Shown: in pieces, positions 1 through 48,708 of the stretch
Layout of the letters: every line of letters starts with the position of its first letter
How positions within the stretch are numbered: the stretch's first letter is position 1
DNA from: Propionibacteriaceae bacterium
GTDB taxonomy: Bacteria > Actinomycetota > Actinomycetes > Propionibacteriales > Propionibacteriaceae
Direction: 5' to 3'
Assembly (NCBI GenBank): GCA_030532575.1
Contig: JAUNKV010000022.1
Coordinates: forward strand, 1-48,708
DNA: 48,708 bases
Made by a program: the position numbers and the translations under genes
The notes under the pieces: generated by a model
What the model was told of the DNA's origin: nothing
Database searches by the model: none
The model's input: the letters and a program-made list of their open reading frames with translations, nothing else

Positions 1-75
1 TTTGGCATTGACTTAAAGCACGCTGTTGAGTTCTCAAGCTTCGGACACCCACCCCGAAGGGAGGCGACTCGACCA
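1..75 (-). other. rRNA operon leader (16S rRNA expected just left of the window)
   Basis: Read on the minus strand, bases 16-34 contain TTGAGAACTCAACAGCGTG, the element found shortly before the 16S rRNA gene in many actinobacterial rRNA operons and associated with the antitermination/processing leader. Strong promoter hexamers lie just upstream (see next entries). No mature rRNA sequence is visible inside the window, so the presence of 16S to the left is inferred from the leader and the promoters. Confidence 0.7.
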
Positions 76-103
76 ACTCTACCAGGTTCATCTCGCTTGT
101 CAA
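76..103 (-). promoter_or_regulatory. rRNA operon promoter P1
   Basis: On the minus strand a perfect -35 TTGACA (98-103) is separated by 16 bases from a -10 TAGAGT (76-81). This is a strong sigma-A type promoter pointing left into the rRNA leader. It sits about 45 bases upstream of the GAGAACTCAAC leader motif. Confidence 0.65.
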
Positions 104-173
104 ATCGAGCTGATCTCGGTTGAGTTCTGGTGTCCCCCGGACGGCTGTTTCCAGCTCCTTGGGGCGAGAGAGA

Positions 174-202
174 ACATTACACACCTCGCGGGCAGGATGC
201 AA
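174..202 (-). promoter_or_regulatory. rRNA operon promoter P2 (upstream, tandem)
   Basis: Minus-strand -35 TTGCAT (197-202) and -10 TAATGT (174-179) are 17 bases apart. Both P1 and P2 -35 boxes are preceded by the same CTCGATTTG context, which suggests duplicated promoters, as is common for rRNA operons. Confidence 0.45.
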
Positions 203-269
203 ATCGAGGGTGCTCGCCAGGCGCTCAGCCCCAGCTGGCAGGGGTGAGCGACATACCCCCAGGTCCCCC

Positions 270-402
270 GCGGCCAGCTGCGCAGCACCCCGGACACGCA
301 CCGAGAGCTGGGCAGGGGTGGGTTGGGGTCAACTCCCTGCGGATGGTCACCAGGCCTCGAGCTGGACTGCTCGCTGACGCTCACGGTCCGGCTCGACCAA
401 CG
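270..402 (+). repeat. R1 foldback repeat, degenerate copy
   Basis: This segment parallels the inner part and right end of the R1 element that follows (shared blocks CTCCCTGCGGATGGTC, GGCTCGACCAACGG) but is more diverged and lacks a clear left terminus. It forms a tandem with the intact copy at 410-586. No gene is supported in bases 104-630. Confidence 0.55.
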
Positions 403-409
403 GACACCC

Positions 410-586
410 CCGCTGGTCGAGCCGGGCCCGGAGTTCTAGGGAGGGCCCGAGTCGAGACCCCTGGCACACGGTGCAGGGACCTGAACCAAGCGGGGACGGT
501 CCGGGCTTGAGTCCCTGCGGATGGTCGCGGGGTCTCGAGCCAGGATTCCCTCGCTGTCGCATCGGGACTCCCGGCTCGACCAGCGG
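410..586 (+). repeat. R1 foldback repeat, intact copy (177 bp)
   Basis: Perfect 17-bp terminal inverted repeats CCGCTGGTCGAGCCGGG (410-426) and its complement (570-586) bound a 177-bp element whose arms can fold back on each other. The reverse complement of 9800-9976 matches it closely over the full length and is also exactly 177 bp. Partial or diverged copies lie at 24.8, 26.25, 26.5, 26.7, 30.05 and 31.06 kb, always outside genes. There is no transposase inside; it resembles the REP/MITE-like intergenic repeats of Propionibacteriales. Confidence 0.75.
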
Positions 587-632
587 AGGGAAGGACTCGA
601 CCCCACCGAAGCCCCGCCTGTCCTGGACATGA

Positions 633-673
633 AACAGCCCCCGACCAGGCATTACACCTTGTCGGGGGCTGTT
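633..673 (-). terminator. Rho-independent terminator of tRNA-Ile
   Basis: Arms AACAGCCCCCGAC and GTCGGGGGCTGTT pair perfectly over 13 bp. On the minus strand the hairpin is followed by TTCATG. It lies 8 bases beyond the 3' CCA of the tRNA gene, the expected position for its terminator. Confidence 0.7.
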
Positions 674-680
674 CGTCGTG

Positions 681-757
681 TGGTGGGCCTAGCTGGACTT
701 GAACCAGCGACCTCATCCTTATCAGGGATGCGCTCTAACCGCCTGAGCTATAGGCCC
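681..757 (-). tRNA. tRNA-Ile (anticodon GAU)
   Basis: On the minus strand the acceptor arms GGGCCTA and TAGGCCC pair. The anticodon arm CATCC-CTGATAA-GGATG carries anticodon GAT, and the T arm contains GGTTCAAGTCC. The discriminator is A (684), and a 3' CCA is encoded at 681-683. It reads in the same direction as gyrB-gyrA-DUF3566, 60 bases after that last gene, and towards the rRNA operon. No tRNA-Ala accompanies it here. Confidence 0.95.
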
Positions 758-817
758 GTGTGACGACGACGCGAAACTCTAGCGCACACGTCGCCGTCGC
801 TTCAACTCCACACCGGG

Positions 818-1726
818 TCAGTCCTCCGCCAGGGTGATCTCCAGACCACCCAGCACCGTCGCCGCCAGGTTGTACAGGAAGGCGAACAGCGTGGCCACCG
901 CGGTCAGGATCACCACGTCCACCGCAGCCAGGAGCATCACCAGGCCGATCACACGGCCCGAGTTCACGTAGTCCTGGATCGCGAACTTGGTGTTGGCGTC
1001 ACCGATCAGCTGGTTCATCGTCGAGTTCACCGAGTCCAGCGCCCCTGAACCCTCGATCACCTGCCACAGCACCGCCGCGACCACCACCAGGATGATCCCG
1101 AACGCGATCGAGAACAGGAAGGCCGTCTTCATCACCGACCACGGATCGATCCGGGACAGCCTGAGCCTCGCCCGACGGGTCTTGCGGCCACCGCCCTTCG
1201 TGGTCTCCGTGGAGCTGCCGTCCTTGCCCTCCTTCACCGGCTTCTGCACCGACGACCCGGAGCCGTCCGGCGCGGGCATCGGGGCCAGCGGAGCCGGATT
1301 CGACGGGGAGGAGACCCACATCGAGGCCGCCGAGGGATTCCCTGCCGGGGCCTCGGCCTTGCCAGCCTGCGGCGCCGCCGACGGCGTCGGCGCACCCTGC
1401 GCCGCGCCCTTCGAGGCCGACGCACCCGGCTGGGCGGCCTGCTTCGGCTGCACCTGCTGTGCCTGCTTCGGCTGCGACCCCTGCGGCTTGACCGCACCCT
1501 GCTGGCCCTGCTCCTTCGGCCCCTGCTTCCCGGCAGGCTGCCCCGCAGTCGCTGGAGCCTTGGTCGGCTTCAGATTCGTCGTCGCAGCCACATCACCCTT
1601 CTGGGCCGCCTGCTTCTGCTGCTGGGCCTTGCCCCCCTGGCCCCGCTGCTTGCGCGAACCCTTCGGTGCGAAACTCACACCAGGCTTGCCGTCAGGCCCA
1701 GGCCATTGGGGATCCTTCTCACTCAT
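818..1726 (-). CDS. DUF3566 membrane protein downstream of gyrA
   Basis: A 302-residue protein in two parts. Residues 1 to about 185 are low-complexity, rich in Gln, Lys, Ala, Pro and Gly, and likely disordered and cytoplasmic. Residues about 190-302 hold two hydrophobic segments (one beginning [20 protein letters not shown], the other [19 protein letters not shown]) typical of the DUF3566 family that follows gyrA in Actinobacteria. Its ATG overlaps the gyrA stop by 8 bases, so it is co-translated with gyrA. Its molecular role is not established; in related genomes it is a conserved gyrBA operon partner. Confidence 0.85.
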
Positions 1727-4340
1727 CCCCGGTCACCTCCTCGGCCGCACCGGCCTCGTCGTTGGCTGTCCCAGCCACCGTACCCGCTTCCACAGGGGAA
1801 TCCGCAACCTCGTCCACCGAATCGTCCTCCGGATAGAGCGCAATCGCCGCCACCGAGTCCTCACCGCGTACCGAGACGAACTTCACCCCCATCGTGTCCC
1901 GGCCCTTGACCGGAACATCCGCGACGGCGGAGCGCGCCACCTGCCCGGAGGTCTTGATCGAGATCACCTCGTCACCCTCACCAACGATGAGACCACCCAC
2001 CAGCGACCCCCGGTCATCGGTCAGCCGCATCGCCTTGATCCCGAGCCCACCCCGGCCCTGCTGCCGGTACTCACCGACGGCGGTGCGCTTGGCGAACCCA
2101 CCGTCGGTGACGGTGAACACGAACTGACCCGCCAGGTCCTCATCCCCACCGAGGATCGCCATGCTCAACAGCTCGTCGTCATCCCGGAACCGCATCCCCG
2201 TCACCCCGGAGGTCGCCCGTCCCATCGGCCGCAGCTGCTCATCCGAGGCCTGGAACCGGATCGCCTGCCCCTTGCGCGAGATCAGCAGCACGTCATCCTC
2301 GGGCGAGCACAGCGCCGCCCCGATCAGCTCGTCGTCATCCTCCCGGAAGTTGATGGCGATCACCCCGGCCTGACGCGGCGAATCATAGGCCGACAAGGCC
2401 GTCTTCTTCACGAACCCCTTCCGGGTGGCCAGCACCAGGTACGGCGCGTCGTCGTAGCTGCGCAGCGTCATCACCTGCGCGATGTGCTCATCCGGCAGGA
2501 ACGACAGCAGACCCGCGACGTGCCCGCCCTTCGCGTCCCGGCCCGCCTCCGGCAGCTGCCAGATCTTCGCCCGGTACACCCGCCCCAGGTTGGTGAAGAA
2601 CAGCAGCCACTCATGGTTGGTGGCCTTGAACAGGTGCGCCACCTCGTCGTCGGCCCGCAGCGTCGCGCCGCGAACCCCCTTGCCACCACGCTTTTGAACC
2701 CGGTACTGGTCCGCCCGGGTGCGCTTGGCGTAGCCGCCGTGGGTGATCGTGACCACCACGTCCTCGTCGGCGATGAAGTCCTCCTCCGAGAAGTCCCCAT
2801 CCGCCGCGACGATCCGGGTGCGACGCTCGTCGCCGTACTTGTCGGTGATCTCCTGCAGCTCCGTACCGACAATCCCGCGCTGGCGCTCCTCCGAGGCCAG
2901 GATGTCCTTCAGGTCCGCGATCAGCCGCTCGATCTCCGCCAGCCGGTCGATGATCTTCTGAATCTCCATCGACGCCAGCCGCCTCAGCTGCTGATCCAGG
3001 ATGAAGCGGGCCTGCAGCTCGTCGATGTCCAGCAGCTCCTGCAGCCCGAGGGAAGCCTCCTCCGCCGTACGCGACGCCCGGATCAGCGCGATCACCTCGT
3101 CCAACATGTTCAGGGCCTTCACCAGACCCCGATCCAGGTGGGCACGCTTCTCCGCATCGGCCAGCTGGAACGCGGTCCGGCGACGGATCACCTCCATCTG
3201 GTGCTTGATCCACAGCGAGATGAACTGGTCCAGACGCAGCGTGCGCGGCACGTCGTCGACCAGCGCCAGCATGTTGCAGCCGAAGGTGTCCTGCAGCGCG
3301 GTGTGCTTGTACAGGTTGTTCATCACCACGCGCGGCTGGGCGTCGCGCTTCAGCACGATCACCAGGCGCAGCCCCGTGCGGGCCGAGGTGTCGTCACGGA
3401 TGTCGGCGATCCCGGTCAGGCGACCCGAGTTCACCAGCTCCGCGATCTTCGTCGCCAGGTTGTCCGGGTTGCACATGTATGGCAGCTGCGTGATCGCGAT
3501 CAGCTGACGGCCCGAGGAGTCCTCCTCAAGGTCCATCACCGCACGCATGATGACCGAGCCTCGGCCCGTCCGGTAGGCGTCCTCGATGCCCTGTCGGCCG
3601 ACGATCAACCCGCCACCCGGGAAGTCCGGCCCCTGAATCCGCTGCATCGCGGCCTCCAGCAGCTCCTCCTTCGTCGCCTCCGGGTGGGCCAGCGCCCACT
3701 GCACCGCGTCGTTGACCTCACGCAGGTTGTGGGTGGGGATGTTGGTGGCCATGCCGACGGCGATGCCGGTGGAGCCGTTGATCAGCAGGTTCGGGAACCG
3801 GGCCGGGAGCACCACCGGCTCGGTCTCCCGGTTGTCGTAGTTCGGCTTGAAGTCGACGGTGTCCTGCTCGATCTCGCGGACCATCTCCGTGGCCAACGGC
3901 GCCAGCTTGCACTCGGTGTAGCGCATCGCGGCGGCCTTGTCGTTGCCCTGGCTGCCGAAGTTGCCCTGGCCGGAGACCAGCGGCAGCCGCATCGCCCACG
4001 GCTGCGCCAGCCGCACCAGGGTGTCGTAGATGGCGCTGTCGCCGTGCGGGTGGTACAGGCCCATCACCTCACCGACGACCCGGGAGCACTTGTTCCAGCC
4101 CCGGTCGTGGCGGTAGCCGCCGTCCCACATCGCGTACAGGACCCGACGGTGAACCGGCTTCAAACCGTCGCGGACATCGGGCAGCGCCCGGCCCACGATG
4201 ACACTCATCGCGTAGTCCAGGTACGACTTCTGGATCTCGGTGTGGAGATCGACGCTCTGCGTGCTGCCCTCCATCTTCACCAGACCCTGGGAATCCGCCT
4301 CGACCTGCTCGTCAACCTGCGGGGTGGTGTCTTCGGACAT
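1719..4340 (-). CDS. gyrA: DNA gyrase subunit A
   Basis: An 873-residue GyrA, the breakage-reunion subunit that introduces negative supercoils with GyrB. The catalytic tyrosine is Tyr141 in AMRYTE. The quinolone-resistance region [10 protein letters not shown] places Ser102 and Asp106 at the E. coli Ser83/Asp87 positions, i.e. the unmutated residues. A GyrA-box-like QKRGGKG lies in the C-terminal beta-pinwheel. After about residue 830 the tail is acidic and Ala/Gly/Glu-rich. It starts 28 bases after gyrB and overlaps the DUF3566 gene, forming a gyrB-gyrA-DUF3566 operon. Confidence 0.98.
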
Positions 4341-4368
4341 GATGCCTCCTAAGAACTTGCGTATCGGC

Positions 4369-7005
<2,637 letters not shown>

Positions 7006-7006
<1 letters not shown>

Positions 7007-7560
7007 CAGTTCTTGCCCAACCAGCACCAACTGGCACCAATAGCCAAGTTGACGGCCAGGCCGACACCTCCACCGATCAGCATCCTGGGAGCGACGACAC
7101 GGAGGAGAAAGGAAGCAACCTTTGCATACTTGCCCTTCTTGAGCCAAGCGTAGACCCCTCCTCCCAAAAGCCCTTCGCCCGCACCGGGAACGACGTAGTC
7201 AAGGGTGCATACAGCCCATGCCCGTGACCCGAACGCATAGTCTGGGTTGAGACCCCGACCATCCAAGCCATTGTCGTACCCCTCAGGGAAAACGGCCTTA
7301 CCCAGCACTGAGTTGAAGCCGTCAGCGATTTGACGCAGTTCGGCCTCAGGGGCTCCATCCGCACGAACAGCCTGGACATCGACATGCCAGCGTCCATCCG
7401 GGGACTCATGCAGGTAACGCTCGAAGATCAACCTGAGTTCTGCCTCAACCGTTGCGACAGAAGGGCTCGTCTGATCATTCGCTGCAGCTGGCGCAGCCAG
7501 TGGGCCACACACGATGGCGATGAGGACCACCAGCACCGCCAAGATTCTCTTGAGGTTCAC
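7006..7560 (-). CDS. Secreted protein with Gly-rich hydrophobic C-terminus
   Basis: A 184-residue protein from a GTG at 7558-7560, chosen because GAGGAG lies 5 bases upstream; an in-frame ATG exists 15 bases further up. The N-terminus VNLKRILAVLVVLIAIVCG...APAAA is a Sec signal peptide with an Ala-x-Ala cleavage site near residue 27. The middle is soluble (ERYLHESPDGRWHVDVQA). The last 75 residues are hydrophobic and Gly-rich, with two cysteines (AWAVCTL and ASWCWLGKN) and a Lys-rich stretch WLKKGKYAKVAS. The layout recalls a precursor releasing a cationic antimicrobial C-terminal peptide, but no family was recognised. Confidence 0.6.
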
Positions 7561-7625
7561 AGGAACTCCTCTCATCCTTGAGTGAAAGTGCTCCAATCAT
7601 AGGCCACCACAGCCTCCCTCCACCG

Positions 7626-7796
7626 TTAACTATTTTCCAAATCTTGATGGAGACTGCTCACGGCAGCGGCTTCCTGTATGACCCTCCTGGCCGACCCCGC
7701 CGCACCTGTGCAGTTACGCAGCATCATCACCAGCCTGCGCAGATCCTGGTCCTTCGTCAGGATCTGCGGGGTGACCTTCTGGTTGAGCAGTCCCGC
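7626..7796 (-). pseudogene. Possible gene remnant (C-terminal fragment), unidentified
   Basis: On the minus strand this frame reads AGLLNQKVTPQILTKDQDLR followed by RLVMMLRNCTG and ends in TAA. The composition looks like genuine protein rather than noise, but there is no start codon or ribosome site, and upstream it runs into the antisense of the pseudogene at 7799. It contains a perfect 11-bp inverted repeat (7738-7768). The family is unknown and coding status doubtful. Confidence 0.25.
7738..7768. repeat. Perfect 11-bp inverted repeat
   Basis: CGCAGATCCTG and CAGGATCTGCG flank a 9-base spacer. There is no T run on either side, so it is a poor terminator. It may be an operator or a chance feature of the decayed segment. 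Confidence 0.35.
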
Positions 7797-7798
7797 CG

Positions 7799-8203
7799 GT
7801 GATGGCGTGCGTCGGCAGCTCTCTCACACTCCTGAGCACCGCCCGCAGCGCCCCGAACCTGCCGGAATTCCCGGACTCCTTCGGGGACTTCAAGGTCACG
7901 GAGCCCGTGATCGGGAGCGAGGGACCGTAGGACAAGCGGTACGAGGACAGCAAGGGCACCACCTTCTTCGCCGCCCATCTGCCCTTCCCCAACAAGTACG
8001 ACTTCATGGTGGGCCAGCTCGAGAACCAGGAGACCTTCGGCGACACCGTCTGCGGCAAGGAGGTCATGGACGACCAGGGACGAGGATTTTTCGTCTGTTG
8101 CACGGCAGTCCCGGAGGGACTGCTACGTACCTCCGCGCATCCTGACGACACCCTCGCAGACATCGGCATCCCCACCCAGGAGTTCCTTGCGGCCTGGAAG
8201 TAG
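7799..8203 (+). pseudogene. Disrupted gene with an in-frame stop (unidentified family)
   Basis: One frame reads through VMACVGSSLTLLSTARSAPN, continues LPEFPDSFGDFKVTEPVIGS, hits TAG at 7928-7930, then continues DKRYEDSKGTTFFAAHLPFP to a final ...EFLAAWK stop at 8201-8203. Protein-like composition on both sides of the TAG and a continuous frame point to a gene broken by a single nonsense change. The first residues (MACVGSSL) could be the remains of a lipoprotein signal. No promoter or good ribosome site is seen, and function is unknown. A sequencing error at the TAG is possible. Confidence 0.5.
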
Positions 8204-8274
8204 CGGCCCCACACTCGGCAGAATCCGGCTGGCGCCAGTACCCTTGATCCTTCACGTGGTTCAACGGAGGTCTG

Positions 8275-9174
8275 ATGGCACGCAACATCTTCGCCGGGTT
8301 CCTGGGCATCCTGGCATTGCTCACCGGCCTGATCGGCGTGTTGCTGCAGTGGGTGAACCACGCGGCCCGCGACCCGCAGCTGACCGAACAGGTGGCGGTC
8401 GCCGTGGCGAAGGACCCGACGGTGCACGCGGCCATCTCCTCCGAGGTGACGACCCGGCTGGCGGGGGCGTTGCAGCAGGCCAAGCTCCCCGGTGAGCTGC
8501 CCTACGCACAGATCAAGGAGGAGCTCACCGCCGCCCTGCACTCAGCCGTCCAGGAGGTGCTGGCCGACCAGGGGGTCGATACCACCTGGCGCACCGTGCT
8601 GTCCCAGACCCGCGAGCAGCTGGTCACGGACCTCGACGCCTGGCGCAGCGGCGACCCCGCCCCTGAGGTCAAGCTGAACCTCGCCCCCGTCGCCACGCTG
8701 GTGGTCGATGAGGTCAAGGCCGAGGGGGGCCACGTCGTCGCCGTGATCGCCGAGCACATCGAGGTCCCCGAGACGATGATCGTGGCGGGGACACAGCTGG
8801 ACGACCGGATCGCACGTGTCGCCTCCCCGGTGCTGCAGCTGGCCCAGCTGTGGCCCGCCTTCATCGTGCTGGCCGTGGTGCTGGTGGCCCTGGCCGTGGC
8901 CTTCGCCCGCTCCAGTACTCGGCCCGGGACGCTGATCCGAACCGGGCTGGGTGCTGTCGCCGTGACCCTGATGCTGCGGCTGATGGTGGGTCAGGTCTCG
9001 CTCAGCGGACAGAGCGGCCTGGCCCAGACGATGGCGGCCGTGGGGGTGAAGCAACTCACCTCGTCGCTGTCCCAGGCGCTGCTGCCGCTGCTGTGGGTCG
9101 GCCTGGCCGTCACCGTCGTGGGGCTGGTGTGGTGGTTCATCCGACGTCGCGGAGCTGTTCGGCGAGGTCGTTGA
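8275..9174 (+). CDS. Integral membrane protein with large extracytoplasmic region
   Basis: A 299-residue protein; GGAGG lies 6 bases before the ATG. TM1 covers about residues 5-26 (FAGFLGILALLTGLIGVLLQ). A hydrophilic region of about 160 residues follows, then three hydrophobic segments near 195-213 (LWPAFIVLAVVLVALAVAFA), 221-235 and 268-286, ending in an Arg-rich tail. This single-TM, large loop, TM-cluster layout is common among uncharacterised actinobacterial membrane proteins. The stop overlaps the convergent dinB-like gene by 38 bases. Confidence 0.75.
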   Translation: MARNIFAGFLGILALLTGLIGVLLQWVNHAARDPQLTEQVAVAVAKDPTVHAAISSEVTTRLAGALQQAKLPGELPYAQIKEELTAALHSAVQEVLADQGVDTTWRTVLSQTREQLVTDLDAWRSGDPAPEVKLNLAPVATLVVDEVKAEGGHVVAVIAEHIEVPETMIVAGTQLDDRIARVASPVLQLAQLWPAFIVLAVVLVALAVAFARSSTRPGTLIRTGLGAVAVTLMLRLMVGQVSLSGQSGLAQTMAAVGVKQLTSSLSQALLPLLWVGLAVTVVGLVWWFIRRRGAVRRGR

Positions 9175-9691
9175 TCTCGAAGGCCCCCTTGCCGTCGATG
9201 GTCTCGCGGATGATGTCGGCGTGACCGGCATGGCGGGCGAGTTCCGCGACGAGGTGGAGCAGGCACCAGCGCGCCTCCCAGTGGGTGAGTTCCTTCGGAA
9301 TCCACGGGGCAGGAGGCGTCGGAACCGGGGCCGCGAGGTCGGCGACGGCGTCGATGTTCTCCGCAGTCAGGGCAACGCAGCGGTCGAAGAAGGCCAACAC
9401 CTCCTCCAGGCTGCGCGGGTCGTTGACCAGGGCGTCGGTGTGACTGTCCGCCATGTCCTCGGGCAGCTGCGGTGGGGTGGGGGCTGCGGCTGCGCTCGCG
9501 GACCAGTACACGGCGACCGGCCCGGTGTGCAGCAGCAGGGCGGTGAGGTTGAGCGCCGAGGCGCTGGGGGTGCTCTTGGCCTGGTCGTCGGTGAGCCCGA
9601 CGACGGTGGTGCGCAGCTGGGCCAGCTGCTGCAGCACGAACACCTTGAGGTGACCCAGTTCTCCGGTGGCGGTTGGGGTGAGGAATCCCAT
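9137..9691 (-). CDS. DinB/DUF664-family protein
   Basis: A 184-residue protein from the ATG at 9689-9691, preceded by AGGAG; an upstream in-frame ATG lacks a ribosome site. The C-terminal motif LLHLVAELARHAGHADIIRE matches the helix that carries metal-binding histidines in DUF664/DinB-superfamily proteins, with a further His in LLLHTGPVAVYW. Members of the superfamily include thiol-dependent S-transferases and many uncharacterised stress proteins. It is divergent from the WYL regulator at 10034, a pairing in which the regulator often controls its neighbour. Confidence 0.8.
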   Translation of the reverse strand: MGFLTPTATGELGHLKVFVLQQLAQLRTTVVGLTDDQAKSTPSASALNLTALLLHTGPVAVYWSASAAAAPTPPQLPEDMADSHTDALVNDPRSLEEVLAFFDRCVALTAENIDAVADLAAPVPTPPAPWIPKELTHWEARWCLLHLVAELARHAGHADIIRETIDGKGAFEINDLAEQLRDVG

Positions 9692-9755
9692 GATCTGTCT
9701 CCTTGTTGTTCGGGATGTCCCCACCGTAGGAAGGATTGCGGACAGATTCTGTCCT

Positions 9756-10025
9756 CAACATGTCATGGTCGAGTCGGACTGCGCGCGCCAGCGGGGTATC
9801 CGCTGGTCGAGCCGGGAGTCCCGATGCGGAGCGAGGGACTCCCGAGTCGAGACCCCGCGACCGTGCACAGGGACTTGGGCACCAGACCATCCCCACTCAG
9901 CGCAAGTCCCAGCACCGGATGCCAGGGGTCTCGACACGGGCCCTCCGTAGAACTCCGGGCCCGGCTCGACCAGCGGAAAAAGGGACGATCTCGACACGAG
10001 TTCCCTCGCTCCACAACATGTCATG
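9756..10025. repeat. 12-bp direct repeats flanking an inserted R1 element
   Basis: CAACATGTCATG occurs at 9756-9767 and again at 10014-10025, bracketing the R1 element and some R1-derived flank. The second copy leads directly into the WYL regulator start. The simplest reading is insertion of about 258 bp into the shared dinB-WYL promoter, with duplication of 12 bp at the target. This interval fills the whole 342-base intergenic space; no other gene is seen. Confidence 0.55.
9800..9976 (-). repeat. R1 foldback repeat, intact copy (177 bp), inverted
   Basis: It has the same 17-bp terminal inverted repeats as 410-586 and the same 177-bp length, in the opposite orientation. Shared blocks include CCTGGCATCCGGTGC, GGGGATGGTC and CGCGGGGTCTCGA when read on the minus strand. 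Flanks at 9768-9799 and 9977-10013 carry further R1-like pieces. Confidence 0.75.
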
Positions 10026-10033
10026 CTTGATCC

Positions 10034-10981
10034 ATGACCGATCCGACCTCGCGGGCGCTCAGCCTGCTGGGCCTGCTGGAGAGTCGTTCGGTGTGGACCG
10101 GGGCAGAGCTGGCAGAGCGGCTCGGGGTCACGTCCCGCACCCTTCGTCGTGACGTGGAGCGGCTGCGTGACCTCGGCTACGTCGTCGAAGCTGATCCGGG
10201 ACCGGGTGGCGGATATGCGCTGGGGCGCGGTCAGGTGGTGCCGCCGCTGCTGCTGGACGAGGAGCAGGCCGTGGCCGTGACCCTGGCGCTGACCCGGGCC
10301 GCCCAGGCCACGACCGGACCCGAGGCCGAGGCCGCGCTGCGGGCGCTCAGCACCATCGATGCGATCACCCCGTCGGCGCTGCGGCACCGGTTGGCGTCGC
10401 TGCGGGAGTCGTCGACGGTGACCCCGCTGGGGGAGGGTCCCAGCACGCAACTGCTGCTGACCTCAGCTGATGCGATCCACCGTCGGCTGCGACTGCGGTT
10501 CGGCTACCGGGATCGGCACGGTACGGAAACGGCGCGTCACGTGGAGCCGCACCGGATGGTTGCCCGAGCCAGGTCGTGGCTGCTCATCGCCTTCGACCTG
10601 GACCGCGACGACTGGCGCACCTTCCGCATCGACCGGATGCGTGAGGCTGAGGTCAGCACCTGGCGGTTCGTTCCCCGGCCCGGTCTGGAGCAGGTGCTGG
10701 CGGGGCTCGACGATCCTGTTCCGCCGTCGGCGTGGCGGCACCAGGTGGAAGTCCACATCCACGCCCCTCACGCGCAGGTGCAGGCTGCGCTGCCCCGCGG
10801 TGCCGGTCAGCTGCGACCCCTGGACGAGAACACCACCGAATTCCTGGCCGGGAGCGACGACCCGACGACGGCGGCCTGCTGGCTGGCCCGGCTGGGCTTC
10901 GACTTCACGCTGTTGGGGGACGACGACGTGGTGGCCGCCGTCGCTGATCTCGCGGAGCGGCTACGCCGGGCCGTGGGCTGA
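10034..10981 (+). CDS. WYL-domain HTH transcriptional regulator
   Basis: A 315-residue regulator. Residues 5-60 form a DeoR-type winged helix (LAERLGVTSRTLRRDVERLR as recognition region; the wing contains GPGGGYALG). Residues about 150-230 form a WYL-like sensor domain (HRRLRLRFGYRDRHGTETAR, then WLLIAFDLDRDDWRTFRIDR). WYL proteins bind nucleic-acid or nucleotide ligands and control neighbouring genes; the divergent dinB-like gene is the obvious candidate target. The stop overlaps the convergent GyrB-like gene by 21 bases. The promoter region has been remodelled by an R1 insertion. Confidence 0.9.
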   Translation: MTDPTSRALSLLGLLESRSVWTGAELAERLGVTSRTLRRDVERLRDLGYVVEADPGPGGGYALGRGQVVPPLLLDEEQAVAVTLALTRAAQATTGPEAEAALRALSTIDAITPSALRHRLASLRESSTVTPLGEGPSTQLLLTSADAIHRRLRLRFGYRDRHGTETARHVEPHRMVARARSWLLIAFDLDRDDWRTFRIDRMREAEVSTWRFVPRPGLEQVLAGLDDPVPPSAWRHQVEVHIHAPHAQVQAALPRGAGQLRPLDENTTEFLAGSDDPTTAACWLARLGFDFTLLGDDDVVAAVADLAERLRRAVG

Positions 10982-11809
10982 GTGGGTCCCGATCTCCTCA
11001 ATGAGGCTGCGCACCACCTCGGCGACGGCGGCATCGTTGAGACGGTCCTTCGTTGCCCCGGCGTAGCTCGGCTGGGGTGAGTCCACCGCGATGACGACGG
11101 CCAGGCCGTCGGGCAGGAGGTCGCGGTCATCGACCAGGGCCTCGCGCAGGGCGTCCTCGTGGCTGCCGCCGCCCCGGGTGCGATGCCGGTTGACGAAGCT
11201 CAGCAGCCGCGCGGGCCAGCGCGTGGCGCATCTCAGCGTGACCTCCACCGTGATGCCCGATGCCTCGTCATGGTGCCGGATGCGTACCGGCTCGTGGCGC
11301 ACCGGACCCATGCCCTCGCCCAGCGCGGCGACGCAGTCGGTGAGGCCCCCGGGGCTGTGCCACTGCTGCTCCAGCGACGGCGCGCGCAGCCGGATCGTCG
11401 CTCCCGGGTGGAGCCAGGCGAGCTCCTGCAGCCGGGAGACCAGACCCGGCACGTCGAAGGCGGTGAAGAAGGCCTCGTCCAGCTCGGCTTCGACCTCAGG
11501 TCCTGCCGGATCGCCCGCCACCCGCACCCGGGCCTTGTGGCTGAGCGCCAACAGCACCCCGAGGCCTCCCCACCCGCCGTCGAAGGACACCTGGTACAGC
11601 TGCTCGGGGTGGGGAAGTGGGCCGTCGTGGCGCACCGTCACCGCCAGCCCCGGGCCGAGCTCCACCTCGACGCACCCGGCCCCCACCCCCAGGGCCGGCT
11701 CCACCACCTGCTCCAGCACCAACCCCGTCGCCCCGGACTCCCCGACATACATCCCGGGCCTACGACGGATCAGGTCACGCTGCTTTGTCACCGTTTCATC
11801 CTGTTGCAT
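10961..11809 (-). CDS. GyrB-like ATPase/transducer paralog, lacking TOPRIM
   Basis: A 282-residue protein resembling only the N-terminal half of GyrB. RRRPGMYVGE (about 15-24) matches Gyr[23 protein letters not shown] stands at the [15 protein letters not shown] lid, GGGSHEDALREAL at [13 protein letters not shown], and SYAGATKDRLND at [11 protein letters not shown]. The Glu of [10 protein letters not shown] has a counterpart (LEQVVEPALG), but the Mg-binding Asn is replaced and DNGRGIP is eroded to HDGPLP. It has no TOPRIM or C-terminal domain, so it cannot be a gyrase subunit by itself. It lies 9 bases after DUF721, the usual site of gyrB. Confidence 0.75.
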   Translation of the reverse strand: MQQDETVTKQRDLIRRRPGMYVGESGATGLVLEQVVEPALGVGAGCVEVELGPGLAVTVRHDGPLPHPEQLYQVSFDGGWGGLGVLLALSHKARVRVAGDPAGPEVEAELDEAFFTAFDVPGLVSRLQELAWLHPGATIRLRAPSLEQQWHSPGGLTDCVAALGEGMGPVRHEPVRIRHHDEASGITVEVTLRCATRWPARLLSFVNRHRTRGGGSHEDALREALVDDRDLLPDGLAVVIAVDSPQPSYAGATKDRLNDAAVAEVVRSLIEEIGTHSAHGPA

Positions 11810-11818
11810 TCCCAGGAC

Positions 11819-12340
11819 TCACCCGTACGTGTCGCGAGGTCCTCGGCCCGGCACCGAGCGACGGCCCTTCTTCCAGCTGGGCGCGCGGGGACCCAGGAAC
11901 TCGATGCGCAGCACCGAGCGGTCGCCCAGCTCCCGGTTGAGGCGGGCCACCAGCGCACTCGCGTTGAACTTCATCGCCGAGGCCCAGGCCGTTGAGTCAC
12001 ACTGGACGGTGAGCACGCCGTCAAGGAACTGCACCGGTTGCGAGTGCTCGGCGTTGGCCTGACCGACGAGCCCCGCCCAGTCACGCAACACCATCGACAA
12101 CGACAGCTGCTTGCGCCAACCCCGTCGCTTGGCCACCCCCTCCAGCACCGAGCCGATCAGCTGCGGGTCGCGGTCGTCGGGATGGGCCCCGGAGCGCTGC
12201 TCGCCTGCGAAACGACGACGCTTGGGCACCTTCGGCGGCGGCGCGGCGGGGGCCTCGGGCAGCAGCGGCGAGGTGCGGGCCACCTGGTGCGCGATCTCCG
12301 CAGCCAGGTCCAGCCCCGTCGGGTCGTGGGACTCACTCAT
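11819..12340 (-). CDS. DUF721 (DciA-like) protein
   Basis: A 173-residue DUF721 protein. Residues 60-160 carry the conserved domain (LIGSVLEGVAKRRGWRKQLS; MVLRDWAGLVGQANAEHSQP; FLDGVLTVQCDSTAWASAM). The N-terminus is a Pro-rich variable region. DUF721/DciA proteins help load or operate the replicative helicase, and in Actinobacteria the gene normally follows recF directly. Here its ATG overlaps the vapC stop (ATGA), so it is now translationally coupled to an inserted toxin gene. Confidence 0.9.
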   Translation of the reverse strand: MSESHDPTGLDLAAEIAHQVARTSPLLPEAPAAPPPKVPKRRRFAGEQRSGAHPDDRDPQLIGSVLEGVAKRRGWRKQLSLSMVLRDWAGLVGQANAEHSQPVQFLDGVLTVQCDSTAWASAMKFNASALVARLNRELGDRSVLRIEFLGPRAPSWKKGRRSVPGRGPRDTYG

Positions 12341-12735
12341 GTCAGCCGTACCCTCCGCACATCGGTGTGGGTGAAGTCGTCGCCGACGAACAGCAGCGGC
12401 TCATCCAGATCAATGGCCAGCGCGTAGGAGAAACAATCTCCCATGTTCAACCGAGCAGGCGAGCCGGAACCCGGGCCGTAACGACGGTGCGCCATCCGGG
12501 CCAACCTCGCCTGCTGCACCGAGAGCGGGACGAGGATGATGCCGAAATCGTCGATCATCGCATCGAGTTCATGCTGGTTCTGCGCAGAAAGTCGACGATC
12601 CGCAACCACCCCCAACTCAACCCAAGTGGCAGCTGACATGTGGAGCCTGCTCGCAGAATTCAAATGCTCCCCAAGCTTCTGATACCCCAGTTCCTTCAGG
12701 GTCAACGCAATCATCACCGACGAGTCCACGATCAT
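12337..12735 (-). CDS. vapC: VapC-family PIN-domain toxin
   Basis: A 132-residue PIN nuclease. Acidic active-site candidates are Asp4 (MIVDSSVMIA), Glu40 (ATWVELGVV), Asp100 (NMGDCFSYALA) and Asp119/Asp120 (FVGDDF), in the order and spacing of VapC toxins, which cleave RNA such as initiator tRNA or rRNA. It overlaps the antitoxin stop by 4 bases (ATGA) and the DUF721 start by 4 bases. The module interrupts the recF-DUF721 pair, so it is probably an acquisition. Confidence 0.9.
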   Translation of the reverse strand: MIVDSSVMIALTLKELGYQKLGEHLNSASRLHMSAATWVELGVVADRRLSAQNQHELDAMIDDFGIILVPLSVQQARLARMAHRRYGPGSGSPARLNMGDCFSYALAIDLDEPLLFVGDDFTHTDVRRVRLT

Positions 12736-12989
12736 CGCGGCAACCCATCCTCGTCGTAAATCTCCTGATCGACGTTGCGCAGGGCCTCACGCTCCTCATC
12801 GGTCATGCTCGCGTGAATTCTGTCGATGGCAGCCATCACCCGCTCGTAGCGCTCCTGTCTGCGCTGCTCCTCGCTGTGGAGCAGCTCCTGCAGCGCCTTC
12901 TCGATCACCTCGACCTGGGTCGTGTTGAACCGGTCGGCTGCTTCACGGGCCAGGTCGCAGACTCGCTGATTCTTGATGTTGAGGGCCAT
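12732..12989 (-). CDS. vapB: VapB-family antitoxin
   Basis: An 85-residue antitoxin starting MALNIKNQRVCDLAREAADR, the typical N-terminal ribbon-helix-helix/PSK-type DNA-binding segment of VapB proteins. A charged helix (ELLHSEEQRRQERYERV) follows, then a toxin-binding tail ending YDEDGLPR. The last 34 codons are repeated almost exactly at the end of recF (13028-13138). It probably autoregulates the vapBC operon. The 38 bases before the start do not show a clear promoter. Confidence 0.88.
   Translation of the reverse strand: MALNIKNQRVCDLAREAADRFNTTQVEVIEKALQELLHSEEQRRQERYERVMAAIDRIHASMTDEEREALRNVDQEIYDEDGLPR
12740..12842 (-). repeat. Direct repeat, antitoxin copy
   Basis: About 103 bp nearly identical to 13036-13138, offset by 296 bases with only a few mismatches. 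It covers the vapB 3' end. The identical core runs through CTCCTGATCGACGTTGCGCA to GAATTCTGTCGATGGCAG. Confidence 0.9.
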
Positions 12990-13027
12990 GAAGAGATGTT
13001 ACACCTGCAGGAAAAATAGATACACCC

Positions 13028-14293
13028 TCAGCGGGGAAGCCCGTCCTCGTCGTAGATCTCCTGATCGACGTTGCGCAGGGCCTCACGCTCCTCATCGGTC
13101 ATGCTCGCGTGAATTCTGTCGATGGCAGCGATCACCCGGCGCTGCCGATCCTGCTGCAGCTCGACGGTGCCCGCCTCGACCCGGAACCGCCTGGCCGAGG
13201 GGAAGTCCGGGACATCGGCCCCGACGGCGGCGGTGATGAGCACCTGCTCGGCGTCGGCGATGGCCCCGGCCAGGCGTTGCCTGCGGTCGGTGTCCAGCTC
13301 GGCGAACACATCGTCGAGGACCAACACCGGCTCGGTGCCGTCGGAGCGCACCAGCTGGAACCCACCGAGCTTCAGCGCCAGCGCCAGCGACCACGACTCC
13401 CCGTGCGAGGCATAACCCTTCGCCGCCAGCTCCCCGATGCCGAGCTCGATGTCGTCGCGCTGCGGCCCGATCAGGGTCACCCCGCGGGCGATCTCGTCGC
13501 GCCGCCTGTCCTCCATCGCCGCCAGCAGCCGGGCCTCCAGCGTGCCGCGCACGTCATCGATGGGGATGCCCTGCAGGTTCAGGGAGGTCTTGTAGTGCGC
13601 AGTGATCGTGTTGTTCACCGGCGCGATGGTGCGGTAGGCACCGACGGCGTGGGGGAGCACGTCGGCCAGGGTGTCGAGCCGCGCGTGCAGCAGCTCCGCC
13701 CCGATCCTCGCCAACGCCTCGTTCCACGCCTGGAGCGTGATCTCCTCCTCGGGCTGGGCCTGTCTCAGCGACCGCCCGGACATCGCCTTGAGCAGGGAGT
13801 TTCGCTGCTTGAGAATCTTGTCCAGATCGGCCCGAACCCCGGCCATCCTGGGCCAGCGGGTGGTGACCAGGGTGTCCAGCCAGGCGCGACGATCAGCAGG
13901 GTCACCGCGCACGATGGCCAGGTCCATGGGCGAGAACACGACGGTGCGCAGCGCACCCACCAGGTCGCGGGGTCGCGGCAGGGGAGCCCGGTTCAGGCGA
14001 GCGACGTTGCTGCGGCCATGGGTGACCTCCAGCTCCAGCTGGATCAGACGCTCATCCTCACGGGAGGCCTGCACCGTGGCCCTGAGGATGGCGGACTCGG
14101 CCCCGGCCCGGATCAGCGGGACGGTACTGGACACGCGGTGGGAGGACATCGTGGAGAGGTATTCGACGGCCTCGACGAGGTTCGTCTTGCCCTGCCCGTT
14201 GGCGCCGACGAACACGTTGACCCCCGCCACCAGGTCCAGCTCGGTGGCGGCGTGGTTGCGGAAGTCGGTGAGCGACAGGTGAGTGACGAACAT
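13028..14293 (-). CDS. recF: DNA replication/repair protein RecF with VapB-derived C-terminal tail
   Basis: A 421-residue SMC-like ATPase that loads RecA at gaps. Walker A is GANGQGKTNLVEA (about 30-42). The ABC-like signature region is SHGESWSLALALKLGGF, and Walker B/D-loop is VLVLDDVFAELDTDRR. The ATG at 14291-14293 gives the canonical MFVTHLSLTDFRNH start. Family proteins usually end soon after the segment VPDFPSARRFRVEAGTVELQ. Here about 34 extra residues, from VIAAIDRIHASMTDEEREAL to DGLPR, copy the VapB tail. The ATPase core looks intact, so RecF is probably functional. Confidence 0.93.
   Translation of the reverse strand: MFVTHLSLTDFRNHAATELDLVAGVNVFVGANGQGKTNLVEAVEYLSTMSSHRVSSTVPLIRAGAESAILRATVQASREDERLIQLELEVTHGRSNVARLNRAPLPRPRDLVGALRTVVFSPMDLAIVRGDPADRRAWLDTLVTTRWPRMAGVRADLDKILKQRNSLLKAMSGRSLRQAQPEEEITLQAWNEALARIGAELLHARLDTLADVLPHAVGAYRTIAPVNNTITAHYKTSLNLQGIPIDDVRGTLEARLLAAMEDRRRDEIARGVTLIGPQRDDIELGIGELAAKGYASHGESWSLALALKLGGFQLVRSDGTEPVLVLDDVFAELDTDRRQRLAGAIADAEQVLITAAVGADVPDFPSARRFRVEAGTVELQQDRQRRVIAAIDRIHASMTDEEREALRNVDQEIYDEDGLPR
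13036..13138 (-). repeat. Direct repeat, recF copy
   Basis: Second copy of the vapB 3' end, fused in frame to the recF coding sequence so that recF uses the antitoxin's stop context. Identity ends at GATCACCCG on the recF side. The few substitutions (for example CCGTCC for CCATCC) show the duplication is recent. Confidence 0.9.
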
Positions 14294-14369
14294 CACCATC
14301 GATCCTAGATGACCCACCTGTCGGTGTTGAACCATCACTTCTCCGACGATTCAGCACCAGCCGGACCAA

Positions 14370-14407
14370 CCACTGTGGGCCGCAGGTTCACCTGCGGCCC
14401 ACAGTGG
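14370..14407 (-). terminator. Perfect 18-bp hairpin downstream of the small membrane protein gene
   Basis: CCACTGTGGGCCGCAGGT and its exact complement flank a 2-base loop. It sits 12 bases past the stop at 14419 and before recF. On the minus strand TTGGT follows, so it is likely a terminator separating dnaN/small membrane gene transcription from recF. Confidence 0.6.
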
Positions 14408-14418
14408 GAAGACTCAGC

Positions 14419-14634
14419 TCACTGCTGCGGCTGCTGGTACGGCGGCGGGGTCTCCTTGTTCCGGTTCGCCATGACGTTGCCGATCAGCAGCAGCACACCG
14501 ATGACACCGACGACGATGCCGATCCACGGCTGATAGGGATCTGCCCAGGCCAGCAGCTTGAACTGGATGTTGAACGTCGGCAGGATCAACGACCCGAAAC
14601 CGAGGATCATGAGCATGACACCAATGGAACCCAT
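14419..14634 (-). CDS. Small two-TM membrane protein
   Basis: A 71-residue protein starting MGSIGVMLMILGFGSLILPT. TM1 covers about 4-20 and TM2 about 38-53 (IGIVVGVIGVLLLIGNVMA), followed by a short polar tail NRNKETPPPYQQPQQ. AAGG lies a few bases before the ATG. It lies between dnaN and recF in the same orientation. Such small hydrophobic proteins are frequent in Actinobacteria; function unknown. Confidence 0.7.
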   Translation of the reverse strand: MGSIGVMLMILGFGSLILPTFNIQFKLLAWADPYQPWIGIVVGVIGVLLLIGNVMANRNKETPPPYQQPQQ

Positions 14635-14683
14635 CTTCTACCTTTCGTCAGATGCTTCTGCAACACCCTAACCCGACGTGGGG

Positions 14684-15844
14684 TCAGTCGGGCAAACGCA
14701 TCAGCATGATGACGTGTCGGTAGTCCAGCAGCTGGTCGCCGTCGATGCTGGCCAACCCGGTGATCAGGCACGGTTTGCCGGGTTCGGTGAAGGAGAAGTG
14801 GGCATAGGGGGCGTCCACGGCCCCGAGCGCATCCAGCAGGTAGTGCGGGTTGAACCCCGCCGCCGTGATGGACTGCTCGCTGCCGACGATGTCCACCTGT
14901 GCCTCGATGGCCTCGGAGGCATGTGCCTGATCCCCCGTCGCCGCCTCCAGCGCGATGTGATCCGACTCGATCATCATCCGAAGCGGGGTGTTGCGCTCCG
15001 CCACCAGCGACACGCGCTTGACCGCGGCCAGCAGTTCCGCCGTCGGCACCCTGACCGTCACGGTCCCCACCACGTCCATCAGGTGACGGACCTTCGGGAA
15101 GGCCTGGTTCAGCAGTCGAGTGGTGGCCTCACGACGACCCTTCGCGCCCTCACCGATGAAACCGACGAGCCCCTCACCCTCCGACTCTGTGGTGGACAGC
15201 GACACAGTGACGCTCTTGCCGGAGGTCAGCGACTTCGCGGTGTCGGCCAGCACCTTCCCCGGGACCAGCACCGCGCCCTCGATGTCAGGCGACGACGGCG
15301 CCCAGGTCAGTTCCTTCAACGCCATCCGGTAGCGGTCGGTGGCCAGCAGCGACAGCTGATCGCCGTTGATCTCCACCCGCACCCCGGTGAAGACGTTGAG
15401 CAGCTCGTCGCGTCCCGCCGCGATGACCACTTGGCTGACGGCCTTCTCGAAGACGTTGGCGTCCACCTCACCGGTCTGCGTCGGCATCTCGGGCAGGTTC
15501 GGGTACTCCTCGACAGGGAGGGTCTGCAGGTTGAATCGGGCCGAACCGCAGGTCAACTCCACCTGGGTGTGGTCGGCGACCATGTCCACCGGCTTGTTCG
15601 GCAGCTGCCGGGCGATCTCGTTGAGCAGTCGTCCCGAGACCAGCACCGTGCCCTCGTCGGTGACCTGGGAGGGCATCGTCACCTGCGCTGAGGTGGTGGA
15701 GTCGAAGCTCGACAAGGTCACCTCGTCGCCCTCGGCGGTGATGAGCAGCCCCGCAAGGATCGGTGCTGTGGGCCGGTTCGGGAGGCTGCGGGCCACCCAG
15801 GCAACAGCGTCGGCAAGAGCATCGCGCTCCACTCGGATCTTCAC
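14684..15844 (-). CDS. dnaN: DNA polymerase III beta clamp
   Basis: A 386-residue sliding clamp starting MKIRVERDALADAVAWVARS. Length and motifs match DnaN (LVSGRLLNEIARQLP, VFTGVRVEINGDQLSLLATD, NPHYLLDALGA). It tethers the replicative polymerase and is a landing site for repair factors. It normally follows dnaA directly; here an ABC transporter pair intervenes, although strand and order are kept. Confidence 0.97.
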   Translation of the reverse strand: MKIRVERDALADAVAWVARSLPNRPTAPILAGLLITAEGDEVTLSSFDSTTSAQVTMPSQVTDEGTVLVSGRLLNEIARQLPNKPVDMVADHTQVELTCGSARFNLQTLPVEEYPNLPEMPTQTGEVDANVFEKAVSQVVIAAGRDELLNVFTGVRVEINGDQLSLLATDRYRMALKELTWAPSSPDIEGAVLVPGKVLADTAKSLTSGKSVTVSLSTTESEGEGLVGFIGEGAKGRREATTRLLNQAFPKVRHLMDVVGTVTVRVPTAELLAAVKRVSLVAERNTPLRMMIESDHIALEAATGDQAHASEAIEAQVDIVGSEQSITAAGFNPHYLLDALGAVDAPYAHFSFTEPGKPCLITGLASIDGDQLLDYRHVIMLMRLPD

Positions 15845-15930
15845 GTCGTCCCCTTAATGTTCCCTCAAGTTCCTACCAGTCACCACGGCGTGGTCGCAGC
15901 CAATATACCGTTCCCGGGACCCTTGCGGCC

Positions 15931-18477
15931 TCACTCGGTCGCGATGGAGTCCAGGACGTTCATCCGCGCGGCCCTCCTGGCCGGCAGGATCGCGGCCAGC
16001 ACCCCGACGAAACCGGAGACCACCACGAAGATCACGAGCTCGCTCCACGGCACATCCAGCACCTCCAGGTCAGGGATGACACGCACCAGGGCGGTACCGA
16101 AGCCAACGCCGAGGATCACGCCGAGCACGGCCCCCAACAGCGCCACCGCGACAGCCTCCAACCGCACCATGAGCCGCAGCTGGGGTCGGGTCAGCCCGAC
16201 GGCGCGCAGCAGCCCGATCTCCCGCGTCCGTTCCAGCACCGACAGCCCCAACGTGTTGACGATGCCGAGCACCGAGATCACGATGGCCAGGGCGAGCAGC
16301 CCGTAGATGATGCCCAGCAGAGTGTTGAACCGTTCCAGCCGTTCCTTGGTGAACTCCTCGTTGTCCACCACCGAGACCAGCGGATGATCGGCGGTTGCAT
16401 CCCGCAGCTGCTGCTTCACGACGGCCAGATCGGTACCGTCGCTCACATCGACCTTCACCACACTGAACGACTGGGCGTCCCCGATCCGGGGGAAGGTCTG
16501 CTGGTTGGTGACCAGCTCCGCGATCCCACTCGGCGCGTCCTGGCCGTCGATGATGCCCGTGACCAGCAGCTCGACGGGGTTGCCGTCGATTCCGGGCACG
16601 GTGAACTTCTTGCCCATCGGCAGGTCGAGTTTCTGGGACAGCTCGTGATCGATCATCACCGATCCGGGGGTCTCCAGCAGCTCACCGGCCAGGATTTTCG
16701 TCGCGCTTCCCAGCGTCAGCCCCTCCGGGCTGGTTCCGGTAATCCCGTACGGATCGCCCTCACCGATGGAGATCGCCGACTGCGAGTAGGACCACACTGC
16801 CTGCACCCCGTCGATCTGTTCCAGCCGTTTCACGTCCACGCTGAAAGGCCGGTAGTTGACCGGGGTCATGAGAAAGTCGCCACGCTGGTCCTCGGCCAGG
16901 GTGGAGCGCATCGTCGCGGTGGCGGTGGCCGCGAGGATCGCGATGGTGCTGACCAGGGTGAGCCCGATCATGAGGGTGGCTGCGGTCGCGGCAGTGCGAC
17001 GGGGCTGCCGGTCCACGTTGAGGTTGGCCATCCGACCGACCTCACCGAACAGCGTCGAGTTGATCCTGCCTGCGACCCACAGGATCGGAGCGCCCAGCAC
17101 CGAGGCCGAGAGCACCGCCCCCATGAGCACCAGGATCGCCCCGCAGGCCACCCACCACAGCCGTTCAGGGATCGGGAAAAGCGCGCCACTGATGACGGCA
17201 GCGGCCCCGAGCTGGACCATCGCCAGGCCGAACCAGGCGGGCAGTCCGATCCCCTCGGGGGCGGTGGCTGCGGCCTGGATCATGGCCTCGATGGGACGGG
17301 TGCGGGAGGCACGGATGGCTGGGAGCAGGGCCGCGATGACCGTGACCACCAACGCCGTGCCGTAGCAGATGAGCACCATCTGCCAGGTCACTTGGGGTTG
17401 GGTGGTGCCCAGGTCGATGCCGAAGGTGTTCATCAGGGTGAGGATCAGCCAGGCCAACCCATAACCCGCAGCGATGCCGAGACTCGCCCCGATCAGCGCG
17501 ATGACGACGGCCTCCAGCAGCACTGCGGAACGCACCTGGGAACGCTTGGCCCCGAGCGCCCGGTACAGCGCCAGCTCCTTGCTGCGCTGCGAGACCAGGA
17601 TGGAGAAGGTGTTGAGGATGAGCAGGGAGGCCACCAGCAGGGCGATGCCGGCGAAGATCAGCAGGAAGGTGTTGATGAAGCCGAGCCCGACCTCCAGTTC
17701 AGCACGGATGTCCTCGGCCAGGCTGGGGCCGTCCTTCGCCTCGAAACCGTGGGGCAGCAGCGGTTGGATGTCCTTGGCCAACTGTGCCCGGTCCACGCCA
17801 GGATCGCTCTGCAGCCACACCCCGGTGTAGCCGTCAGCCCCGTTCAGGGCCATCTCCTGCATCGCGGGCAGGGTGAAGAACAGGTAGGCGGCCCCGGAGG
17901 TGGAGCCCTCGCCGTAGGTGGCGGTGCCCACCACCGTGAACTCCCGCATCCCGCCGCGAGGTGTGGCGATCTGGATGGCATCGCCCACTGCGTGGCCGGA
18001 TCGTTTGAGTGTTCCCGGGTCGAGGGCCACCTGGTCGTCGGCAGTTGGAGCGACGCCGTCGATCACCCTCATCCCGACCATCCCGTCCATGGCGGGGATG
18101 TCGTCGAAGTTGACGGCGATGCCCGGCGCACCACCGAGGGTGACCACGCGCCCGTCGCGGTCCATCGGGTAGACCGAGGGGTTGCTGACCAGTCCCGCGA
18201 CCCGCTTCACCCCTGGCGTGGTCCTGATCTGCTCGACGACGTCGGGTTGGAGCATCAGGGCATCGGGGCGTTGCCCGCTGCCCAGCTCGAATCCACCCTC
18301 GAGCAGGACGTTGACGTCCCCGACACTGGATTTGAGGATCTGTTCGTAGGCCGAGCCGAGCAGATTGGTGAACATCAACGACCCGGCCACGAAGGTGATG
18401 CCGAGCACGATGGACAGGGCGCTCATGAGCAGCCGGAGTTTCCGGCCGAGCAGGGACTTCCAGGCGGCACGCAGCAT
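15931..18477 (-). CDS. ABC transporter permease with two FtsX domains (MacB-like)
   Basis: An 848-residue permease, ATG at 18475-18477 chosen because GGAG lies 6 bases upstream; a GTG 6 bases earlier has no spacing. TM1 near the N-terminus (LMSALSIVLGITFVAGSLMF) is followed by a large extracytoplasmic MacB-PCD-like domain. A first FtsX block of three TMs (NTFLLIFAGIALLVASLLIL), a linker with TMs, a second periplasmic domain, and a second FtsX block (LLALAIVISVLGIVNTLGLS; EIGLLRAVGLTRPQLRLMV) complete it. Such transporters export lipoproteins, peptides or lipids, or transmit mechanical force. It is coupled to the ATPase gene. Confidence 0.9.
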   Translation of the reverse strand: MLRAAWKSLLGRKLRLLMSALSIVLGITFVAGSLMFTNLLGSAYEQILKSSVGDVNVLLEGGFELGSGQRPDALMLQPDVVEQIRTTPGVKRVAGLVSNPSVYPMDRDGRVVTLGGAPGIAVNFDDIPAMDGMVGMRVIDGVAPTADDQVALDPGTLKRSGHAVGDAIQIATPRGGMREFTVVGTATYGEGSTSGAAYLFFTLPAMQEMALNGADGYTGVWLQSDPGVDRAQLAKDIQPLLPHGFEAKDGPSLAEDIRAELEVGLGFINTFLLIFAGIALLVASLLILNTFSILVSQRSKELALYRALGAKRSQVRSAVLLEAVVIALIGASLGIAAGYGLAWLILTLMNTFGIDLGTTQPQVTWQMVLICYGTALVVTVIAALLPAIRASRTRPIEAMIQAAATAPEGIGLPAWFGLAMVQLGAAAVISGALFPIPERLWWVACGAILVLMGAVLSASVLGAPILWVAGRINSTLFGEVGRMANLNVDRQPRRTAATAATLMIGLTLVSTIAILAATATATMRSTLAEDQRGDFLMTPVNYRPFSVDVKRLEQIDGVQAVWSYSQSAISIGEGDPYGITGTSPEGLTLGSATKILAGELLETPGSVMIDHELSQKLDLPMGKKFTVPGIDGNPVELLVTGIIDGQDAPSGIAELVTNQQTFPRIGDAQSFSVVKVDVSDGTDLAVVKQQLRDATADHPLVSVVDNEEFTKERLERFNTLLGIIYGLLALAIVISVLGIVNTLGLSVLERTREIGLLRAVGLTRPQLRLMVRLEAVAVALLGAVLGVILGVGFGTALVRVIPDLEVLDVPWSELVIFVVVSGFVGVLAAILPARRAARMNVLDSIATE

Positions 18478-18479
18478 GG

Positions 18480-19379
18480 TCACTCCGTGATGGCTCGACG
18501 CGGGGCGCTCTGCTCCGCCTCCGTCTCGGGGTGGATCTCCCCCGACGGGCCAGGCTGCATCGAGCCGTCGCGGAACAACGGCTCACCGTCGATGCGAGGC
18601 TGTGGGGAGGTGGCGGGATCGTCGTCGTCAGTTGTGGTCTTCGGCGTTTCGTGACGGGGGTAGATGCGCGACATGGTGTGCATCACTTCCTCCGGGGTAC
18701 CGCCGCGCTGGTCCTCGACGATGCGGCCGTCGGAGAGGAAGACCAGGCGGTCGGCGTAGCTGGCGGCCACCGGGTCATGGGTGACCATGACGATCGTCTG
18801 GCTGAAGTGCTCCACGGAGCTGCGCAGGAAGCTCAGCACCTCGGCGGCCGAGGTGGAGTCCAGATTGCCGGTGGGTTCATCGGCGAACACGATGTCAGGG
18901 CGGTTCATCAGCGCGCGTGCGCAGGCCACGCGCTGCTGCTGGCCACCGGAGAGCTGGTGCGGTTTGTGGTTGAGGCGTTGCGTCAAACCGAGGATCTCAA
19001 CGATCTGGCCGAACCACCGCTTGTCGATCTTGCGTCCCGCGATGGTCAAGGGCAGCACGATGTTCTCGCGCGCGGTGAGGGTGGGGACCAGGTTGAAGGC
19101 CTGGAAGATGAAGCCGATGCGGTCACGACGCAGCATGGTCAGGTCCGTGTCGCTGAGGGTTGCGATGTTGACCTCCCCGATCTGGACGATGCCGGAGGTG
19201 GGGGAGTCGAGCCCGGCCAGCAGATGCATCAGCGTCGACTTGCCAGAGCCCGAAGGACCCATGATGGCGGTGAACTCTCCTGCCTGGACCTCGAAGTCGA
19301 CTCTGTCCAGTGCGACCACGGTGGCACTGCCCGTGCCGTAGGTCTTGTGGAGTTTGTCTGCTCTGGCTGCGATGGTCAC
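18480..19379 (-). CDS. ABC transporter ATP-binding protein (LolD/MacB type)
   Basis: A 299-residue ATPase from a GTG at 19377-19379 (VTIAARADKLHKTYGTGSAT); no clear ribosome site precedes it, so it may be leaderless, and an upstream ATG (19433) remains possible. Walker A is GPSGSGKST, the Q-loop lies in FIFQAFNLVPTLTARENI, the signature is LSGGQQQRVACARAL, Walker B is PDIVFADEPTGNLD, and the H-loop is MVTHD. An acidic C-terminal extension of about 55 residues (TTTDDDDPATS...) is unusual for the subfamily. Its stop immediately precedes the permease start. Confidence 0.9.
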   Translation of the reverse strand: MTIAARADKLHKTYGTGSATVVALDRVDFEVQAGEFTAIMGPSGSGKSTLMHLLAGLDSPTSGIVQIGEVNIATLSDTDLTMLRRDRIGFIFQAFNLVPTLTARENIVLPLTIAGRKIDKRWFGQIVEILGLTQRLNHKPHQLSGGQQQRVACARALMNRPDIVFADEPTGNLDSTSAAEVLSFLRSSVEHFSQTIVMVTHDPVAASYADRLVFLSDGRIVEDQRGGTPEEVMHTMSRIYPRHETPKTTTDDDDPATSPQPRIDGEPLFRDGSMQPGPSGEIHPETEAEQSAPRRAITE

Positions 19380-19433
19380 GGGAGCCAAGCTACCAGCGCC
19401 GACCGACACAACTGGACTAGGCCTGCGATGCAC

Positions 19434-19785
19434 AGTTCCACAGCCGGTGACTTTGAGTCTTGTCCTGTAATTACATCCCAGTCATCGTAGTAGCGCCTGT
19501 GGATCCTGTGGGAAGGTGGCGAAACTGCTTGTCAAACGCGGTTTGTGGGTGTGGATGGGGTGTGGGATCTGAAGGGGGTCGACGGTGGAGGGCTGTGGAT
19601 GCAGCCAAGCCAGGGCCTCCATCACCACACCTTCCACCGGTGCTGCGGACAACTTGTGGACATCCTCAGCAACGATATTCGAGCCGAAAGTGAGCGCGGA
19701 GCCTTCACGATCGGACTCCCCTGGGAGCGCTCCCGATCCCGGGACAACGGTGGGGTCAGCGGCGAACGGGGAGATCTCGCGTCGG
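19434..19785. other. Candidate oriC segment 1 (downstream of dnaA), DnaA-box-like cluster
   Basis: 352 bases without a gene, containing at least four TGTGGA-type DnaA-box variants on one strand: TGTGGATCC (19498), TGTGGATGG (19550), TGTGGATGC (19594), TGTGGACAT (19655). TGTGGG variants lie between them. In Actinobacteria oriC usually lies between dnaA and dnaN, and this is the equivalent side. No box matches TTATCCACA exactly, so the assignment is tentative. Confidence 0.5.
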
Positions 19786-21156
19786 CTACGACTGCTTGAT
19801 CCGGTTGGTGAGTTCGCTCACCTGGTCGAACAACTGCCGGTCCTCGCCCATGCGCGAGTCGATCTTGCGCACCGAATGCATCACCGTCGAGTGGTCGCGG
19901 CCTCCGAACTGGCTGCCGATCTTCGGCAGGGACAGATCGGTGAGCTCCCGGCACAGGTACATCGCGATCTGTCGGGCTCGCACCAGGGCGGCGACCCGGC
20001 TGGAGCCGACCAGGTCGTCGGCGGAGATGTCGAAGTACTCGCAGGTGGCGGTGATGATGGAGTCGGCATCGACGTGGACCGCGCTGCCGTCGGGGATCAG
20101 ATCTGCCAGCACCTGCTCGCTCAGCTCGAGGGTGATCTCCTGGTGGTTGAGGCTGGCCAGGGCTGCCACCCGGGTGAGCGCACCCTCCAGTTCCCGGATG
20201 TTGGTGGTGATGCGTGAGGCGATCAGTTCCAGTACCTCGGTCCCGGCCGTCAGCCGTTGCGAGGCCGCCTTCTTGCGCAGGATCGCGATTCGGGTCTCCA
20301 GGTCCGGCGGCTGGATGTCGGTCATCAGACCCCATTCGAAGCGGGATCGCAGCCGGGGCTCCAGCGCCTCCAGCAGCCTGGGCGGCCGGTCGGAGGTCAT
20401 CACGATCTGCTTCTGTGCGTTGTGCAGGGTGTTGAAGGTGTGGAAGAACTCCTCCTGGGTCTGGATCTTCGCCTCCAGGAACTGGATGTCATCGACCAGC
20501 AGCACATCGACGTCGCGGTAGGCGCGGCGGAAGTCCGAGGCGCGGTTCTCGGAGATCGCGTTGATGAAGTCGTTGGTCAGCTCCTCCGTCGAGACGTACT
20601 TCACCCGCAGCGTCTCGTAGTAGCTGTTGACGTAGTGCCCGATGGCGTGGAGCAGATGGGTCTTGCCCAGCCCCGAGGGGCCGTAGATCATCAACGGGTT
20701 GTACGACTTCCCGGGCTGCTCGGCGACGGCGGCGGCGGCGGCGTGGGCGAAGCGGTTGGATGATCCGGCGACGAAGGACTCGAAGGTGTAGCGGGGGTTC
20801 AGCCTCAGGTCGTGATTGACTCCGACATGCTTGCTGCGCATGTCGGAGTCATTGCTCGGGGTCTGCTCGGTGGTGTCCTCGCCAGCGGGTGCGGCCTCCT
20901 CCTGGATCGATGGGTCGATCATGAATGCCAGGTAGGTGGGGGTCCCCGTCGCGGCACTGAGTTTGGTCTCGATGTCGGAGCGGAGCTTGGTCTCGATGCG
21001 TTCCCGGGTCGTCTCGTCGGAGACCGCGAGCATCAGGGTGCTGCCGTGGATGGCGAAGGGACGGGTGCGGCGCAGCCATGCGCGTGAGGAGATCGGGACC
21101 TGGGCGACGACGCCCTCCCAGAGTTCGCTCAGCTCACCGCCCGGGGGCACTGTCAC
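19786..21156 (-). CDS. dnaA: Chromosomal replication initiator DnaA
   Basis: A 456-residue initiator; the GTG at 21154-21156 is preceded by GAGGAG, and an upstream ATG lacks one. Domain I covers about 1-85 ([20 protein letters not shown]), followed by a short acidic domain II. The AAA+ domain has [15 protein letters not shown] (Walker A near 159) and [13 protein letters not shown] (Walker B), plus the arginine-finger region [12 protein letters not shown]. Domain IV carries the DNA-binding signature [15 protein letters not shown]. DnaA boxes lie on both sides of the gene, and a box just downstream of its promoter suggests autoregulation. Confidence 0.98.
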
Positions 21157-21199
21157 GTGCGACTCCTCTCTAGACCGGCTGCGGATGAGCTCAAACGAG

Positions 21200-21273
21200 T
21201 AATCCACATGGTTGTCCACAACGGGGTACAACTCCCCCGGCTGTGGCCGCGACAGGCCAGACCCTGTGGAAAA
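21200..21273. promoter_or_regulatory. DnaA boxes in the dnaA leader
   Basis: Three near-consensus DnaA boxes: TAATCCACA (21200-21208), TTGTCCACA (21212-21220) and, inverted, TGTGGAAAA (21265-21273), each one mismatch from TTATCCACA. They lie between the dnaA promoter and its start codon, and within the dnaA-rpmH divergence zone. They fit dnaA autoregulation and/or a part of oriC. Confidence 0.65.
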
Positions 21274-21291
21274 GCACGCCGCGCAGGAAGA

Positions 21292-21320
21292 AAACTAGCT
21301 GCTTTGAGGGTCACCTGCAA
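21292..21320 (-). promoter_or_regulatory. Probable dnaA promoter
   Basis: On the minus strand -35 TTGCAG (21315-21320) and -10 TAGTTT (21292-21297) are separated by 17 bases. Transcription would start near 21285, just upstream of the inverted DnaA box at 21265-21273. Confidence 0.5.
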
Positions 21321-21505
21321 GGCCACTGGACGCACTGCCAGTACTACAACGGTGTAGTTTGCACAGGCTGTGAAGTTCCGTCCGCGGTTTGTCGAAAACC
21401 GCCTCATCCGCGTATCGTTGACCGGTCGCTGTCCCCAGGGGCAGCCACCTTCCCCAAGGCCTCGAGGGGCCACAGAGTCTTTGGAACAAGCACGGAGTCA
21501 TCCCC

Positions 21506-21643
21506 ATGAGCAAGCGCACGTATCAGCCGAGCAACCGCCGTCGCAGCCGCACCCACGGTTTCCGCACCCGTATGCGCACCCGCGCCGGTCGCGCGATCCT
21601 GAGCGCGCGTCGCCGCAAGGGCCGCGTCGAACTGTCCGCCTGA
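21506..21643 (+). CDS. rpmH: 50S ribosomal protein L34
   Basis: A 45-residue highly basic protein, [19 protein letters not shown] followed by [20 protein letters not shown], matching the L34 family at full length. GGAG lies 8 bases before the ATG. It is the first gene of the plus-strand rpmH-rnpA-yidD-yidC-jag-rsmG cluster and diverges from dnaA. A TTGTCG/TATCGT pair about 90-120 bases upstream could be its promoter, but this is weak. Confidence 0.97.
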
Positions 21644-21648
21644 GGCAG

Positions 21649-21993
21649 ATGCTGCCCAGATCCCGCAGGCTGCGACGGTCGGTCGATTTCACTGAGACGT
21701 TCCGCCGCGGGGCCAGGGCAGGAACTCCCAGCGTGGTGGTCCACGTGGCGGTTGCCGCCCAGAATCCACCCGGGCCAGCCCGGGTGGGTTTTGTCGTCTC
21801 CAAGGCTGTGGGAAACGCGGTGATCCGCAACCGGGTCAAGCGCAGGCTGCGGCATCTGGTCGCGTCGCGTCCCGAGACGACGGGGTTGGACGTGGTGGTG
21901 CGGGCGTTGCCCGCGGCGGCCGCGGAGCCGGGTACCCTCGTCGAGGATTTCCACAGCGCCTGGGAGCGGGCGGTGCGGAGGGCGACGTGTTGA
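21649..21993 (+). CDS. rnpA: Ribonuclease P protein component
   Basis: A 114-residue protein, [20 protein letters not shown]..., beginning 5 bases after rpmH. The RNP-binding signature is [16 protein letters not shown], preceded by [11 protein letters not shown]. It assists the RNase P RNA in maturing tRNA 5' ends. The stop overlaps the GTG start of yidD. Confidence 0.96.
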
Positions 21994-22277
21994 AGTACCC
22001 GATGCTCTGGTTCATCAAGGGGTGGCGGCGCTTCGTCTCCCCTCTCTACGGCGACGTGTGCAAGTTCCACCCCACCTGTTCGGCCTACGGTCAGCGGGCC
22101 GTCGAGTTCCACGGCGGGATCCTGGGTGGCTGGTTGACGGTGCGGCGCATCACCCGCTGCCACCCCTGGTCGATGGGGGGCGTGGACTACGTGCCGGGTA
22201 CCCCCGAGGCTCAGCAGTGGGCCGAAGAGGAAGCAAACGACAAGACCCGGATGGATTCCGGGCAGAAGGTGTCCTAG
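21987..22277 (+). CDS. yidD: Membrane protein insertion efficiency factor YidD
   Basis: A 96-residue protein from GTG at 21987, overlapping rnpA. Family motifs are [17 protein letters not shown], and [14 protein letters not shown] with GGVDYVP. A short amphipathic/hydrophobic N-terminus ([15 protein letters not shown]) suits its membrane association next to YidC. The stop directly abuts the yidC ATG. Confidence 0.95.
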
Positions 22278-23372
22278 ATGATCGAGTTGCTGGTGTCGCT
22301 GTCCATCTGGGATGGCATCTACGGTCTGCTGTCGTCGATGATGCAGCCCATCTACTGGGTGATCTCCGGCATTCTCGTGCTGTTCCACGCCCTGTGGGCG
22401 CCACTGTTCGGGGCCGACTCCGGCTGGGCGTGGGCCATGGCCATCATCTGCATGACGTTGCTGGTGCGCACGTTGATGATCCCGTTGTTCGTGAAGTCGA
22501 CGAACTCGTCGCGGGCCCTGCAGATGCTGCAGCCGAAGATGGAGGCGCTGAAGAAGAAGTACGGCTCGGACCAGATGCGGTTCAGCCAGGAGGTGCAGAA
22601 GCTGTACGCCGAGGAGGGCGTCAACCCGATGGCCTCCTGCTTCCCGATGCTGCTGCAGATGCCGGTGATGCTGTCGCTGTACCGCGTGCTGCAGGGTGTC
22701 GCCGACAACCAGGTGCGTGGCCACTGGCTGCAGACGAACCCGGAGCTGGTGGAGTCGCTGCAGAAGGCGACGTTCCTGGGCGCTGAGTTGTCCGGGCGAA
22801 TCCTGCCGTTCACGCCGTTCGGGATGAACCAGATTCTTGGCATCCTGCTGGTGGTGCTGATGGTGGTGACGTTGTTCATCACGCAGCTGCAGCTGATGCG
22901 CAAGAACATGCCACCGGAGGCGTTGAACAGCCAGTTCGCGCAGAGCCAGAAGATCATGCTCTACGGCTTCCCGGTGATCTACGCGGTGACCTCGACGTTC
23001 ATCCCGATCGGTGTGCTGCTGTACTGGACGGTGAGCAACATCTGGACGATGGCTCAGCAGGGTCTGTTGATCCGCAACAACCCTGCCCCGAACACGCCCG
23101 CCTACATCGACTGGGAGGAGCGGATGCGTGCCAAGGGCAAGGACCCGGAGGCCATCATGAAGGCCCGCGCCGCAAAGCGTCGCAAGACCCGTCGGACTCC
23201 GGTGGCTGCGCCGTCGCAGCCTGAGGTGGATGAGACCACCGGGAGGCGGAAGGTGAGCCGTCAGCAGGTGTCGCGTTCGACGGTGCGCAGCCCTGAGCAG
23301 GGCAGGAGCGGCGACGGCGGGGTTCGTCGTCAGCCACGCAGCACCACGCGGGCTGCCAGGAAGAAGAAGTAG
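22278..23372 (+). CDS. yidC: Membrane protein insertase YidC/OxaI
   Basis: A 364-residue insertase. TM segments are visible near 13-40 (MQPIYWVISGILVLFHALWA), 53-75 (AMAIICMTLLVRTLMIPLFV), 115-135 (MASCFPMLLQMPVMLSLYRV), 178-200 and 225-245. The conserved hydrophilic-groove Arg lies in LLVRTLMIPLF. The C-terminal 75 residues are Arg/Lys-rich and ribosome-binding in character. It inserts and folds membrane proteins with or without SecYEG. Confidence 0.96.
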   Translation: MIELLVSLSIWDGIYGLLSSMMQPIYWVISGILVLFHALWAPLFGADSGWAWAMAIICMTLLVRTLMIPLFVKSTNSSRALQMLQPKMEALKKKYGSDQMRFSQEVQKLYAEEGVNPMASCFPMLLQMPVMLSLYRVLQGVADNQVRGHWLQTNPELVESLQKATFLGAELSGRILPFTPFGMNQILGILLVVLMVVTLFITQLQLMRKNMPPEALNSQFAQSQKIMLYGFPVIYAVTSTFIPIGVLLYWTVSNIWTMAQQGLLIRNNPAPNTPAYIDWEERMRAKGKDPEAIMKARAAKRRKTRRTPVAAPSQPEVDETTGRRKVSRQQVSRSTVRSPEQGRSGDGGVRRQPRSTTRAARKKK

Positions 23373-23410
23373 TTTCCGGCCCCGTGAGGGCCACCGAGTG
23401 AAGGATCGTC

Positions 23411-23881
23411 ATGAGTGAGAAGACCGACAACGAGGCCCTGCTGAGTGAGGGTGACCTCGTCGCCGACTACCTGGAGGAGCTGCTGGACATCGCGGATCTC
23501 GATGGGGACATCGAGAATTCGGTGGCCAATGGCCGTGCACACATCGCCATCGTCACCGACGACGACCGCCTGATCGGTAGGGATGGCGAGGTGCTGGATG
23601 CCCTGCAGGAGCTGTGTCGGCTGGTCGTGATGACTGAGCAGGGGCACCGCTCGAGGCTGACGCTGGATGTCGGGGGATTCAGGGACAAGCGTCGTGCGGA
23701 GCTGGTTGCCCTGGCCAAGGATGCCATCGCGGAGGTCGTGGAGACCGGGGAGTCGGTGCGGATGGCTCCGTTGAATGCCTACGAGCGCAAGATCATCCAC
23801 GACGAGGTGGCCGCAGCCGGGCTGAGCAGTGAGTCCGAGGGTGAGCCGCCGATGCGTCGAGTGGTCGTCTCGAAGGCCTGA
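23411..23881 (+). CDS. jag: Jag/KhpB-type KH-R3H RNA-binding protein
   Basis: A 156-residue protein, 38 bases after yidC. The KH-like region contains IVTDDDRLIGRDGEVLDALQ (GRDGE standing at the GxxG loop). The R3H region contains KRRAELVALAKDAIAEV and APLNAYERKIIHDEV. KhpB-type proteins bind RNA and affect cell division and elongation in Gram-positive bacteria. The N-terminal Jag domain of Firmicutes is absent, as usual in Actinobacteria. Confidence 0.93.
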   Translation: MSEKTDNEALLSEGDLVADYLEELLDIADLDGDIENSVANGRAHIAIVTDDDRLIGRDGEVLDALQELCRLVVMTEQGHRSRLTLDVGGFRDKRRAELVALAKDAIAEVVETGESVRMAPLNAYERKIIHDEVAAAGLSSESEGEPPMRRVVVSKA

Positions 23882-23906
23882 GGGCTCGGCTCAGGTGGAG
23901 GACCGG

Positions 23907-24512
23907 GTGCGTGGGGCGCTCGTTGAGCGTTTCCCGGATGCCGTGGCGGGGTTGGACGCCTATGCCGCGATCCTTGCGGGCCGCGGTATCGAGTGGGGGC
24001 TGTTGGGGCCGCGTGAGCAGGACCGGATCTGGGCCAGGCACGTGTCGAACTCGTTGGCGCTCAGCGACGTGATCGGGTCGGGGCTGGATGTCGCCGATGT
24101 CGGGTCGGGGGCGGGGCTGCCCGGGATTCCGCTGGCCGTGGTGCGCCCGGACCTGCAGGTGACGCTGGTCGAGCCGTTGCTGCGTCGTGCGAATTTCCTG
24201 GAGTTGGCGGTGACTGAGCTGGGGCTCGCAGAGCGGGTGCGGGTGCTGCGGGCGCGTGCGGAGGAGGTTCGGGAGGTCTTCGACGTGGTGACCTGCCGGG
24301 CGGTGGCGTCGCTGGAGAAGCTGGTGAAGTGGACCTCGACGCTGTTCCTGCCGGACGGTGAACTGCTGGCATTGAAGGGGGTCTCGGCTGAGGAGGAGAT
24401 CGCCCAGGCGTCGAAGCTGCTGACCAAGCGGGGTCTGCAGGCGGAGGTTCTGGAGATTCGGGCGACGGCGACCACCGAGGGTACCCGGGCGGTGCGGCTG
24501 CGAGCCAGCTGA
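23907..24512 (+). CDS. rsmG: 16S rRNA (guanine-N7) methyltransferase RsmG
   Basis: A 201-residue protein from GTG at 23907, chosen because GGTGGAGGA lies just upstream; GTG at 23895 is the alternative. SAM-binding motif I is VADVGSGAGLPGIPLAVVRP. Further motifs are LVEPLLRRANFLEL and DVVTCRAVASLEKLVKW. It methylates G527 of 16S rRNA in the streptomycin-binding region. A truncated IS256-type transposase abuts its stop codon. Confidence 0.95.
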   Translation: MRGALVERFPDAVAGLDAYAAILAGRGIEWGLLGPREQDRIWARHVSNSLALSDVIGSGLDVADVGSGAGLPGIPLAVVRPDLQVTLVEPLLRRANFLELAVTELGLAERVRVLRARAEEVREVFDVVTCRAVASLEKLVKWTSTLFLPDGELLALKGVSAEEEIAQASKLLTKRGLQAEVLEIRATATTEGTRAVRLRAS

Positions 24513-24776
24513 GAAGCATGTTCAGCATGGTTTGCAGCAAGCTGCGCATCACCTCTGGCGACGCCTTGGCCAGCAGCTCGCCAAGAACACCAAGAACACG
24601 GACAGGGTGGACATTGTGAGGTGCGGTCATCGTGTGGCCTTTCATGAGTGATGAACTCAAGGGATCACGCGGTGACCGCCCGACCTTCCAGGACCGCCAC
24701 CACGGTCGCATCACTGTGAGGGACTTGGGCTTCGGGTGGCGCTGCCTGGTGCCCTTCAGCCCGACCAATGAGAGTT
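24513..24776 (-). mobile_element. IS256-family insertion sequence remnant (transposase N-terminus)
   Basis: On the minus strand an ATG at 24628-24630 begins MTAPHNVHPVRVLGVLGELL, continuing AKASPEVMRSLLQTMLNMLLS, the characteristic start of IS256-type transposases. The frame is cut immediately after LLS, at the rsmG stop codon, so about 90% of the transposase is missing. Bases 24631-24776 resemble the untranslated left end of such elements. It is inactive. Confidence 0.6.
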
Positions 24777-24808
24777 TTTGTTTCTGCTGGTCAAGCTGGG
24801 TTCTTCCT

Positions 24809-24898
24809 CCGCTGGTCGAGCCGGGGTCCCGATGCGGAGCGAGGAAGCCCGGCTCGAGACCTCTGGCCACGGTGCTGAGACTTGGGTCCAGCTGGGGC
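24809..24898 (+). repeat. R1 foldback repeat, left half, cut by R2
   Basis: It begins CCGCTGGTCGAGCCGGGG and follows the R1 consensus (TCCCGATGCGGAGCGAGG, GAGACTTGGG) until the R2 element begins at 24899; the right half is missing. A further eroded left end (CTGCTGGTCAAGCTGGG) lies at 24784-24800. Confidence 0.6.
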
Positions 24899-25065
24899 TA
24901 AGAGGGTCCGCGGTGAGGGCGGAATCTACTGCGGTCGCCCTGGTGGCCCCCTGGCTGCGTTGTCCTCCTCGAACGCACGCTCCAGTGCGATCTTCGTCGT
25001 TCGCCTTGCCAAGTGGCCACCAGGGCGATCCTCGCGACGATCCCACCTCACCGCGCACCCTCTAA
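24899..25065 (+). repeat. R2 foldback repeat, copy A (about 167 bp)
   Basis: Its ends are related inverted repeats (AGAGGGTCCGCGGTGAG at left; complement of CTCACCGCGCACCCTCT at right). The arms remain partly complementary inward (CGCCCTGGTGGCC / GGCCACCAGGGCG) around a small central hairpin CGCACGCTCCAGTGCG. A second copy of almost the same length lies at 27510-27677. Confidence 0.7.
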
Positions 25066-25585
25066 CGCTCTGCGCATGAGGTGTACCGCGATGTCTCGTG
25101 ACCATCGGCAAGAGCGCAACGACCCGTGGCGACCACTCAAACCTTGTCCATGCCCCCACCCGCAGGGTGTGGTCTCTGCCTCGAGGGCCCGCACCGTCGG
25201 TTTTTCGACGATTCGCGATCACCTGGGAGAGCGGGCTGGTGATCGATGGCTGAAGCTTTTCAGGGTCAAGACCTCAAAGAGCTAGATCGAGAAACCAATA
25301 TATCGACAAAATCTTGAAGACCCGTTCACTTGGTACCCAACACCCGCTTGGGGATCAAATGTGCTGTGACAAGCACTGATACTCGTATTGCCGGGCTGTG
25401 GAGGGACGGAAGCCGTGAAGCTGCGGTGACTCAAGGCATCACACCAGGGTGCGAGACCGTGCCGTGGTGTCGTCAGCTGATCCGGTTGCTGAGCGCTTGC
25501 ACGGAGTCCGTTTCGAGCTTGGGCGGCTTCCAGGTGGCCATGCGCGCGTAGGTCTTGTGTGGAACGATACGAGGAGTGGGAGGGG
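25066..25585. other. Gene-poor, partly AT-rich intergenic segment
   Basis: No gene is supported here. A minus-strand stretch at 25473-25577 reads TPRIVPHKTYARMATWKPPK then LETDSVQALSNRIS before TGA and might be the C-terminal scrap of a lost gene; no family was recognised. An AT-rich patch lies around 25290-25320. Confidence 0.35.
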
Positions 25586-25745
25586 AACGGTGCTGCGGGC
25601 TCCACTGCGGTCGCACTGGAGGGTCCTCTGGCTGGGGACCCCCTCGGCTGCCATGTTCCGGTGCGATCTTCGTCGCATCCCATTGGCAGGCAACTACCGA
25701 GACGATCTTGGCTCACGACCCGACCTCACCACTCACGCGCCAAAT
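25586..25745 (+). repeat. R2 foldback repeat, degenerate copy C
   Basis: It shares with R2 copies A and B the blocks ACTGCGGTCGC, GACCCCCT.GGCTGC, TGCGATCTTCGTCG, ACGATC and GACCTCACC in the same order, but is diverged and has lost its termini. A very AT-rich patch (about 25780-25825) follows. Confidence 0.5.
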
Positions 25746-26006
25746 ACATGCATCGATCCAGCGATCAGCCGACCCAACGATTTCTAGATATCTCTATTTA
25801 TCGCTTTTTCGATATTTCTCAGGTTGTAGTGTTTGAGCAGCACAATCGACGGGAGATTGCTCCTCCCGCTGCGAATCCAGATACTTCAGCTCGAGGTTTC
25901 GACTCTGGGAACGTTCCCGGCCCTGGGGTGGTTTCGCTCCCGCTGCGAGAGTGTTTGCCAAGGGTCGGGGTGGAAGCTGCGGAGATCGGCTATTTGGTGA
26001 GGGAAG

Positions 26007-26052
26007 TTTTCGGTCTGGCCCCGTTTCACGTGAAACGGGGCCAGACCGAAAA
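26007..26052. promoter_or_regulatory. parS site 1 inside a perfect 46-bp palindrome
   Basis: CGTTTCACGTGAAACG (26022-26037) is the centromere-like ParB-binding site. The palindrome extends perfectly to 23 bp on each side (TTTTCGGTCTGGCCCC arm and its complement ending GAAAA). The outer arms and T/A runs resemble a bidirectional Rho-independent terminator with parS at its tip. Confidence 0.92.
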
Positions 26053-26187
26053 GTCAAGAAGATTTGAGCTGGTGGTCTGGGTCTCGGTCTCCGAGTATGC
26101 TCCAGTGCGATCCTCGCTGTATCCCTTGTTGTGACGTGAATATGGGTGGCTCGTGCCCGTCGGTTCCTCCGAGAAGCCCTTGACAGC

Positions 26188-26203
26188 CGTTTCACGTGAA
26201 ACG
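26188..26203. promoter_or_regulatory. parS site 2
   Basis: CGTTTCACGTGAAACG, identical to the other five sites. ParB binds and spreads from such sites close to the origin to drive chromosome segregation with ParA. Confidence 0.93.
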
Positions 26204-26253
26204 CCTGCGGAGCGGGCTTGAGGCACATGATAGGGAGGGAACTCTCTTCCTCT

Positions 26254-26433
26254 CCACTGGTCGAGCCGGTTCCCGAAGCTTGGTAGGAGGAAACCATGTC
26301 AAGACCCCTGGCATCGGTGCTGGCGCTTGCGCCGGGCGGGGATGGGTCTGGGACTGGGTCTCTGCGCATGGTCGCGGGGTCTGGTCTCGACACGGGTGTT
26401 CTCGCAAGCTCGCCCACCCGGCTCGACCAGCGG
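26254..26433 (+). repeat. R1 foldback repeat, copy D (180 bp)
   Basis: It runs from CCACTGGTCGAGCCGG to CCCGGCTCGACCAGCGG, with R1 inner blocks AAGACCCCTGGCATCGGTGC, CGGGGATGGTCTG-like and CGCATGGTCGCGGGGTC. It is diverged in its left arm. Confidence 0.7.
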
Positions 26434-26497
26434 TAATAGGGAGCCGTTGGTCACGGTGGGCTGTCCAGCGTCCGATGGTCGAGACTTTCGTCCCTCG

Positions 26498-26666
26498 CGC
26501 TGGTCGAGCCGAGGGCGTTCAGCGCCCGATAGTCGAGACCCCTGGTATCCGGTGCTGGGTCTTGCGCTGAGCGGGGTTGGTCTGGGGTCGGGTCTCTGCC
26601 CCGGGTTGCGGGGTCTCGACTCGGGATTCCCTCGCTTCGCATCGGGATTCCCGGCTCGACCAGCGG
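26498..26666 (+). repeat. R1 foldback repeat, copy E (169 bp)
   Basis: It runs from CGCTGGTCGAGCCGAGGGCG to CCCGGCTCGACCAGCGG; inner blocks are GTCGAGACCCCTGG and GCGGGGTCTCGACTCGGGA. Its left arm contains a self-complementary GGGCGTTCAGCGCCC. Confidence 0.7.
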
Positions 26667-26728
26667 GGAAAAGGCCTGTTGGCCGGGTGAGGACCGTCTG
26701 CGGTTCGGCAGTCAGGACCTCCATCCTC

Positions 26729-26820
26729 CCGCTGGTCGAGCCGAGGGCGCCCGGCGCCCGACAGTCGAGACCCCTGGCATCCGATGCTGGGGCTTGGGCT
26801 CAGCGAGAGTGGTCCCTGGC
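26729..26820 (+). repeat. R1 foldback repeat, left-half copy F
   Basis: It begins CCGCTGGTCGAGCCGAGGGC and parallels copy E through GACCCCTGGCATCCGATGC, then stops matching near 26820. No right terminus is found. Confidence 0.6.
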
Positions 26821-26876
26821 CTTCTCCGGTTCTCTCCACATCGCGTAACCCTTCTCGACAAGCTCTAAGGGGTGAT

Positions 26877-26892
26877 CGTTTCACGTGAAACG
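26877..26892. promoter_or_regulatory. parS site 3
   Basis: Perfect CGTTTCACGTGAAACG, about 90 bases before the DnaA-box cluster. Confidence 0.93.
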
Positions 26893-27114
26893 GTTCTCTG
26901 CTTCACTGCCTCATCCTGGAGCCTCCCTCCGACCGGCTCATCGCAGCCCAGCAATGAGCACCGAAGGCGAGAGAGAGGTTATCCACAACTTGCTGTTCTG
27001 CTGACCACTTGGGGCTGAGTTGTGCCCATAGTGTGGATATGAGATGGGTACAACTTGGTGCTTTGGATGGTCTCCGCCACCCCCTGCCCAAAACTGTGTG
27101 GGTTCCCTGGGGAG

Positions 27115-27200
27115 GGTTCGGCGGACGGTTCTGGAAGAGTCTGCTGGCAAGAGGTCGCCATGATGAGCTCTGCGACGATCTCACTCACCGCGCGCCCTTT
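27115..27200 (+). repeat. R2 foldback repeat, degenerate right-end fragment
   Basis: The blocks CTGGCAAGAGGTCGCCATGA, GCGACGATCTCACTCACCGC and GCGCCC follow the R2 right arm. No left end is present. Confidence 0.4.
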
Positions 27201-27224
27201 GGGCTCCGAGAGCCTTGCTCCCTG

Positions 27225-27240
27225 CGTTTCACGTGAAACG
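27225..27240. promoter_or_regulatory. parS site 4
   Basis: Perfect CGTTTCACGTGAAACG, just beyond the R2 fragment. Confidence 0.93.
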
Positions 27241-27509
27241 CTGCTGTTGATATCAGCTGCTCCTTCAGTGGCGAGACGCTGAAGTACGCGAGAGGCGGGA
27301 TGCGTGGCTCGGGAACTGCTTGGGCCCCTCCGCTCCACCCCAGGAAGGTATGCCCAGGAGGTATCCACACTGTGGGAAAAGTGGGTCTGTGAGACTGTCT
27401 TCGGCTGCTGTCTGTGGAGAAGTAGCCGGGAAGGCGAAGACAGACCCTCCCTCCTGGCTCAAGGACTCGCTTAGCTGGAGCATTGAGGCGCTCATCGACA
27501 AGCATCATG

Positions 27510-27677
27510 TAAGAGGGTCTGCGGTGAGGGCGGAATCTACTGCGGTCGCCCCTGGTGACCCCCTGGCTGCGGACCTCCTCGACTGCCACGCTCCAGTGCG
27601 ATCTTCGTCGTCTGCCTTGCCAAGTGGCCACCATGACGATCCTCGTGACGATCCCACCTCACCGCACAGCCTCAAAC
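27510..27677 (+). repeat. R2 foldback repeat, copy B (about 168 bp)
   Basis: It is closely similar to copy A over its whole length (TAAGAGGGTCTGCGGTGAGG at left; GCTCCAGTGCGATCTTCGTC in the centre; GACGATCCCACCTCACCGCA at right). The right terminus is slightly eroded. Confidence 0.7.
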
Positions 27678-27750
27678 AACTGAACTCTCGGGAGGTCAAC
27701 ACCTCCCAATCGTCAAAGGTCCGTCATCCGTGTGGCCAAAATTCTTGCCG

Positions 27751-27766
27751 CGTTTCACGTGAAACG
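27751..27766. promoter_or_regulatory. parS site 5
   Basis: Perfect CGTTTCACGTGAAACG, 61 bases upstream of the parA ATG, where bound ParB could also affect parA transcription. Confidence 0.93.
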
Positions 27767-27826
27767 CTGTTGAAGGTGCATGAGGGATGTACGGGGCATA
27801 CAGTGTCTTGTATCGAAGGAGGAGAC

Positions 27827-28834
27827 ATGGGATTGTTCTTTCGGAAGCGGCGATCGCAGCCTCAACCGGAACCGGAGGAGTCGTGGAAGCGGCAGGAAAA
27901 CGTTTCACGTGAAACGGTGATCCAGACTTCCGTCGGGCCGCGTCGCGCTCGTCTCGATGATGAGGAGGAGGCGTGGGACTACGTCGATGAGTACGGGGTG
28001 GAGTACGAGGCTGAAGGGCCTCCGCTCACGCTTCCGCGTCCCGCCAAGCCGCGAGTTTTCGTGGTTGCGAACCAGAAGGGCGGCGTCGGAAAGACCACGA
28101 CGACGGTCAACATTGCTTCTGCGCTGGCCTTCGGAGGCCTGAATGTTCTGGTGATCGACACCGATCCCCAGGGCAACGCCTCGACGGCGCTGGGAGTGGA
28201 CCATGATCCGGGGACCCCAGGAACCTATGAGGTGCTGCTCCAGAACGCCAAGATCGAGGATTTGGCGCAGCGATCCCCTCACTCGCCGAACCTCCACGTG
28301 CTCCCTGCGGCCATTGAACTGGCCACGGCTGAGCTGGAGTTGGTGAACGTGACCGGTCGCGAGGCGATGATGAAGAAGGCCGTGGCCAGCTACATCAACA
28401 ACTCGGATGTGGACTACATCTTCTTCGACTGCCCGCCGTCGCTGGGACTTCTCACTCTGAACGCCTTGGTGGCTTCCAACGAAATCCTGGTGCCGATCCA
28501 GTGCGAGTACTACGCACTGGAGGGCGTCGCGCAGCTGATCCGCACCATTCAGCGGGTCAAGGGGAACCTCAATGACAGCCTGGAGCTCAGCACAGTGCTG
28601 CTCACCATGTACGACAACCGTACGAACCTGGCCTCTGAAGTGGCACGTGAAATCCGTACCCACTTCCCGACGCAGACGCTGGACGTCGAGATTCCGCGCT
28701 CGGTCCGCATCGCAGAGGCACCCAGTTATGGGCAGAGCGTGATTACCTACCAGCCCAAGTCCTCCGGGGCTCACGCCTACCAGAAGGCAGCGGAGGAGAT
28801 CGCACAGCGCGCAGTGACTGAGGGGAGTCGATGA
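27827..28834 (+). CDS. parA: Chromosome-partitioning ATPase ParA
   Basis: A 335-residue ParA/Soj ATPase; GGAGGAG sits 3 bases before the ATG at 27827, although the frame is open further upstream. The first 75 residues are a variable acidic region. The deviant Walker A is QKGGVGKTTT (about 85-94), Walker A' is LNVLVIDTDPQGN, and Walker B is VDYIFFDCPPSLGLLTLNAL. It positions the ParB-parS complexes after replication. A parS site is embedded in its coding sequence (residues NVSRET, 27901-27916). The stop overlaps the parB start (ATGA). Confidence 0.96.
   Translation: MGLFFRKRRSQPQPEPEESWKRQENVSRETVIQTSVGPRRARLDDEEEAWDYVDEYGVEYEAEGPPLTLPRPAKPRVFVVANQKGGVGKTTTTVNIASALAFGGLNVLVIDTDPQGNASTALGVDHDPGTPGTYEVLLQNAKIEDLAQRSPHSPNLHVLPAAIELATAELELVNVTGREAMMKKAVASYINNSDVDYIFFDCPPSLGLLTLNALVASNEILVPIQCEYYALEGVAQLIRTIQRVKGNLNDSLELSTVLLTMYDNRTNLASEVAREIRTHFPTQTLDVEIPRSVRIAEAPSYGQSVITYQPKSSGAHAYQKAAEEIAQRAVTEGSR
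27901..27916. promoter_or_regulatory. parS site 6, inside parA
   Basis: Perfect CGTTTCACGTGAAACG within the parA reading frame, encoding the residues VSRET in the variable N-terminal region, so the site is kept without disturbing the ATPase core. Confidence 0.93.
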
Positions 28835-29739
28835 TGGCGAAGGCACATCAGGGGCTTGGCAAGGGGCTTGGGGACCTCTTCGCCCGCACCGACAACACGG
28901 AGGATGAGCCGACTCAGCCGAGTCAGAAGCTCAAGGATGGCTCCTATTTCATGGAGATTCCCCTTGAGAAGATCACTCCGAACCCCCGTCAGCCTCGCAG
29001 CGTGTTCGATGAGGATGACTTGGCGGAGCTGTCGGCCTCCATCAAGGAGTTTGGCGTGCTGCAGCCGGTCGTTGTACGTGAAGTCGACGCTGGCTACGAG
29101 CTCATCATGGGTGAGCGACGCTTCAGAGCGTCGAAACTGGCCAGGAAGAAGACCATCCCGGCCATCGTTCGAGGTACGGAGGACGACGCTCTGCTGCGTG
29201 ACGCGTTGCTGGAGAACCTGCACCGGGCCAACCTGAACCCGCTGGAAGAGGCTTTGGCCTACCAGCAGCTGCTGACCGACTTCGAGTGCTCCAAGGAGGA
29301 GCTGTCACAGCGAATCCACCGCAGCAGGCCGCAGATTTCCAACACGCTGCGTCTGCTGAACCTCCCCCCGAGCGTGCAGACGAAGGTTGCGGCGGGGGTG
29401 CTTTCAGCTGGACATGCGCGGGCGCTGCTTGGGCTGAATTCGGCAGCAGCGCAGGAAAAGCTGGCCGAGCGGATCATCGCTGAAGGGCTGTCGGTGAGGA
29501 GCACTGAAGAGATCGTCCGCCTGGGCGACTCCCCTGAGGCAGCCCCAGAAGAGCCAGCCACGAAGGTGCGTCGCCTTCCGTCGGAGCGTGAAGCAGCAGT
29601 CGCACAGCGTCTCTCCGATCACTTCGACACCCGGGTCAAGGTGGCCATCGGTCGAAGCAAGGGCAAGATCACCATCGAGTTCGCAACCGGAGACGATCTG
29701 GAGCGCATCCTGGCAGTCATGGAGAACCGGACGATCTAG
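28831..29739 (+). CDS. parB: Chromosome-partitioning protein ParB
   Basis: A 302-residue ParB/Spo0J CTPase and DNA-binding protein. The N-terminal KGLGDLFA motif contacts ParA. The ParB/Srx CTPase domain has NPRQPRSVFD, LQPVVVRE and GERRFRASKLA (the GERRxRA motif). The HTH has LSQRIHRSRPQISNTLRLLN, followed by a C-terminal dimerisation segment (VKVAIGRSKGKITIEFATGD). A second ATG at 28834 is possible. It binds the six parS sites upstream. Confidence 0.97.
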   Translation: MMAKAHQGLGKGLGDLFARTDNTEDEPTQPSQKLKDGSYFMEIPLEKITPNPRQPRSVFDEDDLAELSASIKEFGVLQPVVVREVDAGYELIMGERRFRASKLARKKTIPAIVRGTEDDALLRDALLENLHRANLNPLEEALAYQQLLTDFECSKEELSQRIHRSRPQISNTLRLLNLPPSVQTKVAAGVLSAGHARALLGLNSAAAQEKLAERIIAEGLSVRSTEEIVRLGDSPEAAPEEPATKVRRLPSEREAAVAQRLSDHFDTRVKVAIGRSKGKITIEFATGDDLERILAVMENRTI

Positions 29740-29747
29740 ACCCTCAC

Positions 29748-29765
29748 CTCTAAGCCACCTTAGAG
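29748..29765 (+). terminator. Weak terminator after parB
   Basis: CTCTAAG and CTTAGAG pair around CCAC, 9 bases after the parB stop, followed by CTTTAGCATTTTG. The stem is short and AT-rich, so termination may be partial. Confidence 0.4.
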
Positions 29766-30047
29766 CTTTAGCATTTTGTCGATAAATCGTTGAGCGGCAG
29801 GTGGTTTGGGGCTGGGAGGTCGCGAAAGGTTGACTCTCTAGGCTGTGACAAGGGATTTTGCCTCAGAGCGATTCTGAGGGCTGTAGAACCTTGGTGAGGC
29901 CTTGGGCGCGGTCTGGTTTTGGGGGATATGGTCTCGAACAGAGGGTGCGAACGGGACTCGAGCCCCTGCAAGACCTGGAGACGGGGAACTCTATGGTCGC
30001 ATGGTCGCAGTCTGTTGGCTGTTGAACTGGTAGAGCCCTTCTCCTAT

Positions 30048-30189
30048 CGCTGGTCGAGCTGAGGGCCGCCTGCGGCCCAACAGTCCGGACCTCTTTCTTC
30101 TGTCTGTTAGAGGGTGCGCGGTGAGGTTGGGTTTTTGCACAGGGTTGCGGGGTCTCGAGCCGGGACCGGGACTCCCGCTCGACCAACGG
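30048..30189 (+). repeat. R1 foldback repeat, copy G, with an R2 end embedded
   Basis: It runs from CGCTGGTCGAGCTGAGGGCC to CTCGACCAACGG. Within it, TTAGAGGGTGCGCGGTGAGG (30107-30126) is an R2 terminus, after which R1 resumes (GGGTTGCGGGGTCTCGAGCC). The rest of the 579-base parB-30319 gap (29766-30047) shows no gene; a tRNA-like string near 29945 was rejected. Confidence 0.55.
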
Positions 30190-30318
30190 GGCGAACTCCA
30201 GCTCGGCCGGAAACAGCCATGGAAATCGCTCGAACATTCTCTGGGCACCGTCGGGGGCGAACTTTGGGTAGCGTACCCTCTATGCTCAGGGATGAAGCTT
30301 GTCAGAAAGGTCCCCCAC

Positions 30319-30963
30319 ATGAGTGAGCCGTACCCGTCCGGGCAGCAGCCTGGATACCAGCCGTCGCCTGGATATCAGCCCCAGCAGCAGGGTGGGATGA
30401 GTCCTAACCCGTACTCGCCGCAGCAAGGTGGGTATTCTCCTCAGAACGATGCCTATGCCCAGCAGGCTTACGGGCAGCCTGGTGGCTACCCTCCGCCGGG
30501 CTACGGGCAGCCCGGCGGTTATGCCCCGCAGGGTTACGGCCAGCCTGCTCGGCAGCGTCCGGGAAGTGCGACGGGGGCATCGGTGCTCGGCATCATCAGC
30601 GGCAGCTTCGGCATCATCGTCGGATTCTTCGCGGTCCTCGTGGTCACGGGGGCCGACATCGTGACCGGATCAAGCCAAGGGCTGTGGCTCACCTTGGGCT
30701 ACATCAACGCCTTCGGCACATTCCTCACGGCGGTGGCGCTTCTGGCAAGCGGCATCACCTTCCTCAAGGGCAAGGGCTACGGCGTCCTGCTTGGGGCGGG
30801 GATCGCGCAGGCAGCCTGCGTCACCCTTGGCCTGGTGATGAACCTGATGCAAGGAGCAGACCTCAACGGAGCAGTGATTCTGATCCTCATCATCGGCTAT
30901 GGCTTGGCCGGAACCACCATCTTCCTCATGCTCAGCCCGTCAGCGAGGCAGTGGAAGAAATAG
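30319..30963 (+). CDS. Membrane protein with Gln/Gly/Tyr/Pro-rich N-terminal repeats
   Basis: A 214-residue protein from ATG at 30319 (AGAAAGG 8 bases before). Residues 1-80 are low-complexity repeats of the type YGQPGGY and PGYQPQQ, likely cytoplasmic and disordered. Four hydrophobic segments follow: about 88-108 (GIISGSFGIIVGFFAVLVVT), 123-143, 150-170 and 183-203, ending in a short basic tail. This Pro/Gln-rich plus four-helix layout (DUF4190/Tic20-like in style) is common in Actinobacteria, but the family was not identified. A strong terminator follows. Confidence 0.75.
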   Translation: MSEPYPSGQQPGYQPSPGYQPQQQGGMSPNPYSPQQGGYSPQNDAYAQQAYGQPGGYPPPGYGQPGGYAPQGYGQPARQRPGSATGASVLGIISGSFGIIVGFFAVLVVTGADIVTGSSQGLWLTLGYINAFGTFLTAVALLASGITFLKGKGYGVLLGAGIAQAACVTLGLVMNLMQGADLNGAVILILIIGYGLAGTTIFLMLSPSARQWKK

Positions 30964-30980
30964 CCCACCCCACACCAACG

Positions 30981-31014
30981 CGACGGCTGCCCGGTAGCTC
31001 CCGGGTAGCCGTCG
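30981..31014 (+). terminator. Rho-independent terminator
   Basis: CGACGGCTGCCCGGTAG pairs with CTCCCGGGTAGCCGTCG over 15 of 17 positions, followed by TTGTTCCTCT, 17 bases after the stop of the membrane protein gene. It isolates that gene from the restriction operon. Confidence 0.75.
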
Positions 31015-31062
31015 TTGTTCCTCTGAGTGATCCGCATGACTCATGCCAGCTCCTCCCACCCA

Positions 31063-31191
31063 CTGCTCACACCGGGTGGGCAAGCTTGGCAGGTGTGCCT
31101 GTGTCGAGACCTGACAACGGTGTGCAGGGACTTGTTCCCGAGGCTCGACACGGGTTCCCTTGCTGAAGCAGCGGGACACCGGTGTGAGCAG
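31063..31191 (+). repeat. R1-type foldback repeat, variant copy H with different termini
   Basis: Inner blocks (GTGTCGAGACCTG, GGTGTGCAGGGACTTG, CTCGACACGGGTTCCCT) are R1-like. The ends are CTGCTCACACCGG (31063-31075) and CCGGTGTGAGCAG (31179-31191), perfectly complementary to each other but different from the usual CTGGTCGAGCCGG. It fills most of the gap before hsdM; a TAGGAT -10-like hexamer lies near 31256. Confidence 0.55.
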
Positions 31192-31305
31192 CGGAAAAAA
31201 AGGCATGTATGACGCCCTGAGTGCTGGCTGTGAGCTTTTCGTCAGACCTCCCCAGTAGGATGATGCCCACATCCGAGATGTCCTCGGCACCAGGAGACGA
31301 CGAGC

Positions 31306-32874
31306 ATGGCACCCACCACCAGCGAAGCCCAGCGCAGCGAGCTGCACAAGACGATCTGGCGCATCGCCAACGATCTGCGTGGCAGCGTCGACGGTTGGGA
31401 CTTCAAGGCCTACGTGCTCGGGATGCTGTTCTACCGATTCATCTCCGAGAACCTCACCGCCTACATCAACAAGGGTGAACACCTGTCCGGCAACCCGGAC
31501 TACGACTACACCCAGGAGAGCGACGACCGCGCCATCCTGGGCATGGACGGCCTCGTGGACGAGAAGGGTTTCTTCATCCTCCCCTCCCAGCTGTTCGTCA
31601 ACGTGCGGGAGCGCGCCCCCAGGGACCCGGACCTGAACATGACCCTGGAGCGGGTGTTCCGCAGCATCGAGAGCTCGGCGACGGGCAAGCTCAGCGAGGC
31701 CGCGGTGAAGGGCCTGTTCGACGACCTCGACGTGAACAGCTCGAAGCTCGGCCCCAGCGTCGCGAAACGCAACGAGAAGCTGGTGAAGCTGCTGGATGCC
31801 ATCGGGGACCTGCCGCTCGGGAACTTCGAGGACAACGCAATCGACCTGTTCGGTGACGCCTACGAGTACCTGATGCAGATGTACGCCTCCCAGGCGGGCA
31901 AGTCCGGGGGCGAGTACTACACCCCGCAGGAGGTCTCGGAGGTGCTGGCCCACCTCACCGTGGTGGGTCGGAACCGGGTGAACAAGGTCTACGACCCGGC
32001 GGCGGGTTCGGGGGCGCTGCTGTTGAAGTTCGCGAAGGTGCTGGGGGCGGGCAACGTCGGGAAGTTCGTCGGTCAGGAGATCAACCTGACCACCTACAAC
32101 CTGGCGCGCATCAACATGTTCCTGCACGACGTGAACTACCGGAGCTTCGACATCGCCCACGGCGACACCCTGACCGATCCGCAGCACTGGGAAGAGGAGC
32201 CGTTCGAGGCGATCGTGTCCAACCCGCCCTATTCCATCAAATGGGAGGGCAACTCGAATCCGCTGCTCATCAACGACGTGAGGTACTCCCCGGCCGGGGT
32301 GCTGGCCCCGAAGTCGAAGGCCGATCTGGCGTTCACGATGCACATCCTGTCGTGGCTGGCGGTCAATGGGACGGCGGCCATCGTCGAGTTCCCGGGCGTG
32401 CTGTACCGGGGCGGTGCGGAGCGCAAGATCAGGCAGTACCTGGTGGACAACAACTTCGTGGATGCGGTGATCCAGCTGCCGCCGGACCTGTTCTTCGGCA
32501 CCACGATTGCCACCTGCATCATCGTGCTGAAGAAGTCGAAGATCAGCAACGACGTGCTGTTCATCGACGCCTCGGCGGAGTTCAGCCGGGTGGGGAACAA
32601 GAACAAGCTGCTGCCGGGGAATCAGCAGCGCATCCTGGAGCTGTTCACCGAGCGTCGCGACGTGGAGCACGTGGCCAGGCTGGTCAGCAACGAGACCATC
32701 GCGGAGGGCGAGTACAACCTGTCGGTCTCCGCGCACGTGGAGAAGGAGGACACCCGCGAGGCCGTGGACATCCAGGCCCTCAACGCGGAGATCGCCCGTA
32801 TCGTCGCCCGCCAGAGTGAGCTACGCCGCGAGATCGACGCCATCGTCGCGGACCTGGAGGGGGCGGCGCCATGA
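31306..32874 (+). CDS. hsdM: Type I restriction-modification DNA methyltransferase subunit HsdM
   Basis: A 522-residue adenine-N6 methyltransferase. The N-terminal helical domain (WRIANDLRGSVDGWDFKAYV) precedes SAM motif I DPAAGSGALLL (Asp230) and catalytic motif IV NPPY (Asn306) in AIVSNPPYSIKW. The start has GGAG 10 bases upstream. With HsdS it methylates the recognition sequence; with HsdR it forms the restriction complex. It is the first gene of a five-gene operon and overlaps the next gene by 4 bases (ATGA). Confidence 0.96.
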   Translation: MAPTTSEAQRSELHKTIWRIANDLRGSVDGWDFKAYVLGMLFYRFISENLTAYINKGEHLSGNPDYDYTQESDDRAILGMDGLVDEKGFFILPSQLFVNVRERAPRDPDLNMTLERVFRSIESSATGKLSEAAVKGLFDDLDVNSSKLGPSVAKRNEKLVKLLDAIGDLPLGNFEDNAIDLFGDAYEYLMQMYASQAGKSGGEYYTPQEVSEVLAHLTVVGRNRVNKVYDPAAGSGALLLKFAKVLGAGNVGKFVGQEINLTTYNLARINMFLHDVNYRSFDIAHGDTLTDPQHWEEEPFEAIVSNPPYSIKWEGNSNPLLINDVRYSPAGVLAPKSKADLAFTMHILSWLAVNGTAAIVEFPGVLYRGGAERKIRQYLVDNNFVDAVIQLPPDLFFGTTIATCIIVLKKSKISNDVLFIDASAEFSRVGNKNKLLPGNQQRILELFTERRDVEHVARLVSNETIAEGEYNLSVSAHVEKEDTREAVDIQALNAEIARIVARQSELRREIDAIVADLEGAAP

Positions 32875-33884
32875 GTGTGGAGCCGACGGGTGAGGTGCTG
32901 CTGTACCGCCGCGACGACGGGACCCCGGCCCTCGAGGTGCGGCTGGAGGAGGAGACGCTGTGGCTGAGCCAGCAGCAGATCGCCGAGCTGTTCCAGACCT
33001 CCCAGCAGAACGTGAGTCTGCACCTGAAGAACGTCTATGACGAAGGGGAGCTGGAGGAGGAGGCAACTCACAAGGATTTCTTGTTGGTTCGCCAGGAGGG
33101 CAGTCGGAGCATCCGGCGATCAGTGGGGCACTACAACCTGGACGCCATCATCTCGGTGGGGTACCGGGTGAAGAGCCGGATCGCCACCCAGTTCCGCATC
33201 TGGGCCACCGAGCGGCTGCGTGAGTACCTGGTCAAGGGTTTCGCGATGGATGATGAACGCCTGAAGGCCTTCGGTGGGGGCGGCTACTGGCGGGAGCTGC
33301 TGGATCGCATCCGGGACATCCGCAGCAGCGAGAAGGTGTTGTACCGGCAGGTGCTGGACCTCTACGCCACCAGTGTGGACTACGACCCCCGCGCGGAGGA
33401 GAGCACCCGGTTCTTCGCGACGGTGCAGAACAAGCTGCACCACGCGGCCCACGGCCACACCGCCGCCGAGGTGATCGCCACCCGCGCCGACGCCACGAAA
33501 CCGAACATGGGATTGACCTCGTTCCCCGGCGAACGGGTGAAGAAGGCCGATGTGACGGTGGCGAAGAACTACCTGACCGAGGCGGAGCTGAAGAAGCTGA
33601 ACACCCTGGTCTCGGCATACTTTGACGCAGCCGAGTTCCGCGCCCAGAACCACGAACCCACCTACATGAAGGACTGGCTGACCCACCTGGACCGCCTCAT
33701 CGCAGCGATGGACGCCCCGATGCTTCCCGGCGCGGGCAGCATCAGCCACGCTCAGGCCGTGACCCGCGCCCACACCGAGTACGACAGGTACCGCCGCCAG
33801 CTGGACGAGGCCCCGAGCCGCGTGGAGACCGCCTACCTGGAGGCCATCAAACAGGCCCAGCACGAGATCGAGGGGAAGAGATGA
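32871..33884 (+). CDS. RhuM-family protein within the Type I RM operon
   Basis: A 337-residue protein of the RhuM (virulence-associated RhuM) family. The N-terminal HTH-like region is ETLWLSQQQIAELFQTSQQN, then VSLHLKNVYDEGEL. The conserved core includes YNLDAIISVGYRVKSRIATQ, FRIWATERLREYLVKGFAMD and later KKADVTVAKNYLTEAELKKL. Family members are often found between hsdM and hsdS in Type I systems; their role (regulator, accessory DNA binder or toxin-like) is not settled. ATGA overlaps on both sides show strict co-translation. Confidence 0.88.
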   Translation: MSVEPTGEVLLYRRDDGTPALEVRLEEETLWLSQQQIAELFQTSQQNVSLHLKNVYDEGELEEEATHKDFLLVRQEGSRSIRRSVGHYNLDAIISVGYRVKSRIATQFRIWATERLREYLVKGFAMDDERLKAFGGGGYWRELLDRIRDIRSSEKVLYRQVLDLYATSVDYDPRAEESTRFFATVQNKLHHAAHGHTAAEVIATRADATKPNMGLTSFPGERVKKADVTVAKNYLTEAELKKLNTLVSAYFDAAEFRAQNHEPTYMKDWLTHLDRLIAAMDAPMLPGAGSISHAQAVTRAHTEYDRYRRQLDEAPSRVETAYLEAIKQAQHEIEGKR

Positions 33885-35086
33885 GCACAATCGACGACCT
33901 GATCGCAGAACTGTGCCCGGACGGGGTGGAATACAAGACCCTCGGGGAGGTGGGTGAATTCATTCGCGGAAGTGGGTTGCAGAAGTCGCAGCTTACAGCT
34001 GAAGGCACTCCTGCCATTCACTACGGAGAAGTGCACACCCATTACAGAATCTGGGCGACAGAAACAAAATCTTTCGTTTCCAGTGACTTGGCTTCGAAGC
34101 TGAGAAGAGCAAAAAGTGGTGACCTCATCATTGCGACCACCAGCGAGGACGACGCTGCGGTGGCCAAGGCAACAGCTTGGATTGGTGATGAAGAAGTTGC
34201 TGTGAGTGGCGATGCATACATCTATCACCACACGCTCGATCCGAAATACGTTGCCTACTTCTTCCAGTCAACAAGTTTTCAGGATCAAAAAATCCGGCAC
34301 GTCACGGGAGCCAAGGTTCGACGAATCTCCGGCGACTCATTGGCCAAGGTGATGATCCCAGTTCCCCCGCTTGAAGTGCAGCGGGAAATCGTGAGAGTAT
34401 TGGACAAGTTCACTCAGCTGGAGGCGGAGCTGGAGGCCCGGCGGCGCCAGTATGAGTACTACCGCGACCAGTTGTTGACCTTCGATGAAGCGGCTGGGGG
34501 GTGGACCTCGTTGAGTGAGACGGCAAAGCGTATTTCATCAGGAGGAACTCCCCGCGCGGGAGTCCGTGATTATTACGAAGGCGGCGAAATCCCATGGCTG
34601 AGAACGCAAGATATAAATAATGGGGTTCTCTATGGCACGAGCGCCAAAATCACTGAAGAGGGGATGCGAAACTCTTCCGCGAAATGGGTTCCAAAGCACT
34701 GCGTGATCGTCGCGATGTACGGGGCAACTGCTGCCAAAGTGGCGATCAACGAAATTCCCCTGACAACGAATCAAGCGTGCTGTAATATCGAGGTGGACTC
34801 ATCGAAGGCCGAGTACCGGTACGTTTTCCATTGGGTGGCCAGCCGATATGAAAAGCTAAAGTCCTTGGGTGAGGGTTCTCAGTCAAACCTCAATTCTAAC
34901 AAGATCAAGAATTTTCCGATCTTCCTTCCTCCCCTCGAAGAGCAGCGTCGAATTGTGTCCATCCTGGATCGTTTCGATGCGTTGGTTAATGACCTCAACA
35001 GTGGTCTTCCTGCTGAGATCGCTGCCCGGCGGAAGCAGTACGAACACTACCGGGATCGGTTGCTGACCTTCGAGGAGAAGAGATGA
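33881..35086 (+). CDS. hsdS: Type I restriction specificity subunit HsdS
   Basis: A 401-residue protein with two target-recognition domains. Each ends in a similar coiled-coil repeat, RRRQYEYYRDQLLTF (about residue 190) and ARRKQYEHYRDRLLTF (C-terminus), which space the half-sites. Proximal conserved segments are MIPVPPLEVQREIVRVLDKF and IFLPPLEEQRRIVSILDRF. The recognition-domain DNA is visibly richer in A/T than the rest of the operon, as expected for modules exchanged by recombination. The stop overlaps the mrr-like start. Confidence 0.94.
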   Translation: MSTIDDLIAELCPDGVEYKTLGEVGEFIRGSGLQKSQLTAEGTPAIHYGEVHTHYRIWATETKSFVSSDLASKLRRAKSGDLIIATTSEDDAAVAKATAWIGDEEVAVSGDAYIYHHTLDPKYVAYFFQSTSFQDQKIRHVTGAKVRRISGDSLAKVMIPVPPLEVQREIVRVLDKFTQLEAELEARRRQYEYYRDQLLTFDEAAGGWTSLSETAKRISSGGTPRAGVRDYYEGGEIPWLRTQDINNGVLYGTSAKITEEGMRNSSAKWVPKHCVIVAMYGATAAKVAINEIPLTTNQACCNIEVDSSKAEYRYVFHWVASRYEKLKSLGEGSQSNLNSNKIKNFPIFLPPLEEQRRIVSILDRFDALVNDLNSGLPAEIAARRKQYEHYRDRLLTFEEKR

Positions 35087-35982
35087 TCCCCGACCATCAG
35101 AGCTGTATGCGGCCGGTGTTGGTGCGGCTTTCCGATGGCCGGACGTGGCGGAAGCGGGACCTCGTGGCTGCCCTGGAGGAGGACTTCCAGCTCACCGCTG
35201 AGGAACGGGCCGCCCTGCTGCCCAGCGGCAGACAGCGGGTGATCGCCAGCCGGGTGGGGTGGGCCATCACCTACCTGGTGAACGCCGGGCTGGTGGAGCG
35301 TCCCGCCCGAGGCCAGGAGAGGATCACCGAGGCCGGAATCGCGGCCCTCAGTGCCCATCCTGAACGGATCGACACGAAAACCCTGGAGGCCTACGCATCC
35401 TTCCGCGAGTTCCTGCAGCGCACTCGGGAGGACAAACCCGCACCACCAGCCGACCCCGAGGCCGTGGCCCCGGCTGACCTCATCGCGCAGGCGATCAGCG
35501 TCAACCGGGCCGCCGTCAAGACCGAGGTGCTGCAGACCACCTTGAACATCAGCCCAGCGGCCTTCGAGCACCTGGTCATCCGCCTGCTCGGCGTAATGGG
35601 TTACGGGCAGCGCGGCTCCCTGGAGCGTACCCAGCTCAGCAACGACGGCGGGATCGACGGCATCATCAGCCAGGACCCCCTCGGCCTGGACCGCATCTAC
35701 GTGCAGGCCAAACGCTGGGCCACGGACCGCACCATCGACCGCCCTGAAATCCAGAAGTTCGCAGGAGCCCTGCTCGGCAGGCAGGGCGACCGAGGCGTCT
35801 ACATCACCACCGCCACCTTCACCCGGGGCGCCCGCGAGGAAGCTGAACGGATCAACGCCCGCATCGAGCTGATCGACGGCCCACGCCTGGCCCACCTGCT
35901 GGTCCAGCACGGCGTCGGGGTGCAGCGGGAGGAAACCTTCTCCCTGGTCCGACTCGATGACGACTTCTTCGAGGGGCTGTGA
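35083..35982 (+). CDS. Mrr-like restriction endonuclease
   Basis: A 299-residue protein with a winged-helix N-terminal half (Mrr_N-like: LSDGRTWRKRDLVAALEEDF, GWAITYLVNAGLVERP). The C-terminal Mrr catalytic domain has FEHLVIRLLGVMGYG, then Asp192 in NDGGIDGII and Gln208-x-Lys210 in IYVQAKRW, the D...QxK form of the PD-(D/E)xK site. Mrr enzymes usually cut methylated DNA (Type IV). Here the gene is locked into a Type I operon by an ATGA overlap with hsdS. Translation could also begin at Met9 (MRPVLVRLSD). Confidence 0.92.
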   Translation: MIPDHQSCMRPVLVRLSDGRTWRKRDLVAALEEDFQLTAEERAALLPSGRQRVIASRVGWAITYLVNAGLVERPARGQERITEAGIAALSAHPERIDTKTLEAYASFREFLQRTREDKPAPPADPEAVAPADLIAQAISVNRAAVKTEVLQTTLNISPAAFEHLVIRLLGVMGYGQRGSLERTQLSNDGGIDGIISQDPLGLDRIYVQAKRWATDRTIDRPEIQKFAGALLGRQGDRGVYITTATFTRGAREEAERINARIELIDGPRLAHLLVQHGVGVQREETFSLVRLDDDFFEGL

Positions 35983-35984
35983 GA

Positions 35985-36012
35985 TGACCGGGAACCCAGC
36001 TCGACCAGCGCG
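35985..36012 (+). repeat. R1 right-end fragment between mrr and hsdR
   Basis: CCGGGAACCCAGCTCGACCAGCGCG resembles the R1 right terminus. It lies in the 80-base gap before hsdR, the only sizeable gap in the operon, so a small insertion may have separated hsdR from mrr. Confidence 0.4.
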
Positions 36013-36062
36013 AAGACATGACGGCTGACAGACCAGCAAGACGTGCAGGAACGGAGTGAACC

Positions 36063-39000
36063 ATGAACTATGACCCCATCGCGGTCTCCGCCGAGAGCAC
36101 CGTCGTGGCCGAGTACACCCCTGAGCCATGTGACGAGACCACCTACCAGTCCGAGGCCGAGCTGGAGCGTGAACTCATCCGGCTGCTCCAGTCCCAGGCC
36201 TACGAATACCTGCCCATCACGTGCGAGGCCGAGCTCATCGCCAACCTCCGTCGCCAGCTGGAAGCCCTGAACGCCATCACCTTCACCGACGGCGAATGGC
36301 AGCGCTTCTTCACCCAGACCATCGCCAGCCGCAACGACGGCATCACCGAGAAGACCGAACGCATCCAGGTGAACCCCGTCGAATCCTTCACCCTCGACGA
36401 CGGCAGCACCCAGAACATCACCCTGCTGGACAAACGCACCATCCACAACAACCGGCTCCAGGTCATCAACCAGTACGAGACCCCACGCGCCGACGACACC
36501 AACCCCGTCGGAGCCCGCCACGCCACCCGCTACGACGTCACCATCCTCGTCAACGGCCTCCCCCTGGTCCACATCGAACTGAAACGACGCGGCGTGGACA
36601 TCCGCGAGGCCTTCAACCAGATCAACCGCTACCAGCGAGACAGCTTCTGGGCCGAATCCGGGCTGTTCGACTACGTGCAGCTGTTCATCATCTCCAACGG
36701 CACCCTCACCAAGTACTACTCCAACACCACCCGGGAACGTCACATCAAGGACAACGACGGCACCACCCGGGAACGCCGGACCTCCAACAGCTTCGAATTC
36801 ACCTCCTGGTGGGCTGATGCGCAGAACAAACCCATCCAGGACCTGCGCTCCTTCGCCAAGACCTTCCTCGCCAAGCACACCCTGCTGAACATGCTCACCC
36901 GCTACTGCGTGTTCACCGCCAGCAAACCCAGACTGCTCCTGGCGATGCGGCCCTACCAGGTCGTCGCCACCGAACGCATCCTGCAGCGCATCGTCGTGGC
37001 CACCAACCACCACCAGCTCGGCACCACCGACGCCGGCGGCTACATCTGGCACACCACCGGCTCCGGCAAGACCCTCACCAGCTTCAAGACCGCCCAACTG
37101 GCCACCACCCTCCCCGGCGTGGACAAGGTGCTCTTCGTCGTGGACCGCAAGGACCTGGACTACCAGACCATGCAGGAATACGACCGTTTCCAGAAGGGCG
37201 CCGCCAACTCCAACACCTCCACCAAGGTGCTGAAGGAACAGCTGGAGAACCCTGGCTCCCGGATCATCATCACCACCATCCAGAAACTCGCCACCTTCAT
37301 CCGCGGCAACCGGAACCACCCGATCTACGACCGCCACGTCGTCATCATCTTCGACGAATGCCACCGCTCCCAGTTCGGCGACATGCACGCCGACATCACC
37401 CGCGCCTTCAAGCGCTACAACCTGTTCGGCTTCACCGGAACCCCCATCTTCGCCGCCAACAGCAGCTCCGGCGGCAACCCCCGGCTGAAAACCACCGAAC
37501 AGGCCTTCGGCACCAAACTGCACACCTACACCATCGTCGACGCCATCACCGACAAGAACGTGCTGCCCTTCCGCATCGACTACGTGCGCACCCTCGACAT
37601 CGGCACCGTCGCGGACAAACAGGTCTCCGCCATCGACACCGAGAAGGCGCTGCTGGCCCCCGAACGCCTCTCCCAGATCGTCGGCTACATCCTCGACCAC
37701 TTCGACCAGAAGACCAAACGCAGCTCCAGCTACGAACACTCGGTGGTGACCAATGTCGCAGCCAGCAGCCGCAGCCGCGCCACCGAGGCGATGAAGGCCA
37801 CCCGACGGGTCAAAGGCTTCAACGCGATCCTTGCCACCGCCTCCATCGACGCCGCCCGCCGCTACTACAACCAGTTCCGAATCCAGCTGGAGGAAAAATC
37901 ACCCGCCCAGCGACTCAAGGTCGGCCTGATCTACTCCTACGGCGCCAACGAGGCCAGCGAGGACGGCATCCTCGACGACGAGGCCTTCGACACCGACCAG
38001 CTGGGCGACGACGCGCGCAGCTTCCTCGAGGACGCGATCCAGGACTACAACGACCTCTTCGGCACCAGCTACGACACCAGCTCCGAGAAGTTCCAGAACT
38101 ACTACAAGGACCTCTCCTACCGGCTGAAGAACCGGGAACTCGACCTGGTGATCGTGGTCAACATGTTCCTCACCGGATTCGACGCCACCACCCTCAACAC
38201 CCTGTTCGTGGACAAGAACCTCCGCGACCACGGCCTGATCCAGGCCTATTCGCGCACCAACCGCATCCTCAACTCGGTGAAGACCTACGGCAACATCGTC
38301 GCCTTCCGCGACCTGGAGGAGGCGACGAACAAGGCCCTCGAGCTGTTCGGCAACAAGGAGAGCCGCGGGGTGGTGCTGCTGAAACCCTACGCCGACTACC
38401 GCGCCGAATACGCCGAGAAGGTCACCGAACTGCTGGAGACCTTCCCCTTGGGAGCCCCCATCATCGGGGAGGAGGCGCAGCGGGAGTTCATCCAGCTGTT
38501 CGGCGCCATCCTGCGGCTGGAGAACATTCTCACCGCCTTCGACGACTTCGCCCAGGACGAAATCCTCACCGAACGCCAGAAACAGGACTACCGCAGCCGC
38601 TACCTGGACCTGCACGCCCAGCATCGCAGCGCACGCGAGGCCGAGAAGGAAACCATCAACGACGACGTGGTCTTCGAGATCGAGCTCATCAAACAGGTCG
38701 AGATCAACGTGGACTACATCCTCATGCTCGTGGCCAAGCATCGCGAGGAGATCGGCGACGGCGAGGACCGCGAGATCCGCACCGAAATTCGCCGCGCTGT
38801 CGATGCCAGCCCGAGCCTGCGCAACAAACGGGACCTCATCGAGGCCTTCGTGGACACCGTCTCCCCTGACGGCGAGGTGGACGAACAATGGCTGGCCTTC
38901 ATCGCTGCGAAACGAGAGGCTGAGCTGAGCGCCATCATCGAGGAGGAGAGACTGCGCGACGGGGCACGGGCCTTCATCGAGGCCGCTTTCCGCAGCGGAA

Positions 39001-39212
39001 GCCTCACCACCGGCGGAACCGCCTTGGCCGACATCCTGCCCCCGGTCTCCCGCTTCGAGCCAGGCGGCACCCGCGACGAGATGAAACGCAAGGTCGTGGC
39101 CCGCCTCAGCGAATTCTTCGACCGCTACCACGGACTCGGAGCCCACCCGGACGAGGACGACGAGCCGTCACACGGCCTGGAAGTAGTCCTGGTGCAACCT
39201 GACCCGGCCTGA
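36063..39212 (+). CDS. hsdR: Type I restriction endonuclease subunit HsdR
   Basis: A 1049-residue motor/nuclease. The N-terminal PD-(D/E)xK nuclease has Asp158 in RYDVTIL and Glu172-x-Lys174 in IELKRRG. The SF2 translocase has Walker A TTGSGKTLTSF (about 331-338), DECH box Asp431 in FDECHRSQFG, GFTGTPIF, and motif VI region QAYSRTNRI. The helical C-terminus binds HsdM. It cuts DNA after ATP-driven translocation when sites are unmethylated. The stop overlaps the convergent giant helicase gene by 45 bases. Confidence 0.96.
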   Translation: MNYDPIAVSAESTVVAEYTPEPCDETTYQSEAELERELIRLLQSQAYEYLPITCEAELIANLRRQLEALNAITFTDGEWQRFFTQTIASRNDGITEKTERIQVNPVESFTLDDGSTQNITLLDKRTIHNNRLQVINQYETPRADDTNPVGARHATRYDVTILVNGLPLVHIELKRRGVDIREAFNQINRYQRDSFWAESGLFDYVQLFIISNGTLTKYYSNTTRERHIKDNDGTTRERRTSNSFEFTSWWADAQNKPIQDLRSFAKTFLAKHTLLNMLTRYCVFTASKPRLLLAMRPYQVVATERILQRIVVATNHHQLGTTDAGGYIWHTTGSGKTLTSFKTAQLATTLPGVDKVLFVVDRKDLDYQTMQEYDRFQKGAANSNTSTKVLKEQLENPGSRIIITTIQKLATFIRGNRNHPIYDRHVVIIFDECHRSQFGDMHADITRAFKRYNLFGFTGTPIFAANSSSGGNPRLKTTEQAFGTKLHTYTIVDAITDKNVLPFRIDYVRTLDIGTVADKQVSAIDTEKALLAPERLSQIVGYILDHFDQKTKRSSSYEHSVVTNVAASSRSRATEAMKATRRVKGFNAILATASIDAARRYYNQFRIQLEEKSPAQRLKVGLIYSYGANEASEDGILDDEAFDTDQLGDDARSFLEDAIQDYNDLFGTSYDTSSEKFQNYYKDLSYRLKNRELDLVIVVNMFLTGFDATTLNTLFVDKNLRDHGLIQAYSRTNRILNSVKTYGNIVAFRDLEEATNKALELFGNKESRGVVLLKPYADYRAEYAEKVTELLETFPLGAPIIGEEAQREFIQLFGAILRLENILTAFDDFAQDEILTERQKQDYRSRYLDLHAQHRSAREAEKETINDDVVFEIELIKQVEINVDYILMLVAKHREEIGDGEDREIRTEIRRAVDASPSLRNKRDLIEAFVDTVSPDGEVDEQWLAFIAAKREAELSAIIEEERLRDGARAFIEAAFRSGSLTTGGTALADILPPVSRFEPGGTRDEMKRKVVARLSEFFDRYHGLGAHPDEDDEPSHGLEVVLVQPDPA

Positions 39213-42200
39213 CTCGATCGCATGTTTGAGCGCTGCCTTCAGCACCGCCACCGCGTTGGCGGTGCGCCTCTTGAAGCCAAAAACCTTCAGCGCTTCCCGG
39301 AACAGGTCATCCTGACTCGCGCCGCCGGTGCGGTGGCAGACCTCCCACATGGCGTTGGCCCATTCATGAGGACTGATCTCCTCCACGGAGCGATGCTGTT
39401 CTGGATCCGCTCGGAACTCCAGCCACCGTGATGGCTCCACACCGCGCGGCCACAGGAAACCATTCCGGTCAGGCCTCGAAGGGGCCGCCCCGAGGATTGT
39501 CGCCAAGCGGCTGTCGGAGAGCCGTCCGAGCCCGCAGGCTCTGCTGAACAACGTGGCGGCCCGCTTTGCGTGGACCGGGCCCTCCTTGAGGATGATCTCG
39601 CCCAACGTCACCGTCGCGGTCCTGGTGGCGGTCTGCCTCTTGCCGATGTTGTCCAGGACGTCCATGCTGAGTTCCTGCTGCGGCGTGGGCAGCCAAGGTG
39701 AGAACTTCACGATCTCCTGCGGCTTCTTGACCATACTCCTCAGCACAGGGAGTGGTTCCTCCGTGACGGGGGATGGTTGCGGATGGAACAGCGTCTCCGG
39801 TGGCAGGACATCCGTGACCTTCGGAGCCGAGGTCACCGGGGCGTCAACTGCGGGTTCAGGAGTCTCGGACAGTTCAGGGGCGGGGGTTTCAGCAGCCGCT
39901 CGCATCAGGTCGTCGAGCACCCGTTCCGGGTTCGCCAACCAACTCGGGAGCCACACCCGGGAGACCACGGGCCATCCCAGCTGTGAGCCGAGCACGGTGA
40001 CCGGAAGGGCATCACGATCAGATACCGTGCTCCGGTCCGCCCATCCGTGCCCGTCAAGCAGCACCGCCATGACCGGTTCCTCCGGGGCACTTTCTGAGGC
40101 AACGACGATGTCGATGCGGAAGTCCGACAGCCCCACATCCGTGCTGACCACCCAGCCACGTTCACGGAGCTTTGCCGCGATGTCGTCCCGGTGCCGATCG
40201 ACATGGGGGACCCGTGTTGCGGACCAGGTCAGCTGCTGGGTTCCCTGCTGCGCCAACTCCAGGTATGCCTTGAGGTGTTTCACTCCCATGGAGGTGGTCT
40301 CCTCCGCGCGGAGGTCGGCGGGATCGAACGAACAGTAGAGGACAACTTGGCGGCGTGCTCGGGTGATGGCCACGTTGAGACGACGCTCTCCACCAGCCAG
40401 GTTGAGGGGACCGAAATTCAACGGCAGGACACCGTTGTCTTTGCGGCTGAAAGCGACGGAGAACAGGATCACATCACGTTCGTCGCCCTGGACGTTCTCC
40501 AGATTCTTGATGAACAGTCCCTCGCCGTTCCCGGCGTTGAGTGCATCATGGACGCGTTCGTCGTCACACTCCCTCAGCAACTGCTCGATGAGGGTTCGTT
40601 GTTGCTGGTTGAAGGTCACCACCCCCAGTGAGGGTGTGGATCCGGCGGGCGCAGCATCGAAACGTTTGAGGATCTCCGCGACGACGGCTTCGGCCTCCAC
40701 CGGGTTGGTGCGTTTGGCCCGACCCCTGCCGTCCCGAAGGAAACGGCCATTCACACGGACGAGGTTGATGCCGTGGCCATTTGTGTTCGGGTCCCGATCC
40801 TTTGTGACGGGGGTGGGGAAGGAGGACAGCTTTCCCTCGTAGTAGTGCGTGTTGCTGAAAGCGATGAGTGATTCGTGCTGGCTGCGGTAATGCCAAGAGA
40901 GCCAGTGCCGCTTCACACGGGCTTGGACGCACTCGGTGAGAATCGACTCCTCGTCCTCGACGGGCATTCCGAGTTCATCCTCCAAGGCATCCTCTTCATT
41001 CAGGGAGATCACGGCCTCAGCGAAGGACGTCGGGGGCATCTGCTTCGAATCACCCACCACTGCCACGGAACGAGCCCGCCCCATGGCCCCGACAGCGTCG
41101 GCCACTCGGATCTGCGATGCCTCGTCGAACACCACCAGATCGAAGTCGAGGGAACCGACAGGGAGGAAGCGGGCCAACGAATCCGGACTCATGAGGAAAC
41201 ACGGCATGAGTTGCGCGATCAGGTCGCCGTACTGGGACATCATCTCCCGGACGCTGAGTCCTCCGCGTTGCCGGTTCAGCAATCGACGTAGCTCCCCGAT
41301 GCGTCCCGAACCGTTGTTGGTGTTGAAACTGCGTCGCTGCCAGGCCTCAACGGCCAAGACTTGGGGCAGTCTTTCTCGTACTGCGCTCGTCGAGTTCACG
41401 TATCGGGAGATGGTCTTCTCGTGAGCGGAGGAATCGAAGTGGTCGAGACCGTTCGCGCGCCGCCTCTCCTGAACGGAGGCAGTTGCCATCCCACGGGAGA
41501 AGGCGGTCACCGCTGTGTCAGCAGGGACCATTCCCGTGAGAAGTTCGGTGTGGGCATCATCGAGCCCCCACTCGAGGAGCGGCGCGAGCGCTTCCCTGAA
41601 CTCCACCCATCGCTTCAGGGAGTACAGCGTGGGATCGCCGCATTCCCTACCGTTCCTTCCCTCCAGCCAGGTGCCGCGCATGCCCCGCCCGCGCAACCAC
41701 AGAGCGATGGTCTGCGGGGTGGCAGCCGTTGCGCTGACAAGGTCCTCGAAGGCCGACGCGACTTGTTGGGCCTTCGAGATCTCCGTGGAAGGCAGGGCCT
41801 CCAGGGAGGACAGACACGAAGTCAATTCCGTGGGCGCCGTCACAAGCAACTGCTCCGCCAACCAGCGCAGCCATTCGACCCGTGCCGACATGACCACGGC
41901 ACTCTCAGATGTCAGCGGGGTCCAGTCGAGCGGCAGGGTCATCCCGGCGATCCCACGGATGCGACCGTCGAGTTCTCGGGCGTCGCGGGCCAGACAGGCG
42001 AGTTGCTCCGCCAGCGAGGGCAGTGCGACGCGGTCCCGTGGCACAGGGTTGGCGACCACAGGGGTCAGGGCCTCCGCCGCCATCCGCAGCCTTTTACCTC
42101 GCCCCCACCAGCCGGACTGCGCCGCGGTGGTCGCTGCTGCCGTCAGTTGCTCGATCGGTGCCGACCAGAACTGAGGGGTGACGGTCAGGGCACGGGCGCG

Positions 42201-45050
42201 TTCCGTGAGCTGGGCCAGGGCCTGTTGGGCGTCATGGAGTTCCTGATCCCACACGGGAGTGCCCACCTGGGTCAACTGCGTCCTCGACAGGGTGGGCTCG
42301 GAGACGAACGCGACGACAGCCTGAACTCGGGCGGGGGACTCACACACGTCCAGCGCCTTCGCCGTCGCTGAATCGGCCAGTGCGTCGATGGCCTCGTCGA
42401 GGCGGAGACAGGCTGATTGCACGAAGGGGATGTCGATGCCAGTGGGCTGGTCGGTCCCCACGAACAACCACGGCGAGTTCGGGGACGGATACGCGGGATC
42501 AGCTGTGCTCGGGAGTCGACGGAGCAGGTCTTCCACAGCTGCGATCCGTCCGGGCGTCACTGTCCTGACGACATCCTCGCCGATCGTGAGGAGAGGGCCC
42601 TCGCCCAAGGCGAGGAGCTTGGTCCGGGCGGAGTACAGCGAGAGGCTCGCACCGTTGCTTTGATGCACATTGTCCCGATATCGCTGGAGCGATTCGGCCG
42701 CGACATCAGCGACGGAGCGTTCTGCTTCGAGGCCTTGGAGATCAGCGATGGGCTGCATGTCCATGGAGGTCTGGATCCGACGCCTCACCTCGATCGGACG
42801 ACTGGCCTTGTCGTGAAGGTCCAACGCGAAATCGGCCAGTCCCATGGCTGCGATGCGATCCCGCACCACATCGAGGGCAGCGCGCTTCTCCGCGACGAAC
42901 AGGACCCGTTTGCCCTCGGCAATGCACCTCGCCAAGAGGTTCGCGATTGTCTGGGACTTCCCCGTCCCGGGTGGCCCCTCGAGGACGACGGTCCTACCCG
43001 CGATGATCTCGGAGATCGCCCGCAGCTGGGAGGAATCCGCTGGGATTGGGCAGGAGACCGCCAGCTTGTCGAGGTCCTGGTCCGTCGTCTCGGTGACTGG
43101 ATCGACGAACTCATGGGTGGGGGTGTAGGTGAGGTGTTTCAGCAGCGGTTGCTCAACCAGCTTCTCCCAGTGTTCGTCCAAGTCCTTCCAGAGCCGGAAC
43201 TTGCCGAACATGAGCACCGCGAGATGCGCATCCTGGTCGATGTGGAAGGGAAGGCCGTGTTCTGCCAGGGAACGGGCCAACCCCTTGAAGGTCGACGCCA
43301 GATCGATCCCCGCCTTGTCACCGGGCGGGTTGGCCAAGGTGGGGATCGTCACCCCGAACTCAGAGCGGAGTTTCTCCAGCAGACAGAAGTTTGGGGTGCT
43401 CATGCCGGTGTCGTCGAGGGCGATCCGGTAGAGCCCCTGCTTCCGCGCCGCAGGCTCCAATGTGATGGGGATCAGGATGAGCGGGGAACGCAGTTCGCGG
43501 TCCTTCAGCCGCCACACGAGGGTTCCCAGCGTCAGGTACAGATTGTTCGCACCTGTCTCTTCCTGAATGGTCCGCGCCTTGTGGGCGATCTTCTGGAGGC
43601 GGGTCTGGTAGTGATCGGACTGTACCCTCACATAGAGCGTGCTGTGGTCGGTGAACAGATCGGTGAGGGCGTCCTCCGGTAGGGCGCGGGCATCATCCAC
43701 CCCGGCACGGACCGCGTGGATGTTGTCCATGTCGTCGATGGGCCGCAGGAACACGGAGCGCCCCTCGTGGAGTCTGTCCTCCAGTTGGGAGATCACATCG
43801 GCGGACAGGAGGATCGACAGGCCGCTTGTGGGCGTGTAGTTGATGAGGCGGTTCCTCAGGCTCAGATCGAGCAGGGAGTTCTTCCACGCCCTGACCCGTG
43901 CCGGGACGGGGATGCCCGTCGGCACCTCGTCGGGGATGGGGGCAGTGGCGGCTGATCTTTCCGCCGGGGGGACGCTGTGTGTCGCGGGAACGTAGTGCAC
44001 CTCCTCCACGTGTCCGGATGGCAACCGGCGTACGGCAGGGAGAGGCAGGATACGGGAACGGCGGGCCGCGAAGACGTCGATGATGCTCTCGGCTGGCTTG
44101 GTGTGGACGGTCTGTCGTGCCGAGCGGATGGCATCCTCGAACCGCGTCCCGTTGGTCAAAGCCGTTGTCTCGATGACCTCCAAGAGATCCAGGTTCATGC
44201 GCGTGAGGAACGGGGAGGCGTCGGGGGTGGCCACCGCGAAGGATGATGTCTCGTCACGCCACCATCCCAGAAGGATGTGACCTTCGACAGCCCACAGCAG
44301 GGGGCGGATGCCAGCCTGTTCAAGAGCTGCCGCGAGTACCATGGTCGTGTCCATGCAGGTTCCGATCCGACCGTCGATCACCTCTCCGGGGGTTCGGATC
44401 TTCTGCCCCACGTCACCCCAGCTGGCGGGTGGCTCCGCGTAGGCGATGCGGGCCTCCACAAGCTCCTCCCAACAGGCCTTGACGATGACGTCGACTCGTT
44501 CAGGACCGGACTGGTAGCCCTCGATTGCTGAGGATCCGGTGGTCCTCTCGAGCCTTGAGGCGACGCGCCGCATCAACTCCGTGATCTCGGGAGCGTTGGG
44601 AAGCACGAAGGAAGCAAGCAGTTCCCATGCGAGCCCCGGCGGCTGACTCAGCCATTGCCGTGCCGCGAGGATCTGTACCGGATGGCTGTGAGTGGCGATG
44701 TCTCGGCCGTCATGTTTCAAGGTGAGCACCAGCTCGCCCGGGCGCTGTTCGGCCACCTGGGTCATGGCTGCTGGATCCAGCAGCAACTGCGGATCCGAGA
44801 TGACGGTCTCTCGCCCAGCCGCGATGTCCAGATTGATGGGAGAAGGTCTGCTGAGACAGCCTTCGTCGTCATGCAGTTCAATGGTGATGACCGCGCCGTC
44901 GAGATCCGTGGAACCACCCTTCACGACGATGGATCGGACCAGAGAAACCCTGTTGTGGGCCATGGCCTGACTCACCACATCCAGCAGCTTGAGTTCCCCG
45001 AACCGGGCTTCGTTGCTGGACTTCTCCTGTTCCCCGGGACTCTGCTCCAT
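39168..45050 (-). CDS. Giant DUF4011-helicase-nuclease-DUF3320 protein (Hhe-like antiviral)
   Basis: A 1960-residue protein; ATG at 45048-45050 preceded by AGGAG. In order: a beta-rich N-terminus; a transglutaminase-like segment with Cys near 231 (IGTCMDTTMVLAAALEQAG) and His near 256 (VEGHILLGWW); DUF4011 (WKNSLLDLSLRNRLINY, near 390-405); an Upf1-like SF1 helicase with Walker A EGPPGTGKSQ (about 693), FDEASQIRVAD (about 1306) and LNVAITRARRQ (about 1560); a Vsr/MTES_1575-like nuclease (FRIDIVVAS near 1643, then AVLLDGHGW); and C-terminal DUF3320. DUF4011-helicase-Vsr proteins are reported as antiphage (named Hhe, from memory). Confidence 0.88.
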   Translation of the reverse strand: MEQSPGEQEKSSNEARFGELKLLDVVSQAMAHNRVSLVRSIVVKGGSTDLDGAVITIELHDDEGCLSRPSPINLDIAAGRETVISDPQLLLDPAAMTQVAEQRPGELVLTLKHDGRDIATHSHPVQILAARQWLSQPPGLAWELLASFVLPNAPEITELMRRVASRLERTTGSSAIEGYQSGPERVDVIVKACWEELVEARIAYAEPPASWGDVGQKIRTPGEVIDGRIGTCMDTTMVLAAALEQAGIRPLLWAVEGHILLGWWRDETSSFAVATPDASPFLTRMNLDLLEVIETTALTNGTRFEDAIRSARQTVHTKPAESIIDVFAARRSRILPLPAVRRLPSGHVEEVHYVPATHSVPPAERSAATAPIPDEVPTGIPVPARVRAWKNSLLDLSLRNRLINYTPTSGLSILLSADVISQLEDRLHEGRSVFLRPIDDMDNIHAVRAGVDDARALPEDALTDLFTDHSTLYVRVQSDHYQTRLQKIAHKARTIQEETGANNLYLTLGTLVWRLKDRELRSPLILIPITLEPAARKQGLYRIALDDTGMSTPNFCLLEKLRSEFGVTIPTLANPPGDKAGIDLASTFKGLARSLAEHGLPFHIDQDAHLAVLMFGKFRLWKDLDEHWEKLVEQPLLKHLTYTPTHEFVDPVTETTDQDLDKLAVSCPIPADSSQLRAISEIIAGRTVVLEGPPGTGKSQTIANLLARCIAEGKRVLFVAEKRAALDVVRDRIAAMGLADFALDLHDKASRPIEVRRRIQTSMDMQPIADLQGLEAERSVADVAAESLQRYRDNVHQSNGASLSLYSARTKLLALGEGPLLTIGEDVVRTVTPGRIAAVEDLLRRLPSTADPAYPSPNSPWLFVGTDQPTGIDIPFVQSACLRLDEAIDALADSATAKALDVCESPARVQAVVAFVSEPTLSRTQLTQVGTPVWDQELHDAQQALAQLTERARALTVTPQFWSAPIEQLTAAATTAAQSGWWGRGKRLRMAAEALTPVVANPVPRDRVALPSLAEQLACLARDARELDGRIRGIAGMTLPLDWTPLTSESAVVMSARVEWLRWLAEQLLVTAPTELTSCLSSLEALPSTEISKAQQVASAFEDLVSATAATPQTIALWLRGRGMRGTWLEGRNGRECGDPTLYSLKRWVEFREALAPLLEWGLDDAHTELLTGMVPADTAVTAFSRGMATASVQERRRANGLDHFDSSAHEKTISRYVNSTSAVRERLPQVLAVEAWQRRSFNTNNGSGRIGELRRLLNRQRGGLSVREMMSQYGDLIAQLMPCFLMSPDSLARFLPVGSLDFDLVVFDEASQIRVADAVGAMGRARSVAVVGDSKQMPPTSFAEAVISLNEEDALEDELGMPVEDEESILTECVQARVKRHWLSWHYRSQHESLIAFSNTHYYEGKLSSFPTPVTKDRDPNTNGHGINLVRVNGRFLRDGRGRAKRTNPVEAEAVVAEILKRFDAAPAGSTPSLGVVTFNQQQRTLIEQLLRECDDERVHDALNAGNGEGLFIKNLENVQGDERDVILFSVAFSRKDNGVLPLNFGPLNLAGGERRLNVAITRARRQVVLYCSFDPADLRAEETTSMGVKHLKAYLELAQQGTQQLTWSATRVPHVDRHRDDIAAKLRERGWVVSTDVGLSDFRIDIVVASESAPEEPVMAVLLDGHGWADRSTVSDRDALPVTVLGSQLGWPVVSRVWLPSWLANPERVLDDLMRAAAETPAPELSETPEPAVDAPVTSAPKVTDVLPPETLFHPQPSPVTEEPLPVLRSMVKKPQEIVKFSPWLPTPQQELSMDVLDNIGKRQTATRTATVTLGEIILKEGPVHAKRAATLFSRACGLGRLSDSRLATILGAAPSRPDRNGFLWPRGVEPSRWLEFRADPEQHRSVEEISPHEWANAMWEVCHRTGGASQDDLFREALKVFGFKRRTANAVAVLKAALKHAIESGRVRLHQDYFQAV

Positions 45051-45193
45051 CGTCACTCCTGCGGATCTGATCCAATGCTGTGGAGCAGGTTAGTGGACTG
45101 AGCTGACGAAACAGGAATTCAACGACACAATGAGCATTTTTCTAGGCCCATCCGTGCGCCTTCCCGGAAAGAGGTGGGAAACCTTCGGGACGA

Positions 45194-46135
45194 TCATTCA
45201 GCTGATCGGGTCCGAGCCCTGATGATCAGGTCCTCGACGACCTCGCCCAAACTCAGGCCCGCTGCCTCCAGGGCCAGCGGCACCAGGGAGGTCTCCGTCA
45301 GGCCCGGCGCCACGTTGCCCTCGATGAAATGGACCACGCCGTCGCGGACGATCACATCCGTACGGGAGATGTCACGCAGCCCCAGCAGCTCATGCGCCCT
45401 GACCGCGACCGCCTCGGCCTGCCCCAACACCTCCTCCGGCAGCTCACCCGGGGTCACGAACCGTGTCGCCCCCGCCGTGTAGCGCGCCTCGTAGTCGTAG
45501 ACCCCACCGGAGGGGCGAATCTCCACCGGAGGCAACGCCCTCGGTCCCGACCCCCCGTCGATGACGGTGACCGCCAGCTCCACGCCGTCGATGAACTCCT
45601 CCACCACGGCCATCTTCCCGTACGCGAACGCCCCCACCAGCGCCTGCGGCAACTCCTCCGCAGCATTCACCTTCACCGCCCCCAGCGCCGATCCCGACCG
45701 GGCGGGCTTCACCATCAACGGGAACCCCAACCGCTCACCGAGCGCCGCCATGATCGCCTGCGCCCCCAATTCCTTGAAGATGTCATCCGGCAGCGCCACC
45801 TGCTGCGGTGTGGCAACCCCACCCCCGGCCACCAGGCGCGTCGCAATCGACTTGTCGAAGGTTCGCCTCGATGCCGCCCCGCAGGCCCCGACGAAGGGCA
45901 CCCCCCACAGCTCCAGCACCTCCCGCAGCGCCCCGTCCTCACCCAGACCACCATGCACCACCGGCACCACGACGGGGTCATCGTCGCCCTGCAACCTGCC
46001 CGCCAACTCATGGTTCACATCGACGACCTCCACGGCCAACCCACGCTCCCGGAGCACCTGGGCCACCCTGGCCCCCGAGCGCAGCGACACGTCCCGCTCA
46101 TGGCTCAACCCGCCAGCGATCACGAAAACCGTCAC
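45194..46135 (-). CDS. D-alanine--D-alanine ligase-like ATP-grasp protein
   Basis: A 313-residue protein from GTG at 46133-46135 (VTVFVIAGGLSHERDVSLRS); the frame is open upstream but only this start gives the canonical N-terminus. Ligase motifs are VVHGGLGEDGALREVLELWG, FPLMVKPARSGSALGAVKV, VEEFIDGVELAVTVIDGG and FIEGNVAPGLTETS (where Ddl proteins usually have ExNTxPG). It would join two D-Ala for peptidoglycan. The EGN and shorter length leave room for a paralog with other specificity. It lies 25 bases after the aminotransferase. Confidence 0.85.
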   Translation of the reverse strand: MTVFVIAGGLSHERDVSLRSGARVAQVLRERGLAVEVVDVNHELAGRLQGDDDPVVVPVVHGGLGEDGALREVLELWGVPFVGACGAASRRTFDKSIATRLVAGGGVATPQQVALPDDIFKELGAQAIMAALGERLGFPLMVKPARSGSALGAVKVNAAEELPQALVGAFAYGKMAVVEEFIDGVELAVTVIDGGSGPRALPPVEIRPSGGVYDYEARYTAGATRFVTPGELPEEVLGQAEAVAVRAHELLGLRDISRTDVIVRDGVVHFIEGNVAPGLTETSLVPLALEAAGLSLGEVVEDLIIRARTRSAE

Positions 46136-46160
46136 GACAACACCATCCTCACAGCGTGGC

Positions 46161-47459
46161 TCACAACACGTCCGGGCCGGGACCATCCACATGAGCCCCA
46201 CCCGAGGCCGTCGAAATCCCGAAGGTCTGCAACAAATCCACCTCGCCGCGCACCACCTCGGCGAACCGCTCCACCCCGACCACGATCCGCTCGGCAGGGG
46301 GGAAACAGAACGACAGCCGCACGTTGCGGCCCCCCTGACCGTCAGCGAAGAACGCCGGTCCCGGCACGAAGGCCACCCGCGCATTCACCCCACGCGGCAG
46401 CATCGCCGACGCATTCACCCCCTCAGGCAGGGTCACCCACACGAAGAACCCGCCACCCGGCCGCGTCCACGAACACCCGGCAGGCATCTCCCGCTCCAGA
46501 GCCTGCAGCATCGCATCCCGACGCTCCCGGTACATCCCCCGATACACCTCGATCTGCCGACGCCAGTCGTTGCGCTCCAGATAGTCGCTGATCGCGAACT
46601 GCGAGAACACCGGCGGACACAGCGTCGCCGACTCCTGCGCCAACACCAGCTTCTCCTTCACCGCGTGCGGCGCACACACCCACCCCACCCGGAACCCCGG
46701 CGCGAAGGTCTTCGAGAACGACCCAAGATAGATCACGTCCTCATCCATCGAACGCATCGCAGGGATCGGCTCCCCATCCAGGCTGAGCAGCCCGTAGGGA
46801 TTGTCCTCCACCACCAGCACCCCGAGCTCCCGGCACGTCTGAAGCACCTCACGACGACGCCCCAGCGGCTGCGTCACCCCCGACGGGTTGTTGAAATTCG
46901 GGATCGTGTACAGGAACTTCGGGCGCTTCCCCGCCGCCCGCACCCGAGAAACGGCCTCCCGCAGCCCGTCGGGCACCACGCCCGCATCATCGCAGGGCAC
47001 GTGCACCACCTCAGCCTGATAGCTCTGGAACGTCCCCAACGCCCCCACATACGACGGCGACTCCGCCAGGATCACATCCCCCGGGTCGCAGAAGGTGCGA
47101 GTCACCAGGTCCAGCCCCTGCTGCGACCCGGCCGTGATGACCACGTCGTCGGCATGTGCGGTGATCCCCTCCTCCGCCATCACCTGGCAGATCTGCTCCC
47201 TGATCCGGGGCTCCCCCTGCCCCGAGCCGTACTGCATCACCTGGGTGCCGCGCTCCCTGACCAGGGCCGACAACTCGTCGCCCAGATCGGCCAACGGCAG
47301 GTCCTGGATGTTCGGCATTCCCCCGGCCAGGGACACGATCTCCGGCCGGTTCGCCACCGCGAACAGAGCCCGCACCGCCGAGACCTTCAGGCTGTGGGTG
47401 CGCTGCGCGTACTGCTCGACGAACGGGTCGAGCCGGGTGTCGTGTCTGCTCTGGCTCAC
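46161..47459 (-). CDS. PLP-dependent aminotransferase, class I (LysN/MocR-type fold)
   Basis: A 432-residue aminotransferase starting at GTG (47457-47459). Motifs are VSLAGGMPNIQDLPLADLG, YGSGQGEPRIREQI, ITAGSQQGLDLVTRTFCDPG, YTIPNFNNPSGVT, VVEDNPYGLLS and the PLP lysine in LGSFSKTFAPGFRVGW. These place it with 2-aminoadipate/aromatic-type enzymes related to MocR C-terminal domains, without a DNA-binding domain. Substrate is unknown. The gene is a regular resident of the parB-trx neighbourhood in this group of bacteria. Confidence 0.9.
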   Translation of the reverse strand: MSQSRHDTRLDPFVEQYAQRTHSLKVSAVRALFAVANRPEIVSLAGGMPNIQDLPLADLGDELSALVRERGTQVMQYGSGQGEPRIREQICQVMAEEGITAHADDVVITAGSQQGLDLVTRTFCDPGDVILAESPSYVGALGTFQSYQAEVVHVPCDDAGVVPDGLREAVSRVRAAGKRPKFLYTIPNFNNPSGVTQPLGRRREVLQTCRELGVLVVEDNPYGLLSLDGEPIPAMRSMDEDVIYLGSFSKTFAPGFRVGWVCAPHAVKEKLVLAQESATLCPPVFSQFAISDYLERNDWRRQIEVYRGMYRERRDAMLQALEREMPAGCSWTRPGGGFFVWVTLPEGVNASAMLPRGVNARVAFVPGPAFFADGQGGRNVRLSFCFPPAERIVVGVERFAEVVRGEVDLLQTFGISTASGGAHVDGPGPDVL

Positions 47460-47504
47460 CTGACCAACTTATCCTTCACCACACCCCGACGGGAACACTG
47501 CTCA

Positions 47505-48305
47505 CTATCCGCTCAGCCTGGAGTGGAACTCATCGACCAGCGCAGCCAACGTCTCCGGGCTCTGCCCGCTGTGCCCACCGACCGCAATCACCGTTTGACC
47601 CGCGACCTTCGCGCACATCGGGATCTGGCGGCCCTCCAGGGTGCCGCACATCGCCGAGCCAACCTCCACCGGCTCGAGAATCCCCACCTTCTCGATGTAG
47701 GCGTTGATGTCGGTCTCCGGCCGGTACAGCTGCACCAGCAGCTTGTTGCTGCCATCGGAGTAGTTGGCGCTCACCAGCGTCTCATCCGGGCTGCTCGTCT
47801 CGTGCTCGATGATGTCCCCGGCCACGTAGTCACCCATCTGCTTGGGAAGCGCTGCTTCCGAGGCAGCGCTGGAGGAGGGAGAGCTCGACGGCGAGTTCAC
47901 CGGCGACGGCGGGGAAGCCAGGTTGAACACCAACCACCCGGCAACCACCACGAACAGCACCAGCACCCCGATGGCGGTGCTCTTCACCCACACCGGCAGT
48001 GGCGGCTTGGCCCCGTCGTCGTTTCTCCCGACCACCCGCCAATGCCCGGGAGAGGCGGCCGACGACGGCGTGAGCGCGGAGCGACGCGGCATCGGCGAGG
48101 CCGTCACCGGCGAGGTCGGGGTCAACGCGGAACGGCGCGGCACCGGGTTGGGGAAGGGGCTGAGCGGCGTTCCCGGGGAGGACGGGGTGAGCGCGGAGCG
48201 TCGCGGAACCGGCATGTTCACCATGGTGGGTGAATCGTCCTCCTCCGGGACCTCCGGCATACCCCGTCGCGGCCTGCCGCCACCGGGTGAATCGAACTCG
48301 GTCAT
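47505..48305 (-). CDS. Single-pass membrane protein with three PRRSALTP repeats
   Basis: A 266-residue protein. Residues 1-95 are cytoplasmic and contain three copies of PRRSALTP followed by S/T-rich linkers (about 34-41, 55-62, 72-79), possibly phosphorylation or docking sites. One TM segment covers about 106-128 (STAIGVLVLFVVVAGWLVFN). A Ser/Pro-rich stalk and an extracytoplasmic domain follow, with two Cys (SAMCGTLEGRQIPMCAKV) that may form a disulfide. The ATG shares one base with the trxA stop (TGATG), so it is coupled to thioredoxin. No family was recognised. Confidence 0.75.
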   Translation of the reverse strand: MTEFDSPGGGRPRRGMPEVPEEDDSPTMVNMPVPRRSALTPSSPGTPLSPFPNPVPRRSALTPTSPVTASPMPRRSALTPSSAASPGHWRVVGRNDDGAKPPLPVWVKSTAIGVLVLFVVVAGWLVFNLASPPSPVNSPSSSPSSSAASEAALPKQMGDYVAGDIIEHETSSPDETLVSANYSDGSNKLLVQLYRPETDINAYIEKVGILEPVEVGSAMCGTLEGRQIPMCAKVAGQTVIAVGGHSGQSPETLAALVDEFHSRLSG

Positions 48306-48625
48306 CAGATCAGCTCGTCGATGACCTTCTTGAGCGCGTTCTTCGACTTGCCACCGGACAGCGACTTCTCAACCTGCCCGGCCTTGTAGAACTGCAGCGT
48401 CGGCAGCGACAGGATGCCCTGCTGCGCGGCCAGCCCCGCCTCGGCGGAGGTGTCGACCTTCACGAACTTCACCCGACCCTCGTACTCGCGGGCCAGCTCG
48501 TCGATGATCGGCGACAGCTGTTTGCAGGGGGAGCACCAGTCCGCCCAGTAGTCCACCACGACCAGGGTGGGCGACAGCAGCACCTCGTCGGCGAACTGCG
48601 CCTCGGTGATGTCGGTGACACTCAT
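48305..48625 (-). CDS. trxA: Thioredoxin
   Basis: A 106-residue thioredoxin from ATG at 48623-48625 (GAGGAG just upstream). The redox site WCSPC lies near 31-35 in VVDYWADWCSPCKQL; the cis-Pro is in LSLPTLQFY. It reduces protein disulfides using electrons from TrxB, whose gene end lies immediately upstream, giving a trxB-trxA operon that continues into the PRRSALTP membrane protein. Confidence 0.96.
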   Translation of the reverse strand: MSVTDITEAQFADEVLLSPTLVVVDYWADWCSPCKQLSPIIDELAREYEGRVKFVKVDTSAEAGLAAQQGILSLPTLQFYKAGQVEKSLSGGKSKNALKKVIDELI

Positions 48626-48653
48626 CTCTCTCCTCGTTTCAGGACTGGTTGTC

Positions 48654-48708
48654 TCAGGACTGGGCGGCCAGCCAGCGTTCGGCATCCAGGGCGGCGCGGC
48701 AACCGGAC
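48654..48708 (-). CDS. trxB: Thioredoxin reductase, 3' end (partial)
   Basis: The last 17 complete codons before the stop at 48654-48656 read SGCRAALDAERWLAAQS, matching the C-terminus of TrxB (G.G..AALDAERWLA). The rest of the gene lies to the right of the window. The 28-base gap to trxA includes a second copy of TCAGGACTGG. Confidence 0.8.
   Translation of the reverse strand, partial: SGCRAALDAERWLAAQS

Follow-up and report, generated by a model that had tools for sequence, protein, structure and literature searches.

A VapB-derived tail on RecF and the history of the adjacent vapBC module in a Propionibacteriaceae bacterium

How does a housekeeping protein such as RecF come to end in the C-terminal part of an antitoxin encoded beside it, and could the added piece act on the cognate toxin? 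The question is raised by a minus-strand locus in the window (the whole stretch of 48,708 nt that was analysed) of a Propionibacteriaceae bacterium, in which the genes follow each other in the order dnaN, recF, vapB, vapC, dciA/DUF721 (Table 1). The reading in which we have good, though not full, confidence is that the 3' end of vapB was copied onto recF through microhomology and has been carried since as a tolerated scar, a near-neutral extension of RecF.

Table 1. Features of the recF-vapBC-dciA locus in the window
Feature	Position	Strand	Evidence or remark
dnaN	14684-15844	-	upstream of recF
recF, including the fused tail (last 35 codons and stop)	13028-14338	-	NCBIfam TIGR00611, 264 bits (cut-off 172)
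RecF tail, fused copy of vapB codons 51-85 and stop	13028-13135	-	101/108 nt the same as in vapB
Tail stretch of 74 nt identical to vapB 12760-12833	13056-13129	-	0 differences; likely gene-conversion tract
Two GGTGTAA-type direct repeats ahead of vapB	12999-13005 and 13020-13026 (span 12999-13026)	-	likely left edge of the module; putative operator/promoter
vapB, antitoxin, frame intact	12732-12989	-	Pfam PF07704, 58 bits (cut-off 28.3)
Source copy, vapB codons 51-85	12735-12839	-	repeat and ORF translation
vapC, toxin with PIN domain, frame intact	12337-12735	-	Pfam PF01850, 54 bits; VapC30 match
dciA (DUF721)	11819-12340	-	Pfam PF05258, 79.8 bits

The locus and the fused copy

The first-pass annotation had described vapBC as wedged between recF and dciA, two genes that are usually adjacent, and this agrees with our survey, in which dciA lay within 150 nt 3' of recF on the same strand in 88 of the 119 loci holding a recF 3' end, a set in which some places, the window's own locus among them, are counted more than once through overlapping copies. 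The reported overlap of vapC with the start of dciA amounts to 4 nt, and the vapB and vapC frames themselves overlap at 12732-12735, with the PIN toxin directly downstream of the antitoxin. VapC matched VapC30 of PDB 4xgq with an E value of 1.2e-19, and carries the acidic residues D4, E40, D100 and D119/D120 (read by eye), which we take to be the PIN acidic motif; the NCBIfam profiles gave no match for VapB and none for VapC. A second, weak PF07704 match was seen elsewhere in the same genome (G000:C49:48580-48732; 26.5 bits, below the cut-off; positions 33-82). As to the wider surroundings, dciA is followed by a gene for a short GyrB-like protein of 282 residues (10961-11809, minus strand; TIGR01059, 83.8 bits, far below the cut-off of 882), a full gyrB is found at 4372-6315 of the window, another contig carries a second GyrB/ParE-like gene, and directly upstream of dnaN there is a large ABC-permease-like gene (15931-18483, minus strand) that matched the ADOP, MacB and FtsX models, all below their cut-offs.

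A repeat search placed a direct repeat at 12727-12857 and 13023-13153, with a spacing of 296 nt and 88% identity over 131 nt. The near-exact repeat at this offset and its in-frame fusion to recF, both proposed in the first-pass annotation, are borne out: over the fused part, which covers VapB residues 51-85 and the stop codon, 101 of 108 nt are identical between the copies, one run of 74 nt being unbroken, and the recF frame (13028-14338, minus strand) ends in ...RQRRVIAAIDRIHASMTDEEREALRNVDQEIYDEDGLPR and the stop, so that the last 35 residues of RecF are a copy of the C-terminal part of VapB. Judged by its length, a near-exact repeat of about 100 nt would be far beyond chance. RecF residues 19-370 matched the NCBIfam model above its cut-off, and six PDB RecF chains also matched, reaching RecF residue 369-372; because these matches extend that far, nothing of the conserved part of RecF is missing, and the protein has been lengthened by the tail and not truncated. 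For VapB residues 1-41 RecF has no matching stretch, the near-identical copy beginning at residue 51; the DNA-binding/dimerisation half of the antitoxin thus appears to be absent from the tail.

Distribution among relatives and the order of events

RecF was found in all 60 related genomes, the named neighbours including Microlunatus (59%) and Cutibacterium (58%). Among the 39 genomes of the genus, one per species, 11 gave some match to VapB, and a match restricted to its C-terminal half (residues 42/43-85) was confined to two, the window's genome (G000) and a sister species (G034), which were also the only such cases in the 198 genomes of the family; a weak match to VapB 22-85 (23.7 bits) was obtained in G035. 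Of 32 genus RecFs, 30 could be parsed; these end 1-65 residues past the GTV anchor, with VapB sequence in G000 and G034 only, while the RecFs of G003 and G011, missed by the GTV pattern, have 3 and 9 residues there. Since RecF C-termini vary to this extent within the genus, the tail is presumably tolerated. A 44-residue tail query, short and therefore of low power, matched only G000 itself among 394 genomes of the class, and a survey with PF07704 across 296 genomes of the class did not pick up even the tail in the window, hence being blind to other VapB-tailed genes. In the open-licence PMC literature, no report of such a RecF/antitoxin fusion was found by title or abstract start among the matches listed.

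Two further ideas on the origin of the module were discarded. That the recF-dciA gap is a general hot spot for toxin-antitoxin genes found no support: 14 regions behind recF in which dciA is not reached within 150 nt were translated and, judged by eye, showed no vapBC-like pair (13 of these regions come from the 30 listed exceptions in which the gap is long or dciA is lacking; L018 or L130 is included). Nor did a scan of viral contigs for a phage origin of vapB yield a confirmed relative, although it returned 28 pattern matches.

The order of events can be read from three genomes. In a protein tree of RecF built from 32 of the 39 genus genomes and four outgroups, G000 and G034 group together (support 100/96), with G023 as their next relative (100/97); G062, G005, G004 and G002 form a likely sister group (99/96), the fork joining both groups being weak (81/59). 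In G023 an intact vapBC separates recF from dciA, and RecF, which has no tail, finishes with EQRV before the stop. As the module stands there at the same site beside an ordinary RecF end, vapBC was present before the tail, and the earlier proposal that capture of the module had replaced the recF 3' end is not supported: the tail came later, as a separate event, and was added on. The fusions of G000 and G034 agree in their joint; moreover, tail codons 30 (GAC) and 33 (CCC) are common to both tails, and both vapB genes, those of G000 and G023, have GAT and CCG, which argues for one fusion event. The fusion itself and its presence in two species can be read directly from the sequences.

At the corresponding site G034 has no vapB, and only 55 nt separate the recF stop from dciA. 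This gap matches vapC 3' sequence at 17 of 17 nt and at a further 39 of 44 nt running into the dciA start, and because such a remnant persists, G034 would have lost the module and kept the tail; it is best read as a case of later loss of vapB and nearly all of vapC with the tail retained. In the first-pass annotation, a relative lacking vapBC and showing the same tail had been named as evidence against its reading. G034 formally fits that description, but the vapC remnant points to a later loss of vapBC.

Further genomes bear on the mobility of the module. In G004 and G002, relatives of this vapBC follow recF at a distance of about 3.6 and 2.7 kb, respectively. By eye, their surroundings (L113 and L114) consist of an ABC-transporter-like gene pair on one side and, on the other, a membrane protein resembling the product of window gene 8275-9174. 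G062 has an ordinary recF-dciA junction at the native site and also, about 112 kb from its native recF (L132, 1506-1853), a recF 3' fragment and, behind it, vapB up to residue 65, from where the gene runs into another frame of about 150 residues. Over 93 nt the displaced recF fragment shares 90% identity with the native recF of this genome, which suggests that vapBC once adjoined recF in the G062 line too.

Formation and later evolution of the tail

Counted from the vapB start, GGTGTAA-like direct repeats lie at -16 and -37/-38 in the four closest intact modules (G000, G023, G004 and G002), whereas the more distant vapB of G017 has repeat sites at -16 and -9 only and the broken copy of G062 has none. 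In L112-L114 and at window 12999-13026 these conserved repeats are 21-22 nt apart. Shortly before the vapB ATG there is also TAACAT or TAAAAT, presumably a promoter motif, which suggests a leaderless promoter. In two different genomic settings the left repeat seems to coincide with the left boundary of the module. In G023 it reads CGGGTGTAA and encodes the last recF residues, RV, and the stop, and in G000 it begins one base past the stop of the tail. The hexamer CGGGTG is found at the end of recF in G023, within G000 vapB at the start of the copied part, and at the fusion joint; G023 vapB lacks it at the corresponding place. At the second (3', return) joint of the copy no clear microhomology was seen, and for that reason the return step of a template switch is something we infer.

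The course of events may be pictured as follows. In the ancestor of G000, G034 and G023, vapBC would already have separated recF from dciA. Later, before G000 and G034 parted, about 105 nt of the vapB 3' end would have been copied ahead of the module, the joint forming at the short shared CGGGTG, since the module's left repeat resembles a stretch within vapB of G000. The simplest and best-fitting mechanism is a local template switch or break repair that, with this microhomology as primer, would have passed from the recF end into vapB, along to the vapB end and back to the module edge, giving RecF residues 51-85 of VapB together with the vapB stop codon. The extension would have been borne as a near-neutral tail; G034 would afterwards have lost vapB and most of vapC, its tail drifting, and in G000 the two copies of about 100 nt would have exchanged sequence by gene conversion, which kept the tail VapB-like. 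Within this account, the template switch, the near-neutrality and the absence of a VapC-related role are what we infer.

Conversion in the G000 line is indicated by two observations. Between tail and vapB of G000, 0 of 74 nt differ at 13056-13129, where the two tails differ from each other at 8 places; the chance of no difference in 74 nt is p 0.0002 at the tail-to-tail rate and 0.016 at half that rate. In addition, tail and vapB of G000 agree in silent states at codons 7, 13 and 15 that neither the G034 tail nor G023 vapB shows. Taken together, the sequence comparisons give strong support to the order of events, to module loss in G034 and to homogenisation in G000.

Signs of selection on the tail point both ways. 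Between G000 and G034, the RecF body shows pS 0.359, pN 0.035 and dN/dS 0.073, and the tails pS 0.300, pN 0.061 and dN/dS 0.17; the tail frame is still open despite the 36% silent difference in the body, which counts against near-neutrality, and the last nine codons (IYDEDGLPR) differ between tail and vapB at six nucleotides and at no residue. When changes in both tails were polarised by eye with the two vapB genes, about 5 replacement and 5 silent changes were counted, and the neutral chance of so many silent changes is p 0.05-0.13, depending on transition bias, which leans towards constraint; leaving out codon 2, an uncertain silent change, shifts the value to 0.12-0.24, and counting codon 6, likewise uncertain and likelier a G000 change, shifts it to 0.02-0.07. 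Conversion from vapB can, however, mimic constraint on the G000 tail. On the G034 tail branch, also read by eye, four of the replacements (S>N, D>G, N>T and Y>H) stand against one to three silent changes, as expected without constraint (P 0.19-0.82), and residues common to G000 and G023 vapB, including the Y of YDEDGLPR, have been replaced. The replacement count of the tail falls within the range of the RecF body, where 11% of 350 overlapping windows of 35 codons have at least 5.

Other origins for the repeat were weighed against this account. A tandem pair of vapBC modules followed by a deletion, in which recF joined the first vapB at CGGGTG, the first vapC was lost and the second module stayed intact, would produce the same final order with the same microhomology, and a direct recF-to-vapB deletion would also yield the G034 order; however, this requires more steps, and the VapB search of the 39 genus genomes showed no two neighbouring complete copies of this vapB, so we regard it as possible but rather improbable. 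The repeat could also have arisen with the insertion of vapBC itself, through a long duplication of the target such as has been proposed for restriction-modification genes, whose insertion is described with long, variable duplications (PMC3031569); the duplicated piece belongs to vapB, though, and not to the recF/dciA target, and G023, with vapBC at the same site and no repeat, contradicts the idea, which is thus highly improbable. An assembly artefact or collapsed repeat, a concern raised by the first-pass annotation, found no supporting point in our data of one genome per species, and because a separate genome, that of the sister species G034, shows an identically joined fusion with many nucleotide differences, it is very unlikely, indeed nearly negligible. 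The microhomology-mediated copy is therefore the origin that we retain for the tail.

Possible binding of VapC and comparison with known systems

According to PMC8341153, helix 49-62 of VapB30 contacts VapC30, and a peptide of residues 52-59 (ELAAIRHR) disrupts the VapB30/VapC30 complex by 43% at tenfold excess. VapB and VapB30 align only weakly (E 0.13), and in that alignment V51, where the tail starts, falls opposite E52 of VapB30, the first residue of the peptide, with 52-59 corresponding to VapB V51-I58. The RecF tail, which covers VapB 51-85 and lacks the N-terminal half, contains this weakly aligning segment, and as it starts where the VapC30-binding peptide aligns, binding of VapC by the tail, an idea of the first-pass annotation, is plausible; a putative toxin-binding segment is what it would then carry, in line with the first-pass suggestion that the toxin-binding part of VapB had been copied. 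In an AlphaFold model of RecF (mean pLDDT 85.9; from a 28-sequence alignment in which no other row had YDE or GLPR), residues 398-412 and 415-428 are predicted as helical after the last RecF strand, with a pLDDT of 60-88 for the block. In the VapB30 work (PMC8341153 and PMC10526153), the antitoxin-mimicking peptide freed toxin activity instead of blocking it, and growth arrest is reported for a peptide that contains this helix, so that binding of VapC need not mean its neutralisation.

The leading functional rival of a near-neutral scar is a tethered antitoxin, in which VapB 51-85, held by RecF, binds VapC and buffers or places the toxin at sites of replication and repair, or makes loss of vapBC harmless. 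Besides the position of the tail start opposite the competing peptide and the two predicted helices, it could draw on the close relationship of the window's VapC to VapC30, on the conserved residues of IYDEDGLPR and on G034 having lost vapBC while carrying the tail. Against it stand the toxin-freeing and growth-arresting peptides just cited, the replacement in the G034 tail of residues common to the G000 and G023 vapB genes, the ambiguous signal of selection on the tail (about 5 replacement and 5 silent changes, p 0.02-0.24), conversion, which alone accounts for the VapB likeness of the G000 tail, and the restriction of the C-terminal-half match to 2 of 39 genus and 2 of 198 family genomes, and we hold a tethered antitoxin to be unlikely. 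A bolder form, according to which RecF, as a protein encoded in the gene cluster of the replication origin, would bind VapC through its tail, buffer the toxin and let the cell lose vapBC unpoisoned, an anti-addiction device born of a fusion that G034 would already have used and now be losing, is more doubtful still.

With the near-neutral scar as the preferred reading, the locus offers an ordered natural series, in which the module came in, the antitoxin end was copied onto a core gene, the module was lost and the tail drifted, and it would show that a toxin-antitoxin module can leave the toxin-binding end of its antitoxin on a housekeeping protein. Should the tail bind VapC, this would be a simple route to host immunity against a chromosomal module; should it not, the locus would be a clear example of toxin-antitoxin modules scarring core genes, and the trio of G000, G034 and G023 makes the question directly testable.

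Among known systems, the module is closest in build to VapBC30 (Rv0623/Rv0624 type), with which it shares a PF07704 antitoxin, a PIN toxin, overlapping genes and the C-terminal half of the antitoxin as the toxin-binding part, but its VapB is only weakly alike (E 0.13) and RecF bears an additional copy of that half. RecF itself agrees with TIGR00611 in its complete conserved part and in its place beside dnaN, and differs in 35 extra antitoxin-derived residues, whereas other RecFs of the genus end 1-65 residues past the anchor in other sequence. If the tail neutralised VapC, loss of the module would be harmless, as with the anti-addiction antitoxins of the ccdEch model; those (PMC2654758) are complete chromosomal toxin-antitoxin systems or antitoxins, and here there is a fused fragment only. 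A selfish gene pair beside a direct repeat of about 100 nt is likewise a feature shared with restriction-modification insertion (PMC3031569), although in the present locus the repeat originates from the module and not from the target.
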